A stretch of DNA of 64,000 bases from Labilibaculum antarcticum. Its GTDB lineage: Bacteria > Bacteroidota > Bacteroidia > Bacteroidales > Marinifilaceae. The notes under the pieces are model-generated. The model was not told the origin of the DNA. It made no database searches and saw nothing but the letters and a program-made list of their open reading frames with translations. The position numbers and the translations under genes are program-made. Shown in pieces: positions 1-64,000 of this stretch (the stretch's first letter is position 1; each line of letters starts with the position of its first letter). Location of the stretch: contig NZ_AP018042.1 in the NCBI RefSeq assembly GCF_002356295.1, positions 1,086,361 through 1,150,360 on the forward strand, read 5' to 3'.

Positions 1-498
1 TATTAATTAACATTCTTGCGAATCTGCTTACTCCTAAATTGTTTTTATTTTGGCCTCTAACAATGGTGAAAGGCTTATTTGACTAAGAATTTTCTATCAT
101 ACCACCTGACTGGAATGACCGCAAAACTCAAAAGACATGATAATACATGTATTAAAAGCCTTGCCAGCGACAGAACGAACACCCCTTGCATTAGTAATAG
201 CCTCACCGGCACTATTCGCTTGTGCCCCTGCACACGTGCAGTTGGCAACACGACTAGTTGTTTGAGGTACTTCATCGCTGCATGCTACCAAACTATGCAC
301 AATCTACAGGTAAACACGCTTGCGAGAGAACAATTTCCAGACAGGAACAAGGATCACAGATTTGCAGGGATCATTCCGTCATTTTAATTGGGGGCTAACA
401 CTTATGCAGGAAATCATCCAAATAGAAATTTGCAGGCTCGCAGCTTTGCAGGACAGCAAACGACAAGAAATAATAGGGCTTAAAGACTTGCGAGAAGC
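1..498. other. Left-edge region without a recognisable gene
   Basis: This stretch lies downstream of mutS2 and runs to the window edge. Short open frames exist on both strands, but none has a recognisable domain or a convincing start, and they overlap each other. The right part carries four copies of an 8-mer of the type T(T/A)TGCAGG, at 361, 403, 429 and 445, with irregular spacing. I see no tRNA, tmRNA, SRP or RNase P signature. It may hold the edge of a feature that lies mostly outside the window. Confidence 0.4.
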
Positions 499-3006
499 TT
501 ACTCCATGGTGACCACGGTGATTCCTGCGCCTCCCATCTGTAGCTTTTCATCACGAAAGTGTTCTACCAAATCTACCGTTTGCAAATATTCGCGAATCAT
601 TTGGCGAAGAATTCCGCCTCCTGTTCCGTGTAAAATTCTAAATTCACGAACATCCAACATGATGATATCATCAATATGATCGATTACCACCTGCAATGCC
701 TCTTCGCCACGCATGCCTCGCACATCTAAATCGGCCTTAAAACTCAATTTTCGTGTCGAAATTTTTTCCTGAATTAAGGACGAAGTTCTGTTGTAGGTTT
801 TCTCATCTTTTTTAATCTGTGACCGGCTCACTTTCGTCAAGCGATTCGCCTTAACCGAAGTAAGAATACTTCCAAAAGCAACTACGGCCGTTTTGCTATT
901 CACTTCAATCACCTCTCCTACTGTTGATTGATTATCCAACTTTACAAAATCACCTTTTTCAATCACATCAGGATTAAACTGAACTTTTTCTTTCGCTATT
1001 GTTTTTGTTGCAACCGATGTTGTGGATTCATCGCCTGTTTCCTTCTTTATTTTCGGATTTTTCTCCCGATCTTTTAACTTCTGAATCTTCTTTTCAATTC
1101 TCTCCTCCTCTTTCAGTTCTCCTTGGGTTAGTTGAACCTTAACCTGTTCAAATTCTTTACGAATTTCGCGGGTACGTCCCTTTTCAGCCTTGCTCTCCTT
1201 GATTTCGCGAATGGTTTTTTCTATTGATTTGTTCGCGCTATTTAGTAATTGAGCAGCTTCTTCTTTCGCTTTCACAATAATTTCCTTTCGAAGCTTGCTG
1301 GCTTCTTTCAGCTCTTTATCGTATTGCTCTACAAGAGTATTTAGTTTCTTATCACTTTTTCGGATGTTATCCCGTTTATTCTCCCAATACCTCTTATCGC
1401 GAACAATATCACGCAAGTGTTTATCGAAATTGATATGATCTTCACCAATCTTTTCCGTTGCATCTTTTAATATCTCTTCGGGCAAACCGATTTTACGAGC
1501 AATTTCGAATGCAAAAGATGATCCTGGCTTACCAACCAACAATTGAAACAAAGGTTGCATCTGGTGCGAATCGTACAACATGGCTCCATTTTCAATTCCA
1601 TCAGCCTCTGATGCAAAGTGCTTTAATCCTGAATAGTGAGTGGTGATTACGCCTCTTACCTTCTTTCGATTCAGCTTATCCAATATGGCTTCGGCAATGG
1701 CTCCACCCAAAGCAGGTTCGGTACCCGTACCAAATTCATCAATCAAAATCATTGTATCGGTATTGGCATGACGCAAAAAATGCTTCATATTCATCAAATG
1801 AGAACTGTAGGTACTCAAGTCATTTTCAATGGATTGCTCATCGCCCATATCCATGAAAATATTATCAAAAATCCCTACATTCGATTCCTCATCCATGGAA
1901 ACCAACAATCCACACTGAAACATATATTGCAGCAATCCCAAACTCTGAAGACAAACTGATTTACCTCCAGCATTTGGCCCGGAAATTAAAACCATTCTTT
2001 GCTCGTCGTTAATCTCAATACTTAGAGGAACCACCTTTCGAGCTTCATTTTGAAGCGTAAGATAAAGCAATGGATGAATCGCATTCTCCCAAAGAGCGGT
2101 TGGCGTTTTCACCATTTTAGGCAACACCCCATTTACCTGTATCGCAAACATGGCCTTGGCATGAATAAAATCCATTTTTGCCAAAAACTCAAATGCTCTA
2201 AAAAGATCATCGATATAGGGGCGCAGTTGTGCTGTAAATTCCTGCAGTATTTTAATAATCTCACGGCGCTCAGCATACTCCAATTCACGAATTTCATTGT
2301 TTGTTTCCACAATTTCCGATGGCTCGATATAACTGGTTTTTCCTGTTGCCGATTCATCGTGAACAATTCCATTTACTTTTCGTTTGTGAGCCGATGGAAT
2401 AGGAATAACAGTTCTCCCATCGCGAATAGAAAGGACAACATCCTGATCGACCCAACCTTCTTTCTGTGCATTGCGCAACAAAACCTGCATTCGCTTCGAA
2501 ATGGTCGATTGCTTTTGAATCAAACTACTTCTAATCTTTTGCAAGGCTGGCGATGCATTGTCTTTTATTTTACCATTTTTTGTTATAATCGAATTAATCC
2601 GATCGAATATGAAAGGATACATTTTCACATTCCCTGTCAGTTTTTTCAGATACGGATATTCTTTTTCTTCTTTGCCCTGAAAAAAGCGAAGGATGGCCGA
2701 AATAGATTCCAGCGATCTTTTTAGATTGTAAAGCTCCTCCAATTCCAGATAAGTTCCTTCAATTCTTGCTTTTTCAAGACTTTTACGAACATCAATAAAA
2801 TAACCCAAAGGGAAATTATCCTCATCTAAACAAATGGTTTTAAACTCGTTGGTTTCATTCACCAAACGATTCACCATGCTAAATGAATTGGTAAACTGAA
2901 TGGCATCGACCAAATCACGTCCCAATGAACTTAAACATTGCTTTTTAACCAGTTCTCTTACTTTATCGAACCGTATTTTTGTTTCAAAATTTTCTGGATA
3001 TATCAC
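499..3006 (-). CDS. mutS2: Endonuclease MutS2 (Smr-domain MutS homologue)
   Basis: 835 aa, the usual MutS2 length. MutS2 proteins bind branched DNA or collided ribosomes. They suppress recombination or rescue ribosomes rather than repair mismatches. The N-terminal coiled core is followed by the ATPase, with Walker A GPNAGGKS at about 343-350 and Walker B LIDEFGTGTEP at about 420-431. Next come a charged coiled coil (about 510-650) and a KOW-like linker. The C-terminal Smr domain has LDVRGMRG at about 760 and HGTGGG at about 793. The start is GTG (3004-3006), with a good Bacteroidota promoter 33 bp upstream. The gene stands alone; the next gene upstream on the same strand is 120 bp away. Confidence 0.96.
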   Translation of the reverse strand: MIYPENFETKIRFDKVRELVKKQCLSSLGRDLVDAIQFTNSFSMVNRLVNETNEFKTICLDEDNFPLGYFIDVRKSLEKARIEGTYLELEELYNLKRSLESISAILRFFQGKEEKEYPYLKKLTGNVKMYPFIFDRINSIITKNGKIKDNASPALQKIRSSLIQKQSTISKRMQVLLRNAQKEGWVDQDVVLSIRDGRTVIPIPSAHKRKVNGIVHDESATGKTSYIEPSEIVETNNEIRELEYAERREIIKILQEFTAQLRPYIDDLFRAFEFLAKMDFIHAKAMFAIQVNGVLPKMVKTPTALWENAIHPLLYLTLQNEARKVVPLSIEINDEQRMVLISGPNAGGKSVCLQSLGLLQYMFQCGLLVSMDEESNVGIFDNIFMDMGDEQSIENDLSTYSSHLMNMKHFLRHANTDTMILIDEFGTGTEPALGGAIAEAILDKLNRKKVRGVITTHYSGLKHFASEADGIENGAMLYDSHQMQPLFQLLVGKPGSSFAFEIARKIGLPEEILKDATEKIGEDHINFDKHLRDIVRDKRYWENKRDNIRKSDKKLNTLVEQYDKELKEASKLRKEIIVKAKEEAAQLLNSANKSIEKTIREIKESKAEKGRTREIRKEFEQVKVQLTQGELKEEERIEKKIQKLKDREKNPKIKKETGDESTTSVATKTIAKEKVQFNPDVIEKGDFVKLDNQSTVGEVIEVNSKTAVVAFGSILTSVKANRLTKVSRSQIKKDEKTYNRTSSLIQEKISTRKLSFKADLDVRGMRGEEALQVVIDHIDDIIMLDVREFRILHGTGGGILRQMIREYLQTVDLVEHFRDEKLQMGGAGITVVTME

Positions 3007-3038
3007 GCGCTGCTCTACAATCTTAATTATTTATTCTG

Positions 3039-3069
3039 CAAAATTAGTAAAAGACTTGGATGCACAAAA
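3039..3069 (-). promoter_or_regulatory. Bacteroidota-type promoter for mutS2
   Basis: On the minus strand TAATTTTG (3039-3046) matches the -7 consensus TAnnTTTG of the Bacteroidota primary sigma factor. A TTTTG box (3065-3069) lies 18 bp upstream and fits the -33 element. The boxes sit just ahead of the GTG start of mutS2. This is a motif match only. Confidence 0.6.
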
Positions 3070-3128
3070 GGAAAGGAACAACACACTTGTGCTATTCCTC
3101 TTTTTAATATCATTGATTTTAAAAATTA

Positions 3129-3803
3129 TCAATTCAATTTCTCTCTGCAATTCTCCTCTAAATACTCCTCAACCTGAACAATTCCCATATCGAAAGCTTT
3201 CTGCCAATCTTTACACGCGGCTTCTGTTTCGCCCATTTTAAAGAAACAGATTCCTCTATTTGCAAATGCAATGCTATAATCCGGCTTTAAATTAAGTGCG
3301 TAGGTATAATCCAAAACTGCAGTACTAATCATGTTTTTTGCCAGGCAAATATTAGCTCGGTTCAAATAATAATGAGGAACCAAGGAAAAATCTTCACCAT
3401 TCATTTTACTGTAAGCAATTGCCATACTATACTCTGCCATTGCTCTCTTCACTTCTCCTTTAGCCTTATACATTTCGCCCAAATAGTAACATATCTCATC
3501 ATCTTGCTGAAATATTTTCTTTGATTTTTGAAGAATGTTTATGGATTGATCCACAAAACTAGAATCCGACATTGAGACGGTATATAATTGCAGATAAGGC
3601 TTGCGAAAAGTTGAGTCTACCGAAATCGCTTCCGCAAATTGTTCAAATGCTTCACTCACCCTACTATTCTTGTTATTCTCAATTGCAAGATTGTATAATT
3701 CTATTGCCTTATTGCTATCAGCAAGAGAAACGTCGTAAACTTGTGCTTTCGTAGTAAACTGAAGAGCAACTAGTAATAAGAGAGATGGTATTGTTAGTTT
3801 CAT
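3129..3803 (-). CDS. Secreted TPR-repeat protein
   Basis: 224 aa. It begins with a signal peptide (MKLTIPSLLLLVALQFTTKAQ, cleavage near residue 21). Several tetratricopeptide repeats follow from about residue 28 to 215, for example the block containing YALNLKPDYSIAFANRGICF. Such proteins are periplasmic protein-interaction scaffolds. No enzymatic motif is visible and the partner is unknown. It lies 120 bp upstream of mutS2 on the same strand, with no sign of a functional link. Confidence 0.8.
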   Translation of the reverse strand: MKLTIPSLLLLVALQFTTKAQVYDVSLADSNKAIELYNLAIENNKNSRVSEAFEQFAEAISVDSTFRKPYLQLYTVSMSDSSFVDQSINILQKSKKIFQQDDEICYYLGEMYKAKGEVKRAMAEYSMAIAYSKMNGEDFSLVPHYYLNRANICLAKNMISTAVLDYTYALNLKPDYSIAFANRGICFFKMGETEAACKDWQKAFDMGIVQVEEYLEENCREKLN

Positions 3804-3861
3804 ATTATTCTTTTGATTATTTCGCCGACTCCTACCATTTTCGGCAAACTCTTTTTACTAT

Positions 3862-4743
3862 TTAGTTGTAATGCGGTTTACCACAACACTTCTTAAATTT
3901 TACGCCACTGCCACAAGGGCATGGACTATTCCGCCCAAGTAGTTGGTTCATTTTCTTCATATCACGAACCTGCATGTCTTGATTAAACACCTCACTCATT
4001 AATTTGTACAATTCAGGATGAGTTCTGGCAAATAATTTTGGTCTTTCGAAGAAATACTCACTGGCAACGGAAAAGAATTCAGCTTTATTAGTTCCTCCAT
4101 ATGGATTAATATCAGACTTATCTTCGTAGATTTCCTCGATCTTCTTATTAATCAAATCTATCCAAGGAATAGCATATTGCCTCTCTAACAAAATGGAAGG
4201 AAGTCCATCAACAGCTCCATCCATTTTATCAATTAAATGCACAAACTCATGAATGGCAGTATTTTTCTTATCGGATTCGTTTACAAAACCATGATGAAGA
4301 GCCGGTTTCGACAATATCATTTTCCCTTCCATATATCCGGTTCCAACCATCCCCAAAATATTGGTATCTGATCCAGTTGTTTCAAATTTATCATTGAAAC
4401 TACCCGGATAGAGAAGCACTTCAGAAAGGTTGGTGTATTTCCACTCCGGAAATGCGAAAATGGGAATAATTGCACTAGCAGCAACCAATATCTCGTCGGT
4501 AACATCAACATCTACATTAATTCCCGTTACCCTGCAATTCAATAAAAACTCCTGAATTTTGAATTCGAATCTGCTTTTCTCTTCCGCAGAAAGCGCATTA
4601 TAAAACACAACTTTATTTTCCAAAATCAGTCTCCATTCTTTAGAAAACACTCTTGAAGGAGTACGCCAATTATTTTTCTTCTTTCTGTGCAATAAATACC
4701 AAATAAGTATTGCGGCAACAGCTATTATAATAATCACATCCAT
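3862..4743 (-). CDS. MtfA-like zinc peptidase with C-terminal SEC-C motif
   Basis: 293 aa. An N-terminal membrane anchor (about 3-18) is followed by an MtfA/DUF980-type domain with the zincin motif HEFVH at 165-169 and a downstream conserved acidic stretch, AEFFSVASEYFFE (221-233). In E. coli, MtfA is a Mlc-responsive aminopeptidase. The last 22 residues form a complete SEC-C zinc-binding motif (CPCGSG..KFKKCCG). SEC-C is best known from SecA tails and ribosome/translocon-associated proteins. The fusion suggests that the peptidase docks to the translation or secretion machinery, which is inference. It is transcribed ahead of the TPR gene, 58 bp apart. Confidence 0.85.
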   Translation of the reverse strand: MDVIIIIAVAAILIWYLLHRKKKNNWRTPSRVFSKEWRLILENKVVFYNALSAEEKSRFEFKIQEFLLNCRVTGINVDVDVTDEILVAASAIIPIFAFPEWKYTNLSEVLLYPGSFNDKFETTGSDTNILGMVGTGYMEGKMILSKPALHHGFVNESDKKNTAIHEFVHLIDKMDGAVDGLPSILLERQYAIPWIDLINKKIEEIYEDKSDINPYGGTNKAEFFSVASEYFFERPKLFARTHPELYKLMSEVFNQDMQVRDMKKMNQLLGRNSPCPCGSGVKFKKCCGKPHYN

Positions 4744-4996
4744 AATCTAATATTCTAATGATGACGAGAAAACTCCTATAATCCCGACATAGCCCAAATG
4801 TAATAAATACAATTCTTATGTTGGTGGTTATTTCAATAAATTATGATTATACGGAGATGTTCTAAATTCTGCCTATAGAGTAATACCCAGTTTCAATTAG
4901 TTCATCCAATACTTTAGACAATTCAAAATTATCCTTTATCTTAGGAAGGTTTTAAATAAATCTATTAACCCCTAAATTACTAACCCCCTATTTTTT

Positions 4997-6667
4997 ATGC
5001 ACAGATTAAACGACTTTTTAGCCGGAATTGAAATCTACTTAGGAGGAAGCTTATGGTTCACTCTTTTACTCTTAGGAACCGGAATCTTCTTTACCTTTTA
5101 CTTAAAATTTCCACAAATCCGCTTTTTTAAACATGCCATAAAAGTAGTAAGCGGAAAATATGACAAACCCGACAAAAAAGGAGATGCTTCCCATTTTCAA
5201 GCACTAACCGCCGCTTTATCAGGAACAGTAGGAACAGGAAATATTGCTGGTGTTGCTTTTGCCATTTTTTTGGGTGGACCAGCAGCTTTATTTTGGATGT
5301 TGGTGACTGCCTTTTTAGGGATGACCACAAAATTTGTTGAGGTTTCTCTCTCGCATAAATATCGCGAAACTGACGAAGAAGGATTTATATCCGGAGGACC
5401 GATGTATTACATGAAAAACAAATTGAACATGAAATGGTTAGCTGGTTTCTTTGCGGCTATGACCATTGTTTCCTCTTTTGGAACCGGAAGTCTTCCACAA
5501 ATGAATTCTATTTCCAACTCACTATTCTCTACTTTTGGATTCAACAAAATGCTTACCGGAGCTGTACTAGCCATACTGCTAGCCTTCGTGATTCTTGGTG
5601 GAATCAAAAGAATTGTAAAAGTAACAGATAAGCTAGTTCCTAGCATGGCCATCATCTACGTTATTGGTGCCTTGTCAGTAATTTTTTACAACTACGAAAA
5701 TATTATTCCATCCTTCCTTTCTGTATTTTCGAATGTATTTACCGGAACTGCTGCAACAGGAGGTTTTCTAGGCGCGGGATTCTCCTACGCTTTTAACCGA
5801 GGGGTAAACCGTGGCTTGTTTAGTAATGAAGCTGGACAAGGATCTGCTCCTATCGCTCATGCTGCCGCTCGCACCGAAGAACCTATTGCAGAGGGAATGG
5901 TTGCCATTCTAGGTCCCTTCATTGATACCATTATAATTTGTACACTCACTGGATTGGTGATTCTCTCTTCGGGAGTCTGGACCGAAAAACTACCCAATCA
6001 ATTTCAAACTTCCGATATGACCATTTTGGCCGATCAGTATGACGATACTCTTCCAGAAGATCAAGTTAAACTCGCTAATTTTTTAGTAGAAAAAGAACAA
6101 CTGCCTCTATTCTCTGGAAACTTGACCGTTGTGAATGGAGTCATTCAAAATCTTGTATCCATAATCAATTCTCGCTCCATAGCCGAAGATATTCTTGTAT
6201 ATAATAACGAGAACGAATTATACAATGGAAGTGTTCCCATTGAAAATGGCAAGCACCTCAACGAAAATGACACCTACTTCTATGGCAATTCTCTCATGCA
6301 TTCGGCACCACTAACTGCTGAAGCATTTACCCACAGTTTTCTAGGTGAATGGGGACGATGGATTGTGTCCTTAGGGCTACTTCTGTTTGCATTTTCAACC
6401 GCTATTGCTTGGGCATACTATGGCGATCGATCGGTAACCTATTTATTTGGCACAAAAGGAGTTCTACCCTATCGAATTATTTATTGCATTGGATTTTTTA
6501 TTGCATCTTTTGCCGATACAACAATTATATGGACCATTTCAGGAATCACCATTGTTCTTATGACACTTCCTAACTTAATTGGTATTTTACTCCTTAGAAA
6601 AGACATGAAGGGAACCATGAATAAATACCTTGATGATTTCAACAAAGAATATCCCGGTGAGATTTAA
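4997..6667 (+). CDS. Sodium:alanine symporter family (AGCS) transporter
   Basis: 556 aa polytopic membrane protein. AGCS transporters import alanine, glycine or related amino acids with Na+. The family signature around [17 protein letters not shown] is intact at about 280-296, as is the N-terminal block [15 protein letters not shown]. The protein is about 90-100 residues longer than standard AGCS members. The extra length is a hydrophilic, acidic insertion at about 330-445, between two late membrane helices. It stands alone, divergent from the MtfA-like gene, and ends at a strong terminator. Substrate cannot be deduced from sequence. Confidence 0.9.
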
Positions 6668-6684
6668 ATCATCTAATATTTCTT

Positions 6685-6714
6685 AAAGAGACTCAAGTGA
6701 GTCTCTTTTTTTTG
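6685..6714 (+). terminator. Intrinsic terminator after the AGCS symporter gene
   Basis: A perfect 10-bp stem (AAAGAGACTC / GAGTCTCTTT) with a 4-nt loop, followed by a T run. It begins 18 bp after the symporter stop codon. Confidence 0.9.
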
Positions 6715-6758
6715 TATTTTCCACAATAAGAATCAGCCAATAAAAACTGAAGTGCCAA

Positions 6759-7598
6759 ATGAATGATACATATATAAACGATCGTGATAATGCTCTATTT
6801 TCAATTGCGAATAATACAAGCACGAGTAAAAAATTCCTATTTGAAAAGGATAAATACTACAGGATACTATGGTTGCAAAAAGGAGAAGCCAGTGTTACAG
6901 TTGATGGGATAGACTATAAACTTAAAGAAAATCAGATCATTTTTTTGACTCCATTAAATAAGCTTGAGCTTAAAAATACACCTACTGAAATTATTAGTCT
7001 GGTTTTTAACCGGGAGTTTTATTGCATTCAGCAACACGATCAGGAAGTCTCCTGTTATGGGTATTTATTCTTTGGATCATCGGATGTGCCCATTGTTAGT
7101 TTGGATCGAAGTGAGCAAGTTAGTTTTGATCTACTCTATCAGGTTATGAGGGAAGAATTTGACAACAATGATCAGATTCAAGGAGAAATGCTTCAAGTAT
7201 TACTCAAACGATTTTTAATTAAAAGTACTCGACTAGCACGAAAAATTCTTAAAAACCCTGAGATAAACCAAGATAAGCTTGATATGATTCGCAAGTTTAA
7301 TGTTTTAGTTGAAATGCACTTCAAAAACATACACAAAGTTTCGGATTATGCAGATCTATTAAATAAGTCTCCTAAAACCTTGTCGAACCTATTCGGAGAA
7401 TACAATGACAAGAATCCTTTGCAAGTAATTCAGGAAAGGATTGTTCTTGAGGCTAAGCGCTTATTTTTATATACCGACAAGAGTGCCAAAGAAATAGCCT
7501 TCGAATTAGGATTTGATGATGCCGCGCATTTCAGTCGTTTATTTAAAAATATAGCTGGAAAAAATCCAACCGAATTCAAAAAAACATCAATTTTATAA
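6759..7598 (+). CDS. AraC-family transcriptional regulator
   Basis: 279 aa. The N-terminal half looks like a cupin-type effector domain (about 25-120, with VTVDGIDYKLKENQIIFLTP). The C-terminal third is a double helix-turn-helix AraC domain (about 175-275), ending with the typical FELGFDDAAHFSRLFKNIAG recognition segment. A strong terminator separates it from the downstream AhpD-like gene on the same strand. That gene is a plausible target, but this is inferred only from adjacency. Confidence 0.9.
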   Translation: MNDTYINDRDNALFSIANNTSTSKKFLFEKDKYYRILWLQKGEASVTVDGIDYKLKENQIIFLTPLNKLELKNTPTEIISLVFNREFYCIQQHDQEVSCYGYLFFGSSDVPIVSLDRSEQVSFDLLYQVMREEFDNNDQIQGEMLQVLLKRFLIKSTRLARKILKNPEINQDKLDMIRKFNVLVEMHFKNIHKVSDYADLLNKSPKTLSNLFGEYNDKNPLQVIQERIVLEAKRLFLYTDKSAKEIAFELGFDDAAHFSRLFKNIAGKNPTEFKKTSIL

Positions 7599-7622
7599 AC
7601 CAAAAGGAAAAATCGTCATGTC

Positions 7623-7656
7623 GCGGGGAAGAATAGCCATTCTTCCCCGCTTTTTT
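7623..7656 (+). terminator. Intrinsic terminator after the AraC regulator
   Basis: A perfect 12-bp GC-rich stem (GCGGGGAAGAAT / ATTCTTCCCCGC) with loop AGCC and a following T6 tract. Confidence 0.92.
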
Positions 7657-7741
7657 ATACTCCATCTTTGCAGTGTCATTAGATCACAAGACCAATAACA
7701 GTTAACAGATCAAATTATAAATCATTATAAAATTAAAGAAG

Positions 7742-8293
7742 ATGAGAACAATTACAGTACCAACAATAGAACAGTTAGATGCAAAAGGGCAACAGATTTT
7801 AGGTCAAGTAAAAAGTCAAATGGGAATGGTTCCTAATCTTTATGCAACCATTGCCTATTCAAGCGACACACTAGAAACTTATTTAGCCTATTCAAGTAAA
7901 GCAGGTAAAGGAAGTTTTTCGAGCAAAGAACTTGAAGCGATCAAACTTTCAGTATCGGAAGTAAACAGATGTGAATACTGTTTAGCCGCTCACACCGCAA
8001 TTGCAAAAATGAACGGATTTACCGAAGAAGAAACAATTCAGTTAAGAGATGGTAGTATTACCGACATTCGCTTACGAGCACTCAGTAATTTGGCTGCCGA
8101 TGTTGCTCAAAATAGAGGCAATGCAAGCGATATAACAAAAGAAAACTTTTTTGAAGCTGGTTTTGACGAAAAAGCATTGATCGACTTTCTGGCAGTAGTT
8201 GTAGAAATTACATTTACCAATTATGCGCATAACCTAACAAAGGTTCCGGTGGATTTTCCTAAAGCGAAAGTTTTAAGTCAAAAAGCCGCTTAA
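7742..8293 (+). CDS. Carboxymuconolactone decarboxylase / AhpD-like protein
   Basis: 183 aa. The CMD/AhpD fold is recognised from the redox motif CEYCLAAH at about 79-86 (a CxxC followed by the conserved His). AhpD relatives act as peroxidase-like thiol reductants. Members of this length are usually annotated as uncharacterised peroxidase-related enzymes. The downstream region ends in a hairpin shared with the convergent gene. An AraC regulator lies immediately upstream and may control it. The physiological substrate is unknown. Confidence 0.88.
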   Translation: MRTITVPTIEQLDAKGQQILGQVKSQMGMVPNLYATIAYSSDTLETYLAYSSKAGKGSFSSKELEAIKLSVSEVNRCEYCLAAHTAIAKMNGFTEEETIQLRDGSITDIRLRALSNLAADVAQNRGNASDITKENFFEAGFDEKALIDFLAVVVEITFTNYAHNLTKVPVDFPKAKVLSQKAA

Positions 8294-8322
8294 TATATTT
8301 ATGGGTTAATTATTATACTTTC

Positions 8323-8358
8323 ACAAAGGCTGCTTCATTAGTTTGAAACAGCCTTTGT
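8323..8358. terminator. Hairpin between convergent genes, probable bidirectional terminator
   Basis: A 10-bp stem, ACAAAGGCTG / CAGCCTTTGT, extended by TTC/GAA pairs across single-base bulges. It lies between the AhpD-like gene (+) and the pentapeptide-repeat gene (-). T-rich runs on either side are weak. Confidence 0.6.
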
Positions 8359-8361
8359 TAT

Positions 8362-8934
8362 TTATTCTATCTCAATATCGAACTGAGTTAATAAACCAGC
8401 CACACCATGCAATGAAAATTTTGCCTTTTTAATTTTATTGACTTCAGGATTGATCAAGTAATTAAAGGAACTTCGTAAGTCTGATTTTTCAATATTTGTA
8501 TACTCAAAAACAGCTCTGCTCAAATCGCAATTATCCATTGTCGATCCTCTAAGATCAGCTTCTGTAAAATCTACCTCTTGTAAATTGCAGTTGACAAATT
8601 GAGTCGCTTTTAGTTTTAATTTGTAAAAAGAAGCCAATTTCAACTGGCAATCTTCAAACTGAACTGATAACAATAATTGATTGCAATCCTGAAAACCAAC
8701 CCCTACCATTTTACAGCTTTTAAAAACCACATCGCGGAGAGCTGTGTAATTTAATTTGGCCAGACTTAAATCGCATTGTTCAAATTCACATTCTAAAAAT
8801 AGATCCTCCGACAAATCACTATTCGCAAATGAGCAATTCACAAAACGACAATTCTCATATTCTCCCTTTGGCAAATTCTCCTTTGAATAATCCTTCTTTT
8901 CAAAAACCTGATCCTCTATATATACTTTTGGCAT
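8362..8934 (-). CDS. Pentapeptide-repeat protein
   Basis: 190 aa from the ATG at 8932-8934. An in-frame ATG 16 codons upstream would add a basic stretch not expected in the family. The chosen start follows a purine-rich AAGAAGAAAG. From about residue 25 to 165 the protein consists of A(D/N)LxX-type pentapeptides, for example SFANSDLSEDLFLECEFEQCDL, forming a right-handed quadrilateral beta-helix. It resembles the Qnr/McbG-like group that shields gyrase, but most members have no known role. Resistance function should not be assumed. Confidence 0.85.
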   Translation of the reverse strand: MPKVYIEDQVFEKKDYSKENLPKGEYENCRFVNCSFANSDLSEDLFLECEFEQCDLSLAKLNYTALRDVVFKSCKMVGVGFQDCNQLLLSVQFEDCQLKLASFYKLKLKATQFVNCNLQEVDFTEADLRGSTMDNCDLSRAVFEYTNIEKSDLRSSFNYLINPEVNKIKKAKFSLHGVAGLLTQFDIEIE

Positions 8935-9020
8935 CTTTCTTCTTCTTTTTACTTGTTGGTTCCATATCCAGTTCTCCTGCACGAAAACCTTTGGTTCTTT
9001 TCAAATCTGTAGGGCCATTT

Positions 9021-9401
9021 TTAGTGATTGATGATCTTCTCAATCTCTGGCTTGCTGTATAAATCCGATTTAATCACCTTTCCATCTTCCCGATAAATCG
9101 GTTTCCCATGCTCATCCAGCTTGCTCATATTACTTCGATGAACTTCGCTAAAAATCTCAGGGTATTTATCTTGCAAACCAAATTCCAATACAGTTCCCAT
9201 AATTACATAATGAATATCTGCCAAAGCATCAGCAACCTCAACTAAATTACCCGATTCCCACGCAGCCTTCAACTCATCCACTTCTTCCTGAATAATATTT
9301 TGCCTTAATTCACATCTTTCTTTTGCAGGAATGGTTGGTGCTTTTTCAATATTTACCCCAAATGCTTTGTGAAATTCATTCACCTTTTCTAATGCTGTCA
9401 T
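9021..9401 (-). CDS. MazG-like / PRA-PH-type nucleotide pyrophosphohydrolase
   Basis: 126 aa, all-alpha NTP pyrophosphatase fold. The metal-binding acidic motifs are EEVDEL (about 37-42) and EVADALADIHYVI (about 55-67), matching the ExxE...ExxD pattern. Members hydrolyse (d)NTPs or related nucleotides to monophosphates and are thought to cleanse nucleotide pools. The gene lies about 85 bp upstream of the pentapeptide gene on the same strand. Exact substrate is unknown. Confidence 0.85.
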   Translation of the reverse strand: MTALEKVNEFHKAFGVNIEKAPTIPAKERCELRQNIIQEEVDELKAAWESGNLVEVADALADIHYVIMGTVLEFGLQDKYPEIFSEVHRSNMSKLDEHGKPIYREDGKVIKSDLYSKPEIEKIINH

Positions 9402-9650
9402 ACTCTATTTATTCAATTTTTCATTAAATCGGCTTGAAAGTGTAAATATCACCAATTCTTTTATAATTGTCGAGAATCAGTAAAAAAAGACCATTATAAA
9501 AATCCTTTTATCCTCATCTTTAGTCTCACTCCTGTTGCAAAAACAGAAGAAAAGAAAGCGCAAATCATGATAAACATCTTCTTTACCGACTGTTATGAAA
9601 CACTGTAAATTACCTGCGGTAATCCTCAATAAATGGCATGGATTTACACC
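9402..9650. other. Intergenic region, nothing assigned
   Basis: AT-rich spacer between the MazG-like gene and the PspC terminator. It contains a small hairpin (ATTACC-TGC-GGTAAT near 9612). I see no ORF with support and no RNA gene. Confidence 0.5.
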
Positions 9651-9651
9651 A

Positions 9652-9683
9652 TAAAAAAAGGGAAAAGCTATTGCTCTTCCCCT
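9652..9683 (-). terminator. Intrinsic terminator after the PspC gene
   Basis: Read on the minus strand: GGGAAGAGC, a short loop, GCTTTTCCC (one G-T pair), then T7. It lies 25 bp beyond the pspC-like stop codon. Confidence 0.88.
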
Positions 9684-9707
9684 AAATATATACTATCAAT
9701 AAACTTT

Positions 9708-9896
9708 CTAATTATTATCAGGCATTATGAACCAAAGAATAACATAAACCACCAGACCTGGAAATACGACACTAAATAGTGAGAGTAGTACAAAAGCAAT
9801 CCGAACAAGACTAACGTCCCATCCAAAATACTCGGCAATACCTGCACATACGCCTGCAATCATCTTATCTGATGATCGTTTCATTCTCTTTGTCAT
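9708..9896 (-). CDS. PspC-domain small membrane protein
   Basis: 62 aa from the ATG at 9894-9896, giving MTKRMKRSSDKMIAGVCAGI, the usual PspC N-terminus. An ATG nine codons upstream is also in frame. PspC domains pair an amphipathic DKMIAGVC.GIAEYFGWD segment with one hydrophobic helix (about 30-58). In proteobacteria PspC senses envelope stress together with PspB. In Bacteroidota stand-alone versions are common and uncharacterised. Confidence 0.85.
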   Translation of the reverse strand: MTKRMKRSSDKMIAGVCAGIAEYFGWDVSLVRIAFVLLSLFSVVFPGLVVYVILWFIMPDNN

Positions 9897-9972
9897 AAGG
9901 TGCTTTTTATTGTTACAATTCAATCTAAGCTCACTTCGCTTAAATTTTACACGGCAAAATAATTATTCAAAA

Positions 9973-10227
9973 TTAATCGTCAAACTCTTCGTCGTAAAGA
10001 TCTTCCTGATTTTCTAACTCATCATTAAAGAAGGTTTCAGCCTCATCCATCAAATCTTCGATCAGATTTTGATCTTCAGGCGTTTTTTCTAACCAATGAA
10101 TAGTTTGATTTGAGTTGAAATCCTCAACATCACATTCTACAATACACTTTGGAGAACGTGTGTGGATGATAAAAAGAGTATCAGGTAACTCTTGTGAATT
10201 GTCTGCTAATAAAAACTTTGGGAGCAT
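9973..10227 (-). CDS. Small acidic protein of unknown function
   Basis: 84 aa, very acidic, with a C-terminal tail dominated by Asp and Glu (FFNDELENQEDLYDEEFDD). There is no signal peptide or membrane segment. I do not recognise a family. The N-terminal half (FIIHTRSPKCIVECDVEDF) looks like a short beta-rich fold. It sits with another small unknown gene on the same strand. It is probably real because of its codon use and clean boundaries. Confidence 0.6.
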   Translation of the reverse strand: MLPKFLLADNSQELPDTLFIIHTRSPKCIVECDVEDFNSNQTIHWLEKTPEDQNLIEDLMDEAETFFNDELENQEDLYDEEFDD

Positions 10228-10351
10228 AACTTTAATTTTAAATTACAGTGCAAATATAGGAAGAGATTGAGTTCCAAGCAACAAAATAGACTTAACTATT
10301 TACGATTACTATTTTTCCACTTTTTAAGCAAGCTTACTATCAATCAGAATC

Positions 10352-10588
10352 CTAATCCTTAGTTGCTTCATCATCATTCCCAATCACTGGGAAATCAACA
10401 TCCACATCTACTTTAATTAGATAATTACACTCTTCTGTTATCAAATCGAAAGCGTAAAAACTCCTTCCAACTCCTAAATTGAATAATTTAACCATCTCTT
10501 CGTACCCAAGAGGGAATGTTTTTCGAACCAGATTCAATAGCTCTGGTTCCATTTTATTAAAACTAACAATTCTGTTTTTCTTTGCCAT
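10352..10588 (-). CDS. Small conserved-looking hypothetical protein
   Basis: 78 aa, soluble, starting MAKKNRIVSF. The middle (LVRKTFPLGYEEMVKLFNLG) and the beta-rich SFYAFDLITEECNYLIKVDV look like a compact alpha/beta fold, but I cannot name a family. It lies upstream of the acidic protein gene on the same strand, 124 bp away. Confidence 0.6.
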   Translation of the reverse strand: MAKKNRIVSFNKMEPELLNLVRKTFPLGYEEMVKLFNLGVGRSFYAFDLITEECNYLIKVDVDVDFPVIGNDDEATKD

Positions 10589-10910
10589 AATCGAATAATT
10601 TGATACGTCAAGTTTAAAACAAAACTGTGCTTTGCTTATTAAGCTATCCTTAAAATTACAGTAAGTTTTCCTTTGAATCTTTAAAATATATTCTTGTCAA
10701 AAAACAACATTAAAATAACACTCGCCCAAAACAAAAACACAATACACTCATAAAAAAACACTTACGCTCATTTATCAATCCCCCTCGCAAACGTTTATTC
10801 TAAATAAGAAAAAGACACGCGAGTCTTTTTTATTCTCTATTTGTTGGATTAGTCAAAATATCTGCCTAAACTTGTCATCGATAAACAGATCATTATATCC
10901 TTATTTAGCA
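10589..10910. other. Long upstream region of the sulfite-reductase operon
   Basis: AT-rich spacer between the divergent small gene and the first leader ORF. It contains one terminator-like hairpin at 10808-10831, listed separately. The left 220 bp have no ATG on the plus strand, so no leader ORF precedes that hairpin. The operon promoter must lie somewhere between here and 10910, but no clean TAnnTTTG box is visible. Confidence 0.5.
10808..10834 (+). terminator. Terminator-like hairpin upstream of the tandem attenuators
   Basis: Stem AAAAAGAC / GTCTTTTT with loop ACGCGA, followed by T-rich TTTATTC. The 3' flank CTTTTTTATTC is nearly the same as the flanks of the two attenuator terminators downstream. 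No gene on the plus strand precedes it. It may be a leaderless relic of the same module or the end of a short transcript. Confidence 0.55.
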
Positions 10911-11003
10911 ATGAGCAAATTTCTTCAAAATAACAAAATGTCTTTGTGTATGTGTACAACATGTTGTATGTGTATGGACAGTTTTGTTATGCAAAAAGGA
11001 TGA
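10911..11003 (+). CDS. Cys/Met-rich leader peptide 1 (attenuator ORF)
   Basis: 30 codons from ATG 10911 to TGA 11001-11003; a second in-frame ATG at 10938 would give 21 codons. The core, from 10938, reads MSLCMCTTCCMCMDSFVM, with five Cys codons (10947-10973) interleaved with Met codons. This density is far above chance and matches the product of the operon downstream, which makes sulfide for cysteine. A terminator hairpin starts 38 nt after the stop. The segment under the stop codon can pair with that terminator's 5' arm. Together these are the hallmarks of a ribosome-mediated attenuation leader. Translation itself is inferred. Confidence 0.8.
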   Translation: MSKFLQNNKMSLCMCTTCCMCMDSFVMQKG

Positions 11004-11053
11004 GCTTAAATTGATGAATTAGATATTAGAATATTCTCAAGAGCCTTTTTGCA
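10990..11053 (+). promoter_or_regulatory. Predicted antiterminator pairing of attenuator 1
   Basis: TGCAAAAAGG at 10990-10999, ending just before the leader stop codon, is a perfect 10-nt complement of CCTTTTTGCA at 11044-11053. The second segment is also most of the 5' arm of the terminator, so the two structures are mutually exclusive. A ribosome finishing the leader would mask 10990-10999 and favour termination. A ribosome stalled at the Cys codons around 10947-10973 would leave the segment free and favour read-through. Confidence 0.7.
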
Positions 11054-11075
11054 ACAGCAAAAAGGCTTTTTTTTT
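11042..11075 (+). terminator. Attenuator terminator 1
   Basis: A perfect 11-bp stem, AGCCTTTTTGC / GCAAAAAGGCT, with loop AACA, followed by a run of T residues. It lies between leader ORF 1 and leader ORF 2, ahead of all structural genes of the operon. Confidence 0.92.
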
Positions 11076-11137
11076 ATTCGACAAAATGATCTCAACGACA
11101 GACTTAATCATATCAAGAATATTTTTTTCGCACAAGG

Positions 11138-11221
11138 ATGAAAATAAATTCAAATCATACAAAGAACAGAATCAATGTAGCAATATGTTGTTGTATGTGT
11201 ATGTTATGGAATCCACCCTAG
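11138..11221 (+). CDS. Cys/Met-rich leader peptide 2 (attenuator ORF)
   Basis: 27 codons from ATG 11138-11140 (preceded by ACAAGG) to TAG 11219-11221. After an Asn-rich start it reads NVAICCCMCMLWNPP, with Cys codons at 11186, 11189, 11192 and 11198. It shares the 15-nt stretch TGTTGTATGTGTATG with leader 1, in the same reading phase (CCMCM), so the two look duplicated. The terminator begins 39 nt after its stop, almost the same distance as in leader 1. A second frame, open from 11086 and continuous with the DUF2061 gene, overlaps it. Confidence 0.78.
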   Translation: MKINSNHTKNRINVAICCCMCMLWNPP

Positions 11222-11270
11222 CAGAATTCGTTATGTACCTAAATGAACATTACATATCGAGTCTTTCTGC
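11221..11270 (+). promoter_or_regulatory. Predicted antiterminator pairing of attenuator 2
   Basis: GCAGAA at 11221-11226 starts at the last base of the leader 2 stop codon. It is complementary to TTCTGC at 11265-11270, the 5' arm of terminator 2. A further CG/CG pair (11229-11230 with 11258-11259) could extend it across an internal loop. The pairing is shorter and weaker than in attenuator 1, but it is placed equivalently relative to the stop codon. Confidence 0.5.
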
Positions 11271-11290
11271 AACGCAGAAGGACTTTTTTT
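11261..11290 (+). terminator. Attenuator terminator 2
   Basis: A 10-bp stem, GTCTTTCTGC / GCAGAAGGAC (one G-U pair), with loop AAC and a T7 tract. It lies 20 bp upstream of the DUF2061 start codon. It would end transcription before the first structural gene. Confidence 0.88.
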
Positions 11291-11310
11291 ATTCTTGTAA
11301 GTCGATTAAA

Positions 11311-11541
11311 ATGAAGGAAAAAACATACCGAAGTGTACTAAAAACCATTTCGTGGAGAACGATTGGAACAATTGATACCATCTTAATCTCCTATTTAGTG
11401 ATTGGAGATATGAAATGGGCCATGTCGATTGGTGGAGTTGAGTTGTTTACAAAAATGGGCCTCTATTTTATTCATGAACGAACATGGAATAAGATCGAAT
11501 TAGGAAGAGAGAAAAAACATCCCATTGATTATCACATTTAA
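11311..11541 (+). CDS. DUF2061 small membrane protein
   Basis: 76 aa from ATG 11311-11313. The family begins with a short basic segment before SWRTIGTIDT, which supports this start. An in-frame ATG at 11086 exists, but reading from it would run through leader ORF 2 and a terminator stem. Two hydrophobic helices are visible (about 16-33 and 38-55). The function of DUF2061 is unknown, and its members are often found near sulfate-assimilation genes. Here it is the first structural gene of the operon, 11 bp ahead of the siroheme enzyme gene. Confidence 0.85.
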   Translation: MKEKTYRSVLKTISWRTIGTIDTILISYLVIGDMKWAMSIGGVELFTKMGLYFIHERTWNKIELGREKKHPIDYHI

Positions 11542-11552
11542 AAAGAGCAACC

Positions 11553-12035
11553 ATGTCGAAACAGAAAAAACAATTTTTACCGATAGCCTTAGATATCACC
11601 AATAAAAAAATACTAATTATTGGAGGCGATGAAGATGCTTATAAAAAGCTTAAAATATTACAACGGAGCACAAATTTAATCGAGGTAATCGCTCCAAAAA
11701 TCATTAACTGGATTAAAAATGCAGGTGTGATTTATCACGAGAAACAATACAGCAAGGAAGTGCTAAAAGATTATTTCCTGATATACAGCTGTGTTGAAGA
11801 CCCTGCTTTTGTAAGACAATTAATAAGAGATGCTAAAGAAGCCGGCGTATTACTAAATGTTCACGATCAACCAGATTTTTGTGAATTTGTTTCTCCGGCT
11901 ATTTACAAACAATCGAACATTAGCGTTGCTGTAAGTTCAAATGGTGAAGATGTTTACGAATCGATTCGTGTTCGGAATCAACTGAAAGATTACTTCGAAA
12001 ATTACCAGCTTCAAAAACAACTAATTGCTAACTAA
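11553..12035 (+). CDS. Precorrin-2 dehydrogenase / sirohydrochlorin ferrochelatase (Met8/CysG-N type)
   Basis: 160 aa. The Rossmann start (ITNKKILIIGGDEDAYKKLK, about 15-34) and the downstream LNVHDQPDFCEFVSPAIYKQ segment match the N-terminal domain of siroheme synthase, which oxidises precorrin-2 with NAD+ and inserts iron. It is a single-domain protein; the methyltransferase half of CysG is encoded separately as cobA 4 kb downstream. Its product, siroheme, is the cofactor of CysI in the same operon. The nucleotide-binding loop is GGDEDA rather than the common GGGxVA. Confidence 0.88.
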   Translation: MSKQKKQFLPIALDITNKKILIIGGDEDAYKKLKILQRSTNLIEVIAPKIINWIKNAGVIYHEKQYSKEVLKDYFLIYSCVEDPAFVRQLIRDAKEAGVLLNVHDQPDFCEFVSPAIYKQSNISVAVSSNGEDVYESIRVRNQLKDYFENYQLQKQLIAN

Positions 12036-12068
12036 CAAAGGCTTAATATTTTCTATAACTGAAAGAAC

Positions 12069-13844
12069 ATGGGAAAAGAATTTAAAATCAATCAAGAACA
12101 ATTATCTCAGCTAAATCAGCTGATTCAAAATTTATCTGCCGAGCAATTGGTTTGGGTAAATGGATACCTATCAGGGATTATCAATGGAAAACCGAATGCT
12201 GTTGATGTTCCGGTAATTTCGAGTCAAAAATCTTCTGAAAGCATCACTATTTTATTTGGCACACATAGCGGACATAGCAAGGAGATAGCCATGGATCTTC
12301 ACGATAAAATTTTGGCACTGGGCTTCGATGCTAAGATACAAGGCCTTGACTTTTACCAGAAAAATGATTTGAAAAAGGAAAAATACCTTTTCCTGATCGT
12401 AAGTACACATGGTGAAGGTGAAGCTCCGATTCAGGCAGAAGAATTATACGAGTATGTGCATGGCACAAGAGCTCCAAAACTGCCAGACACCAAATATGCT
12501 GTACTTGCTTTGGGTGACAAAACCTACAAGAATTATTGCCAGACAGGCATTGATTTCGACCAGACTTTCAGCAAATTAGGAGCTAAAGCGATTATCCCTG
12601 TTCAAACCAGTGATGTTGCCTACGAAGAAGTCGCTGAACAATGGATCGAAAAAGTGATTGGTGAATTGAAGAACTTAGTACCCGAACTTACTGCTTCAAC
12701 CCTATCTGCCAGCACTGCGATTACAAAGAAGAAATTCAATCGATCAAACCCATACTATGCTGAAGTATTGGAAAAAGTGAGAATTACCACCTCCGATTCT
12801 GAAAAGGAAATCTACCATGTTGAAATCTCATTGGAAGATTCGGGCATAGAATATAAAGCGGGCGACAGCATTGGTATTCTTCCCAACAATCCTATCGATT
12901 TGGTAGACTTGCTCATTGACAAGTTGGAAGACGATCCGGAACGAATTGTTACCCTTGGAGAGAAAGAAATCAGTTTATTTCGGGCTTTACAAAACAAGCT
13001 GGAGTTAACCGTTTTGAACCGCGAAGTTCTTGAAAAGTACAAGGCCATAACTCAAAATAAGGATCTTGAATTGCTGCTGAATAATGAAGATGAATTGGAA
13101 GCATATCTTTACGGAGCTGATGCCTATGACTTATTGGAAGATTACCCGGGAGAAATTACCAGCGATCAATTTATATCTATTCTTCGGGTTTTATATGCAC
13201 GCCTCTACTCGATCTCCTCGGGTCCGAGTTCAAACCCCGAAGAAGTTCACATTACCATTGCCTCGGTTCGATACAATCGCAAAAAACGTGACAGAAACGG
13301 AGCTTGTTCCTCTTACATCACCGATGAAATTAATGCAGGCGACCATTTGCCCATTTACATCGATAAAAATGAATCTTTCCGTTTACCGGATGACGAAAGC
13401 AAACCACTAATAATGGTGGGTGCAGGAACCGGAGTGGCTCCTTACCGAAGCTTTTTGCAAGAACGGGAACAAAATAGCGCAAAAGGGAAAAACTGGTTGT
13501 TCTTTGGAAATCAACGACTCAAAAAAGACTTTTTATATCAGCTTGAATGGCAAAGATTCCTCAAGAAAGGAACTCTGCAGAAATTAGATGTTGCCTTTTC
13601 AAGAGATCAGGAAGAAAAAACCTACGTGCAGCATCGACTGAAGGAAAATGGGAAAGAAGTATTTCAATGGCTCGAAAACGGTGCTCATTTTTACATCTGC
13701 GGAGACAAAAAACACATGGCCAAAGATGTGCAAACAAGCTTGCTGGAAATCATTCAGAACGAAGGTGGAATAACTCCTGAAAAAGCGGAGGAATATCTAA
13801 AGAATCTGAAAAGAGAAAAGCGGTTCCTGCTTGATGTCTACTAA
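12069..13844 (+). CDS. cysJ: Sulfite reductase flavoprotein subunit (CysJ)
   Basis: 591 aa, NADPH-dependent diflavin reductase that passes electrons to CysI. A short N-terminal extension (1-57) is followed by a flavodoxin FMN domain (about 58-200, with ILFGTHSGHSKEIA). The FAD domain contains RLYSISSGPSS and a GACSSYI segment. The NADPH-binding domain has GAGTGVAPYRSF at about 451-462 and HFYICGDKKHMAKDV, and the family C-terminus LLDVY is present. It lies 33 bp downstream of the siroheme gene in one operon. Confidence 0.96.
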   Translation: MGKEFKINQEQLSQLNQLIQNLSAEQLVWVNGYLSGIINGKPNAVDVPVISSQKSSESITILFGTHSGHSKEIAMDLHDKILALGFDAKIQGLDFYQKNDLKKEKYLFLIVSTHGEGEAPIQAEELYEYVHGTRAPKLPDTKYAVLALGDKTYKNYCQTGIDFDQTFSKLGAKAIIPVQTSDVAYEEVAEQWIEKVIGELKNLVPELTASTLSASTAITKKKFNRSNPYYAEVLEKVRITTSDSEKEIYHVEISLEDSGIEYKAGDSIGILPNNPIDLVDLLIDKLEDDPERIVTLGEKEISLFRALQNKLELTVLNREVLEKYKAITQNKDLELLLNNEDELEAYLYGADAYDLLEDYPGEITSDQFISILRVLYARLYSISSGPSSNPEEVHITIASVRYNRKKRDRNGACSSYITDEINAGDHLPIYIDKNESFRLPDDESKPLIMVGAGTGVAPYRSFLQEREQNSAKGKNWLFFGNQRLKKDFLYQLEWQRFLKKGTLQKLDVAFSRDQEEKTYVQHRLKENGKEVFQWLENGAHFYICGDKKHMAKDVQTSLLEIIQNEGGITPEKAEEYLKNLKREKRFLLDVY

Positions 13845-13859
13845 AAAATCATCCAAACG

Positions 13860-13888
13860 CTGACAGGTCTTACGACGCTGTCAGGTTT
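13860..13888 (+). terminator. Intercistronic hairpin between cysJ and cysI
   Basis: A 7-bp stem CTGACAG / CTGTCAG with an 11-nt loop, followed by GTTTT. The short T tract suggests a weak terminator or a processing or stability element that could lower cysI relative to cysJ. Confidence 0.5.
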
Positions 13889-13903
13889 TAAACAAAACCA
13901 ACT

Positions 13904-15607
13904 ATGTCAGATAATATCAACTGGGCAGAATTGTCCGAAGTCGAAAAAATAAAAAGCGAGAGCAACTATTTGCGCGGAACATTGGAGGCCAGTCTTGCTG
14001 ACCCAATTACAGGAGCCATTGCCCTCGATGATCGTCAGGTCTCTAAGTTTCATGGCATTTACCAACAATTCGATCGGGATAATGAACGGGAAAGAAGAAA
14101 AACCAAACTGGAACCCGATTATTCCTTTTTGATTCGGGTGCGAGTGCCAGGTGGAGTTGTGAACGCGAAGCAATGGCTGCAAATCGATCAAATTTCAGAT
14201 GAATATGCCAATGGTACCATCAAATTAACCACCAAACAGGCATTCCAGTTTCACGGTGTGTTGAAGGGAGACCTGAAGCCAAGTATTCAATCCATAAACA
14301 AGGCATTGCTCGATACCATTGCCGCTTGTGGTGATGTAAACAGAAATGTGATGGCCAGTCCTCATCCGTATGCATCGGAAGTTTTCGATCAGGTTCAGGA
14401 ATTAGCGGGTAAAGTGAGCGATCATTTAACGCCAAGAACTCCGGCATATTACGAAATCTGGCTCGACCAAAAGAAGGTGGCGGCAGGAAGTGCCGGCGAA
14501 GTAGAACCTTTGTACGGACCGGTTTATTTGCCTCGAAAGTTCAAAATTGGATTTACCACTCCCCCTTTTAACGATACGGATATTTTCACTCAGGATTTGG
14601 GATTTATTGCCATTGAAAACAATGGTGTGCTGGAAGGATTCAATATTGCGGTAGGCGGTGGAATGGGAACCACTTTTGGCGATGCTGAAACTTATCCCCG
14701 TTTAGGCAATGTTCTGGGTTTTATCTCGGTTGAGAACACTGTAGATGTTGCGGAAAAAGTGGTGCTCTTGCAAAAGGAGCTGGGGAATCGAAAAGTGAGA
14801 AAGAATGCCCGTTTAAAATACACCATCGACAGAATTGGAGTTGATGCATTTAAGGAACTCCTGAATGAGAAGCTTGGTTATTCATTAGAGCCGGAAAGAA
14901 GCTATGCATTAGTACGCAACGGCGATAAATTCGGATGGCAAAAAGCCAAAGATGGCCTTTGGTATCTGGGCTTATTCATTGAAGGCGGACGAGTAAAAGA
15001 TGTTGATCAGGTAAAAATAAAATCGGCCCTGCAGGAAATTGCAAGCCTAAACATTTCTGATTTTCGCCTGACAGGAAATCAAAACCTGATTCTGGGGAAG
15101 ATTGAGGAAGAGAACAAGGCTAAAATCAATCAGATTCTGAAAAAGCACCACCTTTTACCTCAGGCTATTTCGGGAATAAGAGCCAACTCGATTGCCTGTG
15201 TTGCGCTAAACACATGTAGTTTGGCTTTTGCCGAAGCAGAAAGATACCTTCCCTCATTAATCGATAAAATTGAAGAAGGCTTGCAAGAGTTTGGTTTGTT
15301 TAAAGATGAAATTGTAATTAGAATGACTGGGTGTGCCAATGGATGTGGAAGACCTTACGTAGCAGAAATCGCATTCATCGGAAAAGCTCCGGGAAGATAT
15401 AATTTCTATCTGGGTGGTGATTTTAAAGGAACACGTTTGAATAACCTCTATCGCGAAAATGTGGACGAGCAAGAGATTCTGAAAGATCTTCGACCCATTT
15501 TGAAAGATTATTCTGAAAACAGAACCAAAGGAGAAGAATTTGGCGATTTCGTGATCCGTAAACAATACGTTGCTGAAATAGTGAATCCTAAGGATTTTAA
15601 GCATTAA
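13904..15607 (+). CDS. cysI: Sulfite reductase hemoprotein subunit (CysI)
   Basis: 567 aa. It catalyses the six-electron reduction of sulfite to sulfide at a siroheme-[4Fe-4S] centre. The four cluster cysteines lie at 432, 438, 477 and 481 (CVALNTC and CANGC), with the same spacing as E. coli CysI. The basic substrate and siroheme-binding segments (for example DVNRNVMASP and GGGMGTTFGD) are intact. It follows cysJ by 59 bp across a small hairpin. A repeat-rich 364-bp gap separates it from cobA. Confidence 0.97.
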   Translation: MSDNINWAELSEVEKIKSESNYLRGTLEASLADPITGAIALDDRQVSKFHGIYQQFDRDNERERRKTKLEPDYSFLIRVRVPGGVVNAKQWLQIDQISDEYANGTIKLTTKQAFQFHGVLKGDLKPSIQSINKALLDTIAACGDVNRNVMASPHPYASEVFDQVQELAGKVSDHLTPRTPAYYEIWLDQKKVAAGSAGEVEPLYGPVYLPRKFKIGFTTPPFNDTDIFTQDLGFIAIENNGVLEGFNIAVGGGMGTTFGDAETYPRLGNVLGFISVENTVDVAEKVVLLQKELGNRKVRKNARLKYTIDRIGVDAFKELLNEKLGYSLEPERSYALVRNGDKFGWQKAKDGLWYLGLFIEGGRVKDVDQVKIKSALQEIASLNISDFRLTGNQNLILGKIEEENKAKINQILKKHHLLPQAISGIRANSIACVALNTCSLAFAEAERYLPSLIDKIEEGLQEFGLFKDEIVIRMTGCANGCGRPYVAEIAFIGKAPGRYNFYLGGDFKGTRLNNLYRENVDEQEILKDLRPILKDYSENRTKGEEFGDFVIRKQYVAEIVNPKDFKH

Positions 15608-15610
15608 GAA

Positions 15611-15658
15611 GGTCTTGAAGGTCGAAAGTCGAAAGTCAAAAAGTCGAAAAGTCTTGAA
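15611..15658 (+). repeat. Short direct repeats after cysI
   Basis: Three copies of GTCGAAA and related AGTC words in a row just after the cysI stop codon, next to the large inverted repeat. This low-complexity stretch is non-coding. Confidence 0.55.
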
Positions 15659-15659
15659 A

Positions 15660-15833
15660 CCCCTATCCCGAAAGCCTTCGGGACCCCTAAAGGGGACTTT
15701 GATTTACAGCTCTTGGTTTTAGTCTATTAATTTAGACACATCTCTTTATTTCAACAATTTAATGGTACTCTCTTTAATTTATGCAATGACTAAAAATCCC
15801 CTTCAGGGGTCCCGAAGGCTTTCGGGATAGGGG
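15660..15833. repeat. 37-bp inverted repeat flanking 100 bp, MITE/REP-like
   Basis: The left arm (15660-15696) and right arm (15797-15833) are reverse complements at 36 of 37 positions. Each arm itself contains two palindromes, CCCGAA-AGCC-TTCGGG and CCCC-TAAA-GGGG (the latter TTCA in the right arm). The arms are much more GC-rich than the 100-bp centre, which has no ORF. Transcribed, it would form a very long stem between cysI and cobA. No transposase is nearby. It looks like a dispersed repeat, but copy number cannot be judged from one window. Confidence 0.75.
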
Positions 15834-15924
15834 TAAGAAAAGTCAAAATAGAGAACAATTTAATCGTCACAACAGCCGGGTTATTCACAAAGAAACAAAA
15901 AGGAGAGCCATAAATCTTAGTGAT

Positions 15925-15959
15925 CCTTTGTGCTGTGCTTCGAGTCCTTTGTGGTTAAA
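15925..15959. repeat. CTTTGTG-type intergenic repeat
   Basis: Contains CCTTTGTGCTGTG and CCTTTGTGGTTAAA, a low-complexity repeat family often seen between Bacteroidota genes. A related copy in the other orientation (CCACAGAG...CACAGAGG) lies near 17790. It overlaps the 5' flank of cobA. Confidence 0.5.
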
Positions 15960-15971
15960 AAATATAAGTAT

Positions 15972-16790
15972 ATGAAAAACGGAAAAATATGGATTGTTGG
16001 TGCCGGACCTGGTGCTGCCGATCTGCTCACAATAAAAGCCTTACGAAGCATTCAGAATGCGGATGTAATTTTATACGATGCCTTAATTACCGATGAAGTG
16101 CGTGCTCTGTTTCCCAACAAAGCAATTCTTATTGATGTAGGAAAACGTTCGGGCGATGGTAAAAATCCGGTAACCAGACAAGAATATATTCACGACCAAA
16201 TGCTGATGTATTACTTACTAGGCAGTGAGGTAGTGAGATTGAAATCGGGCGACCCGATGGTTTATGGCAGAGGTGTTGAGGAGATTCGTTTCTTGTTGGA
16301 AACCGGTTTGGAATTCGAATTAATCCCCGGAATTAGTGCTGCTATGGCTGCTTCCAACGAGTTTTGGATTCCGCTTACCGAACGAGGCAAATCATCAGGA
16401 ATACATTTTCATTCGGCCGTAAAAGTGGGTGGTAAAAAAAGTGCTCTAAACGAAATTATTCGCGAAATTGAGAACGACGATACCGTTGTAATCTATATGG
16501 GGCTGGAGCATTTAAAGGGGATGGCTGACGAACTTCATCGAAGATTGTCTAAAGAAACCAACATCAATGTAATCTCGAAGGTGAGCTATAAAGACAGCGA
16601 TGTGATAAGCGGGAACACAAAGTTTTTCAGTAAAATAAAGAACCACGAACTGCCGGCTTCACCAGCGGTAATTGTATTGGGAAACCATACCCAAATTCCG
16701 AGAAAATCCGAATCAAGTGAAAAAGGAAAAGTGGCCATCTCAACAAGAATTAAAAGTTTTGCAAGACAGGCATTTTTGAACCTGTTTTAA
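15972..16790 (+). CDS. cobA: Uroporphyrinogen-III C-methyltransferase (CobA/SUMT)
   Basis: 272 aa from ATG 15972-15974. An ATG 14 codons upstream lies inside the repeat and would precede the conserved MKNGKIWIVGAGPGAADLL start. It methylates uroporphyrinogen III at C2 and C7 with SAM to give precorrin-2, the substrate of the dehydrogenase at the head of this operon. Motifs are VGAGPGAADLLTIKAL (about 7-22) and VRLKSGDPMVYGRG (about 86-99). It ends just before a strong terminator that closes the operon. Confidence 0.94.
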   Translation: MKNGKIWIVGAGPGAADLLTIKALRSIQNADVILYDALITDEVRALFPNKAILIDVGKRSGDGKNPVTRQEYIHDQMLMYYLLGSEVVRLKSGDPMVYGRGVEEIRFLLETGLEFELIPGISAAMAASNEFWIPLTERGKSSGIHFHSAVKVGGKKSALNEIIREIENDDTVVIYMGLEHLKGMADELHRRLSKETNINVISKVSYKDSDVISGNTKFFSKIKNHELPASPAVIVLGNHTQIPRKSESSEKGKVAISTRIKSFARQAFLNLF

Positions 16791-16873
16791 TTGATCCGTT
16801 GAAAACATTTAGGCTTCACGAATAAAATCTATGCAACGCTACAATCAATTTCATCGTCTTTATTCCGAAACAG

Positions 16874-16909
16874 AAAAAGCAGAAAACCATATGGATTTCT
16901 GCTTTTTTT
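16874..16909 (+). terminator. Intrinsic terminator of the sulfite-reductase/siroheme operon
   Basis: A 12-bp stem AAAAAGCAGAAA / TTTCTGCTTTTT with a 10-nt loop and a T7 tract. It lies 84 bp after cobA. Confidence 0.9.
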
Positions 16910-16984
16910 ATTTAAGCTGTAACTTAATTATTACTCACAGCGTCTTATATACTGATTAACATTTTCACTTAAAACACAATACAA

Positions 16985-17710
16985 ATGAAAAAATTTATTC
17001 AAAAGGCCTCCCTTCTAATTGTAGGTCTTACTTTCCTGTTGGCAGGAAATACAAATGCTCAATTCTGGGGCGAAAAAGGGAATGGTAATGTTCAAACACA
17101 AGATCGTGAAATTGGAGCTTTCACTGCAATATCTGCAAGTATGGGTCTTAATGTATATGTACTTCAGGGCGATAAGGAATCGGTAAGTGTTGAAGCAGAC
17201 GAAAACCTGATGGAATACATTGTTACCAAAGTAAAAGGAAACGAGCTGGTTCTTAAGGTAGATGGTACTATTCGCAAGGCCACTAAAATGGATGTTTATG
17301 TAACCCTGGTAAATGTTACTGAAATTCACGTTTCAAGCGGTGCCGATTTCGAAACCAGAGACATGATAAACGCAGATAAATTAGATATTTCGGTAAGCAG
17401 TGGTGCTGATGCCAAAATGGAATTAAACGCAAAAGAATTAAGTTGCACTGTCAGCTCTGGTGCTAATGCGACCCTTAGTGGAAAAGCTGATTATTTTGCT
17501 GGAAAAGCAAGCAGTGGCAGCGATTTAAGAGCAAAACAACTAATCGCAAAAATCTGTAAAGCGAAAGCTTCCAGTGGCGGTGACGTTACTGTTTATGCTG
17601 AAGAAGAAATTGAGGCTCACGCCAGTTCTGGTGGAGATGTTAGCTACTATGGCAATCCTACAAAAGTAAACGTAAGTGACTCAAGCGGTGGAGATGTTAA
17701 TCGTCGTTAG
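16985..17710 (+). CDS. Secreted head-GIN domain protein (DUF2807)
   Basis: 241 aa. A signal peptide (about 1-25, ending LLAGNTNAQ) is followed by a beta-helical domain with repeated S-S-G-A/G-D motifs (HVSSGADFET, SVSSGADAKM, SSGGDVTVYA, SSGGDVSYYG). This matches the head GIN / putative auto-transporter adhesin family, which is common in Bacteroidota, surface or periplasmic, and of unknown function. It is monocistronic between two strong terminators. Confidence 0.9.
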   Translation: MKKFIQKASLLIVGLTFLLAGNTNAQFWGEKGNGNVQTQDREIGAFTAISASMGLNVYVLQGDKESVSVEADENLMEYIVTKVKGNELVLKVDGTIRKATKMDVYVTLVNVTEIHVSSGADFETRDMINADKLDISVSSGADAKMELNAKELSCTVSSGANATLSGKADYFAGKASSGSDLRAKQLIAKICKAKASSGGDVTVYAEEEIEAHASSGGDVSYYGNPTKVNVSDSSGGDVNRR

Positions 17711-17716
17711 AGCTAC

Positions 17717-17749
17717 AAAGAGGCATTCCCGAAAAGGAATGCCTCTTTT
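17717..17749 (+). terminator. Intrinsic terminator after the head-GIN gene
   Basis: A 13-bp stem AAAGAGGCATTCC / GGAATGCCTCTTT with a short loop and trailing T residues, starting 7 bp after the stop codon. Confidence 0.92.
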
Positions 17750-17788
17750 AATTCTTAGGACTTATTGAGATAGGAAATCGTTTTCTTT

Positions 17789-17838
17789 CTACCACAGAGA
17801 GCACAGAGGTGCACAGAGGTAATTGCATCCGTGGTTTA
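17789..17838. repeat. CACAGAG-type intergenic repeat
   Basis: Contains CCACAGAGAGCACAGAGG and GCACAGAGG followed by CCGTGGTTTAAA. It is the reverse-orientation relative of the CTTTGTG repeat before cobA and is non-coding. Confidence 0.5.
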
Positions 17839-17852
17839 AATTTCCTTTCGTA

Positions 17853-18089
17853 TTATTTCTTATTTTTCTTCTCTTCAACCTGTTTCAGATAGTCACCCAA
17901 TCCTTCAAAAGGCATGTGAGTTTTAGGAACACCCAATTTTGCTGAAGGATCGTTCGCCATCAAATCAACTTTACCCAAACACTTTGGACAACTTACTGTC
18001 TTGTGATTGGTGATCTCTAATATATTTACAATGATTTCGCACTTGCAATGCGGACAATCAACTATTACTTCATGATCGTTAAATTCCAT
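17853..18089 (-). CDS. Small zinc-ribbon protein
   Basis: 78 aa. Two CxxC pairs (CPHC at about 12-15 and CPKC at about 34-37) separated by 18 residues define a rubredoxin-like zinc ribbon. A flexible Lys-rich tail (KQVEEKKNKK) follows. No enzymatic domain is attached and I do not recognise a named family. It is preceded upstream by a large hairpin repeat array, so its promoter must lie within the roughly 100 bp between its start and the array. Confidence 0.7.
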   Translation of the reverse strand: MEFNDHEVIVDCPHCKCEIIVNILEITNHKTVSCPKCLGKVDLMANDPSAKLGVPKTHMPFEGLGDYLKQVEEKKNKK

Positions 18090-18218
18090 ACTTTCTTAAT
18101 TTTAAGTCTTGCTTGACAAAAGTATTGGAAAAATTGGAATATTCCTCCTATCCAATAGGTGAAAAAAATCCCGTTTCAGCATGCAAAAAGTCCGGGAGCT
18201 TCTTCTTTTATCTAGTTC

Positions 18219-18625
18219 AAAGCCTCCCCCATAACGGGATGCTCTGCTTTCATTGATTTCAGACCTTCCCCTGTTCGGGAAAGCTGTCTTTTTTTGATTT
18301 CAAGCTTTCCCCTCTTCGGGAAGGGTGTCTTTTTTTGATTTCAGCCCTTCCCCTCTTCGGGAAGGGTGTCTTTTTTTGATTTCAGCCCTTCCCCTGTTCG
18401 GGAAGGGTGTCTTTTTTTGATTTCAGACCTTCCCCTGTTCGGGAAGGGTCTCTTTTTCTGATTTCAAACTTTCCCCTGTTCGGGAAGGGTCTCTTTTTCT
18501 GATTTCAAACTTTCCCCTGTTCGGGAAGGGTCTCTTTTTTTGATTTCAAGCTTTCCCCAACACGGGAAAGCCCTTTTTTTTCTGGCTGAAGTTTTACCCA
18601 ATACGGGAAAGGTCATTTATTTTCG
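18219..18625. repeat. Tandem array of ten 41-bp hairpin units
   Basis: CGGG words occur at 18235, 18276, 18317, 18358, 18399, 18440, 18481, 18522, 18563 and 18604, exactly 41 bp apart. A typical unit has an inverted repeat (CCTTCCCC-TGTT-CGGGAAGG) followed on the plus strand by a T-rich tract and GATTTCA. Each unit therefore resembles an intrinsic terminator. Inner units are nearly identical and outer ones are degenerate. The 41-bp period is not a multiple of three, and no ORF spans the array. It lies between tex and the zinc-ribbon gene. Confidence 0.9.
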
Positions 18626-18640
18626 GCTGAAACTTTCCCA

Positions 18641-18836
18641 AATCATAATTTCAATCAGGCTGAAGGCCTGACACATCGGAACTTGGAGCATGGCCCCGAG
18701 GAAAGAATATTGGTTGGTATTAGTTGCACAAGGCCCGCATCGGTGGGTTAAGGATTGAAATGGAAACCCCACAGCGAGGAACGAGAGAGGAGTTGGAATG
18801 GAAAGCCTGACCCGAAGGGGAACCCCCAAATAATTA
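18641..18836. other. GC-rich structured intergenic element of unknown type
   Basis: About 195 bp, clearly more GC-rich than its surroundings. It contains a hairpin TCAGGC-TGAAG-GCCTGA (18655-18671), a longer-range pairing GTGGGTT / AACCCCAC (about 18744-18772), and a terminal CCCGAAGGGG. The minus strand has a 70-codon open frame, but its composition is not protein-like. It resembles dispersed REP/MITE-like elements or a structured RNA more than a gene. Confidence 0.5.
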
Positions 18837-18844
18837 TCTGCAAT

Positions 18845-18873
18845 AAAAATCCCCCGAATTATTCATTCGAGGG
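18845..18873 (-). terminator. Intrinsic terminator after tex
   Basis: Read on the minus strand: CCCTCGAAT, loop, ATTCGGGGG (one G-T pair), then ATTTTTATT. It lies 28 bp after the tex stop codon. Confidence 0.85.
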
Positions 18874-18900
18874 ACAAGTCATTTTTATTTTAAATCGGCA

Positions 18901-21033
18901 TTACTGCTCGCAATCTTTCATGGATAGTTGAATGCGTTTTCGGGCCACATCGACCTCGGTTACCTTCACGTTTACGTGCTGATGCAACTGAACCACATCG
19001 GCCGGGTTGGACACAAATCGATTGGCCAGTTGAGAGATATGAACCAAACCATCCTGCTTCACACCAACATCTACAAAGGCGCCAAAATTGGTGATATTGG
19101 TCACAATACCGGGCAATTCCATGCCCACTTCCAGCTGCTCTACCTTGTAAATTCCTTCCTTAAACTGGAACACTTTGATGATGGTTCGCGGATCGCGGCC
19201 CGGCTTTTCCAGTTCATCAATAATATCTTTAAGGGTAGGCAATCCTACCTCATCGCTCACATATTTATTCAGATCGATTTGCTTACGCAATTCCTTATCG
19301 GCAATTAAATCGGCCACCGAACATTTTAGGTCTTTCGCCATTTGCTTGACAATGCCATAAGATTCGGGATGCACGGCTGAGTTATCCAGCGGATTATCGG
19401 AATTGGGAATTCGAAGGAAACCGGCACATTGCTCGAATGCCTTTGCGCCCATTCGTTTCACTTTGGAGATCTCTTTACGAGTATTGAAAGGGCCGTTTTC
19501 GGCACGATAATCGACAATATTCTGAGCCAACTGTGGCCCCAACCCCGAAACATAATTCAGCAAGTGTTTGCTCGCAGTATTCAAATTAACACCCACCTTG
19601 TTTACACAAGATTCGACGACCTGATCGAGGCTTTGTTGCAGTAAATTCTGATCGACATCGTGCTGATACTGCCCAACACCTATGGATTTGGCTTCAATTT
19701 TCACCAACTCGGCCAAGGGATCCATTAAGCGGCGGCCAATGGAAATCGCACCGCGTACGGTAACATCATATTCGGGAAACTCTTCGCGGGCCACTTTCGA
19801 CGCTGAGTAAATGGAAGCTCCCGCCTCACTTACCACAAAAACCTGCAGCTTGCGATCGTAATGAAGGTTGGTCACAAACTTCTCAGTCTCTCTGCTCGCA
19901 GTTCCGTTTCCGATGGCAATGGCCTGAATGTTATAAGCCTCCACCAAATGAGTCAGCTTTTTAGCCGCCATACTGCCCTGATTTTGCGGCGGATGCGGAT
20001 AAATAGTTTCGTTGTGCAGCATATTCCCCTGAGCATCCAAACAAACCAGTTTGCAACCACTTCGGTATCCCGGATCTAAAGCCAAAACCCGTTTTTGGCC
20101 CAGCGGAGATGACAGAAGCAACTGTCTCAGGTTTTCTGAAAACACCCGAATGGCTTCCTTATCAGCCGCTTCTTTGGAACTGTTCGCAAATTCAGTTTCC
20201 AGTGACGATCCCAACAATCTTTTATAGGCATCTTTTACCGCAAGTTCAACTTGTTGTGAAGCGGCAGTATTTCCTTTCACAAAAATACGATCCAGACGAT
20301 CCAATACTTCCTCCTCATCGGGGGCAATGCTCACACGCAAAACGCCTTCGCCCTCGCCTCTTCGCAATGCCAGTATTCTATGAGAAGCAGCACGTTTCAA
20401 AGGCTCTTCCGACTCAAAATAGTCTTTGAATTTCTCGCCTTGCTCCTCTTTTCCTTTTACCACTTTGGAGCGGATTACCGCCTGACGCTGAAATATACTG
20501 CGGACCGAATTTCGGGCCACTTCATTCTCATTCACCCATTCGGCAATAATATCGCGCGCGCCTTGCAGTGCTTCCGAGGTGTTTGGCACTTCATCAGACA
20601 AAAACTCTGCAGCACGAGCTTCAACATCACGTTCCTCCTGCTTCATCAGGATTTTCGCCAATGGCTCAAGTCCTTTATCCCTGGCTTTTACGGCTTTGGT
20701 TTTCCGCTTTAGCTTGTAGGGCAAATAGATATCTTCCAACTTATTTAGCTCTCCACAACCCATAATGCGTTGCTTCAATTCATCGGTCAGCTTGTCCTGT
20801 TTCTCAATGGAATCAAGTATGCTGTCGCGACGCTTATCCAGCTCCGTTAGGCGGCCAATTTCATCTTTAATATCGCCGATTTGAACTTCATCCAAACTGC
20901 CGGTCATCTCCTTTCTGTATCGGGAAATAAATGGCAGAGTAGCCCCTTCGCTTAGAAGTTGCAAGGTGTTTTCGACCTGAAAAGCCTGCAACTGCAAGCT
21001 TTTCTTAATGTGATCTACGTATTTTCGTGTCAT
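18901..21033 (-). CDS. tex: Tex-family RNA-binding transcription accessory protein
   Basis: 710 aa, typical Tex length. The N-terminal helical region is followed by a YqgF-like RNase H fold (about 320-440, VLALDPGYRSGCKLVCLD), a helix-hairpin-helix module (about 490-560, LNYVSGLGPQLAQNIVDYR) and a C-terminal S1 RNA-binding domain (about 635-706, MELPGIVTNITNFGAFVDVG). Tex and Spt6 relatives associate with RNA polymerase. The gene appears to be the last of a minus-strand run and ends at its own terminator, 28 bp after the PPOX-like gene. Confidence 0.96.
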   Translation of the reverse strand: MTRKYVDHIKKSLQLQAFQVENTLQLLSEGATLPFISRYRKEMTGSLDEVQIGDIKDEIGRLTELDKRRDSILDSIEKQDKLTDELKQRIMGCGELNKLEDIYLPYKLKRKTKAVKARDKGLEPLAKILMKQEERDVEARAAEFLSDEVPNTSEALQGARDIIAEWVNENEVARNSVRSIFQRQAVIRSKVVKGKEEQGEKFKDYFESEEPLKRAASHRILALRRGEGEGVLRVSIAPDEEEVLDRLDRIFVKGNTAASQQVELAVKDAYKRLLGSSLETEFANSSKEAADKEAIRVFSENLRQLLLSSPLGQKRVLALDPGYRSGCKLVCLDAQGNMLHNETIYPHPPQNQGSMAAKKLTHLVEAYNIQAIAIGNGTASRETEKFVTNLHYDRKLQVFVVSEAGASIYSASKVAREEFPEYDVTVRGAISIGRRLMDPLAELVKIEAKSIGVGQYQHDVDQNLLQQSLDQVVESCVNKVGVNLNTASKHLLNYVSGLGPQLAQNIVDYRAENGPFNTRKEISKVKRMGAKAFEQCAGFLRIPNSDNPLDNSAVHPESYGIVKQMAKDLKCSVADLIADKELRKQIDLNKYVSDEVGLPTLKDIIDELEKPGRDPRTIIKVFQFKEGIYKVEQLEVGMELPGIVTNITNFGAFVDVGVKQDGLVHISQLANRFVSNPADVVQLHQHVNVKVTEVDVARKRIQLSMKDCEQ

Positions 21034-21060
21034 GTTATTTTGATAATAAGACTGTACTTT

Positions 21061-22263
21061 TTAGCTGTTATTTTTCATGTATCGCTCACATTCATTCACC
21101 GAACGCTCAACACAATCTTCTAACGAAAGTCCGTTAAAATAATTGCCAGTCAAATAAATTCCAGTTTCTTCAATCAGGCTTTGGATGTCCTGAATTCTTT
21201 TCCCGTGTCCCAAGTCGAGCACAGGCAATCGATGATTGGCGACAATTGTTTCGCCCAAATCAGATTCATCAACACTTAGCATTTTAGCCATTAAAGCTTC
21301 CTGCTCCCTTTTCGGGATATTGTTTTCTTCGAAATGGAATGCAAATCCTCTCGATTCATCATGCTCCATCACATCCCTTGTTACCATCGAAAGGCATGTG
21401 CCTTGCAAAGGAATAATAAAGGAAACCGGATCGAACGCCAATTTTTCCTTTGGCAGAACAACGGTTCTTGATAAAATATTTTTGGTGGTATATTCTTTCA
21501 GCTTCGAAGACAATTCGGAGTTGATGCCGGCCAATAAATTTCCGGCAACCGATGGAGTGACTGCAAAGGCAATATCTTTGGCGGTAAATTTTTCTCCTGA
21601 TTCTGTTGTAACGCTCACTTGATTCTCTTTTTGAACGTCAACAACTTTCTGCCCTGTAAGAACAGTTATATTTTCAGTTTCGGTCAATGCATTCATAAAA
21701 CTTTGCATTCCCTTTTTCAGGATAAAGCTTTTAGGATGCTCCTTGCTTTTTGTTTTTCTTCGTTTCAGAAAGAATTCTGCAGAAAAGGCATCTGCATTTT
21801 GAACTATTACGGCACTAAACATGCGGCTAAAAACCTTGTCGTAATTCTTTTTGCCAACAATATTCCCAAAGTATTCTTTTACCGTTTTTCCGTCACGCTT
21901 CGAGAAAAACAGCTTTGGCCCTGATGTCAGCAATTCCCATTTACTAACCCGCGACATGATTTTCTCATGTTTATCGGTGAAAACTTTCATGCCCACCTTG
22001 GCTCTTGGCTCAATGCTTGGCTCCAAACCTGAAGACTGAATCAGACCAATCAGGTTTGTGTAAGAAGCGTAAAAGGTATGTGCTCCCATTTCAACCCAAA
22101 AATCATTTTTATCATGATAATGGGTATTTAAACAACCGCCAATTCGATTATCACCTTCTAATACCAGTACTTGTTTCCCTTTTTGGGCAACTTGATAGGC
22201 GAGGCTTAGTCCGCTAATGCCGGCGCCTACCACAATCATGTCGTATACTTTAGTGTGGGTCAT
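21061..22263 (-). CDS. FAD-dependent protoporphyrinogen-oxidase-like protein
   Basis: 400 aa. The FAD-binding motif VVGAGISGLSLAYQVAQKGK lies at about 11-30, followed by EGDNRIGGCLNT. The C-terminal FAD segment (ETGIYLTGNYFNGLSLEDCV) is typical of the amine oxidase / HemY-PPOX superfamily. It probably oxidises protoporphyrinogen or coproporphyrinogen in heme synthesis, but other flavin amine oxidases look similar. No other heme genes are adjacent apart from the siroheme genes, which are 5 kb away on the other strand. Confidence 0.75.
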   Translation of the reverse strand: MTHTKVYDMIVVGAGISGLSLAYQVAQKGKQVLVLEGDNRIGGCLNTHYHDKNDFWVEMGAHTFYASYTNLIGLIQSSGLEPSIEPRAKVGMKVFTDKHEKIMSRVSKWELLTSGPKLFFSKRDGKTVKEYFGNIVGKKNYDKVFSRMFSAVIVQNADAFSAEFFLKRRKTKSKEHPKSFILKKGMQSFMNALTETENITVLTGQKVVDVQKENQVSVTTESGEKFTAKDIAFAVTPSVAGNLLAGINSELSSKLKEYTTKNILSRTVVLPKEKLAFDPVSFIIPLQGTCLSMVTRDVMEHDESRGFAFHFEENNIPKREQEALMAKMLSVDESDLGETIVANHRLPVLDLGHGKRIQDIQSLIEETGIYLTGNYFNGLSLEDCVERSVNECERYMKNNS

Positions 22264-22292
22264 GATTTGGGTTTGTTTGGGTTAGTTTGGCT

Positions 22293-23486
22293 TTATTTCT
22301 TTTTGAAAGATCTCTTCTTTCCTCCACCGCTATAAGTCTTTGGATTGTAAACCGGAGCCTCTCCCAACTCTTCGGGTACGGGAATTTTATAAACTTCAGA
22401 CTCTATAAGTTCTTCAATTTTCTTAAAATCACTCTGATCTTTCGGAGTTATTAAGGTAATCGCAACACCTTCGGTTTCCGCTCTGGCTGTTCGTCCAACT
22501 CTATGCACATAATCCTCAGCATCGTGGGGTACATCAAAATTAATCACCAAGTCGATTGAATCGATATCAATTCCCCGGGCAATAATATCGGTAGCCACCA
22601 AAATCTGATACTTGCGGTTTTTGAAATCCCGAAGAACATCTTCACGCTCTTTTTGTTCCAAATCGGATTGAATTCCTGCCGCTTTAAATTTATTCCTTAT
22701 TAGCTCTTTGGTAATTGCTTTTACATTCAGCTTGGTGGCAGAGAAAATAATAACACTTTTGATGTCTTTGCCTTTCAACAAATGATTTATCAAAGGAATT
22801 TTTTGCTCAGGATAAAGCATATATGCCGCCTGCAAAACACCTGCTGCCGGCTTCGACATGGCAATATTGATACTTTCAGGCTCATTCATCATGGTATTCG
22901 CAAGCTCGCGAATTTTGGATGGCATGGTAGCCGAAAACATTAGATTCTGGCGTTCTTTTGGCAAATAATTTATGATTTGCATTAAATCGTCAAAGAATCC
23001 CATATCCAGCATTCTATCCGCCTCATCTAAAATTAAATGCTTTAATTTCGTTGTGTTTACATACCCCAAACTCAAATGAGAGATCATTCGTCCGGGAGTG
23101 GCAATTACGATATCTGCACCTTCCATTAATCCCCGTTTCTGCTGATCCCAAACCGAGGAATCTCCGCCTCCATAAACAGAAAGTGATGTGATCGATACAA
23201 AATAGCCAAAACCCTCCATTTGCTGATCAATTTGCATGGCCAGTTCACGGGTCGGCACTAAAATTAAAGTACTGAAACCATCAATTTTATTTTTTTGTAT
23301 TTTATCCATTATTGGCAACAAATAGGCTGCGGTTTTCCCGGTGCCTGTTTGTGCACAACAAATTAAATCCTTATTGGCGATGATTTGCGGTATAGCAAGT
23401 TCCTGAACTGGAGAAGGAGTTTCAAACCCCATGGAATCAAGTCCATCCATTAATTCAGGCGTAAAGTTAAATTCAGAAAATTTCAA
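22293..23486 (-). CDS. DEAD-box RNA helicase (RhlE-like)
   Basis: 397 aa. All motifs are present: Q motif (FETPSPVQELAIPQI), Walker A AQTGTGKT (about 44-51), PTRELA, TPGR, DEAD, SAT, and motif VI HRVGRTAR. The short basic tail ends GGGKKRSFKKK. RhlE-type helicases take part in ribosome assembly and RNA decay. It lies 30 bp upstream of the PPOX-like gene on the same strand. Confidence 0.95.
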   Translation of the reverse strand: MKFSEFNFTPELMDGLDSMGFETPSPVQELAIPQIIANKDLICCAQTGTGKTAAYLLPIMDKIQKNKIDGFSTLILVPTRELAMQIDQQMEGFGYFVSITSLSVYGGGDSSVWDQQKRGLMEGADIVIATPGRMISHLSLGYVNTTKLKHLILDEADRMLDMGFFDDLMQIINYLPKERQNLMFSATMPSKIRELANTMMNEPESINIAMSKPAAGVLQAAYMLYPEQKIPLINHLLKGKDIKSVIIFSATKLNVKAITKELIRNKFKAAGIQSDLEQKEREDVLRDFKNRKYQILVATDIIARGIDIDSIDLVINFDVPHDAEDYVHRVGRTARAETEGVAITLITPKDQSDFKKIEELIESEVYKIPVPEELGEAPVYNPKTYSGGGKKRSFKKK

Positions 23487-23609
23487 TTTTTTTCGATTTA
23501 CTTATTCGTGACTGGGTTCTCTACACTGAAAACCAACTATATATCAAGCGACAGGGAAGATACAAAAAAGTGAAATCTCTTCACCAATTCCCGTGTAAAA
23601 ATATCTATG

Positions 23610-24797
23610 CTACTCTACATATAATACCAATCCTTTCAGGTATTCTCCCTCGGGATGGTAAATATTAACAGGATGATCAGCCGGTTGTGTTAACTGGTGA
23701 AGAATGCGTACGGTTCTTCCTGCAGTGGCAGCCGCCTCAAAAATGGCTTTGCGAAAATCTTCTCTACTAACCGCCTGCGAACAAGAGAAAGTAAACATGA
23801 TACCACCACTTTTGATCTTTTCAAATCCTATTGTATTTAATCGTCGGTATCCCTTCAAAGCATTCGCTAACACCTTTTTGTGTTTCGCAAAAGCTGGTGG
23901 ATCCAAAACGATCAAGTCATATTTCCCTCCTGATTTATCAAGATATTTAAATGCATCTTCTGAAAAAGCTTCATGTCGGGTATCTCCCGGGAAATTTAAT
24001 TCAACATTTTCTTTTGTGATCTCAATGGCTCGTGCCGAACTATCTACCGAATGCACTAAATCGGCGCCACCACGCATGGCATAAAACGAAAATCCACCGG
24101 TATAGCAAAACATATTTAGTACCGAACGTCCCTTTGCATATTGCTCGAAAAGATTTCTGTTCTCACGCTGATCGATAAAAAAGCCTGTTTTTTGTCCTTT
24201 TAACCAATCAACATTAAATTTCAATCCATTTTCTAAAGCAACAAACGAATCTACCTCTCCATACAAATATTCATTTTTAGGTTCAATTCCTGATTTAAAA
24301 GGGATTGTTCCTTCCGATTTATCGTAAACAGCTTTTAAATCATCACCTAGAACGGCTAATAATGCGTTGGTAATATCTTCGCGATGCAAATACATACCTA
24401 CCGAATGACATTGAATGACAGCAGTTCCTGCATAAAAGTCAATAATCAGTCCTGATAATCCATCTCCTTCGCCATGAACCAAACGAAAAACATTATTGTT
24501 GGCAGTTCCATACAAGCCAATCGCTTTTCGCACTTTACAGGCCGATTCGAATTTACTCACCCAAAAATCAAGATTGATTTCGGTTTCCTCAAAGGAAATA
24601 ATTCTCACCACGATAGATCCGATGGCAATATGCCCGATCCCTAAAAACTCTTCATTTGCCGAATAAACAGCAACCAAATCACCTTCTTCCAAGCCTTCGT
24701 CTACTCTACTTACGGCTCCTGAAAATATCCAGGGATGAAATCGTTTAATAGAATATTCTCTCCCTTGCTTAAGGATCACTTTTGGGTAATTTATCAT
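23610..24797 (-). CDS. rlmI: 23S rRNA m5C methyltransferase, RlmI-like
   Basis: 395 aa. An N-terminal PUA domain (about 1-75, with the RFHPWIFSGAV segment) is followed by an EEHEE linker domain and a Rossmann methyltransferase (NMFCYTGGFSFYAM at about 230-243, DPPAFAKHK at about 300-308). The catalytic cysteine lies in FSCSQAVSREDF. RlmI modifies C1962 of 23S rRNA in E. coli. Relatives of similar length exist, so position specificity is inferred. It sits in a minus-strand group of RNA-related genes. Confidence 0.92.
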   Translation of the reverse strand: MINYPKVILKQGREYSIKRFHPWIFSGAVSRVDEGLEEGDLVAVYSANEEFLGIGHIAIGSIVVRIISFEETEINLDFWVSKFESACKVRKAIGLYGTANNNVFRLVHGEGDGLSGLIIDFYAGTAVIQCHSVGMYLHREDITNALLAVLGDDLKAVYDKSEGTIPFKSGIEPKNEYLYGEVDSFVALENGLKFNVDWLKGQKTGFFIDQRENRNLFEQYAKGRSVLNMFCYTGGFSFYAMRGGADLVHSVDSSARAIEITKENVELNFPGDTRHEAFSEDAFKYLDKSGGKYDLIVLDPPAFAKHKKVLANALKGYRRLNTIGFEKIKSGGIMFTFSCSQAVSREDFRKAIFEAAATAGRTVRILHQLTQPADHPVNIYHPEGEYLKGLVLYVE

Positions 24798-24942
24798 TTT
24801 GGAAATTTCTTTTTCTGATTGAATGGAGACAAATCTGATCGGGAAAAGTTTCCCTATCGACCAGCCCCTTAACTTTAATTACTCAAATTCAACGACTTTA
24901 AAAGCGTACTGCGGTATAATTCGTTCACTAAAACGTTACTTC

Positions 24943-25527
24943 TTACTTAATTGAAGTTTTTAGCTTTTCAAATATTTTCAACGACACCCATGCATCAGTA
25001 GCTGCGTATTTCAACTGTCCGACACTCAACTCTTCTGCTTCCCAGTTGGAAACTTGCTGACGCTTCGAAATTCTGAAATTAAGAACAATAGCAGAAAGCT
25101 TTTTCAATGAAAAACTCTCGATCCCAAATTTCAAGACATACTCTTGCAATTCAAGAAAGCCATTGGCGTCAAAATCATTTAATTTTTGCAAACCTCTGAT
25201 GTCATCTTTGATAGCTGCACCCACCTTTATGATTTGCGGATCAGCAAGAAGATCCATTAATTGAACCGGCAATCCGATTTTATTGATCCTGAAAAGGAAA
25301 GTTTTAGAATTTGCCGCTAATTGTAGCAAGGCAACATCATTCACTCTTCCCTTTTTAAACGAAGGACGTGTTTCTGTATCGAATCCCAAAATTGGAAATT
25401 TTTTCAAATAATGAACCGCTTCGTCCAGTTCCATGTCTTGATCGACCAAAACAATTTCCCCATCAAAAGCCTGTAATGGCAATTCGTTTACTTCTTCGCT
25501 TGTAATTGATTTCTGAAATGGTAACAT
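24943..25527 (-). CDS. 3'-5' exonuclease, RNase D-like
   Basis: 194 aa, a single DEDDy domain. Exo I is GFDTETRPSF (about 48-57), Exo II is KVGAAIKDDIRGL, and Exo III is YAATDAWVSLKIF with the catalytic Tyr/Asp. There is no HRDC domain, so it is a minimal RNase D/WRN-exo type. It lies upstream of rlmI and 44 bp downstream of the DUF5063 gene on the same strand. This neighbourhood recurs in Bacteroidota and suggests an RNA-processing role. Confidence 0.88.
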   Translation of the reverse strand: MLPFQKSITSEEVNELPLQAFDGEIVLVDQDMELDEAVHYLKKFPILGFDTETRPSFKKGRVNDVALLQLAANSKTFLFRINKIGLPVQLMDLLADPQIIKVGAAIKDDIRGLQKLNDFDANGFLELQEYVLKFGIESFSLKKLSAIVLNFRISKRQQVSNWEAEELSVGQLKYAATDAWVSLKIFEKLKTSIK

Positions 25528-25571
25528 TTAGTACTCCTTTTCTATGGAAAACATGAATTTATTTTCCTGAT

Positions 25572-26201
25572 CTACTGATCGTCTTCTCCCCACTCTCTTT
25601 TCCTCTGCGAAAAAATTGAGTTACTTAAATCGATATTCTCTGATTTTGAGTCATTAGAATCGTCTATCTCTTCATCGAGATTTTCGTTTTTGGCCACTAA
25701 ACTATGGATAAATCGCAATGAATTTACCAAGTTTTGTCCCCAGTGTTGATAAAAACTATTGTTTAAATCCCACAATGCTTCGTTCATCACATCCATTGTA
25801 CCAATTCGATACGAGGTAAGGAAATCCTTTAAATCCTGATAAATATCGGCAAAATTTTCTGAAACCGAAATAATAACAGGAGTTTCGCTATACTCCATAT
25901 CGTCTTCAAAAACTTCAAGATACTGATCGTGAGCTCCCATTTTACTCTGAACAGAAGAATGAATAAACGCCCAATCTGATTCAGAAACAAATTTCTCAAT
26001 TTCTTCCTCTAAGTCTGTTTCATTTTTAGGTAACAAACATGCCTTTAGATAAAGGAGTGGCAATAATTTCTGAGATTTTTCAATAAATTCAATCTTTGAT
26101 ACCTTAGCACAGGTTTCCAACATCGAACAAAACTCATTTGCAATTGTTACAAACTCAATAACATTTTTTGAATAAACAATATGGTCAAACTGATCTTTCA
26201 T
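25572..26201 (-). CDS. DUF5063 domain protein
   Basis: 209 aa. The family is recognised by the N-terminal YSKNVIEFVTIANEFCSML and the central helical repeats to about 175. An acidic, Ser/Asn-rich tail follows. It is soluble with no catalytic motif visible. Its function is unknown. It lies between recQ and the RNase D-like gene on the same strand. Confidence 0.8.
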   Translation of the reverse strand: MKDQFDHIVYSKNVIEFVTIANEFCSMLETCAKVSKIEFIEKSQKLLPLLYLKACLLPKNETDLEEEIEKFVSESDWAFIHSSVQSKMGAHDQYLEVFEDDMEYSETPVIISVSENFADIYQDLKDFLTSYRIGTMDVMNEALWDLNNSFYQHWGQNLVNSLRFIHSLVAKNENLDEEIDDSNDSKSENIDLSNSIFSQRKREWGEDDQ

Positions 26202-26301
26202 TTTCTATTTAATACGATAAGAATGCAAAAATAACAAGATTTTACGAATATAATGGCAGAATAGCAAGATACTACTGCTTACAAAAGAATAAAAGAAGGT
26301 A

Positions 26302-28209
26302 TTATAAGGATATCCAACGAACCCTATTCCCATCTAAAGACTCCATCTCCTCATTGTCTTTTAAAAAACGAATTACCTCCAGCACATTTTCTTCGGAATG
26401 TTTCGACTTTTTAATAATCTCATCCACACTTACATCCTCTTTGCCTAAAACACTGGTGATTTCTGTGTGAATCTCATCAAACTCCGCCTTGCTTAGCCCC
26501 ATCTTTTCGGCCTCTTTGCAAATATCACATTGCCCGCATACCGGAGCATGTCCTTGTCCAAAATATTCCAACAAAAATTTCGACCGGCATATTGTACTCG
26601 TTTCGGCGTAATTAATTACCGAATTAATTTTTTGAGTTAAATTTTCTTTTCTGTCCTGATAAACTTCCTTAGATAATTTTATAAAACTAAGAGGCAATCG
26701 TTCCTGAGTATAAATAATGAATGGAGTCTTTTTTCTGGGAATGTACTGAATCACTTTGTATTTAGATAGTTCTTTCAAATACTTACTAATTACTTCCTTC
26801 GATATTTTGGTCCGTTTGGCTAACAAATCGATGTTTACAGGCACAAAATCGGTAAATAAACCAGTAAAAGATCTGAGAAGAATCTTAATAAACACATCGA
26901 AATCTTTATTCGAGACTTGAAATTTATACAATTCATCTCTTTGAATTCGGAAATGAATTCTTGATTCGTGTTCCAAATCATCCGTTATTTCGATATAACC
27001 GGCTCTTTGAAGAATTTTCAAACTATTAAAAGCTTGTAATACATTAAATTTGAAGTTGTGACAAAACAAGCCCAGATCGAAATCAAAAACCGCATCTTTT
27101 CCTGCGCCCTCGGCAACTTGCAAAAAGTTACCCAGCGATTGATACACTTTTGTTACGGTGTCTTTTTCGGGAAAGGATGTTGAAATCCGCTTCAACAATT
27201 GGACTCTATCAGGCTTTGAATAAAGCAAAACAGCAAAAGCCTTTTCCCCATCTCTGCCTGCGCGACCAGCCTCTTGAAAATAGGCTTCCAAAGAATCGGG
27301 CAAATCCATATGCACCACAGTTCGCACATCCGCTTTATCAATTCCCATTCCGAAAGCATTGGTTGCAACCATCACCTGCACAACACCACTTTTCCATCTG
27401 TTCTGACGAAAATCCTTCACCTCATTTTGTAAACCGGCATGATAGAATTCCGCTCTAATATTATTTGTTTTTAGAAACTCGGCCAACTCCTTGCATTTCT
27501 TTCTACTTCGAACATACACAACAGAACTGCCACCTTGCTTGCTAAATATTTTTAACAGATACCTCTTTTTATCTTCGACTTCACGAACCAGATAAATTAA
27601 ATTCTTTCGCTCGAAACTTTTGCGAAAAACATTCTTCTCCTTAAATTCCAGCCTTTCCTGAATATCATCAACCACCTCGGGAGTTGCGGTGGCAGTTAAA
27701 GCAAGTATTGGCACGCCCGGAAGTAACTCCCGCAAGTTTGTAATTTTCAGATAAGCAGGTCGAAAGTCATACCCCCACTGCGATATACAATGCGATTCAT
27801 CAACTGCTATCAAACAAACATTCATTTGCTGTAATTTCATCTGAAACAGATCCGAACGAATTCGCTCTGGCGAGATATACAGAAACTTTATATTAGCGAA
27901 TAAACATTTATCAAGAATAATTTCAATTTCCTTACTCGATAAACCAGAATAAAGAAGTTCGGCCTTAATGCCTTTAGCCTTTAGATTTTGTACCTGGTCT
28001 TTCATCAAGGCAACCAAAGGAGAGACAACAATGCATATCCCTTCCATTGCCAAAGCAGGAATCTGAAAAGTTAGAGACTTTCCTCCTCCTGTCGGCATCA
28101 ATCCAAGAGTATCCTTTCCATCAGCAACAGATTTAATAATATCATCCTGCAATGGTCGGAACTCTGCATATCCCCAATATTTTTTCAGAATCTCTTTAAA
28201 ACGATCCAT
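26302..28209 (-). CDS. recQ: ATP-dependent DNA helicase RecQ
   Basis: 635 aa. Walker A is MPTGGGKSLTF (about 38-48) and Walker B is AVDESHCISQWGYDFRP. The helicase C domain ends HMDLPDSLEAYFQEAGRAGRDG. The RQC zinc module (CRSKFLLEYFGQ...CGQCDIC, about 535-565) is present. The C-terminus is a short winged-helix-like segment and I see no HRDC domain. It is therefore the short RecQ type found in Bacteroidota alongside a longer paralogue. It is divergent from the guaB relic and parvulin operon. Confidence 0.93.
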   Translation of the reverse strand: MDRFKEILKKYWGYAEFRPLQDDIIKSVADGKDTLGLMPTGGGKSLTFQIPALAMEGICIVVSPLVALMKDQVQNLKAKGIKAELLYSGLSSKEIEIILDKCLFANIKFLYISPERIRSDLFQMKLQQMNVCLIAVDESHCISQWGYDFRPAYLKITNLRELLPGVPILALTATATPEVVDDIQERLEFKEKNVFRKSFERKNLIYLVREVEDKKRYLLKIFSKQGGSSVVYVRSRKKCKELAEFLKTNNIRAEFYHAGLQNEVKDFRQNRWKSGVVQVMVATNAFGMGIDKADVRTVVHMDLPDSLEAYFQEAGRAGRDGEKAFAVLLYSKPDRVQLLKRISTSFPEKDTVTKVYQSLGNFLQVAEGAGKDAVFDFDLGLFCHNFKFNVLQAFNSLKILQRAGYIEITDDLEHESRIHFRIQRDELYKFQVSNKDFDVFIKILLRSFTGLFTDFVPVNIDLLAKRTKISKEVISKYLKELSKYKVIQYIPRKKTPFIIYTQERLPLSFIKLSKEVYQDRKENLTQKINSVINYAETSTICRSKFLLEYFGQGHAPVCGQCDICKEAEKMGLSKAEFDEIHTEITSVLGKEDVSVDEIIKKSKHSEENVLEVIRFLKDNEEMESLDGNRVRWISL

Positions 28210-28351
28210 TGAACTGAATTACAACTAATTTGAATTAAAAAAACATGATTACACAAGACAAAAAACAAATTTAAAATAGTAACTTCTAATTTGAATCAAC
28301 TAATTAACACTTTTTAGAATTTAGAACAATCCTGTTCCACTATTTTTTTTG

Positions 28352-28359
28352 TAATTTTG
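28352..28359 (+). promoter_or_regulatory. Promoter -7 box upstream of the guaB relic
   Basis: TAATTTTG is an exact TAnnTTTG match preceded by a T8 tract. The -33 element is weak (TGTTCC). It sits 30 bp ahead of the decayed guaB start. It is therefore probably the old guaB promoter, now the nearest promoter for the parvulin operon. Confidence 0.5.
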
Positions 28360-28389
28360 CATGCAATTAAGATCTAAAACTATTGCAGA

Positions 28390-28545
28390 ATGTCATTTGT
28401 ATCTGGTAAAATTATTTCAGAAGGCCTTACTTTGGATGATGTACTTTGAGTTCCTGCATACTCGGAAGTATTAGTTAGAGCTAAAAGAACGTTTTATGAA
28501 GTAATCTGTCAATTAGTTGGAGGACTACGAGCTGATATTTCATAG
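28390..28545 (+). pseudogene. Remnant of the 5' end of guaB (IMP dehydrogenase)
   Basis: From ATG 28390 the frame reads MSFVSGKIISEGLTLDDVL, a TGA stop (28447-28449), then VPAYSEVLVRAK, and drifts to a second stop at 28543. Intact IMP dehydrogenases start with EGLTYDDVLL(I/V)PAYSEVLPR, so the match is specific. The first stop is one substitution away from a Leu codon. After about 35 residues the similarity ends and the rest of the gene (about 450 codons) is missing. In Bacteroidales guaB commonly precedes the parvulin genes, so this is a relic in its ancestral place. A functional guaB is expected elsewhere. Confidence 0.8.
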
Positions 28546-28607
28546 TAGCCTGTTTTGAACAACTTACTATTTTTTTTGAGATTCAGTGATCACATTTAAT
28601 CTGCTAA

Positions 28608-30239
28608 ATGAAAAGAGTTCTATTATATCTATCAATAATGTTATTTTGCCAATTGGCAAGCTTTGGACAATCAAGTCCAACGGATACTCTTTTCACAATA
28701 AATAATACAGCGTACTCTTCTCAAGAGTTCAGTAAACTTTATCAGGATAACATACTTGCAAGGCGAAATAATCTTTCAATAGAAGAGGCTTTGGATCTTT
28801 ACATTCTTTTCCATCTGAAATTAAGAGAAGCAAAAAGAACAAGGATAGATACACTACCGGAAGTAAAAAATGAATTGCAAATTAACAAGGATATTGCTCT
28901 TAACGCATTCCTTTACCCAACAATAGTCACCGAAGAAAAAATTCAGGAAGCTTTCAAACGGATCCAATATTTTCTAAAAGCCAGACATATTTTAGTAAAA
29001 ACAAATAAACGGTCCACCCCTCAGGACACACTTGCTGCCTTTAAGGAGGCTCAGGATATTTACCAAGATCTTTTAAAAGGAAAATCGTTTGAAAAGATAG
29101 CGCGCCATCAATCTGATGATCAGTCTGTAAAAGCAAACCATGGAGAATTAGGATATTTTACCGCTTTCGACATGGATTACAAATTTGAATCAGCAGCTTA
29201 CAAATTAAAGATTGGAGAATTTTCACCCCCCATAAGAACACAGTTTGGATACCACATTATTCAAATTCTAGAAAAAATACCAAATCCGGGAAAAATAAAA
29301 ATCAGATACATCCTTCTCGAGTATCAAGCTGGAAATAAATCGAGACCAAAACATAAAATTGATTCCCTTTACTCATTGCTTATAAAGGGTGCTGATTTTG
29401 CCCAATTAGCTAGAAAGCACTCTACAGATAAAAGATCGGCTCAATCAGGTGGAATTCTTCCGTGGTTTGGCCTTTTTGAAACACATCCTAAAATTGAGAA
29501 AATAGCTTTTCAGCTAAAGGAAATCAACGAAATTTCAAAACCAATTGAAACTGAATTCGGCTATCATATCTTACAATTAATCGACAAAAAAGACTACTCT
29601 TCATTAGATCATTGCAGAAAAGAAATTCAACAGCTAATCGCGAGAGATAATCGGTCAAAAATAAGTACCGCTCAACTTATATCTAAAATAAAAAAAGACT
29701 ATCAGTTTAAAGAAAACAAAGAACTTCTTTCTAATTTTCATTCCATTTTAGATTATGCCTATGCTGATTTGTGGGATCCGTTATTTACAATAGATGGAGA
29801 GAAATATACTCAGGAAGATTTTGCCGATTATCTTGGACAGCAAGCGTCAAAAGATATTTATGAGAATTTTATAGAATACATCAACCGAATTTACGATAAT
29901 TTCTCAAACAATAGTATCTTAGCCTTCTACAAAAAAAAGTTGCTCGAGACCAATAATGATCTCGTAAATTTGATTCGGAATTATGAAAACAGGATCTTCG
30001 TTTCTTACATTACAAAACAAAATATTTTGTTACCTGCAAAAAACGACAGTACAAGCTTATTTGAATTCTTTCAGAATCAAAGAAATAGATATAATGAGAA
30101 TAGTAATTTCGAAAGCATTAAAAAGCAAGTAGCTTCTGATTATAAAAAGTATTTAAAAGAGACCTGGGAAAATCAATTGCGTAAAAATTATAAAATTGAA
30201 ATTTCACAATCGACATTAAACAAAATTGTTCAACATTAA
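28608..30239 (+). CDS. Periplasmic peptidyl-prolyl isomerase with two parvulin domains
   Basis: 543 aa. A signal peptide (about 1-20, ending LASFGQ) is followed by a SurA-N-like helical region. Two rotamase domains come next, the first at about 120-225 (ARHILVKTN...GELGYFTAFDM...FGYHIIQI) and the second at about 232-330 (IRYILLEYQ...GGILPWFGLFE...FGYHILQL). A C-terminal helical part follows. Such proteins chaperone outer-membrane proteins. It is the first of three linked chaperone-like genes and abuts the next coding sequence. Confidence 0.9.
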   Translation: MKRVLLYLSIMLFCQLASFGQSSPTDTLFTINNTAYSSQEFSKLYQDNILARRNNLSIEEALDLYILFHLKLREAKRTRIDTLPEVKNELQINKDIALNAFLYPTIVTEEKIQEAFKRIQYFLKARHILVKTNKRSTPQDTLAAFKEAQDIYQDLLKGKSFEKIARHQSDDQSVKANHGELGYFTAFDMDYKFESAAYKLKIGEFSPPIRTQFGYHIIQILEKIPNPGKIKIRYILLEYQAGNKSRPKHKIDSLYSLLIKGADFAQLARKHSTDKRSAQSGGILPWFGLFETHPKIEKIAFQLKEINEISKPIETEFGYHILQLIDKKDYSSLDHCRKEIQQLIARDNRSKISTAQLISKIKKDYQFKENKELLSNFHSILDYAYADLWDPLFTIDGEKYTQEDFADYLGQQASKDIYENFIEYINRIYDNFSNNSILAFYKKKLLETNNDLVNLIRNYENRIFVSYITKQNILLPAKNDSTSLFEFFQNQRNRYNENSNFESIKKQVASDYKKYLKETWENQLRKNYKIEISQSTLNKIVQH

Positions 30240-30240
30240 A

Positions 30241-31083
30241 ATGACTAAATATTCCTTACTATTACTACTTCTTGTGTTTTTTTATTCCTGTAATCAGAAT
30301 AAAGCAAAGGATGACAAACCTGTTGCAAAAGTAAACGACAAGATTCTATATTTGAGTACCGTTAGAGACTTTATACAAAATGGCACAAAGAAAGAGGACA
30401 GTCTTCTTATTGCTGAAAATTATACGCGTCAGTGGATCAAGAAACAACTAATTATTTCAAAAGCGGAACTTAATTTAACCGAAGAAGACAAGGATGTTAG
30501 CAGAATGGTAGAAGATTACAGATCATCGCTTATTATTCACAAATACCAGCAACAGTTAATCGAGCAAAAAATTGACACTCTTATCAGTCAATTCGAAATT
30601 GAGAACTATTACAAAGATTACTCTGCCAATTTTATTTTAAACAGAAATATTATTAAGGCTTTATATATTAAAGTACCAATACCTGTTCCCAACCTAAAGA
30701 AGCTCCAAAAGCTTTATAAATCAGAAAAAGAAGACGATTGGAATGAATTAGAGGATTACTGTTTTCAGAATGCCACAAAATTTGATAATTTTAGCGATCA
30801 TTGGATTTACGCTCAGGAAATACTGAATAAACTTCCGGGCAACATAAGCAATGAAGACAGATTTCTGAGATATACAAAGCATTATGAAACAAGTGACTCC
30901 ACACATCATTACTTTATAAAGATTGATGAAGTAGAATTTAAAAACAATCTTGCTCCCTTACCTTTTGTTCGGGAAGACATTAAAAAAATATTATTAAACA
31001 AACGTAAAATTCAGTTCATTAAAAATTTGGAAGAAAACATATATAGAGATGCAGAATCCAAGAACAAATTCAAAATTTATTAA
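30241..31083 (+). CDS. Lipoprotein, SurA-N-like chaperone relative
   Basis: 280 aa from ATG 30241, which directly follows the previous stop. An ATG five codons earlier would overlap that gene. The lipobox (LVFFYSC) gives Cys17 as the lipidation site. The segment VAKVNDKILYLSTVRDFI resembles the entry of SurA/PpiC N-domains (VAxVNxxxI), but no rotamase domain is visible. It lies between two parvulin genes, so it is likely a non-catalytic periplasmic chaperone. That role is inferred from position and weak similarity. Confidence 0.75.
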   Translation: MTKYSLLLLLLVFFYSCNQNKAKDDKPVAKVNDKILYLSTVRDFIQNGTKKEDSLLIAENYTRQWIKKQLIISKAELNLTEEDKDVSRMVEDYRSSLIIHKYQQQLIEQKIDTLISQFEIENYYKDYSANFILNRNIIKALYIKVPIPVPNLKKLQKLYKSEKEDDWNELEDYCFQNATKFDNFSDHWIYAQEILNKLPGNISNEDRFLRYTKHYETSDSTHHYFIKIDEVEFKNNLAPLPFVREDIKKILLNKRKIQFIKNLEENIYRDAESKNKFKIY

Positions 31084-31093
31084 ACCATAAAAT

Positions 31094-32446
31094 ATGCATA
31101 ACATTTTCAAAAAATTCAATACTCTTTTAGCCTTGATTTTAATTGGTGTTTTTTCAGCCAATGCTCAGGACAATATGGTAGATAAGGTAATTGCTGTCGT
31201 TGGGAATCAAGTGGTTCTAAAATCGGATGTTGAAAACAGATTTTTAAGCTTCCAGGCTCAGGGATACACATCGGGCAGCGTTGATTTAAAGACTGAAATA
31301 TTTGAAGACCTTTTGATTCAACAACTAATGATTGCCCAAGCACAAGTTGATAGTATCGAGGTAACAGAACAGGAAGTTGAAGATCAACTGGAACGTAAGA
31401 TGGATATGTATATTCAACGTATTGGATCCAAGGAAAAACTAGAACAATATTTCAATAAAAGCATTATTGATATGAAAAACGATCTTCGTGATGATACCCG
31501 CGATGAACGTATTAAAGAAAAAATGCAGGCTGAAATCACAAAAAACATTCACATTACTCCTGCTGAAATCAGAGCATTTCACAAGACGATTCCTCAGGAT
31601 AGCTTACCAACGATTCCAGGAGAACTTCAAATTCAACAAATTGTAAAATACCCGAAAATATCTGAGAATGAGAAAGACAGAATCAGAAACAAGTTAAGAG
31701 AATACCGTGAAAGAGTCTTAAGTGGAGATAGCTTTGCTACTTTAGCTGTACTATATTCCGAAGATCCAGGAAGTGCGCAAAAAGGAGGAGAACTAGGTTA
31801 TATGCCTAGAGCTAATTTAGTTCCTGAATTTGCAAATGTTGCTTTTAATTTAAAAACCGACAAAGTTTCGAAAATTGTTGAAACCGAATTTGGATTTCAT
31901 ATTATTCAGCTAATAGATAGAAAAGGGGAACGCATTAATGTTCGACATATTCTTCTAAAACCTCAAATTGAAACTGAAAAAAGAACTGCATCAATAACTA
32001 AATTGGATAGTATTGCCGATTTAATTCGTGAAGATAAAATGGATTTTACTCAGGCTGCCTATTTTTTCTCTGATGATGAAGACACTAGAAATAATGGAGG
32101 ATTACTTGTAAACCCTTATACCGGCACTTCAAAATTCGAAAGAGATAATCTTCCTCCTGCTGTAGCTAAAGTAACAAACGATCTAAAATTAAATGAAATA
32201 TCTTCCGCTTTTCTCGATGTTACAGGAGGCAAAGATGCTTACAAAGTGATTAAAATTAAATCGGAGACAAAAGCGCATAAGGCCAATTTAACTGATGATT
32301 GGAGTATATTTGAAAATATGCTGACAAGTCAAAAGCAACAAGAAATCCTAAACAAATGGATCGTGGAGAAACAAGACAAGACCTACGTTCACGTTGACGA
32401 CTCCTTTAAAAATGCTAAATTCCGATTCAAAGGCTGGATAAAGTAA
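31094..32446 (+). CDS. SurA-like peptidyl-prolyl isomerase
   Basis: 450 aa. Signal peptide to about residue 24 (SANAQ). The SurA N-domain (VDKVIAVVGNQVVLKSDVEN, about 28-47) is followed by two parvulin domains at about 175-275 (GELGYMPRANLVPEF...FGFHIIQLID) and 280-385 (VRHILLKPQ). In E. coli SurA delivers nascent beta-barrel proteins to BAM. It is the third gene of the chaperone cluster, 10 bp after the lipoprotein gene. Confidence 0.93.
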   Translation: MHNIFKKFNTLLALILIGVFSANAQDNMVDKVIAVVGNQVVLKSDVENRFLSFQAQGYTSGSVDLKTEIFEDLLIQQLMIAQAQVDSIEVTEQEVEDQLERKMDMYIQRIGSKEKLEQYFNKSIIDMKNDLRDDTRDERIKEKMQAEITKNIHITPAEIRAFHKTIPQDSLPTIPGELQIQQIVKYPKISENEKDRIRNKLREYRERVLSGDSFATLAVLYSEDPGSAQKGGELGYMPRANLVPEFANVAFNLKTDKVSKIVETEFGFHIIQLIDRKGERINVRHILLKPQIETEKRTASITKLDSIADLIREDKMDFTQAAYFFSDDEDTRNNGGLLVNPYTGTSKFERDNLPPAVAKVTNDLKLNEISSAFLDVTGGKDAYKVIKIKSETKAHKANLTDDWSIFENMLTSQKQQEILNKWIVEKQDKTYVHVDDSFKNAKFRFKGWIK

Positions 32447-32467
32447 ATAAAATACCAATATTATTCT

Positions 32468-32491
32468 CAGACACAGCCTATGCTGTGTCTG
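32468..32491 (+). terminator. Perfect hairpin between surA-like and moxR-like genes
   Basis: A 10-bp perfect stem CAGACACAGC / GCTGTGTCTG with loop CTAT. Only ATTTATT follows, so it is either a weak terminator or an mRNA processing or stability element. Confidence 0.6.
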
Positions 32492-32515
32492 ATTTATTAA
32501 CGGCAATATTAAATA

Positions 32516-33490
32516 ATGAATCCTATGAATTTTACCACTGAAGTAGAAGCCGCAAATGCCCTGCAAGCAGATTACCAAAAACTAACTGCTGAAATCAGAA
32601 AAAAAATATATGGTCAGGATGAAATTATCAAAAAAGTATTAATATCCATTTTCAGCAATGGACATTGCTTACTTGTTGGCGTCCCTGGCTTAGCCAAAAC
32701 CTTGCTGGTGAACACAATATCTCAGGTGCTGGATTTAAATTATCAAAGAATTCAGTTCACTCCCGATTTAATGCCTTCGGATATAATTGGAACTGAAATA
32801 TTGAATAACGAAAGAAAATTCACTTTCATTAAAGGCCCTTTGTTTGCAAACATCCTTCTTGCTGATGAAATTAACAGGACTCCTCCTAAGACTCAATCAG
32901 CACTTTTGGAAGCTATGCAGGAACAAATGGTGACGGTAAACGGAAAATCTTATCAGATTAAAAAACCGTTTTTCGTGCTTGCGACCCAAAATCCAATCGA
33001 ACAGGAAGGAACCTATCCACTTCCTGAAGCTCAACTGGATCGATTCATGTTTAGCATCTATCTTGATTATCCAAAAATTGAAGACGAACTGGCAATTGTA
33101 GAAAATACGACTTCTGGCAAAGAAATTGTACTTGATAAAATAATGTCGGCAGATCAGATACTGTATTATCAGAAATTGATTCAGAAAGTTCCAATTAATA
33201 GAAACGTATTGGAATATGCAGTACATTTAGCCGCCAAAACAAGACCAAACACAGAGCATTCTCATAAAATGGCGAATGAGTACGTAAACTGGGGAGCTGG
33301 ACCAAGAGCATCGCAATATTTAGTGATAGGCGCTAAAACCAATGCCTTGCTATCCGGGAAATATTCTCCGGATATTGAGGATGTTAAGGAAGTTGCTGTG
33401 TCAATTCTTCGACACAGAATCATAAAGAATTACAAAGCTGAGGCTGAAGGAATCAGCATCGAAGATATTATACAAGAATTATTAAAGTAA
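32516..33490 (+). CDS. MoxR-family AAA+ ATPase
   Basis: 324 aa. Walker A is GVPGLAKT (about 54-61), Walker B is LLADEINRTPPKTQSALLEAMQE (about 119-141), and the sensor region is ATQNPIEQEGTYPLPEAQLDRF. MoxR ATPases act as chaperones that assemble or activate partner proteins, usually with VWA-domain proteins. No VWA gene is adjacent here. The ATG at 32516 is used; an alternative ATG three codons later is equally possible. It is followed 6 bp later by the OstA-like gene. Confidence 0.92.
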   Translation: MNPMNFTTEVEAANALQADYQKLTAEIRKKIYGQDEIIKKVLISIFSNGHCLLVGVPGLAKTLLVNTISQVLDLNYQRIQFTPDLMPSDIIGTEILNNERKFTFIKGPLFANILLADEINRTPPKTQSALLEAMQEQMVTVNGKSYQIKKPFFVLATQNPIEQEGTYPLPEAQLDRFMFSIYLDYPKIEDELAIVENTTSGKEIVLDKIMSADQILYYQKLIQKVPINRNVLEYAVHLAAKTRPNTEHSHKMANEYVNWGAGPRASQYLVIGAKTNALLSGKYSPDIEDVKEVAVSILRHRIIKNYKAEAEGISIEDIIQELLK

Positions 33491-33496
33491 AACGAA

Positions 33497-35089
33497 ATGA
33501 TTAGCACTGCTAACCGATACATATCTATACTACTCACAAGCATTATTTGCTTGTATAACCTTTCGGCATCTGCTCAAAAAAAATCAAAAGTAGATATCAA
33601 AAACTCAGACGTGGTTCAGTTTGTCAGAAACTCGGATCCGACTTTGAATAAATTCCTAGGCAATGTTTTTATTGTACATGGTGATATTAAAATGTATTGC
33701 GATAGTGCCTATCAATATGATAAAACAAACACGCTGGAAGCGTTTGGTAAGGTTCATATTATTAACGCCGACACCGTTCATATATATGGAGATTACCTAA
33801 AATATTATGGAAATACAAAATATGCTGAATTAAGAAATAACGTGAAACTGAAAAACAAATCGGTTACTGTTACTACACAATTTCTTGATTTTGACATGAC
33901 CGAAAGTGTTGGATATTATTTTAACGGTGGTAAAATTGTCGATGCTGATAATATCTTAACCAGTGTTGTCGGAAGGTACTACACGAAGCAAGAAATGCTT
34001 TTTTTCAAGGATAGCGTTAAAGCTGTAACTACTGATTATACTTTATATTCGGATACACTAAAATACAACACGGTAAGCAAGGTTGCCTTTATTTTGGGTC
34101 CAACTAAAATTGTTGGAGAAAAGGAAACCCTGTATTCAGAAGATGGATGGTACAATACAGAATCAAATATCTCCCAGTTTTTTAAAAATACAAGGCTCGA
34201 CACTAAATCGTATCAAATAAAAGGTGATAGTATTTATTTGGACAGGAACAATGAACTGGCACGTATCTTTGATAATGTAGAATTGCGCGACACCGCAAAC
34301 AATTTGATATTAAAGGGCAATTTTCTTGAAACTTTTAAGAACAACGAAGAAGCGCTTATGACTGATTCAGCAGTCTTTATTCAGTATACCGAAGGCGATT
34401 CTCTCTTTCTTCATTCCGACACTCTTAAAATTGATAAAGACACAGCTCACTTTGAACGTATCAAGGCTTTTCATCATGTAAAATTTTATCGCACAGACAT
34501 GCAGGGGATTTGTGATTCCTTGGTTTATACCATGCAGGATTCTACCATCAGATTATTCAACGATCCTGTTATTTGGGCACAAGGAAATCAAATGGTGGCT
34601 GATACAATTGGTATTGAAACTCAAAATGAAGCAATTCGTTACCTGCATTTTAGAGGTTCGTCCTTTTTAACAGCAAAAGAAGATACGACCTTTTACAATC
34701 AGATTAAAGGTAAAAACATGCTAGGACATGTTAAAGACAATAAGCTATACAAGCTTGATATCAAAGGAAATGGAGAGACTCTATACTATCCTGAAGACAA
34801 AGGGATAATTATGGGGATGAATATTGCTAAAAGCAGCAACATCAGTATTCTTATCGAGAATAATAAAATCGATAAAATCATCTTTCTAAAAAAGCCTGAT
34901 GGCAATATGCATCCATTATTTAAAATAGATGAAAAAATGAAATTCCTTAAAGACTTTCAATGGTTGGAAGAATATCAACCTAAATCAAAGGAAGAAATAT
35001 TTATTTGGAAAGAATACATCCCAATTAGAGAATTAAATGCTTCGCCAAAAAAACTAATAAAAAAGCCAATAAAAAAAGGGACTTTATAA
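33497..35089 (+). CDS. OstA/LptA-like outer-membrane biogenesis protein
   Basis: 530 aa. Signal peptide to about residue 27 (NLSASAQ). Next come repeated beta strands of the LptA/OstA type, for example GNVFIVHGDIKMYCDSAYQY and FGKVHIINADTVHIYGDYLKY. Long Bacteroidota OstA-like proteins probably take part in lipopolysaccharide transport across the periplasm. The stop codon falls inside the loop of a bidirectional terminator. It is the last gene of the plus-strand cluster. Confidence 0.85.
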   Translation: MISTANRYISILLTSIICLYNLSASAQKKSKVDIKNSDVVQFVRNSDPTLNKFLGNVFIVHGDIKMYCDSAYQYDKTNTLEAFGKVHIINADTVHIYGDYLKYYGNTKYAELRNNVKLKNKSVTVTTQFLDFDMTESVGYYFNGGKIVDADNILTSVVGRYYTKQEMLFFKDSVKAVTTDYTLYSDTLKYNTVSKVAFILGPTKIVGEKETLYSEDGWYNTESNISQFFKNTRLDTKSYQIKGDSIYLDRNNELARIFDNVELRDTANNLILKGNFLETFKNNEEALMTDSAVFIQYTEGDSLFLHSDTLKIDKDTAHFERIKAFHHVKFYRTDMQGICDSLVYTMQDSTIRLFNDPVIWAQGNQMVADTIGIETQNEAIRYLHFRGSSFLTAKEDTTFYNQIKGKNMLGHVKDNKLYKLDIKGNGETLYYPEDKGIIMGMNIAKSSNISILIENNKIDKIIFLKKPDGNMHPLFKIDEKMKFLKDFQWLEEYQPKSKEEIFIWKEYIPIRELNASPKKLIKKPIKKGTL

Positions 35090-35104
35090 AAAGTCCCTTT
35101 TTTT
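35071..35104. terminator. Bidirectional intrinsic terminator between ostA-like and DUF2795 genes
   Basis: A7, GGGACTTT, loop ATAA, AAAGTCCC, T7: symmetric, so it works on both strands for the two convergent genes. The OstA-like stop codon TAA (35087-35089) forms part of the loop, so the end of the coding sequence is built into the hairpin. Confidence 0.93.
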
Positions 35105-35324
35105 AATATTCATCTTCGTTAAATAGAAAATCTCCTTTGCTTGGATAATCAGGCCAAATATCTTCAATACTTTCAAAAATTTCACCTTCTTCTTCTATTT
35201 CCTGTAAGTTTTCAATCACTTCTAACGGAGCTCCAGAACGAATTCCATAATCAATTAACTCGTCTTTAGATGCAGGCCAAGGTGCATCTTCTAATTTAGT
35301 GGCTAATTCTAGTGTCCAGTACAT
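35103..35324 (-). CDS. DUF2795 small conserved protein
   Basis: 73 aa, MYWTLELATKLEDAPWPASK. This is a highly conserved Bacteroidota small protein (DUF2795) containing SGAPLEVIENLQEIEEEGE and ending in an acidic tail. Function unknown. Its stop codon lies right at the T run of the shared terminator. Confidence 0.88.
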   Translation of the reverse strand: MYWTLELATKLEDAPWPASKDELIDYGIRSGAPLEVIENLQEIEEEGEIFESIEDIWPDYPSKGDFLFNEDEY

Positions 35325-35393
35325 ATATTCAATGTTTTTTTTGTTTTTTTATATCCTTTTTATATTCTGCGAATATAATTTTTTTTTTTGAAT

Positions 35394-35954
35394 TTACAAG
35401 TCAAGCTTCCATTTAATTTCATCTACTCCAACATCAAGTAAAACCTTACGTGAGAGAACAAATAAATAATCAGATAGACGATTTAAATACTTCAACAAGA
35501 GTGGATTTACATCAACATCCTTTGATAACTGAATGGCCCGGCGTTCCGCTCTTCGGCAAACTGTTCTTGCAACATGACAAAATCCATTGGCCAAACTACC
35601 GCCGGGCAACACGAAATTATTAAGTTCAGCTAACTCTTTATCCATCCGATCCATCTCATTTTCCAATAAAAGAATATCGGCTTCCACAATTGGCAATTTC
35701 TCTTTCATGTCAGATTTTTCATCATCGGTTGCCAATCTTGAACCAATCAGGAAAAGTTTATTTTGAATTTGCAGTAAAATTTCTTTTGATTTAGCTTCAA
35801 TATCATGCGAACGAATCAATCCGATATAAGAATTTAATTCATCAACAGTGCCATAAGCTTCCAATCGAAAATGATGCTTTGGAACTCTTGTGCCACCAAT
35901 CAAACCAGTGGTACCTGAGTCGCCTGTTTTTGTATACACTTTAAATTTATCCAT
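35394..35954 (-). CDS. Cob(I)yrinic acid a,c-diamide adenosyltransferase (PduO type)
   Basis: 186 aa. The N-terminal ATP-binding motif KVYTKTGDSGTTGLIGG is at about 5-21. EAYGTVDELNSYIGL and the C-terminal CRRAERRAIQLSKDVDVNPLLLKYLNRLSDYLFVL segment are diagnostic of PduO-type ATP:cob(I)alamin adenosyltransferases. It makes adenosylcobalamin. No cobalamin riboswitch is visible in the 96 bp upstream. Confidence 0.95.
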   Translation of the reverse strand: MDKFKVYTKTGDSGTTGLIGGTRVPKHHFRLEAYGTVDELNSYIGLIRSHDIEAKSKEILLQIQNKLFLIGSRLATDDEKSDMKEKLPIVEADILLLENEMDRMDKELAELNNFVLPGGSLANGFCHVARTVCRRAERRAIQLSKDVDVNPLLLKYLNRLSDYLFVLSRKVLLDVGVDEIKWKLDL

Positions 35955-36050
35955 TGTGTTTGTTTCTTTTGATCCTCTATTAAACTGATATTTTTATCTC
36001 AAATAGTTGTGCTACTACAAAGATAAAATTTCGCTGAAAGTATGCAATAG

Positions 36051-36818
36051 TTAAAATCTATACTTCCTTACATAATCTTGCTTTTGCATTCCTTCCCTCA
36101 AAATCAGTATTCCCATGTGAAATAAATCCAGACTCACAGAAATACGCTCGGCTTTCTTCATCTGATTCCAGAAGCGATGTATAGAATCATTTCTGTGTGG
36201 ATGTTGAATAACAATCATACCATTTTTTGCAAGTATCCGCTCACTATTGAAAACAAAATCAGATAGAATTTCTTCACTTGTATTTTCAGAAAACACGAGG
36301 AAATCGAATTCTGGTTTTCCCTCAAGAATGCTGCTGTAGTCAACACTCTTATAATTTTTAATTCCCATGTAATTCTGAAAAATATCGTCGGAATAGTCTC
36401 TAAATACATCTCCTTGGCCCAAGCACGAAACTTCATTCCGTGAATCAAGTTTTGCCATGTAGGCTATGGATAAACCGACTCCATCACCAAAATAAGCAGA
36501 TTTTTTTGGCCGCGCAAAATTCATTAAGCGAAACAGCAATCTATCATGTGCCTCACTTGACTTTATGATTTGAATTTCCTCTTTGTACTTCTTTACCAAA
36601 TCCTTGTCAATATTTCCAACTTCAATTTTTGATTTTAATGCATTCACAATAATCTTTCGATAAGGAAACAACTGACCAAATGCATAGTAAGACAGTTTTG
36701 CCTCAATTACATTAACAATCAAATGAAAAGTAAAGGGAGAATGAACTCCAAACCCTTTTCGGCGAAAAGCTTTTAATCGGTAAAAACGTTTTTTTAATTT
36801 GTAGTGGATTCGACCCAT
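36051..36818 (-). CDS. SAM-methyltransferase-like protein, Bacteroidota type
   Basis: 255 aa. It starts with a basic helix and the segment GFGVHSPFTFHLI (about 21-33). A Rossmann-like core follows: YFGDGVGLSIAYMAKLDSRN (about 113-132), a later acidic strand FDFLVFSENTSEE, and GMIVIQHPHRNDS. This fits a class I SAM-dependent O-methyltransferase-like fold, but the glycine-rich motif is imperfect (GDGVG). It may be degenerate or bind a different ligand. The substrate is unknown. Confidence 0.6.
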   Translation of the reverse strand: MGRIHYKLKKRFYRLKAFRRKGFGVHSPFTFHLIVNVIEAKLSYYAFGQLFPYRKIIVNALKSKIEVGNIDKDLVKKYKEEIQIIKSSEAHDRLLFRLMNFARPKKSAYFGDGVGLSIAYMAKLDSRNEVSCLGQGDVFRDYSDDIFQNYMGIKNYKSVDYSSILEGKPEFDFLVFSENTSEEILSDFVFNSERILAKNGMIVIQHPHRNDSIHRFWNQMKKAERISVSLDLFHMGILILREGMQKQDYVRKYRF

Positions 36819-36977
36819 GATGACTAGTAAATAGAATTGGCGAATTTAATCGTAAATTTGAATTCTTCAAATTCTTCAAGCAAGATATCGCCTGTTGCAC
36901 TGATAATCGTAATAATATTAGTTATAATATAGCAAAAGATTAAGCTTTCATTTCTTTAAAATTTAAGTTTTTCAATT

Positions 36978-36985
36978 TACTTTTG
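36978..36985 (+). promoter_or_regulatory. Promoter -7 box upstream of recG
   Basis: TACTTTTG is an exact TAnnTTTG match, 82 bp before the recG start. There is no clear -33 TTG at the expected distance. Confidence 0.4.
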
Positions 36986-37067
36986 TTTGTACTTTTAGGT
37001 TTTTGAAGAGTTTTACACAAAAGGGAAAAAAATTCCTTTCCTTTTAAAATAGATTAGAATAGTTAGA

Positions 37068-39173
37068 ATGTCAGAATTAGCGGGACTCGATATTAAATTT
37101 TTAGCAGGTGTTGGCCCCAAAAGGGCTGCTATTCTCAATAAGGAATTATCCATTTACAGTTACGAAGATTTACTGTACCACTTCCCCTATAAATATATCG
37201 ACAGAACTAAATTTTACGAAATCAGTGAAATTCATTCAAAACTGCCATATATTCAAGTAAGAGGTGAAATTACCAGTATCGAAGTAATTGGCGAAAAGCG
37301 CCAGCAACGGTTGGTGGCACATTTTACCGATGGGAAAGGCGTATTGGAACTAGTCTGGTTCAAGGGAATTAAATACATTAAGCCAAGTCTTAAACCCAAC
37401 ACAGAATATATTGTTTTTGGTAAACCTTCCGAATTCAATCGAAAAATAAATGTTGTTCACCCTGAACTTGAAGAGAGTGAGGCGAAAAATGGAAAATTGA
37501 ATGCTTCGTTGCAATCTTTTTATCTGACTACCGAAAGGATGAAAAGTAGTTTTATCAATTCGAAAGCCATTCACAAACTTCAGGAAAATGCTTTGCAATC
37601 CTTGAATGGAAAAATACCGGAAACCCTACCTGCAAGCCTAACAAAAAAGATAGGATTAATAAATCTTCACGAAGCGCTTACACAGATTCATTTTCCGAGT
37701 GATACGGAAGTATTAAAAAAGGCCACCTACCGTTTAAAATTTGAAGAACTGTTTTACATTCAGCTAAACATTCTTAAAATGAAGATGAAGCGCAAGGTGC
37801 TTTATCGCGGTCATCAGTTCACTAAAATAGGTGCGAATTTCAATCAGTTTTTTCAAACCAAACTTCCCTTCGAACTTACCAATGCTCAAAAAAGGGTTAT
37901 CAAAGAAATTCGAAAAGATGTGGGTAGCGGAAAACAAATGAATCGCCTTTTACAGGGAGATGTGGGCAGTGGCAAAACAATGGTTGGATTGATGTGTATG
38001 CTTATAGGACTTGACAATGGTTGTCAGTCTTGTTTGATGGCTCCCACTGAGATTTTAGCAACTCAACACATGGAATCCATTAGTGAATATTTAGAAGGTC
38101 TTGATATAAAAGTGGCTTTGCTTACCGGATCAACAAAACAGAAAGACCGCAAAATTATTCATGAACAACTACTAAATGGAGAGTTGCATATCTTGATTGG
38201 AACTCATGCGCTGTTAGAAGACATTGTTCAATTCAACAACCTGGGTTTAGTAATTATCGATGAACAACATCGATTTGGTGTTGCTCAGCGTGCGCGCTTG
38301 TGGAAAAAAAACAACGTCCCTCCTCACATTTTAGTGATGACTGCAACGCCTATTCCAAGAACACTTGCCATGACTCTTTATGGTGATTTGGACGTTTCTG
38401 TAATTGATGAGCTCCCTCCCGGACGAAAGCCGATACAAACGGTTCATTACTTTGAAAAAAGGAGAAAACAAGTGTACGACTTCATGAAAAAGCAGATTGA
38501 TTTGGGGAGACAAATCTATTTGGTTTATCCAATGATTAAAGAATCTGAAAAAATGGATTTCAAAAATCTGGAAGAAGGATACGAAAGTGTTTCCGAATAC
38601 TTCCCCTCTGAAAAATATAGCATCAGCAAGGTTCATGGAAAAATGAAACCGGCCGAAAAAGAAGCGGAAATGCAACGATTTGCCAAAGGAGAAACACAAA
38701 TAATGGTAGCGACTACAGTTATTGAAGTTGGCGTTAATATTCCCAATGCTTCTGTAATGATTATTGAAAGCACCGAACGTTTTGGATTATCTCAGCTACA
38801 CCAATTGAGAGGTCGCGTAGGACGTGGAGCCGAACAATCCTACTGCATTCTTATGTCTTCCTACAAAATCTCAAACGAATCGCGAAAGCGTATTGAAACA
38901 ATGGTGCGCACGAACGATGGCTTTGAAATTGCTGAAGTAGATCTTAAACTTCGTGGCCCCGGAGATATTGAGGGAACTCAGCAAAGCGGAATCTCTTACG
39001 ACCTGAAAATTGCCAATCTTGGCAAGGATGGTCAAATACTTCAATATGCAAGAGATATTGCTCAGGAAATACTCGACAATGATCCATTACTGGATAAGGA
39101 AGAAAACTTTACGCTCGCAAAACAGGTAAAACGACTTAGCAAAACAAAAATAAATTGGAGTGTTATCAGTTAA
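37068..39173 (+). CDS. recG: ATP-dependent DNA helicase RecG
   Basis: 701 aa, full length. The wedge/OB domain (about 60-160) binds branched DNA. The helicase core has Walker A GDVGSGKT (about 298-305), the RecG-specific DEQHRFG box at about 397-403, TATPIPRTLAMTLYG, and motif VI HQLRGRVGRG. The C-terminal DLKLRGPGDIEGTQQSG is the hairpin/translocation motif. RecG remodels stalled replication forks. It is monocistronic. Confidence 0.97.
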   Translation: MSELAGLDIKFLAGVGPKRAAILNKELSIYSYEDLLYHFPYKYIDRTKFYEISEIHSKLPYIQVRGEITSIEVIGEKRQQRLVAHFTDGKGVLELVWFKGIKYIKPSLKPNTEYIVFGKPSEFNRKINVVHPELEESEAKNGKLNASLQSFYLTTERMKSSFINSKAIHKLQENALQSLNGKIPETLPASLTKKIGLINLHEALTQIHFPSDTEVLKKATYRLKFEELFYIQLNILKMKMKRKVLYRGHQFTKIGANFNQFFQTKLPFELTNAQKRVIKEIRKDVGSGKQMNRLLQGDVGSGKTMVGLMCMLIGLDNGCQSCLMAPTEILATQHMESISEYLEGLDIKVALLTGSTKQKDRKIIHEQLLNGELHILIGTHALLEDIVQFNNLGLVIIDEQHRFGVAQRARLWKKNNVPPHILVMTATPIPRTLAMTLYGDLDVSVIDELPPGRKPIQTVHYFEKRRKQVYDFMKKQIDLGRQIYLVYPMIKESEKMDFKNLEEGYESVSEYFPSEKYSISKVHGKMKPAEKEAEMQRFAKGETQIMVATTVIEVGVNIPNASVMIIESTERFGLSQLHQLRGRVGRGAEQSYCILMSSYKISNESRKRIETMVRTNDGFEIAEVDLKLRGPGDIEGTQQSGISYDLKIANLGKDGQILQYARDIAQEILDNDPLLDKEENFTLAKQVKRLSKTKINWSVIS

Positions 39174-39307
39174 TAAATTACCCATACTTATAATTAATTC
39201 TTAATTTAAAGGCAATGAATTTCTGAATCCAAACAATTTAAAGTGCAACATAGGGGGAAACCGCCTCTTTGCGGTACTATCTAATAGTAACTATTTATAA
39301 ATCTATT

Positions 39308-40702
39308 ATGAAAAAAACGCTAAAACTACCCGCCTTAGTAACGCTTATGTTGTTTCTTTTAATCGGTACAAGTAAAGCTCAGGATAATTATCCTTCTTTT
39401 GGTTTCGATAATTCCTTTACGAACCTCAGCAATCCAGATTCAATAAGCATGTTTACCGGAGCATTTGCCTTTGCGCAAATTGGTGGTGAAAATTATGCAG
39501 GTGTTCGGTTCCAACCCGATTTAAGCTTTGGAAAAGTAGGCATAGGTATGGATGTTCCTGTTTATTTTAACTTGGACAATGGTGATTTTTACACCGATGA
39601 ATTCAAAAGCGGAACCGGAGTTCTTCGATTGATTAGCTACTTGCGTTACGGAAGAAAAAAGAAAGATCCGGTTTATTTAAAACTAGGTCAACTGCAAGGC
39701 GAATCGTTAGGATATGGTAGTTTATTGAATAACTACAGCAACTCTCCCAGCTTCGAGAAAAGAAAAGTCGGCTTAAGTTATGATATCCGTATTAAAAAGA
39801 TTTATGGTGTAGAAGGAATGTACAGCGATTTCAACACGCAATCCTGTAATTTATTTGCCGTTCGGCCATATGTTCGTCCTTTTGGTGCCAGTGGAATTCC
39901 TGTTGTTAAAACACTTGATTTTGGATTTAGTTACATCACCGACAATGATCAGACCAATCGATTTGGTAAGAACACTGGTGTTAATGAATTTCTATCTGAT
40001 GGAATAAAAGCCTACGGGTTAGATATGGGAATCCTCATCATAAACTCTGGTTTTATTAACCTTACCGGATATGCACACTATAGCAGACTAGGCAAAGTAA
40101 AATCGGATTCTCTTATGGCATACCACCAACTAATACCACCAACACAAGGATATGATGCTGGAAAAGGAACAGGAATTGGTTTTAATGCAAATATGAATGT
40201 AATTGGAAATTTGTTCCGTTTGAATTCAAGAATTGAGCGGCTTTGGTATAGCGACAACTACATACCACAATTTTTCGATGCGATGTATGAAGTAAATAAA
40301 GATGCTAAAATTGCAGCTTTGGGTAATGTTAAGAGTCAACAAGGAATTTATGGATCGTTAACAGCTTCGGTATTCGATAAAATAATGCTTGGCGGTAATT
40401 TGCTGCTACCTGACAATGTAAGTGCTGAATCTCCAGCTACACTGCAATTAAATTTAAGAACTCAGGATTTGTTTGATAAAATCATTATTGAAGGTTACTA
40501 CACCAAAGGAAATCTGACAAAAATAGGTGACACCTTTAAATTTGATTCAAACTCACTTGCTTTAATGAGGTTTGCCTACAAAATAACTCCAATTTTAGTA
40601 ACTGGCGTTGATTATCGCTGGAGCTGGAGCGAACAAGCAGATGGATCGTTTAAAGCTGACAATTCTGTAATGCCGTATATGGCTCTAAGATTTCAATTCT
40701 AA
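39308..40702 (+). CDS. Predicted outer-membrane beta-barrel protein
   Basis: 464 aa from ATG 39308, where a clear signal peptide begins (MKKTLKLPALVTLMLFLLIG, cleavage near SKAQ). An ATG 13 codons upstream is unlikely. The rest alternates hydrophobic and polar residues and ends with LRFQF, a C-terminal aromatic typical of barrels inserted by BAM. I do not recognise a named family. It sits alone between recG and the rnf upstream region. Confidence 0.7.
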   Translation: MKKTLKLPALVTLMLFLLIGTSKAQDNYPSFGFDNSFTNLSNPDSISMFTGAFAFAQIGGENYAGVRFQPDLSFGKVGIGMDVPVYFNLDNGDFYTDEFKSGTGVLRLISYLRYGRKKKDPVYLKLGQLQGESLGYGSLLNNYSNSPSFEKRKVGLSYDIRIKKIYGVEGMYSDFNTQSCNLFAVRPYVRPFGASGIPVVKTLDFGFSYITDNDQTNRFGKNTGVNEFLSDGIKAYGLDMGILIINSGFINLTGYAHYSRLGKVKSDSLMAYHQLIPPTQGYDAGKGTGIGFNANMNVIGNLFRLNSRIERLWYSDNYIPQFFDAMYEVNKDAKIAALGNVKSQQGIYGSLTASVFDKIMLGGNLLLPDNVSAESPATLQLNLRTQDLFDKIIIEGYYTKGNLTKIGDTFKFDSNSLALMRFAYKITPILVTGVDYRWSWSEQADGSFKADNSVMPYMALRFQF

Positions 40703-40743
40703 TAAATATTGAGACATATCTACAAAAGCATCTTCACCTAAGG

Positions 40744-40911
40744 AATCATTTTAACAACATTTTTTTGAAAAGGAAACAAAATAGAATCGTTTTAACAGCA
40801 TTTTAAAAAAAAGACAACAAAACAGAATCATTTTAACAGCATTTTTTAAAAAAAACAACAAAACAGAATCGTTTTAACAACATTTTTTGAAAAAGGCAAC
40901 AAAACAGAATC
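40744..40911. repeat. Tandem array of four 41-bp AT-rich units
   Basis: AATC words start at 40744, 40785, 40826, 40867 and 40908, exactly 41 bp apart. The units follow the pattern AATCGTTTTAACAgCATTTT, an A/G-rich tract, then CAACAAAACAG. Across unit borders AAAAC-AGAATC-GTTTT forms a small hairpin. No ORF spans the array. The sequence is unrelated to the 41-bp array near 18.4 kb, but the period is identical. Confidence 0.85.
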
Positions 40912-40949
40912 GTTTTTATCTCATTTCTAAGGATAATGAGATAAAAACG
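40911..40949. repeat. Perfect 15-bp inverted repeat at the end of the 41-bp array
   Basis: CGTTTTTATCTCATT (40911-40925) and AATGAGATAAAAACG (40935-40949) are perfect reverse complements around a 9-nt loop. The left arm merges with the last partial repeat unit. It could be a terminator-like end for transcripts from either side, but no long T run follows it. Confidence 0.75.
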
Positions 40950-41534
40950 AATTGTAAAAACAACATTTTTTGCAAGGCTCCCATCTGAAAATCCGAATCA
41001 TCGAATGACACAAAAATAAAGCAATTGAAATGAGACACGGGCCGATTATTTCAAAACAACAATCGCTAAAAAATCAGCTCGAGGATATCGAAATTCGAAC
41101 AATTGCATTCATCTGATTTGTTTTATTTGAGGCGAACTTAAATTTGATTATCCGCTGTATTTGAGAAAAAGTCAAAATTTCTTGACCAAAGTCTTTCCCT
41201 ACCCATTTTATTCATAATGAATCTAAATTAATACGTTTGCAAAACAGACTCATATTACCGATTTTTTTCAATAATAGCCCAAACTATCTGTATTCAATAG
41301 AGATACAAGAAAAATTGTAATCTCTACTTTACAAAAGTAGGGAACTCCCTCTATTTAAACACACTATAAATTGACTTTTACCCGAATCGAATGCAATCTA
41401 AAGTACTATTTTTGTTGCGCTGTGTTAAATAACATCCATTTACTACCAACATGACTAGGTGAATGTTACATGTATAAATCTCATCTGCTTAGGCAGGAGT
41501 TTTCGAGTATAAACGACAAAAAAGGGAAAAGTAA
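40950..41534. other. Long upstream region of the rnf operon
   Basis: A 585-bp non-coding stretch. It contains two adjacent small hairpins (CTACTTT/AAAGTAG and GGGAACTCCC, about 41321-41352), a -7-like box TATTTTTG at 41407-41414, and CTGC-TTAG-GCAG just before the operon. The length of the leader (about 110 nt from the box to the first start codon) leaves room for 5'-UTR control. A 28-codon frame at 41030 has no support. I recognise no known riboswitch. Confidence 0.5.
41407..41414 (+). promoter_or_regulatory. Probable promoter -7 box for the rnf operon
   Basis: TATTTTTG is an exact TAnnTTTG match, 121 bp upstream of the rseC-like gene. No convincing -33 TTG is at the standard distance. Confidence 0.45.
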
Positions 41535-41963
41535 ATGCAAGATCCCAATAAAATTGATCACGAAGGGACTATCCTTGAAATAGAGGAGGGTAAGATTACG
41601 GTAGGCATTGTAAATGTCTCTGCCTGTTCTGCTTGTCATGCCAAAGGTGCTTGCTCCATGTCTGATATGAAAGACAAATCGATTGATGTTATTGATTACA
41701 GTAACAAATTTAAAGTTGGAGAAAAGGTAAACCTAAGCTATCGGGAATCCTTAGGATGGTTGGCTATGTTCCTTGCTTATGTGCTGCCATTTGTATTAGT
41801 AGTACTTGCCCTTATCCTTGCAACAACAATTACAAGCAATGAATTAATAAGTGGAATATCGGCATTAGCCATATTACTACCTTACTATATAGTTCTGTCC
41901 TTTTTCAAGAGACATTTTAAGAAAACTTTTTCATTTACAATCGAAAAAATCGTAAACATTTAA
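41535..41963 (+). CDS. SoxR-reducing system protein RseC family
   Basis: 142 aa. The N-terminal cytoplasmic part has the Cys motif CSACHAKGACS (about 34-44), probably binding an Fe-S cluster. Two membrane helices follow (about 73-98 and 103-125). RseC is encoded with the rnf genes in many bacteria and helps electron delivery or sigma/SoxR control. Here it is the first gene of the rnf operon, 3 bp before rnfB, with a purine-rich AAAGGGAAAAG ahead of the start. Confidence 0.88.
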   Translation: MQDPNKIDHEGTILEIEEGKITVGIVNVSACSACHAKGACSMSDMKDKSIDVIDYSNKFKVGEKVNLSYRESLGWLAMFLAYVLPFVLVVLALILATTITSNELISGISALAILLPYYIVLSFFKRHFKKTFSFTIEKIVNI

Positions 41964-41966
41964 GCT

Positions 41967-42917
41967 ATGAACATTATAGTTATCACTATTCTGGCTTTGT
42001 GTGCTATTGGAGTAACAGCAGCAATTATTCTGTTTTTTGTAGCGCAAAAATTCAAAGTGTATGAAGATCCTCGCATCGACGAGGTAGAAGAAGCATTACC
42101 TGCCGCGAATTGTGGCGGTTGTGGTTATCCTGGATGTAGGGCATTTGCCGAAGCATTGGTAAAAGCTGACGACATTTCAAAAATGAACTGCCCGGTGGGT
42201 GGGAATTCTGTGATGTCGCAAGTTGGATCTATTCTTGGACATGAAATAAAAGCAGCCGAACCTACTGTTGCAGTTGTTCGTTGTAACGGAACTTGCGAAA
42301 ACAGACCTAAAACCAATCAGTATGATGGTGCAGCGTCTTGTACAATTGCAGCTTCTCTTTACAGCGGTGAAACAGGATGCCAGTATGGTTGTTTAGGCTT
42401 AGGTGAGTGTGTTGATGCCTGTAATTTCGATGCCATGTATATGGATAAGGAAACAGGTCTTCCTGTTATTATCGAAGACAAATGTGTTTCTTGTGGTGCA
42501 TGTGTTGCAGCTTGTCCTAAAGACATTATTGAGCTTCGTAACAAAGGGCCAAAAAGTCGACGAATCTTTGTGTCTTGTGTAAATAAGGACAAAGGTGGTG
42601 TAGCTAAAAAAGCTTGTAGCGTTGCCTGTATTGGTTGTGGCAAGTGTGTTAAGGAATGTCCTTTTGATGCCATCACTTTGGAAAACAACCTTGCTTACAT
42701 CGACTACAGCAAATGTAAACTTTGCCGAAAGTGTGTACTTGTTTGCCCAACGCATGCTATTCACGAGTTGAATTTTCCACCTCGTAAAGAAAAGCCTGCC
42801 GAAAAGCCGATTGCCGCAACGGTAAAACCTGCTGCAGCACCAAAAGCTGAGGCTAAGACAGAAGAGGCTCCGAAAGTAGAGCCAACTGCAAATGACGAAA
42901 CAACTGAGAACAAATAA
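41967..42917 (+). CDS. rnfB: Rnf electron transport complex subunit RnfB
   Basis: 316 aa. An N-terminal membrane anchor (about 2-26) is followed by a 4Fe-4S domain with CGGCGYPGC (about 50-58). Ferredoxin-type clusters follow: CVSCGACVAACPKD, CIGCGKCVKECPFDA and CKLCRKCVLVCPTHAI. A Lys/Glu/Ala-rich tail (about 270-316) is longer than in the E. coli protein. RnfB accepts electrons from ferredoxin and passes them to the membrane complex that pumps Na+ or H+. Confidence 0.96.
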   Translation: MNIIVITILALCAIGVTAAIILFFVAQKFKVYEDPRIDEVEEALPAANCGGCGYPGCRAFAEALVKADDISKMNCPVGGNSVMSQVGSILGHEIKAAEPTVAVVRCNGTCENRPKTNQYDGAASCTIAASLYSGETGCQYGCLGLGECVDACNFDAMYMDKETGLPVIIEDKCVSCGACVAACPKDIIELRNKGPKSRRIFVSCVNKDKGGVAKKACSVACIGCGKCVKECPFDAITLENNLAYIDYSKCKLCRKCVLVCPTHAIHELNFPPRKEKPAEKPIAATVKPAAAPKAEAKTEEAPKVEPTANDETTENK

Positions 42918-42932
42918 ATAGGAGGATCATCA

Positions 42933-44261
42933 GTGTTAAAAACATTCTCATTAGGAGGTATTCATCCTGCCGAAAACAAATTGTCGGCAAACAGCGCAAT
43001 CCAGGTATTGCCAATACCCGAAATAGTAAGTATTCCAATTTCTCAACATATTGGTGCTCCGGCTACTCCGATCGTTAAAAAGGGCGACGAAGTTAAAGTA
43101 GGACAATTAATCGCTAAATCATCAGGATTTGTATCTGCAAACATCCACTCTTCCGTTTCAGGAACTGTGTTTAAAGTAGATGAGATTATTGATGCAAGTA
43201 GTTTCCGCAGAACATGTGTCATCATTAAAGTTGATGGCGATGAATGGATGGAAACAATTGATCGCAGCAAAGATTTGGTAAAAGAAATCAGCGCAAGCAA
43301 GGAAGAAATTGTAAAAAAAATAGCCGAAGCTGGAATTGTTGGTTTAGGTGGAGCAACCTTCCCTGCTCATGTAAAACTATCGGTTCCTCCGGGAAAAACT
43401 GCCGACGTTTTAATCATTAACGCAGTGGAATGCGAACCTTACCTTACCTCTGACCACCGGGTTATGCTCGAAAAAGGGGATGAAGTATTGGTTGGAACCC
43501 AGGTTTTAATGAAAGCCTTAGGTGTTGATAAAGCCATTATTGGCATTGAAAACAACAAACCTGATGCAATAGCTCATTTGACAAAACTTGCTGCAAATTA
43601 TCAGGGAATTGAAATTTGCCCGTTAAAAACACAATACCCTCAAGGTGGTGAGAAACAATTAATTTCGGCTACAATAAAACGTGAAATTCCATCGGGAGCT
43701 CTTCCTATTGAAGTAGGTGCAGTGGTTCAAAACGTTGGAACAGCACTTGCTGTTTACGAAGCTGTTCAGAAAAACAAACCTCTTTTCGAACGGGTAGCAA
43801 CCATTACCGGGAAATCATTAAAAAATCCTTCAAACTGGCTATTCCGAATAGGAACTCCTGTTAAAGATTTGGTTGATGCTGCCGGAGGATTACCTGAAGA
43901 TACAGGTAAAATAATAGGCGGTGGTCCGATGATGGGAAAAGCATTAACAACAATTGATGTTCCTTTAACCAAAGGAAGCTCAGGCTTATTACTTATACCT
44001 CGCGAAGAAGCTGCCCGTAAAGAAGCTAAGCCTTGTATTCGTTGTGGCAAATGTGTTTCTGTTTGTCCTATGGGACTTGAACCATTCTTACTAATGGTTT
44101 TGGCCGACAAAAAAGAATACGAGCGTTTGGAAAGCGATGCTGTTATGGATTGTATTGAGTGTGGCTCTTGTAGTTTTACTTGTCCTGCAAACCGTCCATT
44201 ATTGGATTACATCCGATTAGGAAAAGGTAAAGTTGGACAAATCATGAGATCAAGAAAATAA
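42933..44261 (+). CDS. rnfC: Rnf electron transport complex subunit RnfC
   Basis: 442 aa. Start is GTG (42933-42935), fixed by a strong AGGAGG 8 bp upstream, which is unusual for Bacteroidota. RnfC is the peripheral NADH-binding subunit. The glycine-rich GIVGLGGATFPAHVK is at about 134-148. Two 4Fe-4S motifs, CIRCGKCVSVCPMGLEP and CIECGSCSFTCPANRP, lie near the C-terminus. It is short compared with proteobacterial RnfC, which carries a long tail. Confidence 0.96.
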   Translation: MLKTFSLGGIHPAENKLSANSAIQVLPIPEIVSIPISQHIGAPATPIVKKGDEVKVGQLIAKSSGFVSANIHSSVSGTVFKVDEIIDASSFRRTCVIIKVDGDEWMETIDRSKDLVKEISASKEEIVKKIAEAGIVGLGGATFPAHVKLSVPPGKTADVLIINAVECEPYLTSDHRVMLEKGDEVLVGTQVLMKALGVDKAIIGIENNKPDAIAHLTKLAANYQGIEICPLKTQYPQGGEKQLISATIKREIPSGALPIEVGAVVQNVGTALAVYEAVQKNKPLFERVATITGKSLKNPSNWLFRIGTPVKDLVDAAGGLPEDTGKIIGGGPMMGKALTTIDVPLTKGSSGLLLIPREEAARKEAKPCIRCGKCVSVCPMGLEPFLLMVLADKKEYERLESDAVMDCIECGSCSFTCPANRPLLDYIRLGKGKVGQIMRSRK

Positions 44262-44355
44262 AATCAATTAGGAATTATGGGTTAAGAATGACGGATTACA
44301 CATTCATTTGCATACTCATTCATCCTATTACTAATAAACAAATTTACAAATAGAT

Positions 44356-45351
44356 ATGAACACCAAAGTACTAATCGCCCCGTCTCCACACGTTCATAGT
44401 GGAGATTCCATACAAAAGAACATGTATGGAGTGGTATTTGCGATGCTTCCGGCACTTATTTTTTCGTTCGTTTACTTTGGCATGGGTGCAATTATTGTCA
44501 CCCTAACTGCCGTAGCATCTTGTTATCTTTTCGAATTTTTAATTACGAAATACCTGCTTAAAAAAGTTCCAACCATTACCGATGGTTCTGCATTAATCAC
44601 AGGTATTCTGTTGGCCTTTAACGTGCCAGCCAACCTACCTATCTGGATTATTCTGATTGGAGCTTTGGTTGCTATTGGTATTGGCAAAATGACATTCGGA
44701 GGTTTAGGAAACAATGTATTTAACCCGGCTTTAGTAGGTCGTGTATTTCTATTGATTTCCTTCCCGGTTCAAATGACCAGCTGGCCAAAAGCTTTAGGCT
44801 TCAACACATCCTATTTAGATGCAGAAACCGGTGCTACGCCATTGGCTATTATTAAAGAAGGATTAAAAAACGGGGAACCATTGTCTCAATTAATGCACGA
44901 CGTACCCAGTAATCTGGATTTACTAATGGGAAACATGGGTGGATCTATGGGGGAAGTTGCCGGTGCTGCTTTACTTCTTGGTTTGGCTTACATGCTATTC
45001 AAAAAGATCATTACCTGGCACATTCCTGTTGCTGTACTTGGAACAGTAGCTGTTTTTAGCGGTATTCTTCACATGGCTAATCCTGAAGCATATGCTGGTC
45101 CGTTATTTCATCTTCTTACAGGAGGTTTATTACTAGGTGCTATTTTTATGGCAACCGACTATGTTACCTCTCCTATGTCGAACAAAGGAATGTTAATATA
45201 TGGTATTGGAATCGGCTTTCTAACTGTAATCATCCGTGTATTCGGAGCTTATCCAGAAGGAGTTTCATTTGCAATTCTTATTATGAATGCATTTGTACCA
45301 CTCATTAATGTGTATGTTAAACCTAAACGTTTCGGCGAAAAAAGGAAATAA
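44356..45351 (+). CDS. rnfD: Rnf electron transport complex subunit RnfD
   Basis: 331 aa, polytopic. It contains the flavinylation motif TGAT at 158-161 (in AETGATPLA), where FMN is bound covalently to the second Thr in NqrB/RnfD proteins. Membrane helices cover most of the protein. A 94-bp spacer separates it from rnfC, longer than any other gap in the operon. It overlaps no neighbour. Confidence 0.95.
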   Translation: MNTKVLIAPSPHVHSGDSIQKNMYGVVFAMLPALIFSFVYFGMGAIIVTLTAVASCYLFEFLITKYLLKKVPTITDGSALITGILLAFNVPANLPIWIILIGALVAIGIGKMTFGGLGNNVFNPALVGRVFLLISFPVQMTSWPKALGFNTSYLDAETGATPLAIIKEGLKNGEPLSQLMHDVPSNLDLLMGNMGGSMGEVAGAALLLGLAYMLFKKIITWHIPVAVLGTVAVFSGILHMANPEAYAGPLFHLLTGGLLLGAIFMATDYVTSPMSNKGMLIYGIGIGFLTVIIRVFGAYPEGVSFAILIMNAFVPLINVYVKPKRFGEKRK

Positions 45352-45353
45352 TT

Positions 45354-45971
45354 ATGGCTGCGAAAAAAGAATCTACATTTATAAATATGGTGTTGGTGTT
45401 GTTTATAATAACACTAATAGCCTCTGCTGCTTTGGGTGCGGTATACGAAATTACCAAAGAACCAATTGCTAAAGCAAAATTGGAGAAAAAACTGAATGCC
45501 ATAAAAGAAGTTGTTCCTGACTTTACGAACAATCCCAGTGATGAGATGTACAAAGTTGGTGTAAACGACAAAGATACTCTGGAATTTTATCCTGCTAAAA
45601 AGGATGGAAAATTAGTAGGTACTGCTGTTAAAACTTTTACTACGAATGGCTTTTCAGGATATATATGGCTTATGGTTGGATTTGAACCAGACGGGACCAT
45701 TCACAACTATTCGGTATTGGAACACAAGGAAACACCTGGTTTGGGCTCAAAAATGACAAATTGGTTTAAACCTACCGATCCTGCCAAAGCAAAAGCAAGT
45801 GTTCTTGATAAAAACCCAGGAGCAACAAACTTTACAGTCAGTAAAGATGGTGGCGATATTGATGCCATTACTGCTGCGACCATCAGCTCCAGAGCTTTTT
45901 TAGATGCTGTTCAAACAGCCTATAAAGAGTACATGAAAAATCAAAAAGAAGGAGGAAATAGTAATGAATAA
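45354..45971 (+). CDS. rnfG: Rnf electron transport complex subunit RnfG
   Basis: 205 aa. One N-terminal membrane helix (about 10-31) is followed by a periplasmic FMN-binding domain. The flavin attachment motif is AATISS, with Thr176 as the likely FMN ester site. It starts 2 bp after rnfD, and its stop codon overlaps the rnfE start. ApbE, the enzyme that attaches the flavin, is not in the window. Confidence 0.95.
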   Translation: MAAKKESTFINMVLVLFIITLIASAALGAVYEITKEPIAKAKLEKKLNAIKEVVPDFTNNPSDEMYKVGVNDKDTLEFYPAKKDGKLVGTAVKTFTTNGFSGYIWLMVGFEPDGTIHNYSVLEHKETPGLGSKMTNWFKPTDPAKAKASVLDKNPGATNFTVSKDGGDIDAITAATISSRAFLDAVQTAYKEYMKNQKEGGNSNE

Positions 45972-46548
45972 CATGCAAAATTTCACCAAAGGATTCTTTA
46001 AGGAGAATGCCGTATTCGTTTTATTGCTGGGTATGTGTCCAACACTTGGAGTAACCTCTTCGGCGATCAATGGGCTGGGAATGGGCTTGGCTACATCTTT
46101 TGTTTTGATCATGTCCAACATGGTAATTTCAATGGTAAGTTCTCAGATTCCTGAGAAAGTAAAAATACCTTCTTTCATTGTTATCATTGCTGCATTTGTT
46201 ACTATTATTAGTTTTCTAATGGAGGCATACACTCCAGCATTGCATGCACAATTGGGCGTATTTATTCCCCTTATCGTTGTAAACTGTATTGTATTGGGGC
46301 GTGCCGAAGCATTTGCTTCTAAAAACAAAATATTGCCTTCAATATTGGACGGAGCTGGAATGGGATTAGGATTTTCAATGGCCTTAACACTTTTAGGATC
46401 TGTTCGTGAACTATTAGGAAGTGGAAAAGTTTTTGGTATTTCTATATTTAGTGATACTTACGGCATGCTAATTTTTGTATTAGCCCCTGGCGCTTTCATT
46501 GCATTAGGATATCTTATTGCTATTATTAACCGCATTAAAAAAGCCTAA
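45964..46548 (+). CDS. rnfE: Rnf electron transport complex subunit RnfE
   Basis: 194 aa, with six membrane helices, homologous to RnfA. An AGGAGG-like sequence inside the end of rnfG (45950-45956) supports the ATG at 45964, which gives an 8-bp overlap with rnfG. A later ATG (45973) is also in frame. The segment FFKENAVFVLLLGMCPTLGV is characteristic. Confidence 0.95.
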   Translation: MNNMQNFTKGFFKENAVFVLLLGMCPTLGVTSSAINGLGMGLATSFVLIMSNMVISMVSSQIPEKVKIPSFIVIIAAFVTIISFLMEAYTPALHAQLGVFIPLIVVNCIVLGRAEAFASKNKILPSILDGAGMGLGFSMALTLLGSVRELLGSGKVFGISIFSDTYGMLIFVLAPGAFIALGYLIAIINRIKKA

Positions 46549-46560
46549 AGAGAAATCATC

Positions 46561-47133
46561 ATGAATTATATTATAATTATTATATCTGCCATATTCGTAA
46601 ACAACGTTGTTTTGGCTCAATTCCTAGGAATTTGTCCATTTCTAGGAGTATCGAAGAAAGTATCAACAGCAGTAGGTATGTCAAGTGCCGTTACTTTTGT
46701 AATGATTCTGGCTACTATTGTAACTTATCTGCTTCAAAAATATATATTGGACCCTTTCGGTATTGGTTTTATGCAAACCATCACCTTTATCCTGATTATT
46801 GCAGCTTTGGTGCAGTTGGTTGAGATCATCCTTAAAAAGGTTAGTCCGGCAATGTACCAGGCATTGGGTGTTTTTCTTCCATTAATTACAACCAACTGTG
46901 CAATCCTGGGTGTTGCTATTTTAACAATTCAGAAAGACTATGATCTACTAGAAGCGGTTGTTTTCTCAGGATCTACGGCTATCGGTTTCGGTCTTGCTTT
47001 GGTTATATTCGCAGGCCTTCGCGAACACCTTGATCTTGTTGATTTGCCAAAAGGCATAAAAGGAACTCCCGCAGCCTTAATTGTTGCAGGACTCTTAGCA
47101 ATGGCTTTTATGGGATTTACAGGTATTGTATAA
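46561..47133 (+). CDS. rnfA: Rnf electron transport complex subunit RnfA
   Basis: 190 aa, six membrane helices. [20 protein letters not shown] near the N-terminus and [10 protein letters not shown] (about 110-119) carry the paired cysteines that hold the intramembrane Fe-S cluster shared with RnfE/NqrDE. It is the last gene of rseC-rnfBCDGEA, ending before a strong terminator. Confidence 0.96.
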
Positions 47134-47156
47134 TCAAAACACAATTCATTATATTT

Positions 47157-47188
47157 AAAAAGCAACTCGTAAAGAGTTGCTTTTTTTA
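47157..47188 (+). terminator. Intrinsic terminator of the rnf operon
   Basis: Stem AGCAACTC / GAGTTGCT, extended by A-T pairs, with loop GTAAA and a T7 tract. It starts 24 bp after rnfA. Confidence 0.93.
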
Positions 47189-47337
47189 TTGCACTATATC
47201 AGCTCTACACGCATTAATATTTACCTTTTATCAAAATTATTGTGAAAATCCGTAATAATAATTAACTTGAAGTCGAATGCAATCAATGAGGATCAAAATC
47301 AACCACTAAGTTACACCTTAAAACCCGTTGAAATTTC

Positions 47338-50193
47338 ATGCTAAATAAAATGAAATTCCGCACTAGAGTGCTTGCCGGATTCGGTTTAATACTACTGTTT
47401 ACGGTATCATTTGTTATCCTCTCTATTCTCCAGGTAAAAGATCTTCGCAACGAATCAGAATTCATTTATACTCACACTTATACGGTAAGCAACTCTGTTC
47501 GTGATATAAATACATATATCCAAACCATGGAAAGTGCCATGAAGGATGTACTTCTAGCCAAAACACAACAACAGTTCGATCAGGCCATTGATACAATTAA
47601 TTTATATCACATAAAAGCAATGACCCAATTCGACACCGTTTTTAATCGTTTTTTGGGCGATAAACGCGATGTTGGAATTGCCTACCATACTTTTATAGAA
47701 TGGGAAGAACTTCGTAATCAGATAATCGATTTAAAAGTTAGTGGCAAAGAAATTAGTGCCAAAAAAATGGTTGATGGAATTGCTGCCGAACACCTCAATA
47801 AATTAAAAGAAAAAACAAAGGTGATGACTGATTTTGCCGAGAATCAGGCTAATTCAATATATAAAGAAGCAACTGCAACTCACACGAGAAAACTATATCT
47901 GTTTACCATTATATCAATTTTAATCGTACTTGCCAGTGTGTTAATCACCTATGTAGTTTCGGAAAGTATTTCCAGACCAATTAGAAAATTCATTTATAAG
48001 GCACAGGCTATCTATCAAGGACAAGGAAATGATTCACGACGCATTAGTGAAGAACAACTATTGGATCATTCCGTGACAGAATTGACGCAAACCTATGCAA
48101 AACTTCAGAGTGAAATTAAGGAGCGAGAGCGCGGAGAGGATACTATTCGGGTGCAGTACCAGGAAATTCACGATTATTCGGAAAAACTAAGACTCTTTAA
48201 TGAAAAATTGGAAGAGCGGGTAATTGAACGAACAACAGCTTTAGCCGTAAGTGAAGAAAAATACCGTAACCTAATTAATGGAAGCAACGACATTATTTTA
48301 GTCAATGAATATCTTGGCGATGGCACCTCAAAATTAATAGAGGCGAATGATACGTCTTGCGTGGTGCTTGGTTACACCAGAGATGAACTTTTTAAACTTT
48401 CGCCTGCTAATTATATTGAAGATCTTCCGGATAATTATATAGTTGATTCAATAAAAAGACTAACTCGGGAAAAACAATTTACTCACGAACAAATCTTTAT
48501 TTCGAAGTATGGGAAACAAACCCCAATGGAAACTGTTTGTCAGCTTGTTACACTTCAGGGAAAACATGTAATCTTATCAACATCAAGAGATATTACGGAA
48601 CGTAAACATGCACAACAGGCAGTTGTGGAGAGTGAGCGAAGGCTGAAAAAAATGATTCATCAGTCTCCCCTTCCAATTGTTATTACCGATGTAAAACAAA
48701 ATATTGAATACTTTAACGATAAGTTTATTGAGTTATTTGAATACACTTTAGATGATATCATAACTGCAGATGATTGGTATAAATCCTGTTTTCCTGAGCG
48801 AAATTATCGCGATGAAGTAAAACAAACCTGGAAGGAAGCTATAGCTAAGGCTAAACTGGAAAATACCGACATAGCAAAACAGGAATTTCACATGACGATA
48901 AAAAATGGCGAAACCCGTCATTGTGAATTCTTTATGGTGCCATTCGACACTTCTTCAATGATTATTATCAATGATATTTCTAAAATTATATCCACACAAA
49001 AAGAATTGGTGAAAGCCAAAGAAAAAGCGGAAGAAAGTGATCATCTGAAGTCTGCCTTTCTTGCCAATATGTCGCACGAAATTAGAACTCCAATGAATGG
49101 TATTATTGGATTTGCTGATATGCTTCGCAGACCCGATAGAACACCAGCTCAAAGCGATACTTACATTAATATTATTTACAAAAGCTCGAATCAACTTCTC
49201 AAAATTATAAATGATATTCTTGATATTTCGAAACTGGATTCCGGTCAAACCTTTATGAAGGAATCAAAATGCTTTTTGAATGTTATCCTAGATGAACTGC
49301 ACTCACAATTCACCAGAGATAACAGTTCATACGATGGAATTGAATTCATAGTTAACAAGACGCTTTCAAATGAAGAAACACTTGTGCTTACGGAAGAGAG
49401 AAAATTACGACAAATACTTTCTAACCTACTTAATAACGCATTTAAATTTACTTCTGCCGGCTCTATCGAATATGGATATCATTTAATTGAAAATAATTTC
49501 TTAGAATTCTATGTTAAGGATACCGGGATTGGAATCCCTAAAGAAAAGCAAGAAATTATATTTGAGCGTTTCCGACAAGTTGAAGAAACTTTTTCCCGTA
49601 AATATGGTGGCACAGGACTGGGCTTAGCAATTTCGAAAGGCTTTGTTGAATTAATGGGCGGACAAATAAGAATGGAAACCGCTGAAGACAATGGAACGAC
49701 CTTTTACTTCACGATACCCTACAAGCCTGTAGGTACAAGTGTAGCAACAGTAAAAAAGACGAAAAAAAAAGGCTACAAATGGGATGATAAACTAATTCTG
49801 GTTGTAGAAGATGATGTAACCAACTTCAAGTGCATAGAGGCAGCTCTAAAGCCCACAAAAGTTAAAATATTACATACGATATCAGGCAATAAGGCTATTG
49901 AATTAAGTCTGCGGAACCCAACGATTAATCTGGTGTTAATGGATTTAATATTGCCGGATATAAATGGCTTGGAAGCAACTCAATCCATAAAAAAGATGAG
50001 AGATAATCTTCCAATAATTGCTCAAACAGCAAATGCTTTTAGAGAAGATCGAGATAAGAGTATTGCGGCAGGATGTGATGATTTTATCGCAAAGCCATTT
50101 GATGAAAATAAATTGCTGGCTACAATTAATAAATACCTTATAAATGGGACGAAAGTAAGCGCTAATTCACCAAACAAGAGTATAATTCAGTAG
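47338..50193 (+). CDS. Membrane hybrid sensor histidine kinase with PAS domains and C-terminal receiver
   Basis: 951 aa. TM1 (about 11-31), a 4-helix-bundle-like extracytoplasmic sensor (about 32-185), TM2 (about 187-209) and a HAMP-like linker are followed by a coiled coil. Two PAS domains lie at about 305-420 and 435-550. HisKA has phospho-acceptor His580 in NMSHEIRTPMNG, then HATPase_c (about 690-800, with the DTGIGIP and GGTGLGLAIS boxes). The C-terminal receiver has Asp869 (LMDLILPDING). The ligand is unknown. Its 3' end overlaps the convergent cyclase gene by 32 bp. Confidence 0.93.
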   Translation: MLNKMKFRTRVLAGFGLILLFTVSFVILSILQVKDLRNESEFIYTHTYTVSNSVRDINTYIQTMESAMKDVLLAKTQQQFDQAIDTINLYHIKAMTQFDTVFNRFLGDKRDVGIAYHTFIEWEELRNQIIDLKVSGKEISAKKMVDGIAAEHLNKLKEKTKVMTDFAENQANSIYKEATATHTRKLYLFTIISILIVLASVLITYVVSESISRPIRKFIYKAQAIYQGQGNDSRRISEEQLLDHSVTELTQTYAKLQSEIKERERGEDTIRVQYQEIHDYSEKLRLFNEKLEERVIERTTALAVSEEKYRNLINGSNDIILVNEYLGDGTSKLIEANDTSCVVLGYTRDELFKLSPANYIEDLPDNYIVDSIKRLTREKQFTHEQIFISKYGKQTPMETVCQLVTLQGKHVILSTSRDITERKHAQQAVVESERRLKKMIHQSPLPIVITDVKQNIEYFNDKFIELFEYTLDDIITADDWYKSCFPERNYRDEVKQTWKEAIAKAKLENTDIAKQEFHMTIKNGETRHCEFFMVPFDTSSMIIINDISKIISTQKELVKAKEKAEESDHLKSAFLANMSHEIRTPMNGIIGFADMLRRPDRTPAQSDTYINIIYKSSNQLLKIINDILDISKLDSGQTFMKESKCFLNVILDELHSQFTRDNSSYDGIEFIVNKTLSNEETLVLTEERKLRQILSNLLNNAFKFTSAGSIEYGYHLIENNFLEFYVKDTGIGIPKEKQEIIFERFRQVEETFSRKYGGTGLGLAISKGFVELMGGQIRMETAEDNGTTFYFTIPYKPVGTSVATVKKTKKKGYKWDDKLILVVEDDVTNFKCIEAALKPTKVKILHTISGNKAIELSLRNPTINLVLMDLILPDINGLEATQSIKKMRDNLPIIAQTANAFREDRDKSIAAGCDDFIAKPFDENKLLATINKYLINGTKVSANSPNKSIIQ

Positions 50194-51241
50194 GTATTTT
50201 TTTTCCAGTTAATAATACTGCCCCCAAATAAGTATATCCATCAACCTTCGCGTTCTTCTTATTTAATTCTATCAGCAGATCTCCGGAAATTAGTAGCCGT
50301 GATTCGTAAGAATTACATAGACCTTGTATTCTTGAAGCAGTGTTTATGGCATCGCCATGATAAGCAATTTCGGATTTTAACTCTCCAACTTCTGCTACCA
50401 TAACTTTACCTGAATGCACTCCGGCCTTAAAAATCGGCACCATTCCATAAGTCTTTTGATAATATTTCTTTTTCTTCTCCAGAATATCCAAAAAGTCATA
50501 AAAAACCTGCAGACATCTCATTTTTTTTACTCCATCATTTATTTTCCACGTTAACACAACCTCATCACCAACATACTGATATATCTGAGCTTGATTATCT
50601 CGAACAGCATCCGAAATATCCTTAAAACAGTCCTGAATGAGTCTACTGTATTTAAAATGTCCTAACTTTTCGGCGTAATAAGTAGAAGATTTAAGATCCA
50701 TAAACAGAAAAATTCGCTTCTCTTCTTTTGGCTTGTAGTATCTTCCCAACAAGAATTTCAATAGAACTCCTTTACCCAATTTCCGATCTATTTCGTGGAA
50801 AATTTCAATTAAGCTACCTACTATAAAAAAGTAGACCAATATGGCGTAAAATAACTGGGAGTGATACAAAGACAATAATTGAGGAAAGGTTGCCGGAAAA
50901 TCATCTATTGGAAATAATTCCCCCATATGATACATACAATAAATCAGCAAATAGGCACTGCTAACATTTACCAATAAACTAACTGTTATTGAAAGAAAAT
51001 AAGTAGTTATTTGATTGCGAATAGATTTTGCCAATTTAAATATCACGCCCCAAATTATTCCTGCAATAATACCAGACCACAATACATTTGTAATATTTTG
51101 CATCTTGTAAACAGACCAATGACTTGATTCATCTACTTGGAAAATCATTAAGAAAAAGAGTGCAAGTACCCAAACTGGTATTATTGTCAGAAAATAAATA
51201 CCAACAGACCGAGTTTTCCTTTTTAAAGTACTATTATTCAT
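50162..51241 (-). CDS. Class III adenylate/guanylate cyclase with membrane domain
   Basis: 359 aa from ATG 51239-51241. That ATG overlaps the stop of the small upstream gene (ATGAATAA), which favours it over an ATG 12 codons earlier. Four membrane helices (about 15-150) precede a class III catalytic domain with both metal-binding Asp motifs (FMDLKSST and YVGDEVVLTW) and the catalytic Asn/Arg in AINTASRIQG. It should make cAMP or cGMP, but the purine-selecting residues cannot be assigned safely. Its 3' end is antisense to the end of the sensor kinase gene. Confidence 0.88.
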   Translation of the reverse strand: MNNSTLKRKTRSVGIYFLTIIPVWVLALFFLMIFQVDESSHWSVYKMQNITNVLWSGIIAGIIWGVIFKLAKSIRNQITTYFLSITVSLLVNVSSAYLLIYCMYHMGELFPIDDFPATFPQLLSLYHSQLFYAILVYFFIVGSLIEIFHEIDRKLGKGVLLKFLLGRYYKPKEEKRIFLFMDLKSSTYYAEKLGHFKYSRLIQDCFKDISDAVRDNQAQIYQYVGDEVVLTWKINDGVKKMRCLQVFYDFLDILEKKKKYYQKTYGMVPIFKAGVHSGKVMVAEVGELKSEIAYHGDAINTASRIQGLCNSYESRLLISGDLLIELNKKNAKVDGYTYLGAVLLTGKKIPTELYSCLVN

Positions 51242-51428
51242 TATCATTAAGATATTGTACCAACTCCTCCACTTCATTATAGGAATTAATTACGAACTCC
51301 TCATTCACCTTTAATCGGAACAAATGATTCTCTAATACTTTAATATTTTCCTTTGATGCAATGCCTAATTTGGCAATCCCGAATTGAAACAATGTCTCAC
51401 GATCTTGTTTCGTATTTAATACTATCAT
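51234..51428 (-). CDS. Small protein of unknown function coupled to the cyclase
   Basis: 64 aa, MIVLNTKQDRETLFQFGIAK, soluble and acidic, ending EELVQYLNDNE. I do not recognise a family. Its stop codon overlaps the cyclase start (ATGAATAA), a classic translational-coupling arrangement, so a role with the cyclase is plausible. It begins next to a hairpin that separates it from the tolC gene. Confidence 0.65.
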   Translation of the reverse strand: MIVLNTKQDRETLFQFGIAKLGIASKENIKVLENHLFRLKVNEEFVINSYNEVEELVQYLNDNE

Positions 51429-51443
51429 AAGCTATATAAAAAG

Positions 51444-51506
51444 AGTGACCGCATTAAAGACCAATGAAGTATCATCTGCCCCATCCTACTGGTTAACCCG
51501 GTCACT
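51444..51506. repeat. Inverted repeat in the spacer upstream of the small gene
   Basis: AGTGACCG and CGGTCACT form an 8-bp perfect stem around a 47-nt loop, in the 90-bp gap between the efflux operon end and the small gene. It could form part of a transcript end or be an operator; no T run follows it. Confidence 0.4.
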
Positions 51507-51518
51507 TCCGACCCACTA

Positions 51519-52883
51519 TTAAATTGCTAATTCTCCTATCGATTTTAAGAAGCTAATTTCCTTAAGCTTATAATTAATTTCGGAATCAATAAGCTCACTA
51601 TGTGCACCTTGCCAAAAAGCTTGAGCATCCAATAGTTCTGTCGTGTTTGCTAAACCTTCGTGAAAACTATTCTGGGTAATATCCAAATTTTCATTGGCTT
51701 GATCCATTGAAACTTTTGCCAGTTGGATTTGTTGATATGCCTCCTGCAATTTAAAATAGGACTGCTGTACATCCAGACTAATTAAATCTCTGGTACGTTC
51801 CATTTCCAATTCCTTTTGTTTGCTTCTAAATCGTGCAGACGCCACTTTATGCTTACGTTCCTGCCAATGAAAAATAGGAACGGACAAGTTAGCTTGTACC
51901 GCCAAAAAATTCATGGATCCCACTAAATCCCCAATACTACTTATGCTGCTATATGATGCACCAACTCCCAGTTGAGGCAAATAATCTGCTTGAGTATGTT
52001 TCACCTGCTCTTGAGAAATTTCAACTTGTTTTCCCAACATTAAAAGTTCTGGCCGTTGTTGCAAAGCTTTTTGCATATAATCAGCACCAATTGCAATCTG
52101 CGAAATTGCAATTGTTGTATCAGTAGCAACAATCTCACTTCTCAAATCCTTCCCAATAACCTGACATAAAGACATTTTTGATAAAACCTGAAAGTTATGA
52201 ACTTTAAATAAATCCAATTTTGCTTTATTCAACTGAACCTGAGCTTTTAGCAACTCATTTTTTGTTGTGATTTCTAAATCGAATGCATTTTGCAGATCCC
52301 GAACCAAAGCTGAAAGTAACTTGACATACTTACCCGCTAAATTCTCTTTTTCATTTATTGAAACAAGATTCCAATACGCCTGATCAGTTTCTAACAAAAC
52401 ATCTGACGACTGCAAAGCTCTGTTATAAACAGCAATCTCTTTTCCCATCTTGGTCATTTGATAGGAACTTCTGATTTTACCCCCTAAATAGATTGGTTGA
52501 GAGAGAGTTAAACTAGCCGAAACGAAATCAATATTCCCCATTTCCACATTAAATCCGGGAAAATAAACATCGCTTGTTCCGCTAAAAGTTCCCTGCTGTG
52601 CTTCAGCCAAGCTATTGGCTGTTGGCAAAAACGAACCCGCCAAACTAATATCATCTATATCATGATAATAATTGTAAGACCCACTTGCTTTTAAATTTGG
52701 CAAAAACTGAGTGAATACAAATCGAACATTCGACTCATTTTCTGCAATCATCTGATCGGCAATTTTTATTTTCTGATTGTATTCTAATGCCAAAGAACGA
52801 CTCTCGTCCAATGTCAATTTTTGAGCTAATCCCTGAAAAGCAATCAGGGAAAAGATCAAAAAACTAAGTATTTTATTTTTCAT
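51519..52883 (-). CDS. TolC-family outer-membrane efflux protein
   Basis: 454 aa. Signal peptide to about residue 20. Two repeats of long helices and beta strands are typical of OEP/TolC channels, for example the SQPIYLGGK motif near the first outer-membrane segment and SVPIFHWQERKH in the second. It provides the exit duct for the RND pump. Last gene of the tetR-adaptor-RND-tolC operon, 12 bp after the pump gene. Confidence 0.93.
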   Translation of the reverse strand: MKNKILSFLIFSLIAFQGLAQKLTLDESRSLALEYNQKIKIADQMIAENESNVRFVFTQFLPNLKASGSYNYYHDIDDISLAGSFLPTANSLAEAQQGTFSGTSDVYFPGFNVEMGNIDFVSASLTLSQPIYLGGKIRSSYQMTKMGKEIAVYNRALQSSDVLLETDQAYWNLVSINEKENLAGKYVKLLSALVRDLQNAFDLEITTKNELLKAQVQLNKAKLDLFKVHNFQVLSKMSLCQVIGKDLRSEIVATDTTIAISQIAIGADYMQKALQQRPELLMLGKQVEISQEQVKHTQADYLPQLGVGASYSSISSIGDLVGSMNFLAVQANLSVPIFHWQERKHKVASARFRSKQKELEMERTRDLISLDVQQSYFKLQEAYQQIQLAKVSMDQANENLDITQNSFHEGLANTTELLDAQAFWQGAHSELIDSEINYKLKEISFLKSIGELAI

Positions 52884-52895
52884 ATCTGCTAAAAC

Positions 52896-55800
52896 TTATA
52901 AATCCATTACGTTTTTTGTTGAAACCCTGTAAAAAATCGCAAACAAAACAGGTATAACAATCAAAGTAATAAGGGAACCAATCAATAATCCAAACATGAT
53001 GGCTACTGCCATTCCTCCAAATAATTCATCACTGATTAATGGAATCATACCCAGTATGGTTGTAAAAGATGCCATAAGAACCGGTCGCATTCTTGAAACT
53101 GCTGAATCGATAATTGCAACAAGCATATCCTTTCCTTCTTTTATATCCATATTGATCTGATCGAGTAAGACAACACCATTTTTAATCATCATTCCCATTA
53201 AACCCAACGTTCCTAATACCGGCATAAAGCCGAAAGGTTTACCCGTTAGTAACAATCCATAACTTACACCAATAAATGCAAGCGGAAGAATCGACAGAAT
53301 AATAATCGGTTGTCTGAAATTATTAAACAACATCACAATAATAATTACAATTAGCAGGAATGCAAGTGGCAAAAATTTATTGATATTATCATTTGCATCA
53401 GTACTCGATTTATGCTCTCCCAGCCATTCAAAATCATAACCTTCAGGTAATGGAATCGCTTCAATTTTTGCCCGAAGATTCTTAAATGTATCTGGTGCAT
53501 TATAGCCTGGTGCCGGATCGCATTGAGCCTTAATTGCTCTTCGCCGGTTGTAACGCTTAATCATCGGATTTTCAAAACCAATATTAATATCAGAAACTAC
53601 CTGACGAAGAGGAATACTGTGCGCAGCATTACCCCAAACAGGCGTGTTTTCCAAAGCTTCGATATAGTTCTCTTCCTTAGCCTTTGTTTTCAAAATGATC
53701 GGCATCATATCATCCCCTTGGTAAAAACGTCCAATTGGCAGACCATTCGTTGCACATGCCAAAGCATTCGATACATCTAGTCGGGAAATATTAGTAACCA
53801 TTGATTGTGCTTGTGAGAAATCTGGATTCCAAACCTTCACAGGATTTTTCCAATTGTTAGTCACCTTTATTGCTGTTGGCTCCGACTCCATCATTTTTTC
53901 CGCCTGATCAGACAGTTCCCGTAATACTTTTGGGTCGGGTCCGGAAAACTTCGCCTCAATCATGTACTCTGCAAATATTGGAGAATAATATTTTACTCTG
54001 GCTCTCGCCCAGTAATAATTGGCATTCAAATATTCCTGCAGCTCTTTTCCAAATCTCTTTGTTGTTTCATAATCCTTCGTATCAATTATTAATTCACCGT
54101 AATTAGAATTAGTAAGTGTAAAAGGACGAACCAGTGTATATCTGGCAGGAGTTGCACCTAAACTGGTTGTTACATTTAAAACATCTTCCTGTTTTTGCAA
54201 ATATGCTTCAATGTTTGATAAATCTTTTTCAACATTTTCAATATCCGAACCTACAGGTAAAAAATACTCGACAATAAACTGATTGTATGCAAGATTTGGC
54301 ATGAACAGTTGCTCCACGTTTTTAAAAGCAAAAATTGAGGAAACAAATACCAATACCATGAATACAATTATTGCCGTTTTATGTCGTAAGGAATATTTTA
54401 CGAAATGACGAAAGTGCTGGTAAACTTTACCTCCGTAAGGATCAACATCCTCATCGTTTTTGGCATATTTTTTCCCCTTAAGGAACAAATCACAAAAATA
54501 TGGTGTTTGCGTTAAGGCTAACAACCAACTTATCGACAATGAAATTGCGATTACCTGAAACAAACTTGCACAAAATTCTCCAGTGCTATCCGGTGATAAA
54601 TAAATTGGCAAAAATGCAAGAATAGCAACCAGTGTAGCACCAAGCAATGGCATAGCAGTTTGCTTAGCTGTTCTTGTCATAGCATCAGCACGCCTGACTC
54701 CCTTTTTCAGATCTACTAAAATACCATCGGCAATAACAATGGCATTGTCCACTAACATTCCCATCGCAATAATAATAGCGGCCAAACTTACTCGTTGCAA
54801 TGCAATATCAAAACTTAGCATTAAAATAAACGTACCAAGAATCGTAAATATTAAGCCACTACCAATCAATAAACCCGTTCTAAATCCCATTGCCAGCAGC
54901 AATACAATCACCACGATTAAAACGGATTCAATTAAATTTATCATAAATTGCTCAATAGCAACACTAACACGTTCAGGCTGATAAAAGACTTTATTCACAT
55001 TGATACCTACAGGTACATTTACCATTAACGCATCAATTTTGGATTGAACCTGCTCGCCCAATTCAATTACATTCCCTCCCTTTTCCATAGCCATTGCCAA
55101 ACCAATGGCAGGAGCTTGATTGTATTTCATTTTATTGGTGTAGGGCGTATAGTAATCTTTCGTTACACTTGCAATATCTTTAAGGTGAACAGCATTCTTA
55201 CCTTTCCCGGAAATCAACAAATTCTTTAAATCATCAAGCTCATGAAAACTACCATCAGATGCAATTCTTACCCGACTACTCCCGACCTTAAAAGTTCCCG
55301 GATCAACAATTTTATTCTGACTATCCAGAATTTGAGCTATTTTATAGGGATGAATACCCAAAAAAGCCATTTTCTCCTGCGATACCTCAATATTAACGCA
55401 TGATTGTTGTTCTCCAAATAAGGTAATTCGTTTCACTCCCGGCACCAAAAGAAGTTCTCTTTTCATGTATTGTGAATAATCCTTCAATTCCTCATTCGAA
55501 AAACCATCACCGCTTATAGCAAGAAAAATACCGTAAACATCTCCAAAATCATCAAATACCATTGGATGTGATCCCCCTGTTGGTAAATAAACGCTTGCAT
55601 CAGTTACTTTTCTTCTCAAAATATCCCAAACTTGAGGTAACAAACTTGTAACTACCGAAGATTCAATATGAACAGTAATTTCAGAATATCCAGCCATCGA
55701 TCTGGACTCAATAAAATCAACATTATCCATAGATTGAATTGCAGTTTCCAAAACATCAGTAACACGCAATTCTACTTCATGTGGAGAAGCCCCCGGATAT

Positions 55801-55949
55801 TGAGTAATAACTAAAGCTGATTTTATGCTAATTTCAGCATCTTCAAGCTTTGACATTTTTAGGAAGGATACAACTCCTCCAAATACAATCGCAATCAATA
55901 CAAAAAGTAATACTTTCCGCTGATTTAGCACAGCACCTGTAAAACTCAT
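52896..55949 (-). CDS. RND efflux transporter permease
   Basis: 1017 aa, 12 predicted membrane helices in the two-fold RND arrangement. The N-terminal VITQYPGASPHEVELRVTD and the helix-4 MLVDNAIVIADGILVD segment with the proton-relay Asp are typical of the HAE/AcrB-like proton-driven exporters. Substrate is not deducible; the similarity looks closer to the hydrophobe exporters than to metal pumps. Its start overlaps the adaptor stop by 4 bp (ATGA), indicating coupled translation. Confidence 0.94.
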   Translation of the reverse strand: MSFTGAVLNQRKVLLFVLIAIVFGGVVSFLKMSKLEDAEISIKSALVITQYPGASPHEVELRVTDVLETAIQSMDNVDFIESRSMAGYSEITVHIESSVVTSLLPQVWDILRRKVTDASVYLPTGGSHPMVFDDFGDVYGIFLAISGDGFSNEELKDYSQYMKRELLLVPGVKRITLFGEQQSCVNIEVSQEKMAFLGIHPYKIAQILDSQNKIVDPGTFKVGSSRVRIASDGSFHELDDLKNLLISGKGKNAVHLKDIASVTKDYYTPYTNKMKYNQAPAIGLAMAMEKGGNVIELGEQVQSKIDALMVNVPVGINVNKVFYQPERVSVAIEQFMINLIESVLIVVIVLLLAMGFRTGLLIGSGLIFTILGTFILMLSFDIALQRVSLAAIIIAMGMLVDNAIVIADGILVDLKKGVRRADAMTRTAKQTAMPLLGATLVAILAFLPIYLSPDSTGEFCASLFQVIAISLSISWLLALTQTPYFCDLFLKGKKYAKNDEDVDPYGGKVYQHFRHFVKYSLRHKTAIIVFMVLVFVSSIFAFKNVEQLFMPNLAYNQFIVEYFLPVGSDIENVEKDLSNIEAYLQKQEDVLNVTTSLGATPARYTLVRPFTLTNSNYGELIIDTKDYETTKRFGKELQEYLNANYYWARARVKYYSPIFAEYMIEAKFSGPDPKVLRELSDQAEKMMESEPTAIKVTNNWKNPVKVWNPDFSQAQSMVTNISRLDVSNALACATNGLPIGRFYQGDDMMPIILKTKAKEENYIEALENTPVWGNAAHSIPLRQVVSDINIGFENPMIKRYNRRRAIKAQCDPAPGYNAPDTFKNLRAKIEAIPLPEGYDFEWLGEHKSSTDANDNINKFLPLAFLLIVIIIVMLFNNFRQPIIILSILPLAFIGVSYGLLLTGKPFGFMPVLGTLGLMGMMIKNGVVLLDQINMDIKEGKDMLVAIIDSAVSRMRPVLMASFTTILGMIPLISDELFGGMAVAIMFGLLIGSLITLIVIPVLFAIFYRVSTKNVMDL

Positions 55950-57025
55950 AATTGACCTCCAATATTAGAGTTTGACTTACTCTGTAGTTGCTTTACTTCC
56001 TGATCTTCTCGAAGACTATGCACACCAGCAGAAACAATCAAATCTCCCTTTGAAAGACCTTTACTAATGTTGATCATACCCATAGAGTCAAAACCTTTCA
56101 TTTGCACCTCTTTACTTTTCACACAATTTGAGCTAAGATTGTAAGCCCACACATATGATTTTCCTTCTTTGCTAAAAACAGACTCAACTGGGATTTTACA
56201 TCCTAATGCATCTGTTGATTTCAATTTCGTGGTAATACTTGCCACCATTCCAGGAACAATTTGTTTATCCTGAGTATCAATTTTCAATCTCATTCTGAAA
56301 AAATTATCACCGTTTGGCTTTTTCTCTATCTCAATTAATTTTAAATTGAAATCAATATTTGGGAAATTTTCGAATTTAGCATTGAAACCCATGAATGATT
56401 TATATTGAAAAAAATCATTTTCGCTTAAAGCTACTGCAACTTCCAAATTAGTTAAATCTAAAAGAGAAACAATAGGTTGACCAGCTCCAACTTTCTCAAA
56501 ATTTTCAGCATACATGGCTTGCACATATCCCGAAAAAGGAGCGTAAATTTTAGTGTCATTCAGAGCATTTTCGGCAGCTTCTTTTTGAGCTTTTGCCAAT
56601 TTATAAGCCACCTGAATTTGATCATAGACACTTTTCGAGGTACTTTTTTTCTCGTACAGAGAAGTATATCTCTCAGCCTGAAGTTTTGCATTCTCAAAAT
56701 TGGCATTAGCCGATTCTAATTGTACCAGATAGTCACGTTCATTTAAAGCAGCCACCAATTCACCCTTTTTAACAAACTGTCCCTCGTTTACATTCAAACT
56801 CACCAAAGGTCCCGGAATTTGAAAAGCCAATTTCACTTCTCGTGATTCTTTTACCAAGCCTGTAAATACTTTAACAGAAGCATCATTGGTACCAGTCCCA
56901 ACCTCAAACACCTTAACTGGCTGAATAATTTCCGTTTTGGGCTCTGCCTTTTCCTTACATGCAAAAATCCCTACTGATAATATTACCGTAAGAATTACAA
57001 TTTTCATTAGTTTCATCATTTTCAT
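55946..57025 (-). CDS. RND efflux periplasmic adaptor (MFP) lipoprotein
   Basis: 359 aa. Lipobox LSVGIFAC gives Cys23 as the lipid-anchored residue. Biotinyl-lipoyl-like halves (about 70-100 and 160-195, FSGYVQAMYAENFEKVGAGQ), a central coiled-coil hairpin and a beta-barrel domain follow. The adaptor bridges the inner-membrane pump and the TolC channel. It is followed by the pump gene with a 4-bp overlap. Confidence 0.92.
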   Translation of the reverse strand: MKMMKLMKIVILTVILSVGIFACKEKAEPKTEIIQPVKVFEVGTGTNDASVKVFTGLVKESREVKLAFQIPGPLVSLNVNEGQFVKKGELVAALNERDYLVQLESANANFENAKLQAERYTSLYEKKSTSKSVYDQIQVAYKLAKAQKEAAENALNDTKIYAPFSGYVQAMYAENFEKVGAGQPIVSLLDLTNLEVAVALSENDFFQYKSFMGFNAKFENFPNIDFNLKLIEIEKKPNGDNFFRMRLKIDTQDKQIVPGMVASITTKLKSTDALGCKIPVESVFSKEGKSYVWAYNLSSNCVKSKEVQMKGFDSMGMINISKGLSKGDLIVSAGVHSLREDQEVKQLQSKSNSNIGGQL

Positions 57026-57155
57026 ACTGTTGCTTTTGAACTATAACCGTTCATTAAGTTCATTTTAACCAAAAAAATATAGAGGTACTCCTACCTCAAC
57101 AGTTTCACACACTCTCTTATATTTCAAAATAGACTTTAAAAGTCTTCGTAAATCT

Positions 57156-57734
57156 TTATTTTAAAAGAATTCCCATTCCCCTTATTAAACAACGAAAAGC
57201 TGTTCGTAATCTATCAATCGTTTCTTTTTCCGAATAATGTCCTGTAACATAAACATCATTCAAACTTTGTAGCGCATCAAGACAATACTCAACATTAATA
57301 TCCTGACGAATTAGGCCTTGTTCTTGCCATTCCATATATTTCTTATAAACACTGCTCATTTCATCCTCGAATTTATCATCAACATCCTTCTGTATTAAAG
57401 GATACTCTTTATAAATTTGCTGTATAAGTATCTTCTGTCCTGCAATGGCATAACTCAAATAATTATCTAAAAATTCCTGTGTTGCTTCTGCCGGATCATC
57501 AATAGTTTTATACGGCTCTAGAATTTTAATAATATTCACATTGAATATTCCAAAAGCAATTTCTCTTATCAAATCCTCTTTTGTACCAATAATTTTATAC
57601 AAGGTTGCTTTCGCCAGCCCACACTCCCGAGCTAACTCAACCATATTTAAACCTTTAAGTCCAAATTTTAGCAGCATTTCCATAGCTACCTTAGTAACTC
57701 TCTCCTGAATCTCAACCCTATCTGATTTTGCCAT
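57156..57734 (-). CDS. TetR/AcrR-family transcriptional regulator
   Basis: 192 aa. The ATG at 57732-57734 is chosen because the promoter -7 box lies directly upstream. An in-frame ATG 10 codons earlier would fall inside that box. The N-terminal helix-turn-helix (LKGLNMVELARECGLAKATLYKIIG) is typical of TetR. The C-terminal ligand domain is variable. It sits upstream of, and on the same strand as, the efflux operon, 130 bp from the adaptor gene. It probably represses itself and the pump genes. Confidence 0.9.
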   Translation of the reverse strand: MAKSDRVEIQERVTKVAMEMLLKFGLKGLNMVELARECGLAKATLYKIIGTKEDLIREIAFGIFNVNIIKILEPYKTIDDPAEATQEFLDNYLSYAIAGQKILIQQIYKEYPLIQKDVDDKFEDEMSSVYKKYMEWQEQGLIRQDINVEYCLDALQSLNDVYVTGHYSEKETIDRLRTAFRCLIRGMGILLK

Positions 57735-57761
57735 AAGTGAACGCTTTTGGTATTTTGAGTG

Positions 57762-57792
57762 CAAATGTATGTAAAAAATATACTCACACGAT
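57762..57792 (-). promoter_or_regulatory. Promoter and possible operator of the tetR-like gene
   Basis: Read on the minus strand, TACATTTG (57762-57769) is an exact TAnnTTTG box 28 bp before the chosen start. A partial dyad GTAT-n9-ATAC (57767-57783, GTATGTAAAAAATATAC) overlaps it and could be the regulator's own operator. No symmetrical match was found in the gap before the adaptor gene. Confidence 0.4.
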
Positions 57793-57924
57793 ACACTTTA
57801 TAGATTATTAACGATTATTTAAAATTGTAATCTAAACAGAGTTTGTTTATTCGGTAGCAATTTAAAAGATATCGTACCTGCATGAAGTCTCATTAAATAC
57901 CTAACTAAATTCTCAAAAACACAA

Positions 57925-57959
57925 AAAACCGCCTTTCGAACAAATCGGGAGGCGGTTTT
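57925..57959 (-). terminator. Intrinsic terminator after the TPR gene
   Basis: Read on the minus strand, AAAACCGCCT and AGGCGGTTTT form a 10-bp perfect stem with a 15-nt loop, then T residues. It lies 22 bp downstream of the TPR protein gene and shields the tetR promoter. Confidence 0.88.
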
Positions 57960-57981
57960 CACTATTCCTTTTTATGGAATT

Positions 57982-59025
57982 CTATTGCATCAACATGGCT
58001 TCAAATGAGTTCACCCATTTCTGAAAATCCGGATAAACTTCCCTTGCATGTTTTATGGTTTGCATTGATAAAAACTCCTTCAAGTTTTCCCTTCCACCTT
58101 TATTAATTAAAAATTCTATAAAAGCCGCTCCTACAGGATAACTCAAATCCCTTTCATATTTGGTGGGGTCTTCCCACAACTTCAATAATGAAAATTTATC
58201 CTTTGGCACCTCAAGTCTTGCAAGCTTCAATAAATTTTGATCCATCTGATCAAAGTACACTCCCAATCCTTCACTAATCAACATCGTCTTAAACTTAGAC
58301 TGCAATGCTAACTGGCTAAGCATGTGGCAAAGTTCATAGTCTCGCGTTTGATTTTGCCATACATTTACAATACACAAATCCGAATTTGGAAATCCAAGCG
58401 GACGATCAAATTTTCGAAATGCCTCCTTTCTATCACTCCACACAAAGAAATCCACCTTTTTAGTTGGTTCAACATTTAACGTTTTAGTAATTCTTTTAAA
58501 GTTAAGATTGATTCTATCCATGTATTCTTCGGCATTCTTCAATTTCGTTTTATCCTGAAAATGAAATCGAATATTATCTGTTTCGATCAATTCCCAGGCT
58601 TTGTAATAAATCCCAGTCTGAAACAAACCCAAATATTTATGAGCATATTTTGTGGCTTCTTTTGATTCACTGTCATTCAGACACTCTTTTAACATGGCAA
58701 CAGCTCTTTGCTCTTCACTATTTATAAAATAGCACTTTGCCAAATAAGCCTTACTCACAGCTTTTATTTCATTAGATCCTATATCTGAGGCAATCGACTT
58801 TTCCAAATAAGGAATTGCTTTTGTGAATTGTTTCGAATCCGTAAAGGCACGACCTAAAATTGAATTCAAATCAGGATCAGTTGCATTTCCTTGCAACAAA
58901 ACCTGTGCTTTATCAATTACCTGATCATACTTTCCCTTCGAAAATAATTTTTTCAATTCCTTATTTTGACTCATCGAACTTAAATGAAAAAGGATCAGTA
59001 ATAAGGTAACAAGTATTCTATTCAT
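57982..59025 (-). CDS. Secreted TPR-repeat protein, possibly peptidase-MA-like
   Basis: 347 aa. Signal peptide to about residue 19. TPR-type repeats occupy about 20-130 (ATDPDLNSILGRAFTDSKQF). The C-terminal part (about 150-340) resembles gluzincin-like peptidase MA folds, but the expected HExxH is replaced by CHMLSQ. It is therefore probably not an active protease. Monocistronic, with its own terminator. Confidence 0.7.
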   Translation of the reverse strand: MNRILVTLLLILFHLSSMSQNKELKKLFSKGKYDQVIDKAQVLLQGNATDPDLNSILGRAFTDSKQFTKAIPYLEKSIASDIGSNEIKAVSKAYLAKCYFINSEEQRAVAMLKECLNDSESKEATKYAHKYLGLFQTGIYYKAWELIETDNIRFHFQDKTKLKNAEEYMDRINLNFKRITKTLNVEPTKKVDFFVWSDRKEAFRKFDRPLGFPNSDLCIVNVWQNQTRDYELCHMLSQLALQSKFKTMLISEGLGVYFDQMDQNLLKLARLEVPKDKFSLLKLWEDPTKYERDLSYPVGAAFIEFLINKGGRENLKEFLSMQTIKHAREVYPDFQKWVNSFEAMLMQ

Positions 59026-59210
59026 GGCTTAATTCAATTTTAGAATGGGCAATTTACAGGAATAAATTGATTAACAAAATGACTATTTAAAATAACAAGA
59101 TTGTTTAGTCAATTACCATTCCAAAACTCATTAGAAATGAATAACGAAAAAAAATCATTAATTGGACCCTAAATCCGAATAATGAACTCTTCCGAACTCT
59201 ATCTGTTTTT

Positions 59211-59756
59211 TTATAAAAAAAATAAAAATGGAATGATAATACCAATAAGCACCAACCATTTTCCTCTTCCTGTTATTCCTTTTTTACCTGGAACCATAAA
59301 CATACCCGATAAAGCAAAAACAATCATCACTACAGCAAATATATCCGCCATAAGTGTCCAGCCTTTTCGGCTATTATAATGAAGTTTATTGATAAAATAA
59401 ACCCATTCTTTTTTTTCATACATCTCAAACGACAAACGTCCATTTACTGGGTCGTAATTTCCCAATCCTCCTTTTAGATAAACATTGTATTTGCTATCAT
59501 CAGGAAGGATTCGATTTAGAGGATAATCCGTAAGGTTTTTTTGCCAATAAGTCTTTAACTGATCAGGTGTTAAGCTCGAAGCCAATTGTATCGTTTTGTA
59601 TTCGGTTCGATAGGCCGGATCTTCTCCATTTTTTTTATGATTTAAAATGATCCCGGAAACAGAATAAATTATGGTGATTCCTACAAAAAAATAGCCCAAA
59701 TCACGATGTATAAAACGGAGCCATTTTCTAAGCTTTACATTATTCCACAACTTCAT
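59211..59756 (-). CDS. PepSY-associated transmembrane protein
   Basis: 181 aa from ATG 59754-59756; an ATG four codons upstream is possible. WLRFIHRDLGYFFVGITIIYSVSGIILNH is a typical PepSY-TM start with the conserved His residues. A C-terminal pair of hydrophobic helices (MADIFAVVMIVFALSGMFMV) follows. Such proteins occur with iron-uptake or reductase systems. It overlaps the OB-fold-like lipoprotein gene by 17 bp, so the two form one transcription unit. Confidence 0.85.
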   Translation of the reverse strand: MKLWNNVKLRKWLRFIHRDLGYFFVGITIIYSVSGIILNHKKNGEDPAYRTEYKTIQLASSLTPDQLKTYWQKNLTDYPLNRILPDDSKYNVYLKGGLGNYDPVNGRLSFEMYEKKEWVYFINKLHYNSRKGWTLMADIFAVVMIVFALSGMFMVPGKKGITGRGKWLVLIGIIIPFLFFL

Positions 59757-60276
59757 AACTATCTCCATCTACATAATAAATTGCATAATAATTCTTGTTT
59801 TTATCCTTCATCCAGTCACGCATTTCTTTAATATTTGCCATTTCCGAACTACAATGCTTTCCGCCTTCTTCCGAAGCATGTTTAGCCTTTAACTCTGTCT
59901 CCCATTCATCAATTGATGCTTCATCAAGTCGTTTTTCACGAAGAATTCCTGATACTTTAATATCGTTACCAGCTATTTCCTTGTCAAAACCGTCCAAACC
60001 TCCAGTCGCTTCAACACGAATAGATAGGTTTCCTGTTGTGTTTTTTAAAATACAACGCTTACCAGAATGTGCGCAAACATGGTTTACTAAACCTTTAAAA
60101 TGAACTTCTTTTCCAACCAACTGCTCCGCATTTACCATTAACTGATCAATTGTAACAACTGATTTTTCGCTTTGGACCAACTGATTTTCTTCAACATTAT
60201 CTTTTTTTGTATCCTTTTGTTTCAAATTACAAGACATACACAAAAAACAAAGTGCAATGATGCTTACGTATTTCAT
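59740..60276 (-). CDS. OB-fold-like lipoprotein with a Cys/His motif
   Basis: 178 aa. A short lipoprotein signal ends at LCMSC (Cys16 lipidated). An Asn/Lys/Glu-rich linker precedes a small beta-rich domain (about 55-120) resembling OB-fold proteins. It carries NHVCAHSGKRC (His66, Cys68, His70, Cys75), which looks like a metal- or cluster-binding loop. I do not recognise a named family. Co-transcription with a PepSY-TM protein suggests a periplasmic redox or metal-handling function. This is inference. Confidence 0.65.
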   Translation of the reverse strand: MKYVSIIALCFLCMSCNLKQKDTKKDNVEENQLVQSEKSVVTIDQLMVNAEQLVGKEVHFKGLVNHVCAHSGKRCILKNTTGNLSIRVEATGGLDGFDKEIAGNDIKVSGILREKRLDEASIDEWETELKAKHASEEGGKHCSSEMANIKEMRDWMKDKNKNYYAIYYVDGDSYEVVE

Positions 60277-60586
60277 TATGTTTCTTTTTAGGACTATTTA
60301 TTGTTTGTTTTGATTCCTACAAACTTATGAGTACCAAGATATAAATCCTAACAAAATAACAATTCATTAACAAGATTTATTTCCATAATAAATACAAAAT
60401 AAAAATAATATATATGATGGTTTAGATGCTAAAAAGCAAAAAAGGCACTAAATTTGAAATTGATGTAAATAAAAGAAACATTCACATTACTTTAGTAACC
60501 ATTCGCAGGTAATACCGTACACTTAGGGATCAAAAAAAAATACTAGCAAAATTGTTCATAAAGTACTTAAACACGGCCAAAACATT
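60277..60586. other. Intergenic region, nothing assigned
   Basis: A 310-bp AT-rich gap between the divergent lipoprotein gene and the large sensor kinase gene. No ORF, RNA gene, clear promoter box or repeat is visible. Confidence 0.5.
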
Positions 60587-63500
60587 ATGCATAGGATATT
60601 AAAAAAATTTAAAGATTGGAAGATAAAAAGCAAGCTTTTACTGCTAACATTTCTCACCATTACCAGTATCGTTTTTTTAAGTCTTATTTCCAGTTATTTT
60701 TTCAATACCAATAAAACTCTCAGCATAATAATTAATGGAGTACGTGTTCATCAAACTCTACTCCAAAATGCAACAGAGGAACTTTACAACTTCAAGTTTT
60801 TTAAAGAAGTTGAACATCTTGATAAATCTGCCGAATATTTAACCCGGGCAAATTTATTAGCAGAAGAGTTTATACAAATTGAAAATGATTTTTCATCAAA
60901 AAACAATGATGAAATTGCCAATAATTTGTTCAAAGATTTCCCTGAGATCTATAATAATGAGATTGGTAATGCAAGATTATTAGTTAATCGATTAAGAACC
61001 CTTAAGAAAGTAAATAATAGTAATATTAAAGACACAAGAAATCATGCGAGTAAAACCCTTGATCTTGTTGAAAAGATAAAAAAAGAATTACTTTCAAAAC
61101 GAGAAAATATAAACATTGACTCAACCAATAGGCAACTATCGGAAATTCAACAACACTATGCAAAAATCAGTTCGGAAGTTAATGCTTTGGCGGAAAAAAC
61201 CAATTCTGCCTTAAATTGGACGATGCTTGGAATTGCATTGATGATAGCCGTAACCATTCTCTTGTTATCGAGATATATTTCAAAATCGATTTCTGTTCCT
61301 GTTGAGCAAATGGTAAACAATTTTAAATTAATTGCCAAAGGAAACTTTCAAACGCCTCTAAATATTAATTCCACAGATGAAATTGGTGCTTTAGCTAATT
61401 CCTTCAATATTATCCAACAAGATTTCCAGAATGTTGTTAACTATACACAAAAAGTTGCACAAGGTGATTTAAGTATTAGTCTTACGCCCAAATCCATAGA
61501 AGATAAATTATCCACGTCCTTAAATCAAATGGTAAAGACACTTAAGGATTCAAAAGCTATAAATGATGAAACATTGTGGTTCAGATCTGGTGTGAATCAA
61601 TTAAATGAGGTCCTTCAAGGTGATCAAAATTTAAATAAAGTATCTGATCACTCTCTACTGTTTATGACTGAATTTTTAGGAGCTGAGCTTGGTGCAATTT
61701 ACATTTATCAGGAGGAAAATAAAACCTTATTGCTAAAGGCCTCTATTGGAATACCCGATAAGAACCAATACAAAACCATTCGTTTAGGCCATGGTTTAAT
61801 TGGTCAGGCGGCTCAAACTAAAAAACTAAAACATCTTAAAGATGTTCCTGAAGATTATTTTACAATTTTCTCAGGAACGGGAGAAATAAAGCCAACCAAT
61901 CTGGTTATAGTACCCTTAATTTTTAACGATACTCTTTGGGGAGTACTGGAATTAGCTTCTATTAAAAAAATTAAGGAATCGGAAATTGATTTTATAAAAG
62001 CTGTTCGTGAAAGCATTACAGTTAAAATTGCCTCAACATTAGCACGTATCAGACTTGAAACTTTATTGGATACAACTCAGAAACAAGCGAGCGAGCTTCA
62101 AGTTCAACAAGAAGAACTTAGAGTAGCGAACGAAGAATTAGCCGAACAAACAAAAGTACTAATTGAAAATGAGAAAAAGCTTCAGGTTCAACAAGAAGAA
62201 CTAAGAGTGGCCAATGAAGAATTGGAAGAACACACCAAACAATTAGAAATTCAAAAAGAAGAAATTCAAAACAAGAACATTAACATATCTCAAGCTCACG
62301 GAAAATTAGAAACAAAAGCACGTGAATTGGAGCAGACAAGTCAATATAAAACAGATTTCCTCGCAAATATGTCTCATGAGTTGCGTACTCCTTTAAATAG
62401 CTTATTGATTCTATCAAGTCTTCTCGTTAAAAATAAAAAAGGCAATTTAGATGAAGAAGATATTGAATCAGTTGAAATCATTAATAGAAGTGGTAAAGAT
62501 CTGCTTCAGCTTATCAATGAGATTCTTGATCTTTCGAAAATTGAGGCTGGTAAAATGACTGTCCATTTTGAAAACCTAGGTTCCGACAGTATCGCTCAAG
62601 AAATTTTGATGAACTTTAAGCATCAAGCGGTGAAGAAAAAAATCAATTTCATGATCGATATTGACAAAAACTTTCCGAAAAATATCGAAACAGATCAGTT
62701 GCGTTTGTCGCAAATTTTAAAAAATCTTCTTTCCAATGCCTTTAAGTTTACCTCGAAAGGTTCCATTTCTGTGTCTATGAAAATGGTTACAGACAAGAAC
62801 ATTCTGCGACGCGCTGATTTAAATGATGCTGAAACATGTGCCTTTGTAGTTACTGACACTGGCGTTGGAATACCAGATGAAAAGAAGGAAGCTATTTTTG
62901 AAGCATTTCAGCAAGCTGACGGAAGCACTTCAAGAAGATATGGAGGAACTGGATTAGGATTATCAATTTCTAAAGAACTGGCAAGAATGCTTGGTGGTGA
63001 AATCCATTTAGAAAGTGAATCTGGAAAAGGGTCTTCTTTTACTCTAATTGTACCTGTAAAACAAGCAAGCAAATCGGCAAAAGCCCAAAATCCTTCATCA
63101 AAAAACAAGGAGTTGACATTTGAAGAAAAACCAGTTGTTCTGCCTATTTTCATTGATGATGATAGAGACATTCCACATACGGGTTCTACTGTAATAATAA
63201 TTCATCCTGATCAAAAAGAAGCTACTTTGTTATACTATCAAATTCAAGAAAGTAGTTTTCATGCTTTGGTAGCATCAAATGTTGAAGATGCAATTCTCCT
63301 AATTGAAGCGCATCAACCTTCTGCAATAATAATAGGGATTGAACTTCTAATGAAAAATGGGGAAGCACAGTTAGATATCCTGCGGTCACACCCATATGCA
63401 TCCAATTTGCCGATTCATATTGTAAATCCGGTTGAGGGAATTAGAGAAAGAGAAATAAAAGAACTGCCAAGAGTTAATGCTACAGATTTAACAAGTGCCA

Positions 63501-64000
63501 TTAAAAAAATACAAAAAGAATTATTTTCAGAATATAAAAAAATACTAATCGTTGAAGATGATGAAGTTACAAGAAAAATAATCCGATCTCTTTTAAAATC
63601 AACGAATGCTGAAATAGAGGAAGTTTCAACAGCTATTGAAGCCTTTAAGTTGATTAAACAAAACAGTTACGATTGTGTTATTTTAGATTTGGGACTGCCC
63701 GATTTCACAGGCAATGAACTACTAACAAAACTCTCCGAAGCCAATATAAAAATACCAAATACAATCATTTATACAGGCAAGGAATTATCTCGGGAAGAAC
63801 ACCGTAAACTAAGCAAATACACCAATTCGATTATTTTAAAAGGATTAAAGTCTGATGAGCGGTTAATGGACGAAGTCACGTTATTTCTTCATCATGTAGC
63901 TACAACAATTCCGGATAATCCTAAAGCACAGAAAACCGAAATAGACGATTCTATTTTTAAAGGGAAAAAGGTGCTGGTCGTTGATGATGAAATCAGAAAT
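60587..64000 (+). CDS. Large hybrid sensor histidine kinase with GAF and multiple receiver domains (runs off the window)
   Basis: Open from ATG 60587 to the window end (1138 codons, incomplete). TM1 (about 18-40) and TM2 (about 205-229) frame a helical sensor. HAMP follows (about 230-285), then GAF (about 335-495) and a long coiled coil containing a duplicated LQVQQEELRVANEEL block (about 505-545). HisKA has His597 in NMSHELRTPLNS, then HATPase_c (about 700-820). A receiver-like domain (about 855-985) lacks the phospho-acceptor Asp. A canonical receiver has Asp1034, and a third receiver is beginning at the edge. The ligand is unknown. Confidence 0.9.
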   Translation, partial: MHRILKKFKDWKIKSKLLLLTFLTITSIVFLSLISSYFFNTNKTLSIIINGVRVHQTLLQNATEELYNFKFFKEVEHLDKSAEYLTRANLLAEEFIQIENDFSSKNNDEIANNLFKDFPEIYNNEIGNARLLVNRLRTLKKVNNSNIKDTRNHASKTLDLVEKIKKELLSKRENINIDSTNRQLSEIQQHYAKISSEVNALAEKTNSALNWTMLGIALMIAVTILLLSRYISKSISVPVEQMVNNFKLIAKGNFQTPLNINSTDEIGALANSFNIIQQDFQNVVNYTQKVAQGDLSISLTPKSIEDKLSTSLNQMVKTLKDSKAINDETLWFRSGVNQLNEVLQGDQNLNKVSDHSLLFMTEFLGAELGAIYIYQEENKTLLLKASIGIPDKNQYKTIRLGHGLIGQAAQTKKLKHLKDVPEDYFTIFSGTGEIKPTNLVIVPLIFNDTLWGVLELASIKKIKESEIDFIKAVRESITVKIASTLARIRLETLLDTTQKQASELQVQQEELRVANEELAEQTKVLIENEKKLQVQQEELRVANEELEEHTKQLEIQKEEIQNKNINISQAHGKLETKARELEQTSQYKTDFLANMSHELRTPLNSLLILSSLLVKNKKGNLDEEDIESVEIINRSGKDLLQLINEILDLSKIEAGKMTVHFENLGSDSIAQEILMNFKHQAVKKKINFMIDIDKNFPKNIETDQLRLSQILKNLLSNAFKFTSKGSISVSMKMVTDKNILRRADLNDAETCAFVVTDTGVGIPDEKKEAIFEAFQQADGSTSRRYGGTGLGLSISKELARMLGGEIHLESESGKGSSFTLIVPVKQASKSAKAQNPSSKNKELTFEEKPVVLPIFIDDDRDIPHTGSTVIIIHPDQKEATLLYYQIQESSFHALVASNVEDAILLIEAHQPSAIIIGIELLMKNGEAQLDILRSHPYASNLPIHIVNPVEGIREREIKELPRVNATDLTSAIKKIQKELFSEYKKILIVEDDEVTRKIIRSLLKSTNAEIEEVSTAIEAFKLIKQNSYDCVILDLGLPDFTGNELLTKLSEANIKIPNTIIYTGKELSREEHRKLSKYTNSIILKGLKSDERLMDEVTLFLHHVATTIPDNPKAQKTEIDDSIFKGKKVLVVDDEIRN

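Follow-up and report, generated by a model that had tools for sequence, protein, structure and literature searches.

Ribosome-mediated attenuation of the trp/his type combines a short ORF rich in codons for the product of the pathway, an intrinsic terminator, and an antiterminator arm that the ribosome either covers or leaves exposed. A mycobacterial poly-Cys leader is said, going by the title of Canestrari 2020, to be Cys-responsive. In the cys operons of Actinobacteria, including mycobacteria, short ORFs with Cys codons lie ahead of sulfur-assimilation genes, and the available part of that description reports no conserved terminator-like hairpins and suggests Rho (PMC1262725). The element uORFC-8-2 of Rhodobacterales is a uORF located before cysS that contains Cys codons and is followed by an intrinsic terminator, as given in the accessible portion of the article (PMC8632094). 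In Flavobacterium psychrophilum, leader-peptide attenuation of amino-acid operons was proposed, with conserved 5' elements before pheA and hisG (PMC9723704). Leader-peptide-like sORFs are mentioned in the B. thetaiotaomicron map, whose available portion names no Cys operon (PMC7366714), and the word part 'Bacteroid' is absent from the available text of Naville and Gautheret 2010 (PMC2965389). Our literature search, mostly at the level of titles and with subscription papers mostly outside it, yielded no description of Cys or Cys/Met leaders from Bacteroidota.

The locus studied here lies in the window, that is, the whole 64,000-nucleotide stretch analysed from Labilibaculum antarcticum, a member of a marine genus. 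As in trp/his-type systems, a leader with codons for the products of the pathway, an intrinsic terminator and a mutually exclusive antiterminator are all present by sequence. The differences are that Cys and Met codons occur in one leader, that two complete units stand in series, that the host belongs to Bacteroidota, and that folding predicts no trp-style protective hairpin. Compared with the mycobacterial poly-Cys leaders, as far as the available description goes, each unit here has an intrinsic terminator and a predicted antiterminator, Met codons are interspersed, and units are sometimes doubled. The logic proposed for the window's leaders is the same as that of uORFC-8-2, which differs, in the part of its description available, by its two Cys codons (tandem, positions 14-15), its target cysS and its phylum, whereas the present leaders precede DUF2061/cysJI and have another layout. 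The F. psychrophilum proposal shares the phylum and leader-peptide attenuation, but its text, as far as accessible, names no Cys or sulfur operon. Leader attenuation itself is known; what seems to be new, within the literature searched, is the Cys/Met unit, each with its terminator and predicted antiterminator, single or doubled, in Bacteroidia. From these features, it is very probable that two ribosome-mediated transcription attenuators, arranged in series behind one promoter, control the sulfite-reductase/siroheme operon. A switch of this sort, recurrent, acting on RNA and with a codon code that can be read, would lead to testable predictions in many species. It would account for short ORFs that lie unannotated before cys and met genes, and its tandem form would offer a naturally occurring example of two similar gates placed one after the other.

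Table 1. Features of the leader region and operon in the window, and leaders or Cys-rich ORFs at other loci
Feature	Position or locus	Strand	Remarks
Possible promoter	10840-10874	+	TTTG (10840-10843) and TAAACTTG (10867-10874); by eye, weak
Leader ORF 1	10911-11003	+	30 codons, 5 Cys and 5 internal Met; MSKFLQNNKMSLCMCTTCCMCMDSFVMQKG, then stop
Predicted antiterminator arm 1	10990-10999	+	TGCAAAAAGG, leader 1 end; 10-nt complement of 11044-11053
Intrinsic terminator 1	11039-11070	+	14 pairs, loop 4, then T run
Leader ORF 2	11138-11221	+	27 codons, 4 Cys (CCCMCM), C-terminus mostly LWxPP; MKINSNHTKNRINVAICCCMCMLWNPP, then stop
Predicted antiterminator arm 2	11221-11235	+	GCAGAA (11221-11226) with TTCTGC (11265-11270); outer pairs to 11253-11260
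Intrinsic terminator 2	11259-11285	+	12 pairs, loop 3, then T run
DUF2061 small membrane protein, first operon gene	11311-11541	+	PF09834 E 1.3e-21
Met8-like siroheme synthase N-terminal domain	11553-12035	+	TIGR01470 above cut-off
cysJ, sulfite reductase flavoprotein	12069-13844	+	TIGR01931 above cut-off
cysI, sulfite reductase hemoprotein	13904-15607	+	TIGR02041 above cut-off
Uroporphyrinogen-III C-methyltransferase (cobA/cysG C-terminal domain)	15930-16790	+	TIGR01469 above cut-off
Leader before MetY	L168, L174, L181		TIGR01326 above cut-off
Leader before OsmC and an O-succinylhomoserine sulfhydrylase-like gene	L156		
Leader before OsmC	L212		
Leader before cysE-cysK	L133		
Leader before a serine-acetyltransferase-like gene	L200		
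Leader before a MetN-like gene	L191		
Leader before two PAPS-reductase-domain genes	L275		
Leader before aldo/keto reductase, then sulfite reductase	L155, L267, L270		
Leader before a cysE-like/cysK/cobA run leading to sulfite reductase	L321 472-541		NMCCMM
Poly-Cys ORF ahead of DUF2061	L071 1261-1360	+	0-based start; GCCSCCCCS
Poly-Cys ORF ahead of DUF2061	L078 1289-1391	-	0-based start; LCCCMCSFCCCSSR
Poly-Cys ORF ahead of DUF2061	L082 1283-1394	+	0-based start; LCCCMCSPFNCCCSRK

The original prediction described two short ORFs rich in Cys and Met, and their coordinates and composition agree with our results. Among the 766 short ATG-started ORFs scanned on both strands of the window, only ORF1 and ORF2 combine a 10-residue stretch containing 4 or more Cys with a terminator no farther than 130 nt away, a rule by which some true leaders are missed. 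The same rule applied to the 6327 short ORFs of loci L001-L045 gave 29 matches, all of which are equivalent leaders, and none elsewhere. Met codons are nearly as common as Cys codons in the leaders, judged by the residues of 42 distinct leaders (Cys 14.0%, Met 12.5%). Each ORF had also been predicted to be followed by a terminator 38-39 nt past its stop; the terminators were recovered but the distance was not, since the hairpins start 35 nt (unit 1) and 37 nt (unit 2) past the leader stops. Two terminators were found in 10000-12000 for 0.8 expected from shuffles. The segments running from past the stop through the T run fold with a z of -4.1 for unit 1 (11006-11075) and -3.7 for unit 2 (11222-11295), each beating all 200 shuffles, and the excess is smaller when the upstream coding part is included (z -1.9 and -1.7, respectively). 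No Rfam match at gathering score was obtained in the whole window; in 10700-11400, the 13 matches up to E 5 are all well below gathering scores, the best of them by bit score being PyrR (E 0.089).

The announced gene order downstream of the leaders, DUF2061-Met8-cysJ-cysI-cobA, was confirmed by matches to protein family models (Table 1), and the operon is thus predicted to make sulfide. Position 11311 is the likely start of DUF2061, since a longer frame from 11086 overlaps ORF2, and the true start of the uroporphyrinogen-III C-methyltransferase may be 15972. CysJ and CysI (12069-15607) are poor in Met (0.51% and 0.53%, versus 2.34% in other long ORFs of the window), as for sulfur-thrifty sulfur enzymes, yet some other ORFs of the window are equally Met-poor. 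Farther along, 3' of a DUF2807 gene, the window holds at 18253-18614 a 41-nt tandem repeat of 7.2 copies (TRF), with more diverged copies after it; each repeat contains a terminator-like hairpin, CTTCCCC..GGGAAGGG, and then a T run.

Upstream of the leaders, TAAACTTG is a one-mismatch version of TAnnTTTG, which we take to be the -7 promoter element of Bacteroidota, and the window has no exact copy of this motif. In the tandem clade to which the window belongs, the one-mismatch form is found 5' of the first leader, and no exact motif was found 5' of unit 2. The exact motif is located 15-61 nt 5' of the leader ATG in 18 of the 18 single-leader loci examined. Across the class, it lies at most 60 nt 5' of unit 1 in all 14 tandem pairs (shuffles average 0.96 and never exceed 6), and in none of the 14 does it occur between the two units. 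A motif before the first ORF with none between the units suggests that one transcript probably passes both gates. A palindrome, CGCAAACGTTT, is present upstream of the possible promoter at about 10788-10800, and its A.CG.TT positions are kept in 10 aligned loci of the tandem clade; it presumably resembles a LacI-type operator and is possibly a second layer of control.

An element absent from the original prediction is an antiterminator: in each unit, the leader end is predicted to pair with the 5' arm of the terminator. In unit 1, TGCAAAAAGG is the exact complement of CCTTTTTGCA (11044-11053), the 5' arm of terminator 1 (p=0.003 against shuffles). In unit 2, the arm spans the ORF2 stop codon and its core helix is short (5-8 nt); the duplex test gave p=0.004, the aligned units show a 6-nt helix here, and the contiguous-helix test alone gave p=0.06. 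In most Labilibaculum/Marinifilum loci, ORF2 ends (11204-11218 in the window) with LW(N/Y/F)PP-stop, the exceptions being LRYPP and LWNQP, and this Pro-Pro-stop could be a slow termination context that holds the ribosome over the antiterminator arm.

To follow these pairings in relatives, we built an alignment from 34 of the 42 distinct units. For the terminator, 96.6% of the cells are paired, 6 of the 12 pairs show changes on both sides, and double-change cells number 35 versus 10.6 in shuffles; three of five covariation measures exceed all 500 shuffles, and two others (pairs with double change, further pair types) are not above them. A contiguous antiterminator helix of 5-10 nt, located 10-17 nt past the Cys block, is found in 34 of the 34 units. 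When leader ends were permuted among terminators, the total score of the cognate combinations, 656.5, was reached by none of 5000 permutations (mean 515, maximum 576), related units not being independent in this comparison. The clearest covariation comes from L076, which belongs to a different family within the order and has both partners changed (ATCAAAGGG with CCTTTTGAT). Against shuffled spacers, the antiterminator is significant (p<=0.05) in 33 of the 42 distinct DUF2061-operon leaders, L076 included, for 2.1 expected, and in 25 of 47 class-wide leaders for 2.4 expected; in the other 22 of these 47, the contiguous-helix test gave no significant antiterminator. The 47 units are the 48 leaders minus the second unit of L154, which has no perfect hairpin. 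An earlier version of the test gave 33 of 46 units at p<=0.05, and unit 1 of Marinifilum failed in it owing to a late Cys codon that clipped the search.

The position of the arm was then related to the codons. Class-wide (29 units, p<=0.1), the median distance from the first base of the last Cys codon to the antiterminator is 14 nt, and the antiterminator lies inside the leader ORF or just past its stop. In units with p<=0.1, the standard deviation of the distance from the arm to the last Cys codon is 5.0 nt class-wide and 4.4 nt in the DUF2061 clade, a spread narrowed by a search that begins 9 nt downstream of the last core Cys codon, and that of the distance to the stop codon is 16.9 and 8.0 nt, respectively. 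An arm that tracks the last Cys codon is expected if the relevant ribosome is held on the Cys codons. With a ribosome footprint of 31 nt imposed in folding, the arm is paired in the unfinished transcript whichever Cys codon the ribosome occupies, and for a ribosome at the leader stop it is covered by the footprint position itself. The finished terminator is more stable in all states, even when the ribosome occupies a Cys codon, which means that the switch would have to work kinetically. Folding the partial transcript without a ribosome also gave a paired arm; unlike in trp, an untranslated leader may thus read through.

The proposed mechanism is as follows. When charged tRNA-Cys is plentiful, and perhaps tRNA-Met as well, the ribosome would reach the leader end and cover the antiterminator arm, upon which the terminator would form and transcription would stop. 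When charged tRNA is scarce, the ribosome would halt on the Cys/Met block and leave the arm just ahead of it free to capture the terminator's 5' arm while the 3' arm is still untranscribed, allowing the polymerase to continue. The polymerase would have to pass both gates, which might give a sharper response. A promoter, translation of the leaders, stalling, termination, a Cys signal and Met as a second signal would all take part in this scheme, which we infer from the ORFs, hairpins, antiterminators, covariation, spacing, conservation and operon context.

Poor conservation of the Cys codons and hairpins in related genomes would have spoken against such a scheme, and both were found to be kept. 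A met8-like gene comes next in 30 of the 45 DUF2061 loci examined; leader-terminator units, counted over all 45 by a looser rule than in the ORF scan, are present in 30 of these 30 loci and in 0 of the 15 others. Two units are found in 13 DUF2061-met8 loci (Labilibaculum/Marinifilum and kin), the counterpart of ORF1 being present in 13 relatives, and one unit in 17 (Draconibacterium, Mariniphaga, Maribellus, relatives, and one MAG labelled Chlorobiota). DUF2061 occurs in 15 of the 56 genomes of the window's family, with at least one unit in 14 of the 15, and in 54 of 295 genomes of the wider order. At 29 wider-order DUF2061 loci (L070-L098), leader and terminator were found together in one, L076, and 25 have neither. 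The sequence-level predictions of the attenuator interpretation that could be tested here therefore held, namely conserved Cys codons and hairpins, a cognate antiterminator, and sulfide-making genes downstream.

The hairpins could also be unconditional, as stabilisers of mRNA ends or as ends of upstream transcripts, with the small peptides acting in trans. One leader peptide, peTrpL, does act in trans, as described in the part of the article available (PMC7298713), and the three remaining wider-order loci (L071, L078, L082) have a Cys-rich ORF just upstream, about 100 nt ahead of DUF2061 (Table 1), without a simple terminator; there, Rho-dependent or translational control is perhaps at work. 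We nevertheless hold unconditional hairpins to be highly improbable: outside the Cys/Met block the peptides differ between families while the cognate antiterminator pairing is kept, and the nearest ORF upstream of the leaders (10352-10588) runs in the opposite direction, leaving terminator 1 no obvious upstream transcript to end.

Attenuation units were also sought in more distant genomes. A covariance model of the units (R1), run over 396 Bacteroidia genomes, led to leaders in other families. In 393 genomes of the order, it gave a strong match in one genome besides the window's own; the weak matches from the own-genome and order searches are mostly plain terminators without a Cys ORF, and of the 51 loci it provided (L101-L151), the window's leaders, L123 and L133 alone remained. 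Real leaders do occur among the class-wide matches scoring 43-45 bits (L174, L175, L176, L180). Two simpler patterns were set aside: a phylum-wide DNA pattern gave no match in 395 genomes, being too narrow to match even the window itself, and a CMCM codon pattern gave seven matches in the own genome, the two leaders and five that are likely due to chance.

As an independent survey, about 5 kb upstream of sulfite reductase (less at contig ends) was analyzed for 62 loci other than the window's own, PF01077 being found in 63 of 227 genomes. By a strict rule, 26 of the 62 loci have at least one unit, six of them have two, and 36 have none; a relaxed rule gave more candidates. No unit was found at 13 nirB loci from the same PF01077 search, and the antisense strands of all 75 loci gave one. 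The 26 unit-bearing loci fall in 15 of 26 families other than the window's own. The matches at L275 and L321 lie about 3.5-4.6 kb ahead of sulfite reductase, before other sulfur genes. Class-wide, 14 pairs of Cys/Met ORFs in series were found, and in 11, from seven families, both terminators meet the rule; in L154, L316 (a possible eighth family) and L325 the second hairpin is imperfect or was not found by the rule. Doubling is thus recurrent, with predicted complete tandems in seven other families whose units differ in order and type from the Labilibaculum tandem. Leaders also precede other genes (Table 1), and a direct survey shows that they are a minority before MetY (3 of 30 loci) and cysE (2 of 28). 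In the own genome, no such leader was found at cysH, cysDNC, metY or cysE; among the sulfur genes checked, the sulfite-reductase operon is the only one to have it.

We then analyzed which amino acids the leaders may read. The search rule demands Cys, and its presence in all leaders is therefore no evidence. Met accounts for 93 of the 240 non-Cys residues within two positions of a Cys (38.8%) in 40 of the 48 class-wide leaders, and for 55 of 144 (38.2%) in 18 clade representatives, while farther from Cys in the same peptides it falls to 4.6% and 4.9%, respectively. By controlled gene, Met represents 38% of the neighbours in sulfite-reductase leaders (both in 32 class-wide leaders and in the 18 of the clade), 38% (35/93) in MetY/MetZ leaders and 7% (2/27) in four cysE leaders, the last differing from all sulfite-reductase leaders with p=0.0007 if related sequences are counted as independent. 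Since the first gene after the L321 leader is cysE-like and its run leads on to sulfite reductase, both versions are given: adding L321 to the cysE group yields 5/33 (p=0.008). Thirteen leaders of sulfite-reductase loci outside this grouping have 38 Met among 75 neighbours. Sulfide feeds both Cys and Met and cysE feeds Cys only, so this pattern fits a codon code, and a codon content that follows the branch of the pathway is suggestive, not proven.

Two readings of these counts were weighed. In one, the leader would be a dual-codon sensor that reads both Cys-tRNA and Met-tRNA, with codons following the branch controlled (both kinds where sulfite reductase or MetY is the target, almost only Cys where it is cysE), in tandem in places and widespread in Bacteroidia; from the codon content, we give this an even chance. 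In the other, which is possible if rather doubtful, the attenuator is the same and senses Cys alone, Met being incidental, for example as a by-product of TGTATG repeats or as a stalling aid. Two of the 40 class-wide leaders indeed have no Met within two residues of Cys, some leaders amount to an almost pure run of Cys (for example NACCCMCCCCTD in L263), and the L321 leader has Met beside Cys (NMCCMM) directly before a cysE-like gene. Met starvation also affects initiation, which complicates a Met readout. Against Cys-only sensing stand the concentration of Met next to Cys in both leader sets and the Met-poor cysE leaders, with or without L321; moreover, MMCC and CCMM blocks cannot arise from TGTATG repeats.

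What is sensed might not be tRNA charging at all, if the nascent Cys/Met peptide acted as a chemical sensor (of copper, thiol, sulfide or redox state) that arrests the ribosome. Cys-rich copper-sensing leader peptides exist, CMC and CCCC motifs could bind soft metals, and the conserved Pro-Pro-stop of ORF2 is a slow context; the Pro-Pro end, however, was seen solely in ORF2 of the Labilibaculum/Marinifilum clade, and leaders vary freely in how many Cys they contain and how these are spaced. The location of the arm agrees with Cys codons occupying the ribosomal A site, Cys is written as TGT and TGC 104 to 75 times class-wide, as for codons, and the identified downstream genes mostly belong to sulfur assimilation, the aldo/keto reductase of L155, L267 and L270 being the odd one. 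A peptide sensor therefore seems highly improbable to us, and tRNA charging remains the preferred signal.

Finally, model R1 also picked another leader in the own genome, L105 (G000:C1:4138090-4138195, - strand), where an Asn-rich peptide, MNQKFNFNNLFNNLMNNYSLKSGSL, and a terminator precede asnA (TIGR00669 above cut-off), with a matching antiterminator end recognised by eye, an arrangement like that of the Cys/Met units. As judged from this locus, the host bacterium thus appears to have a leader attenuator for asparagine too.
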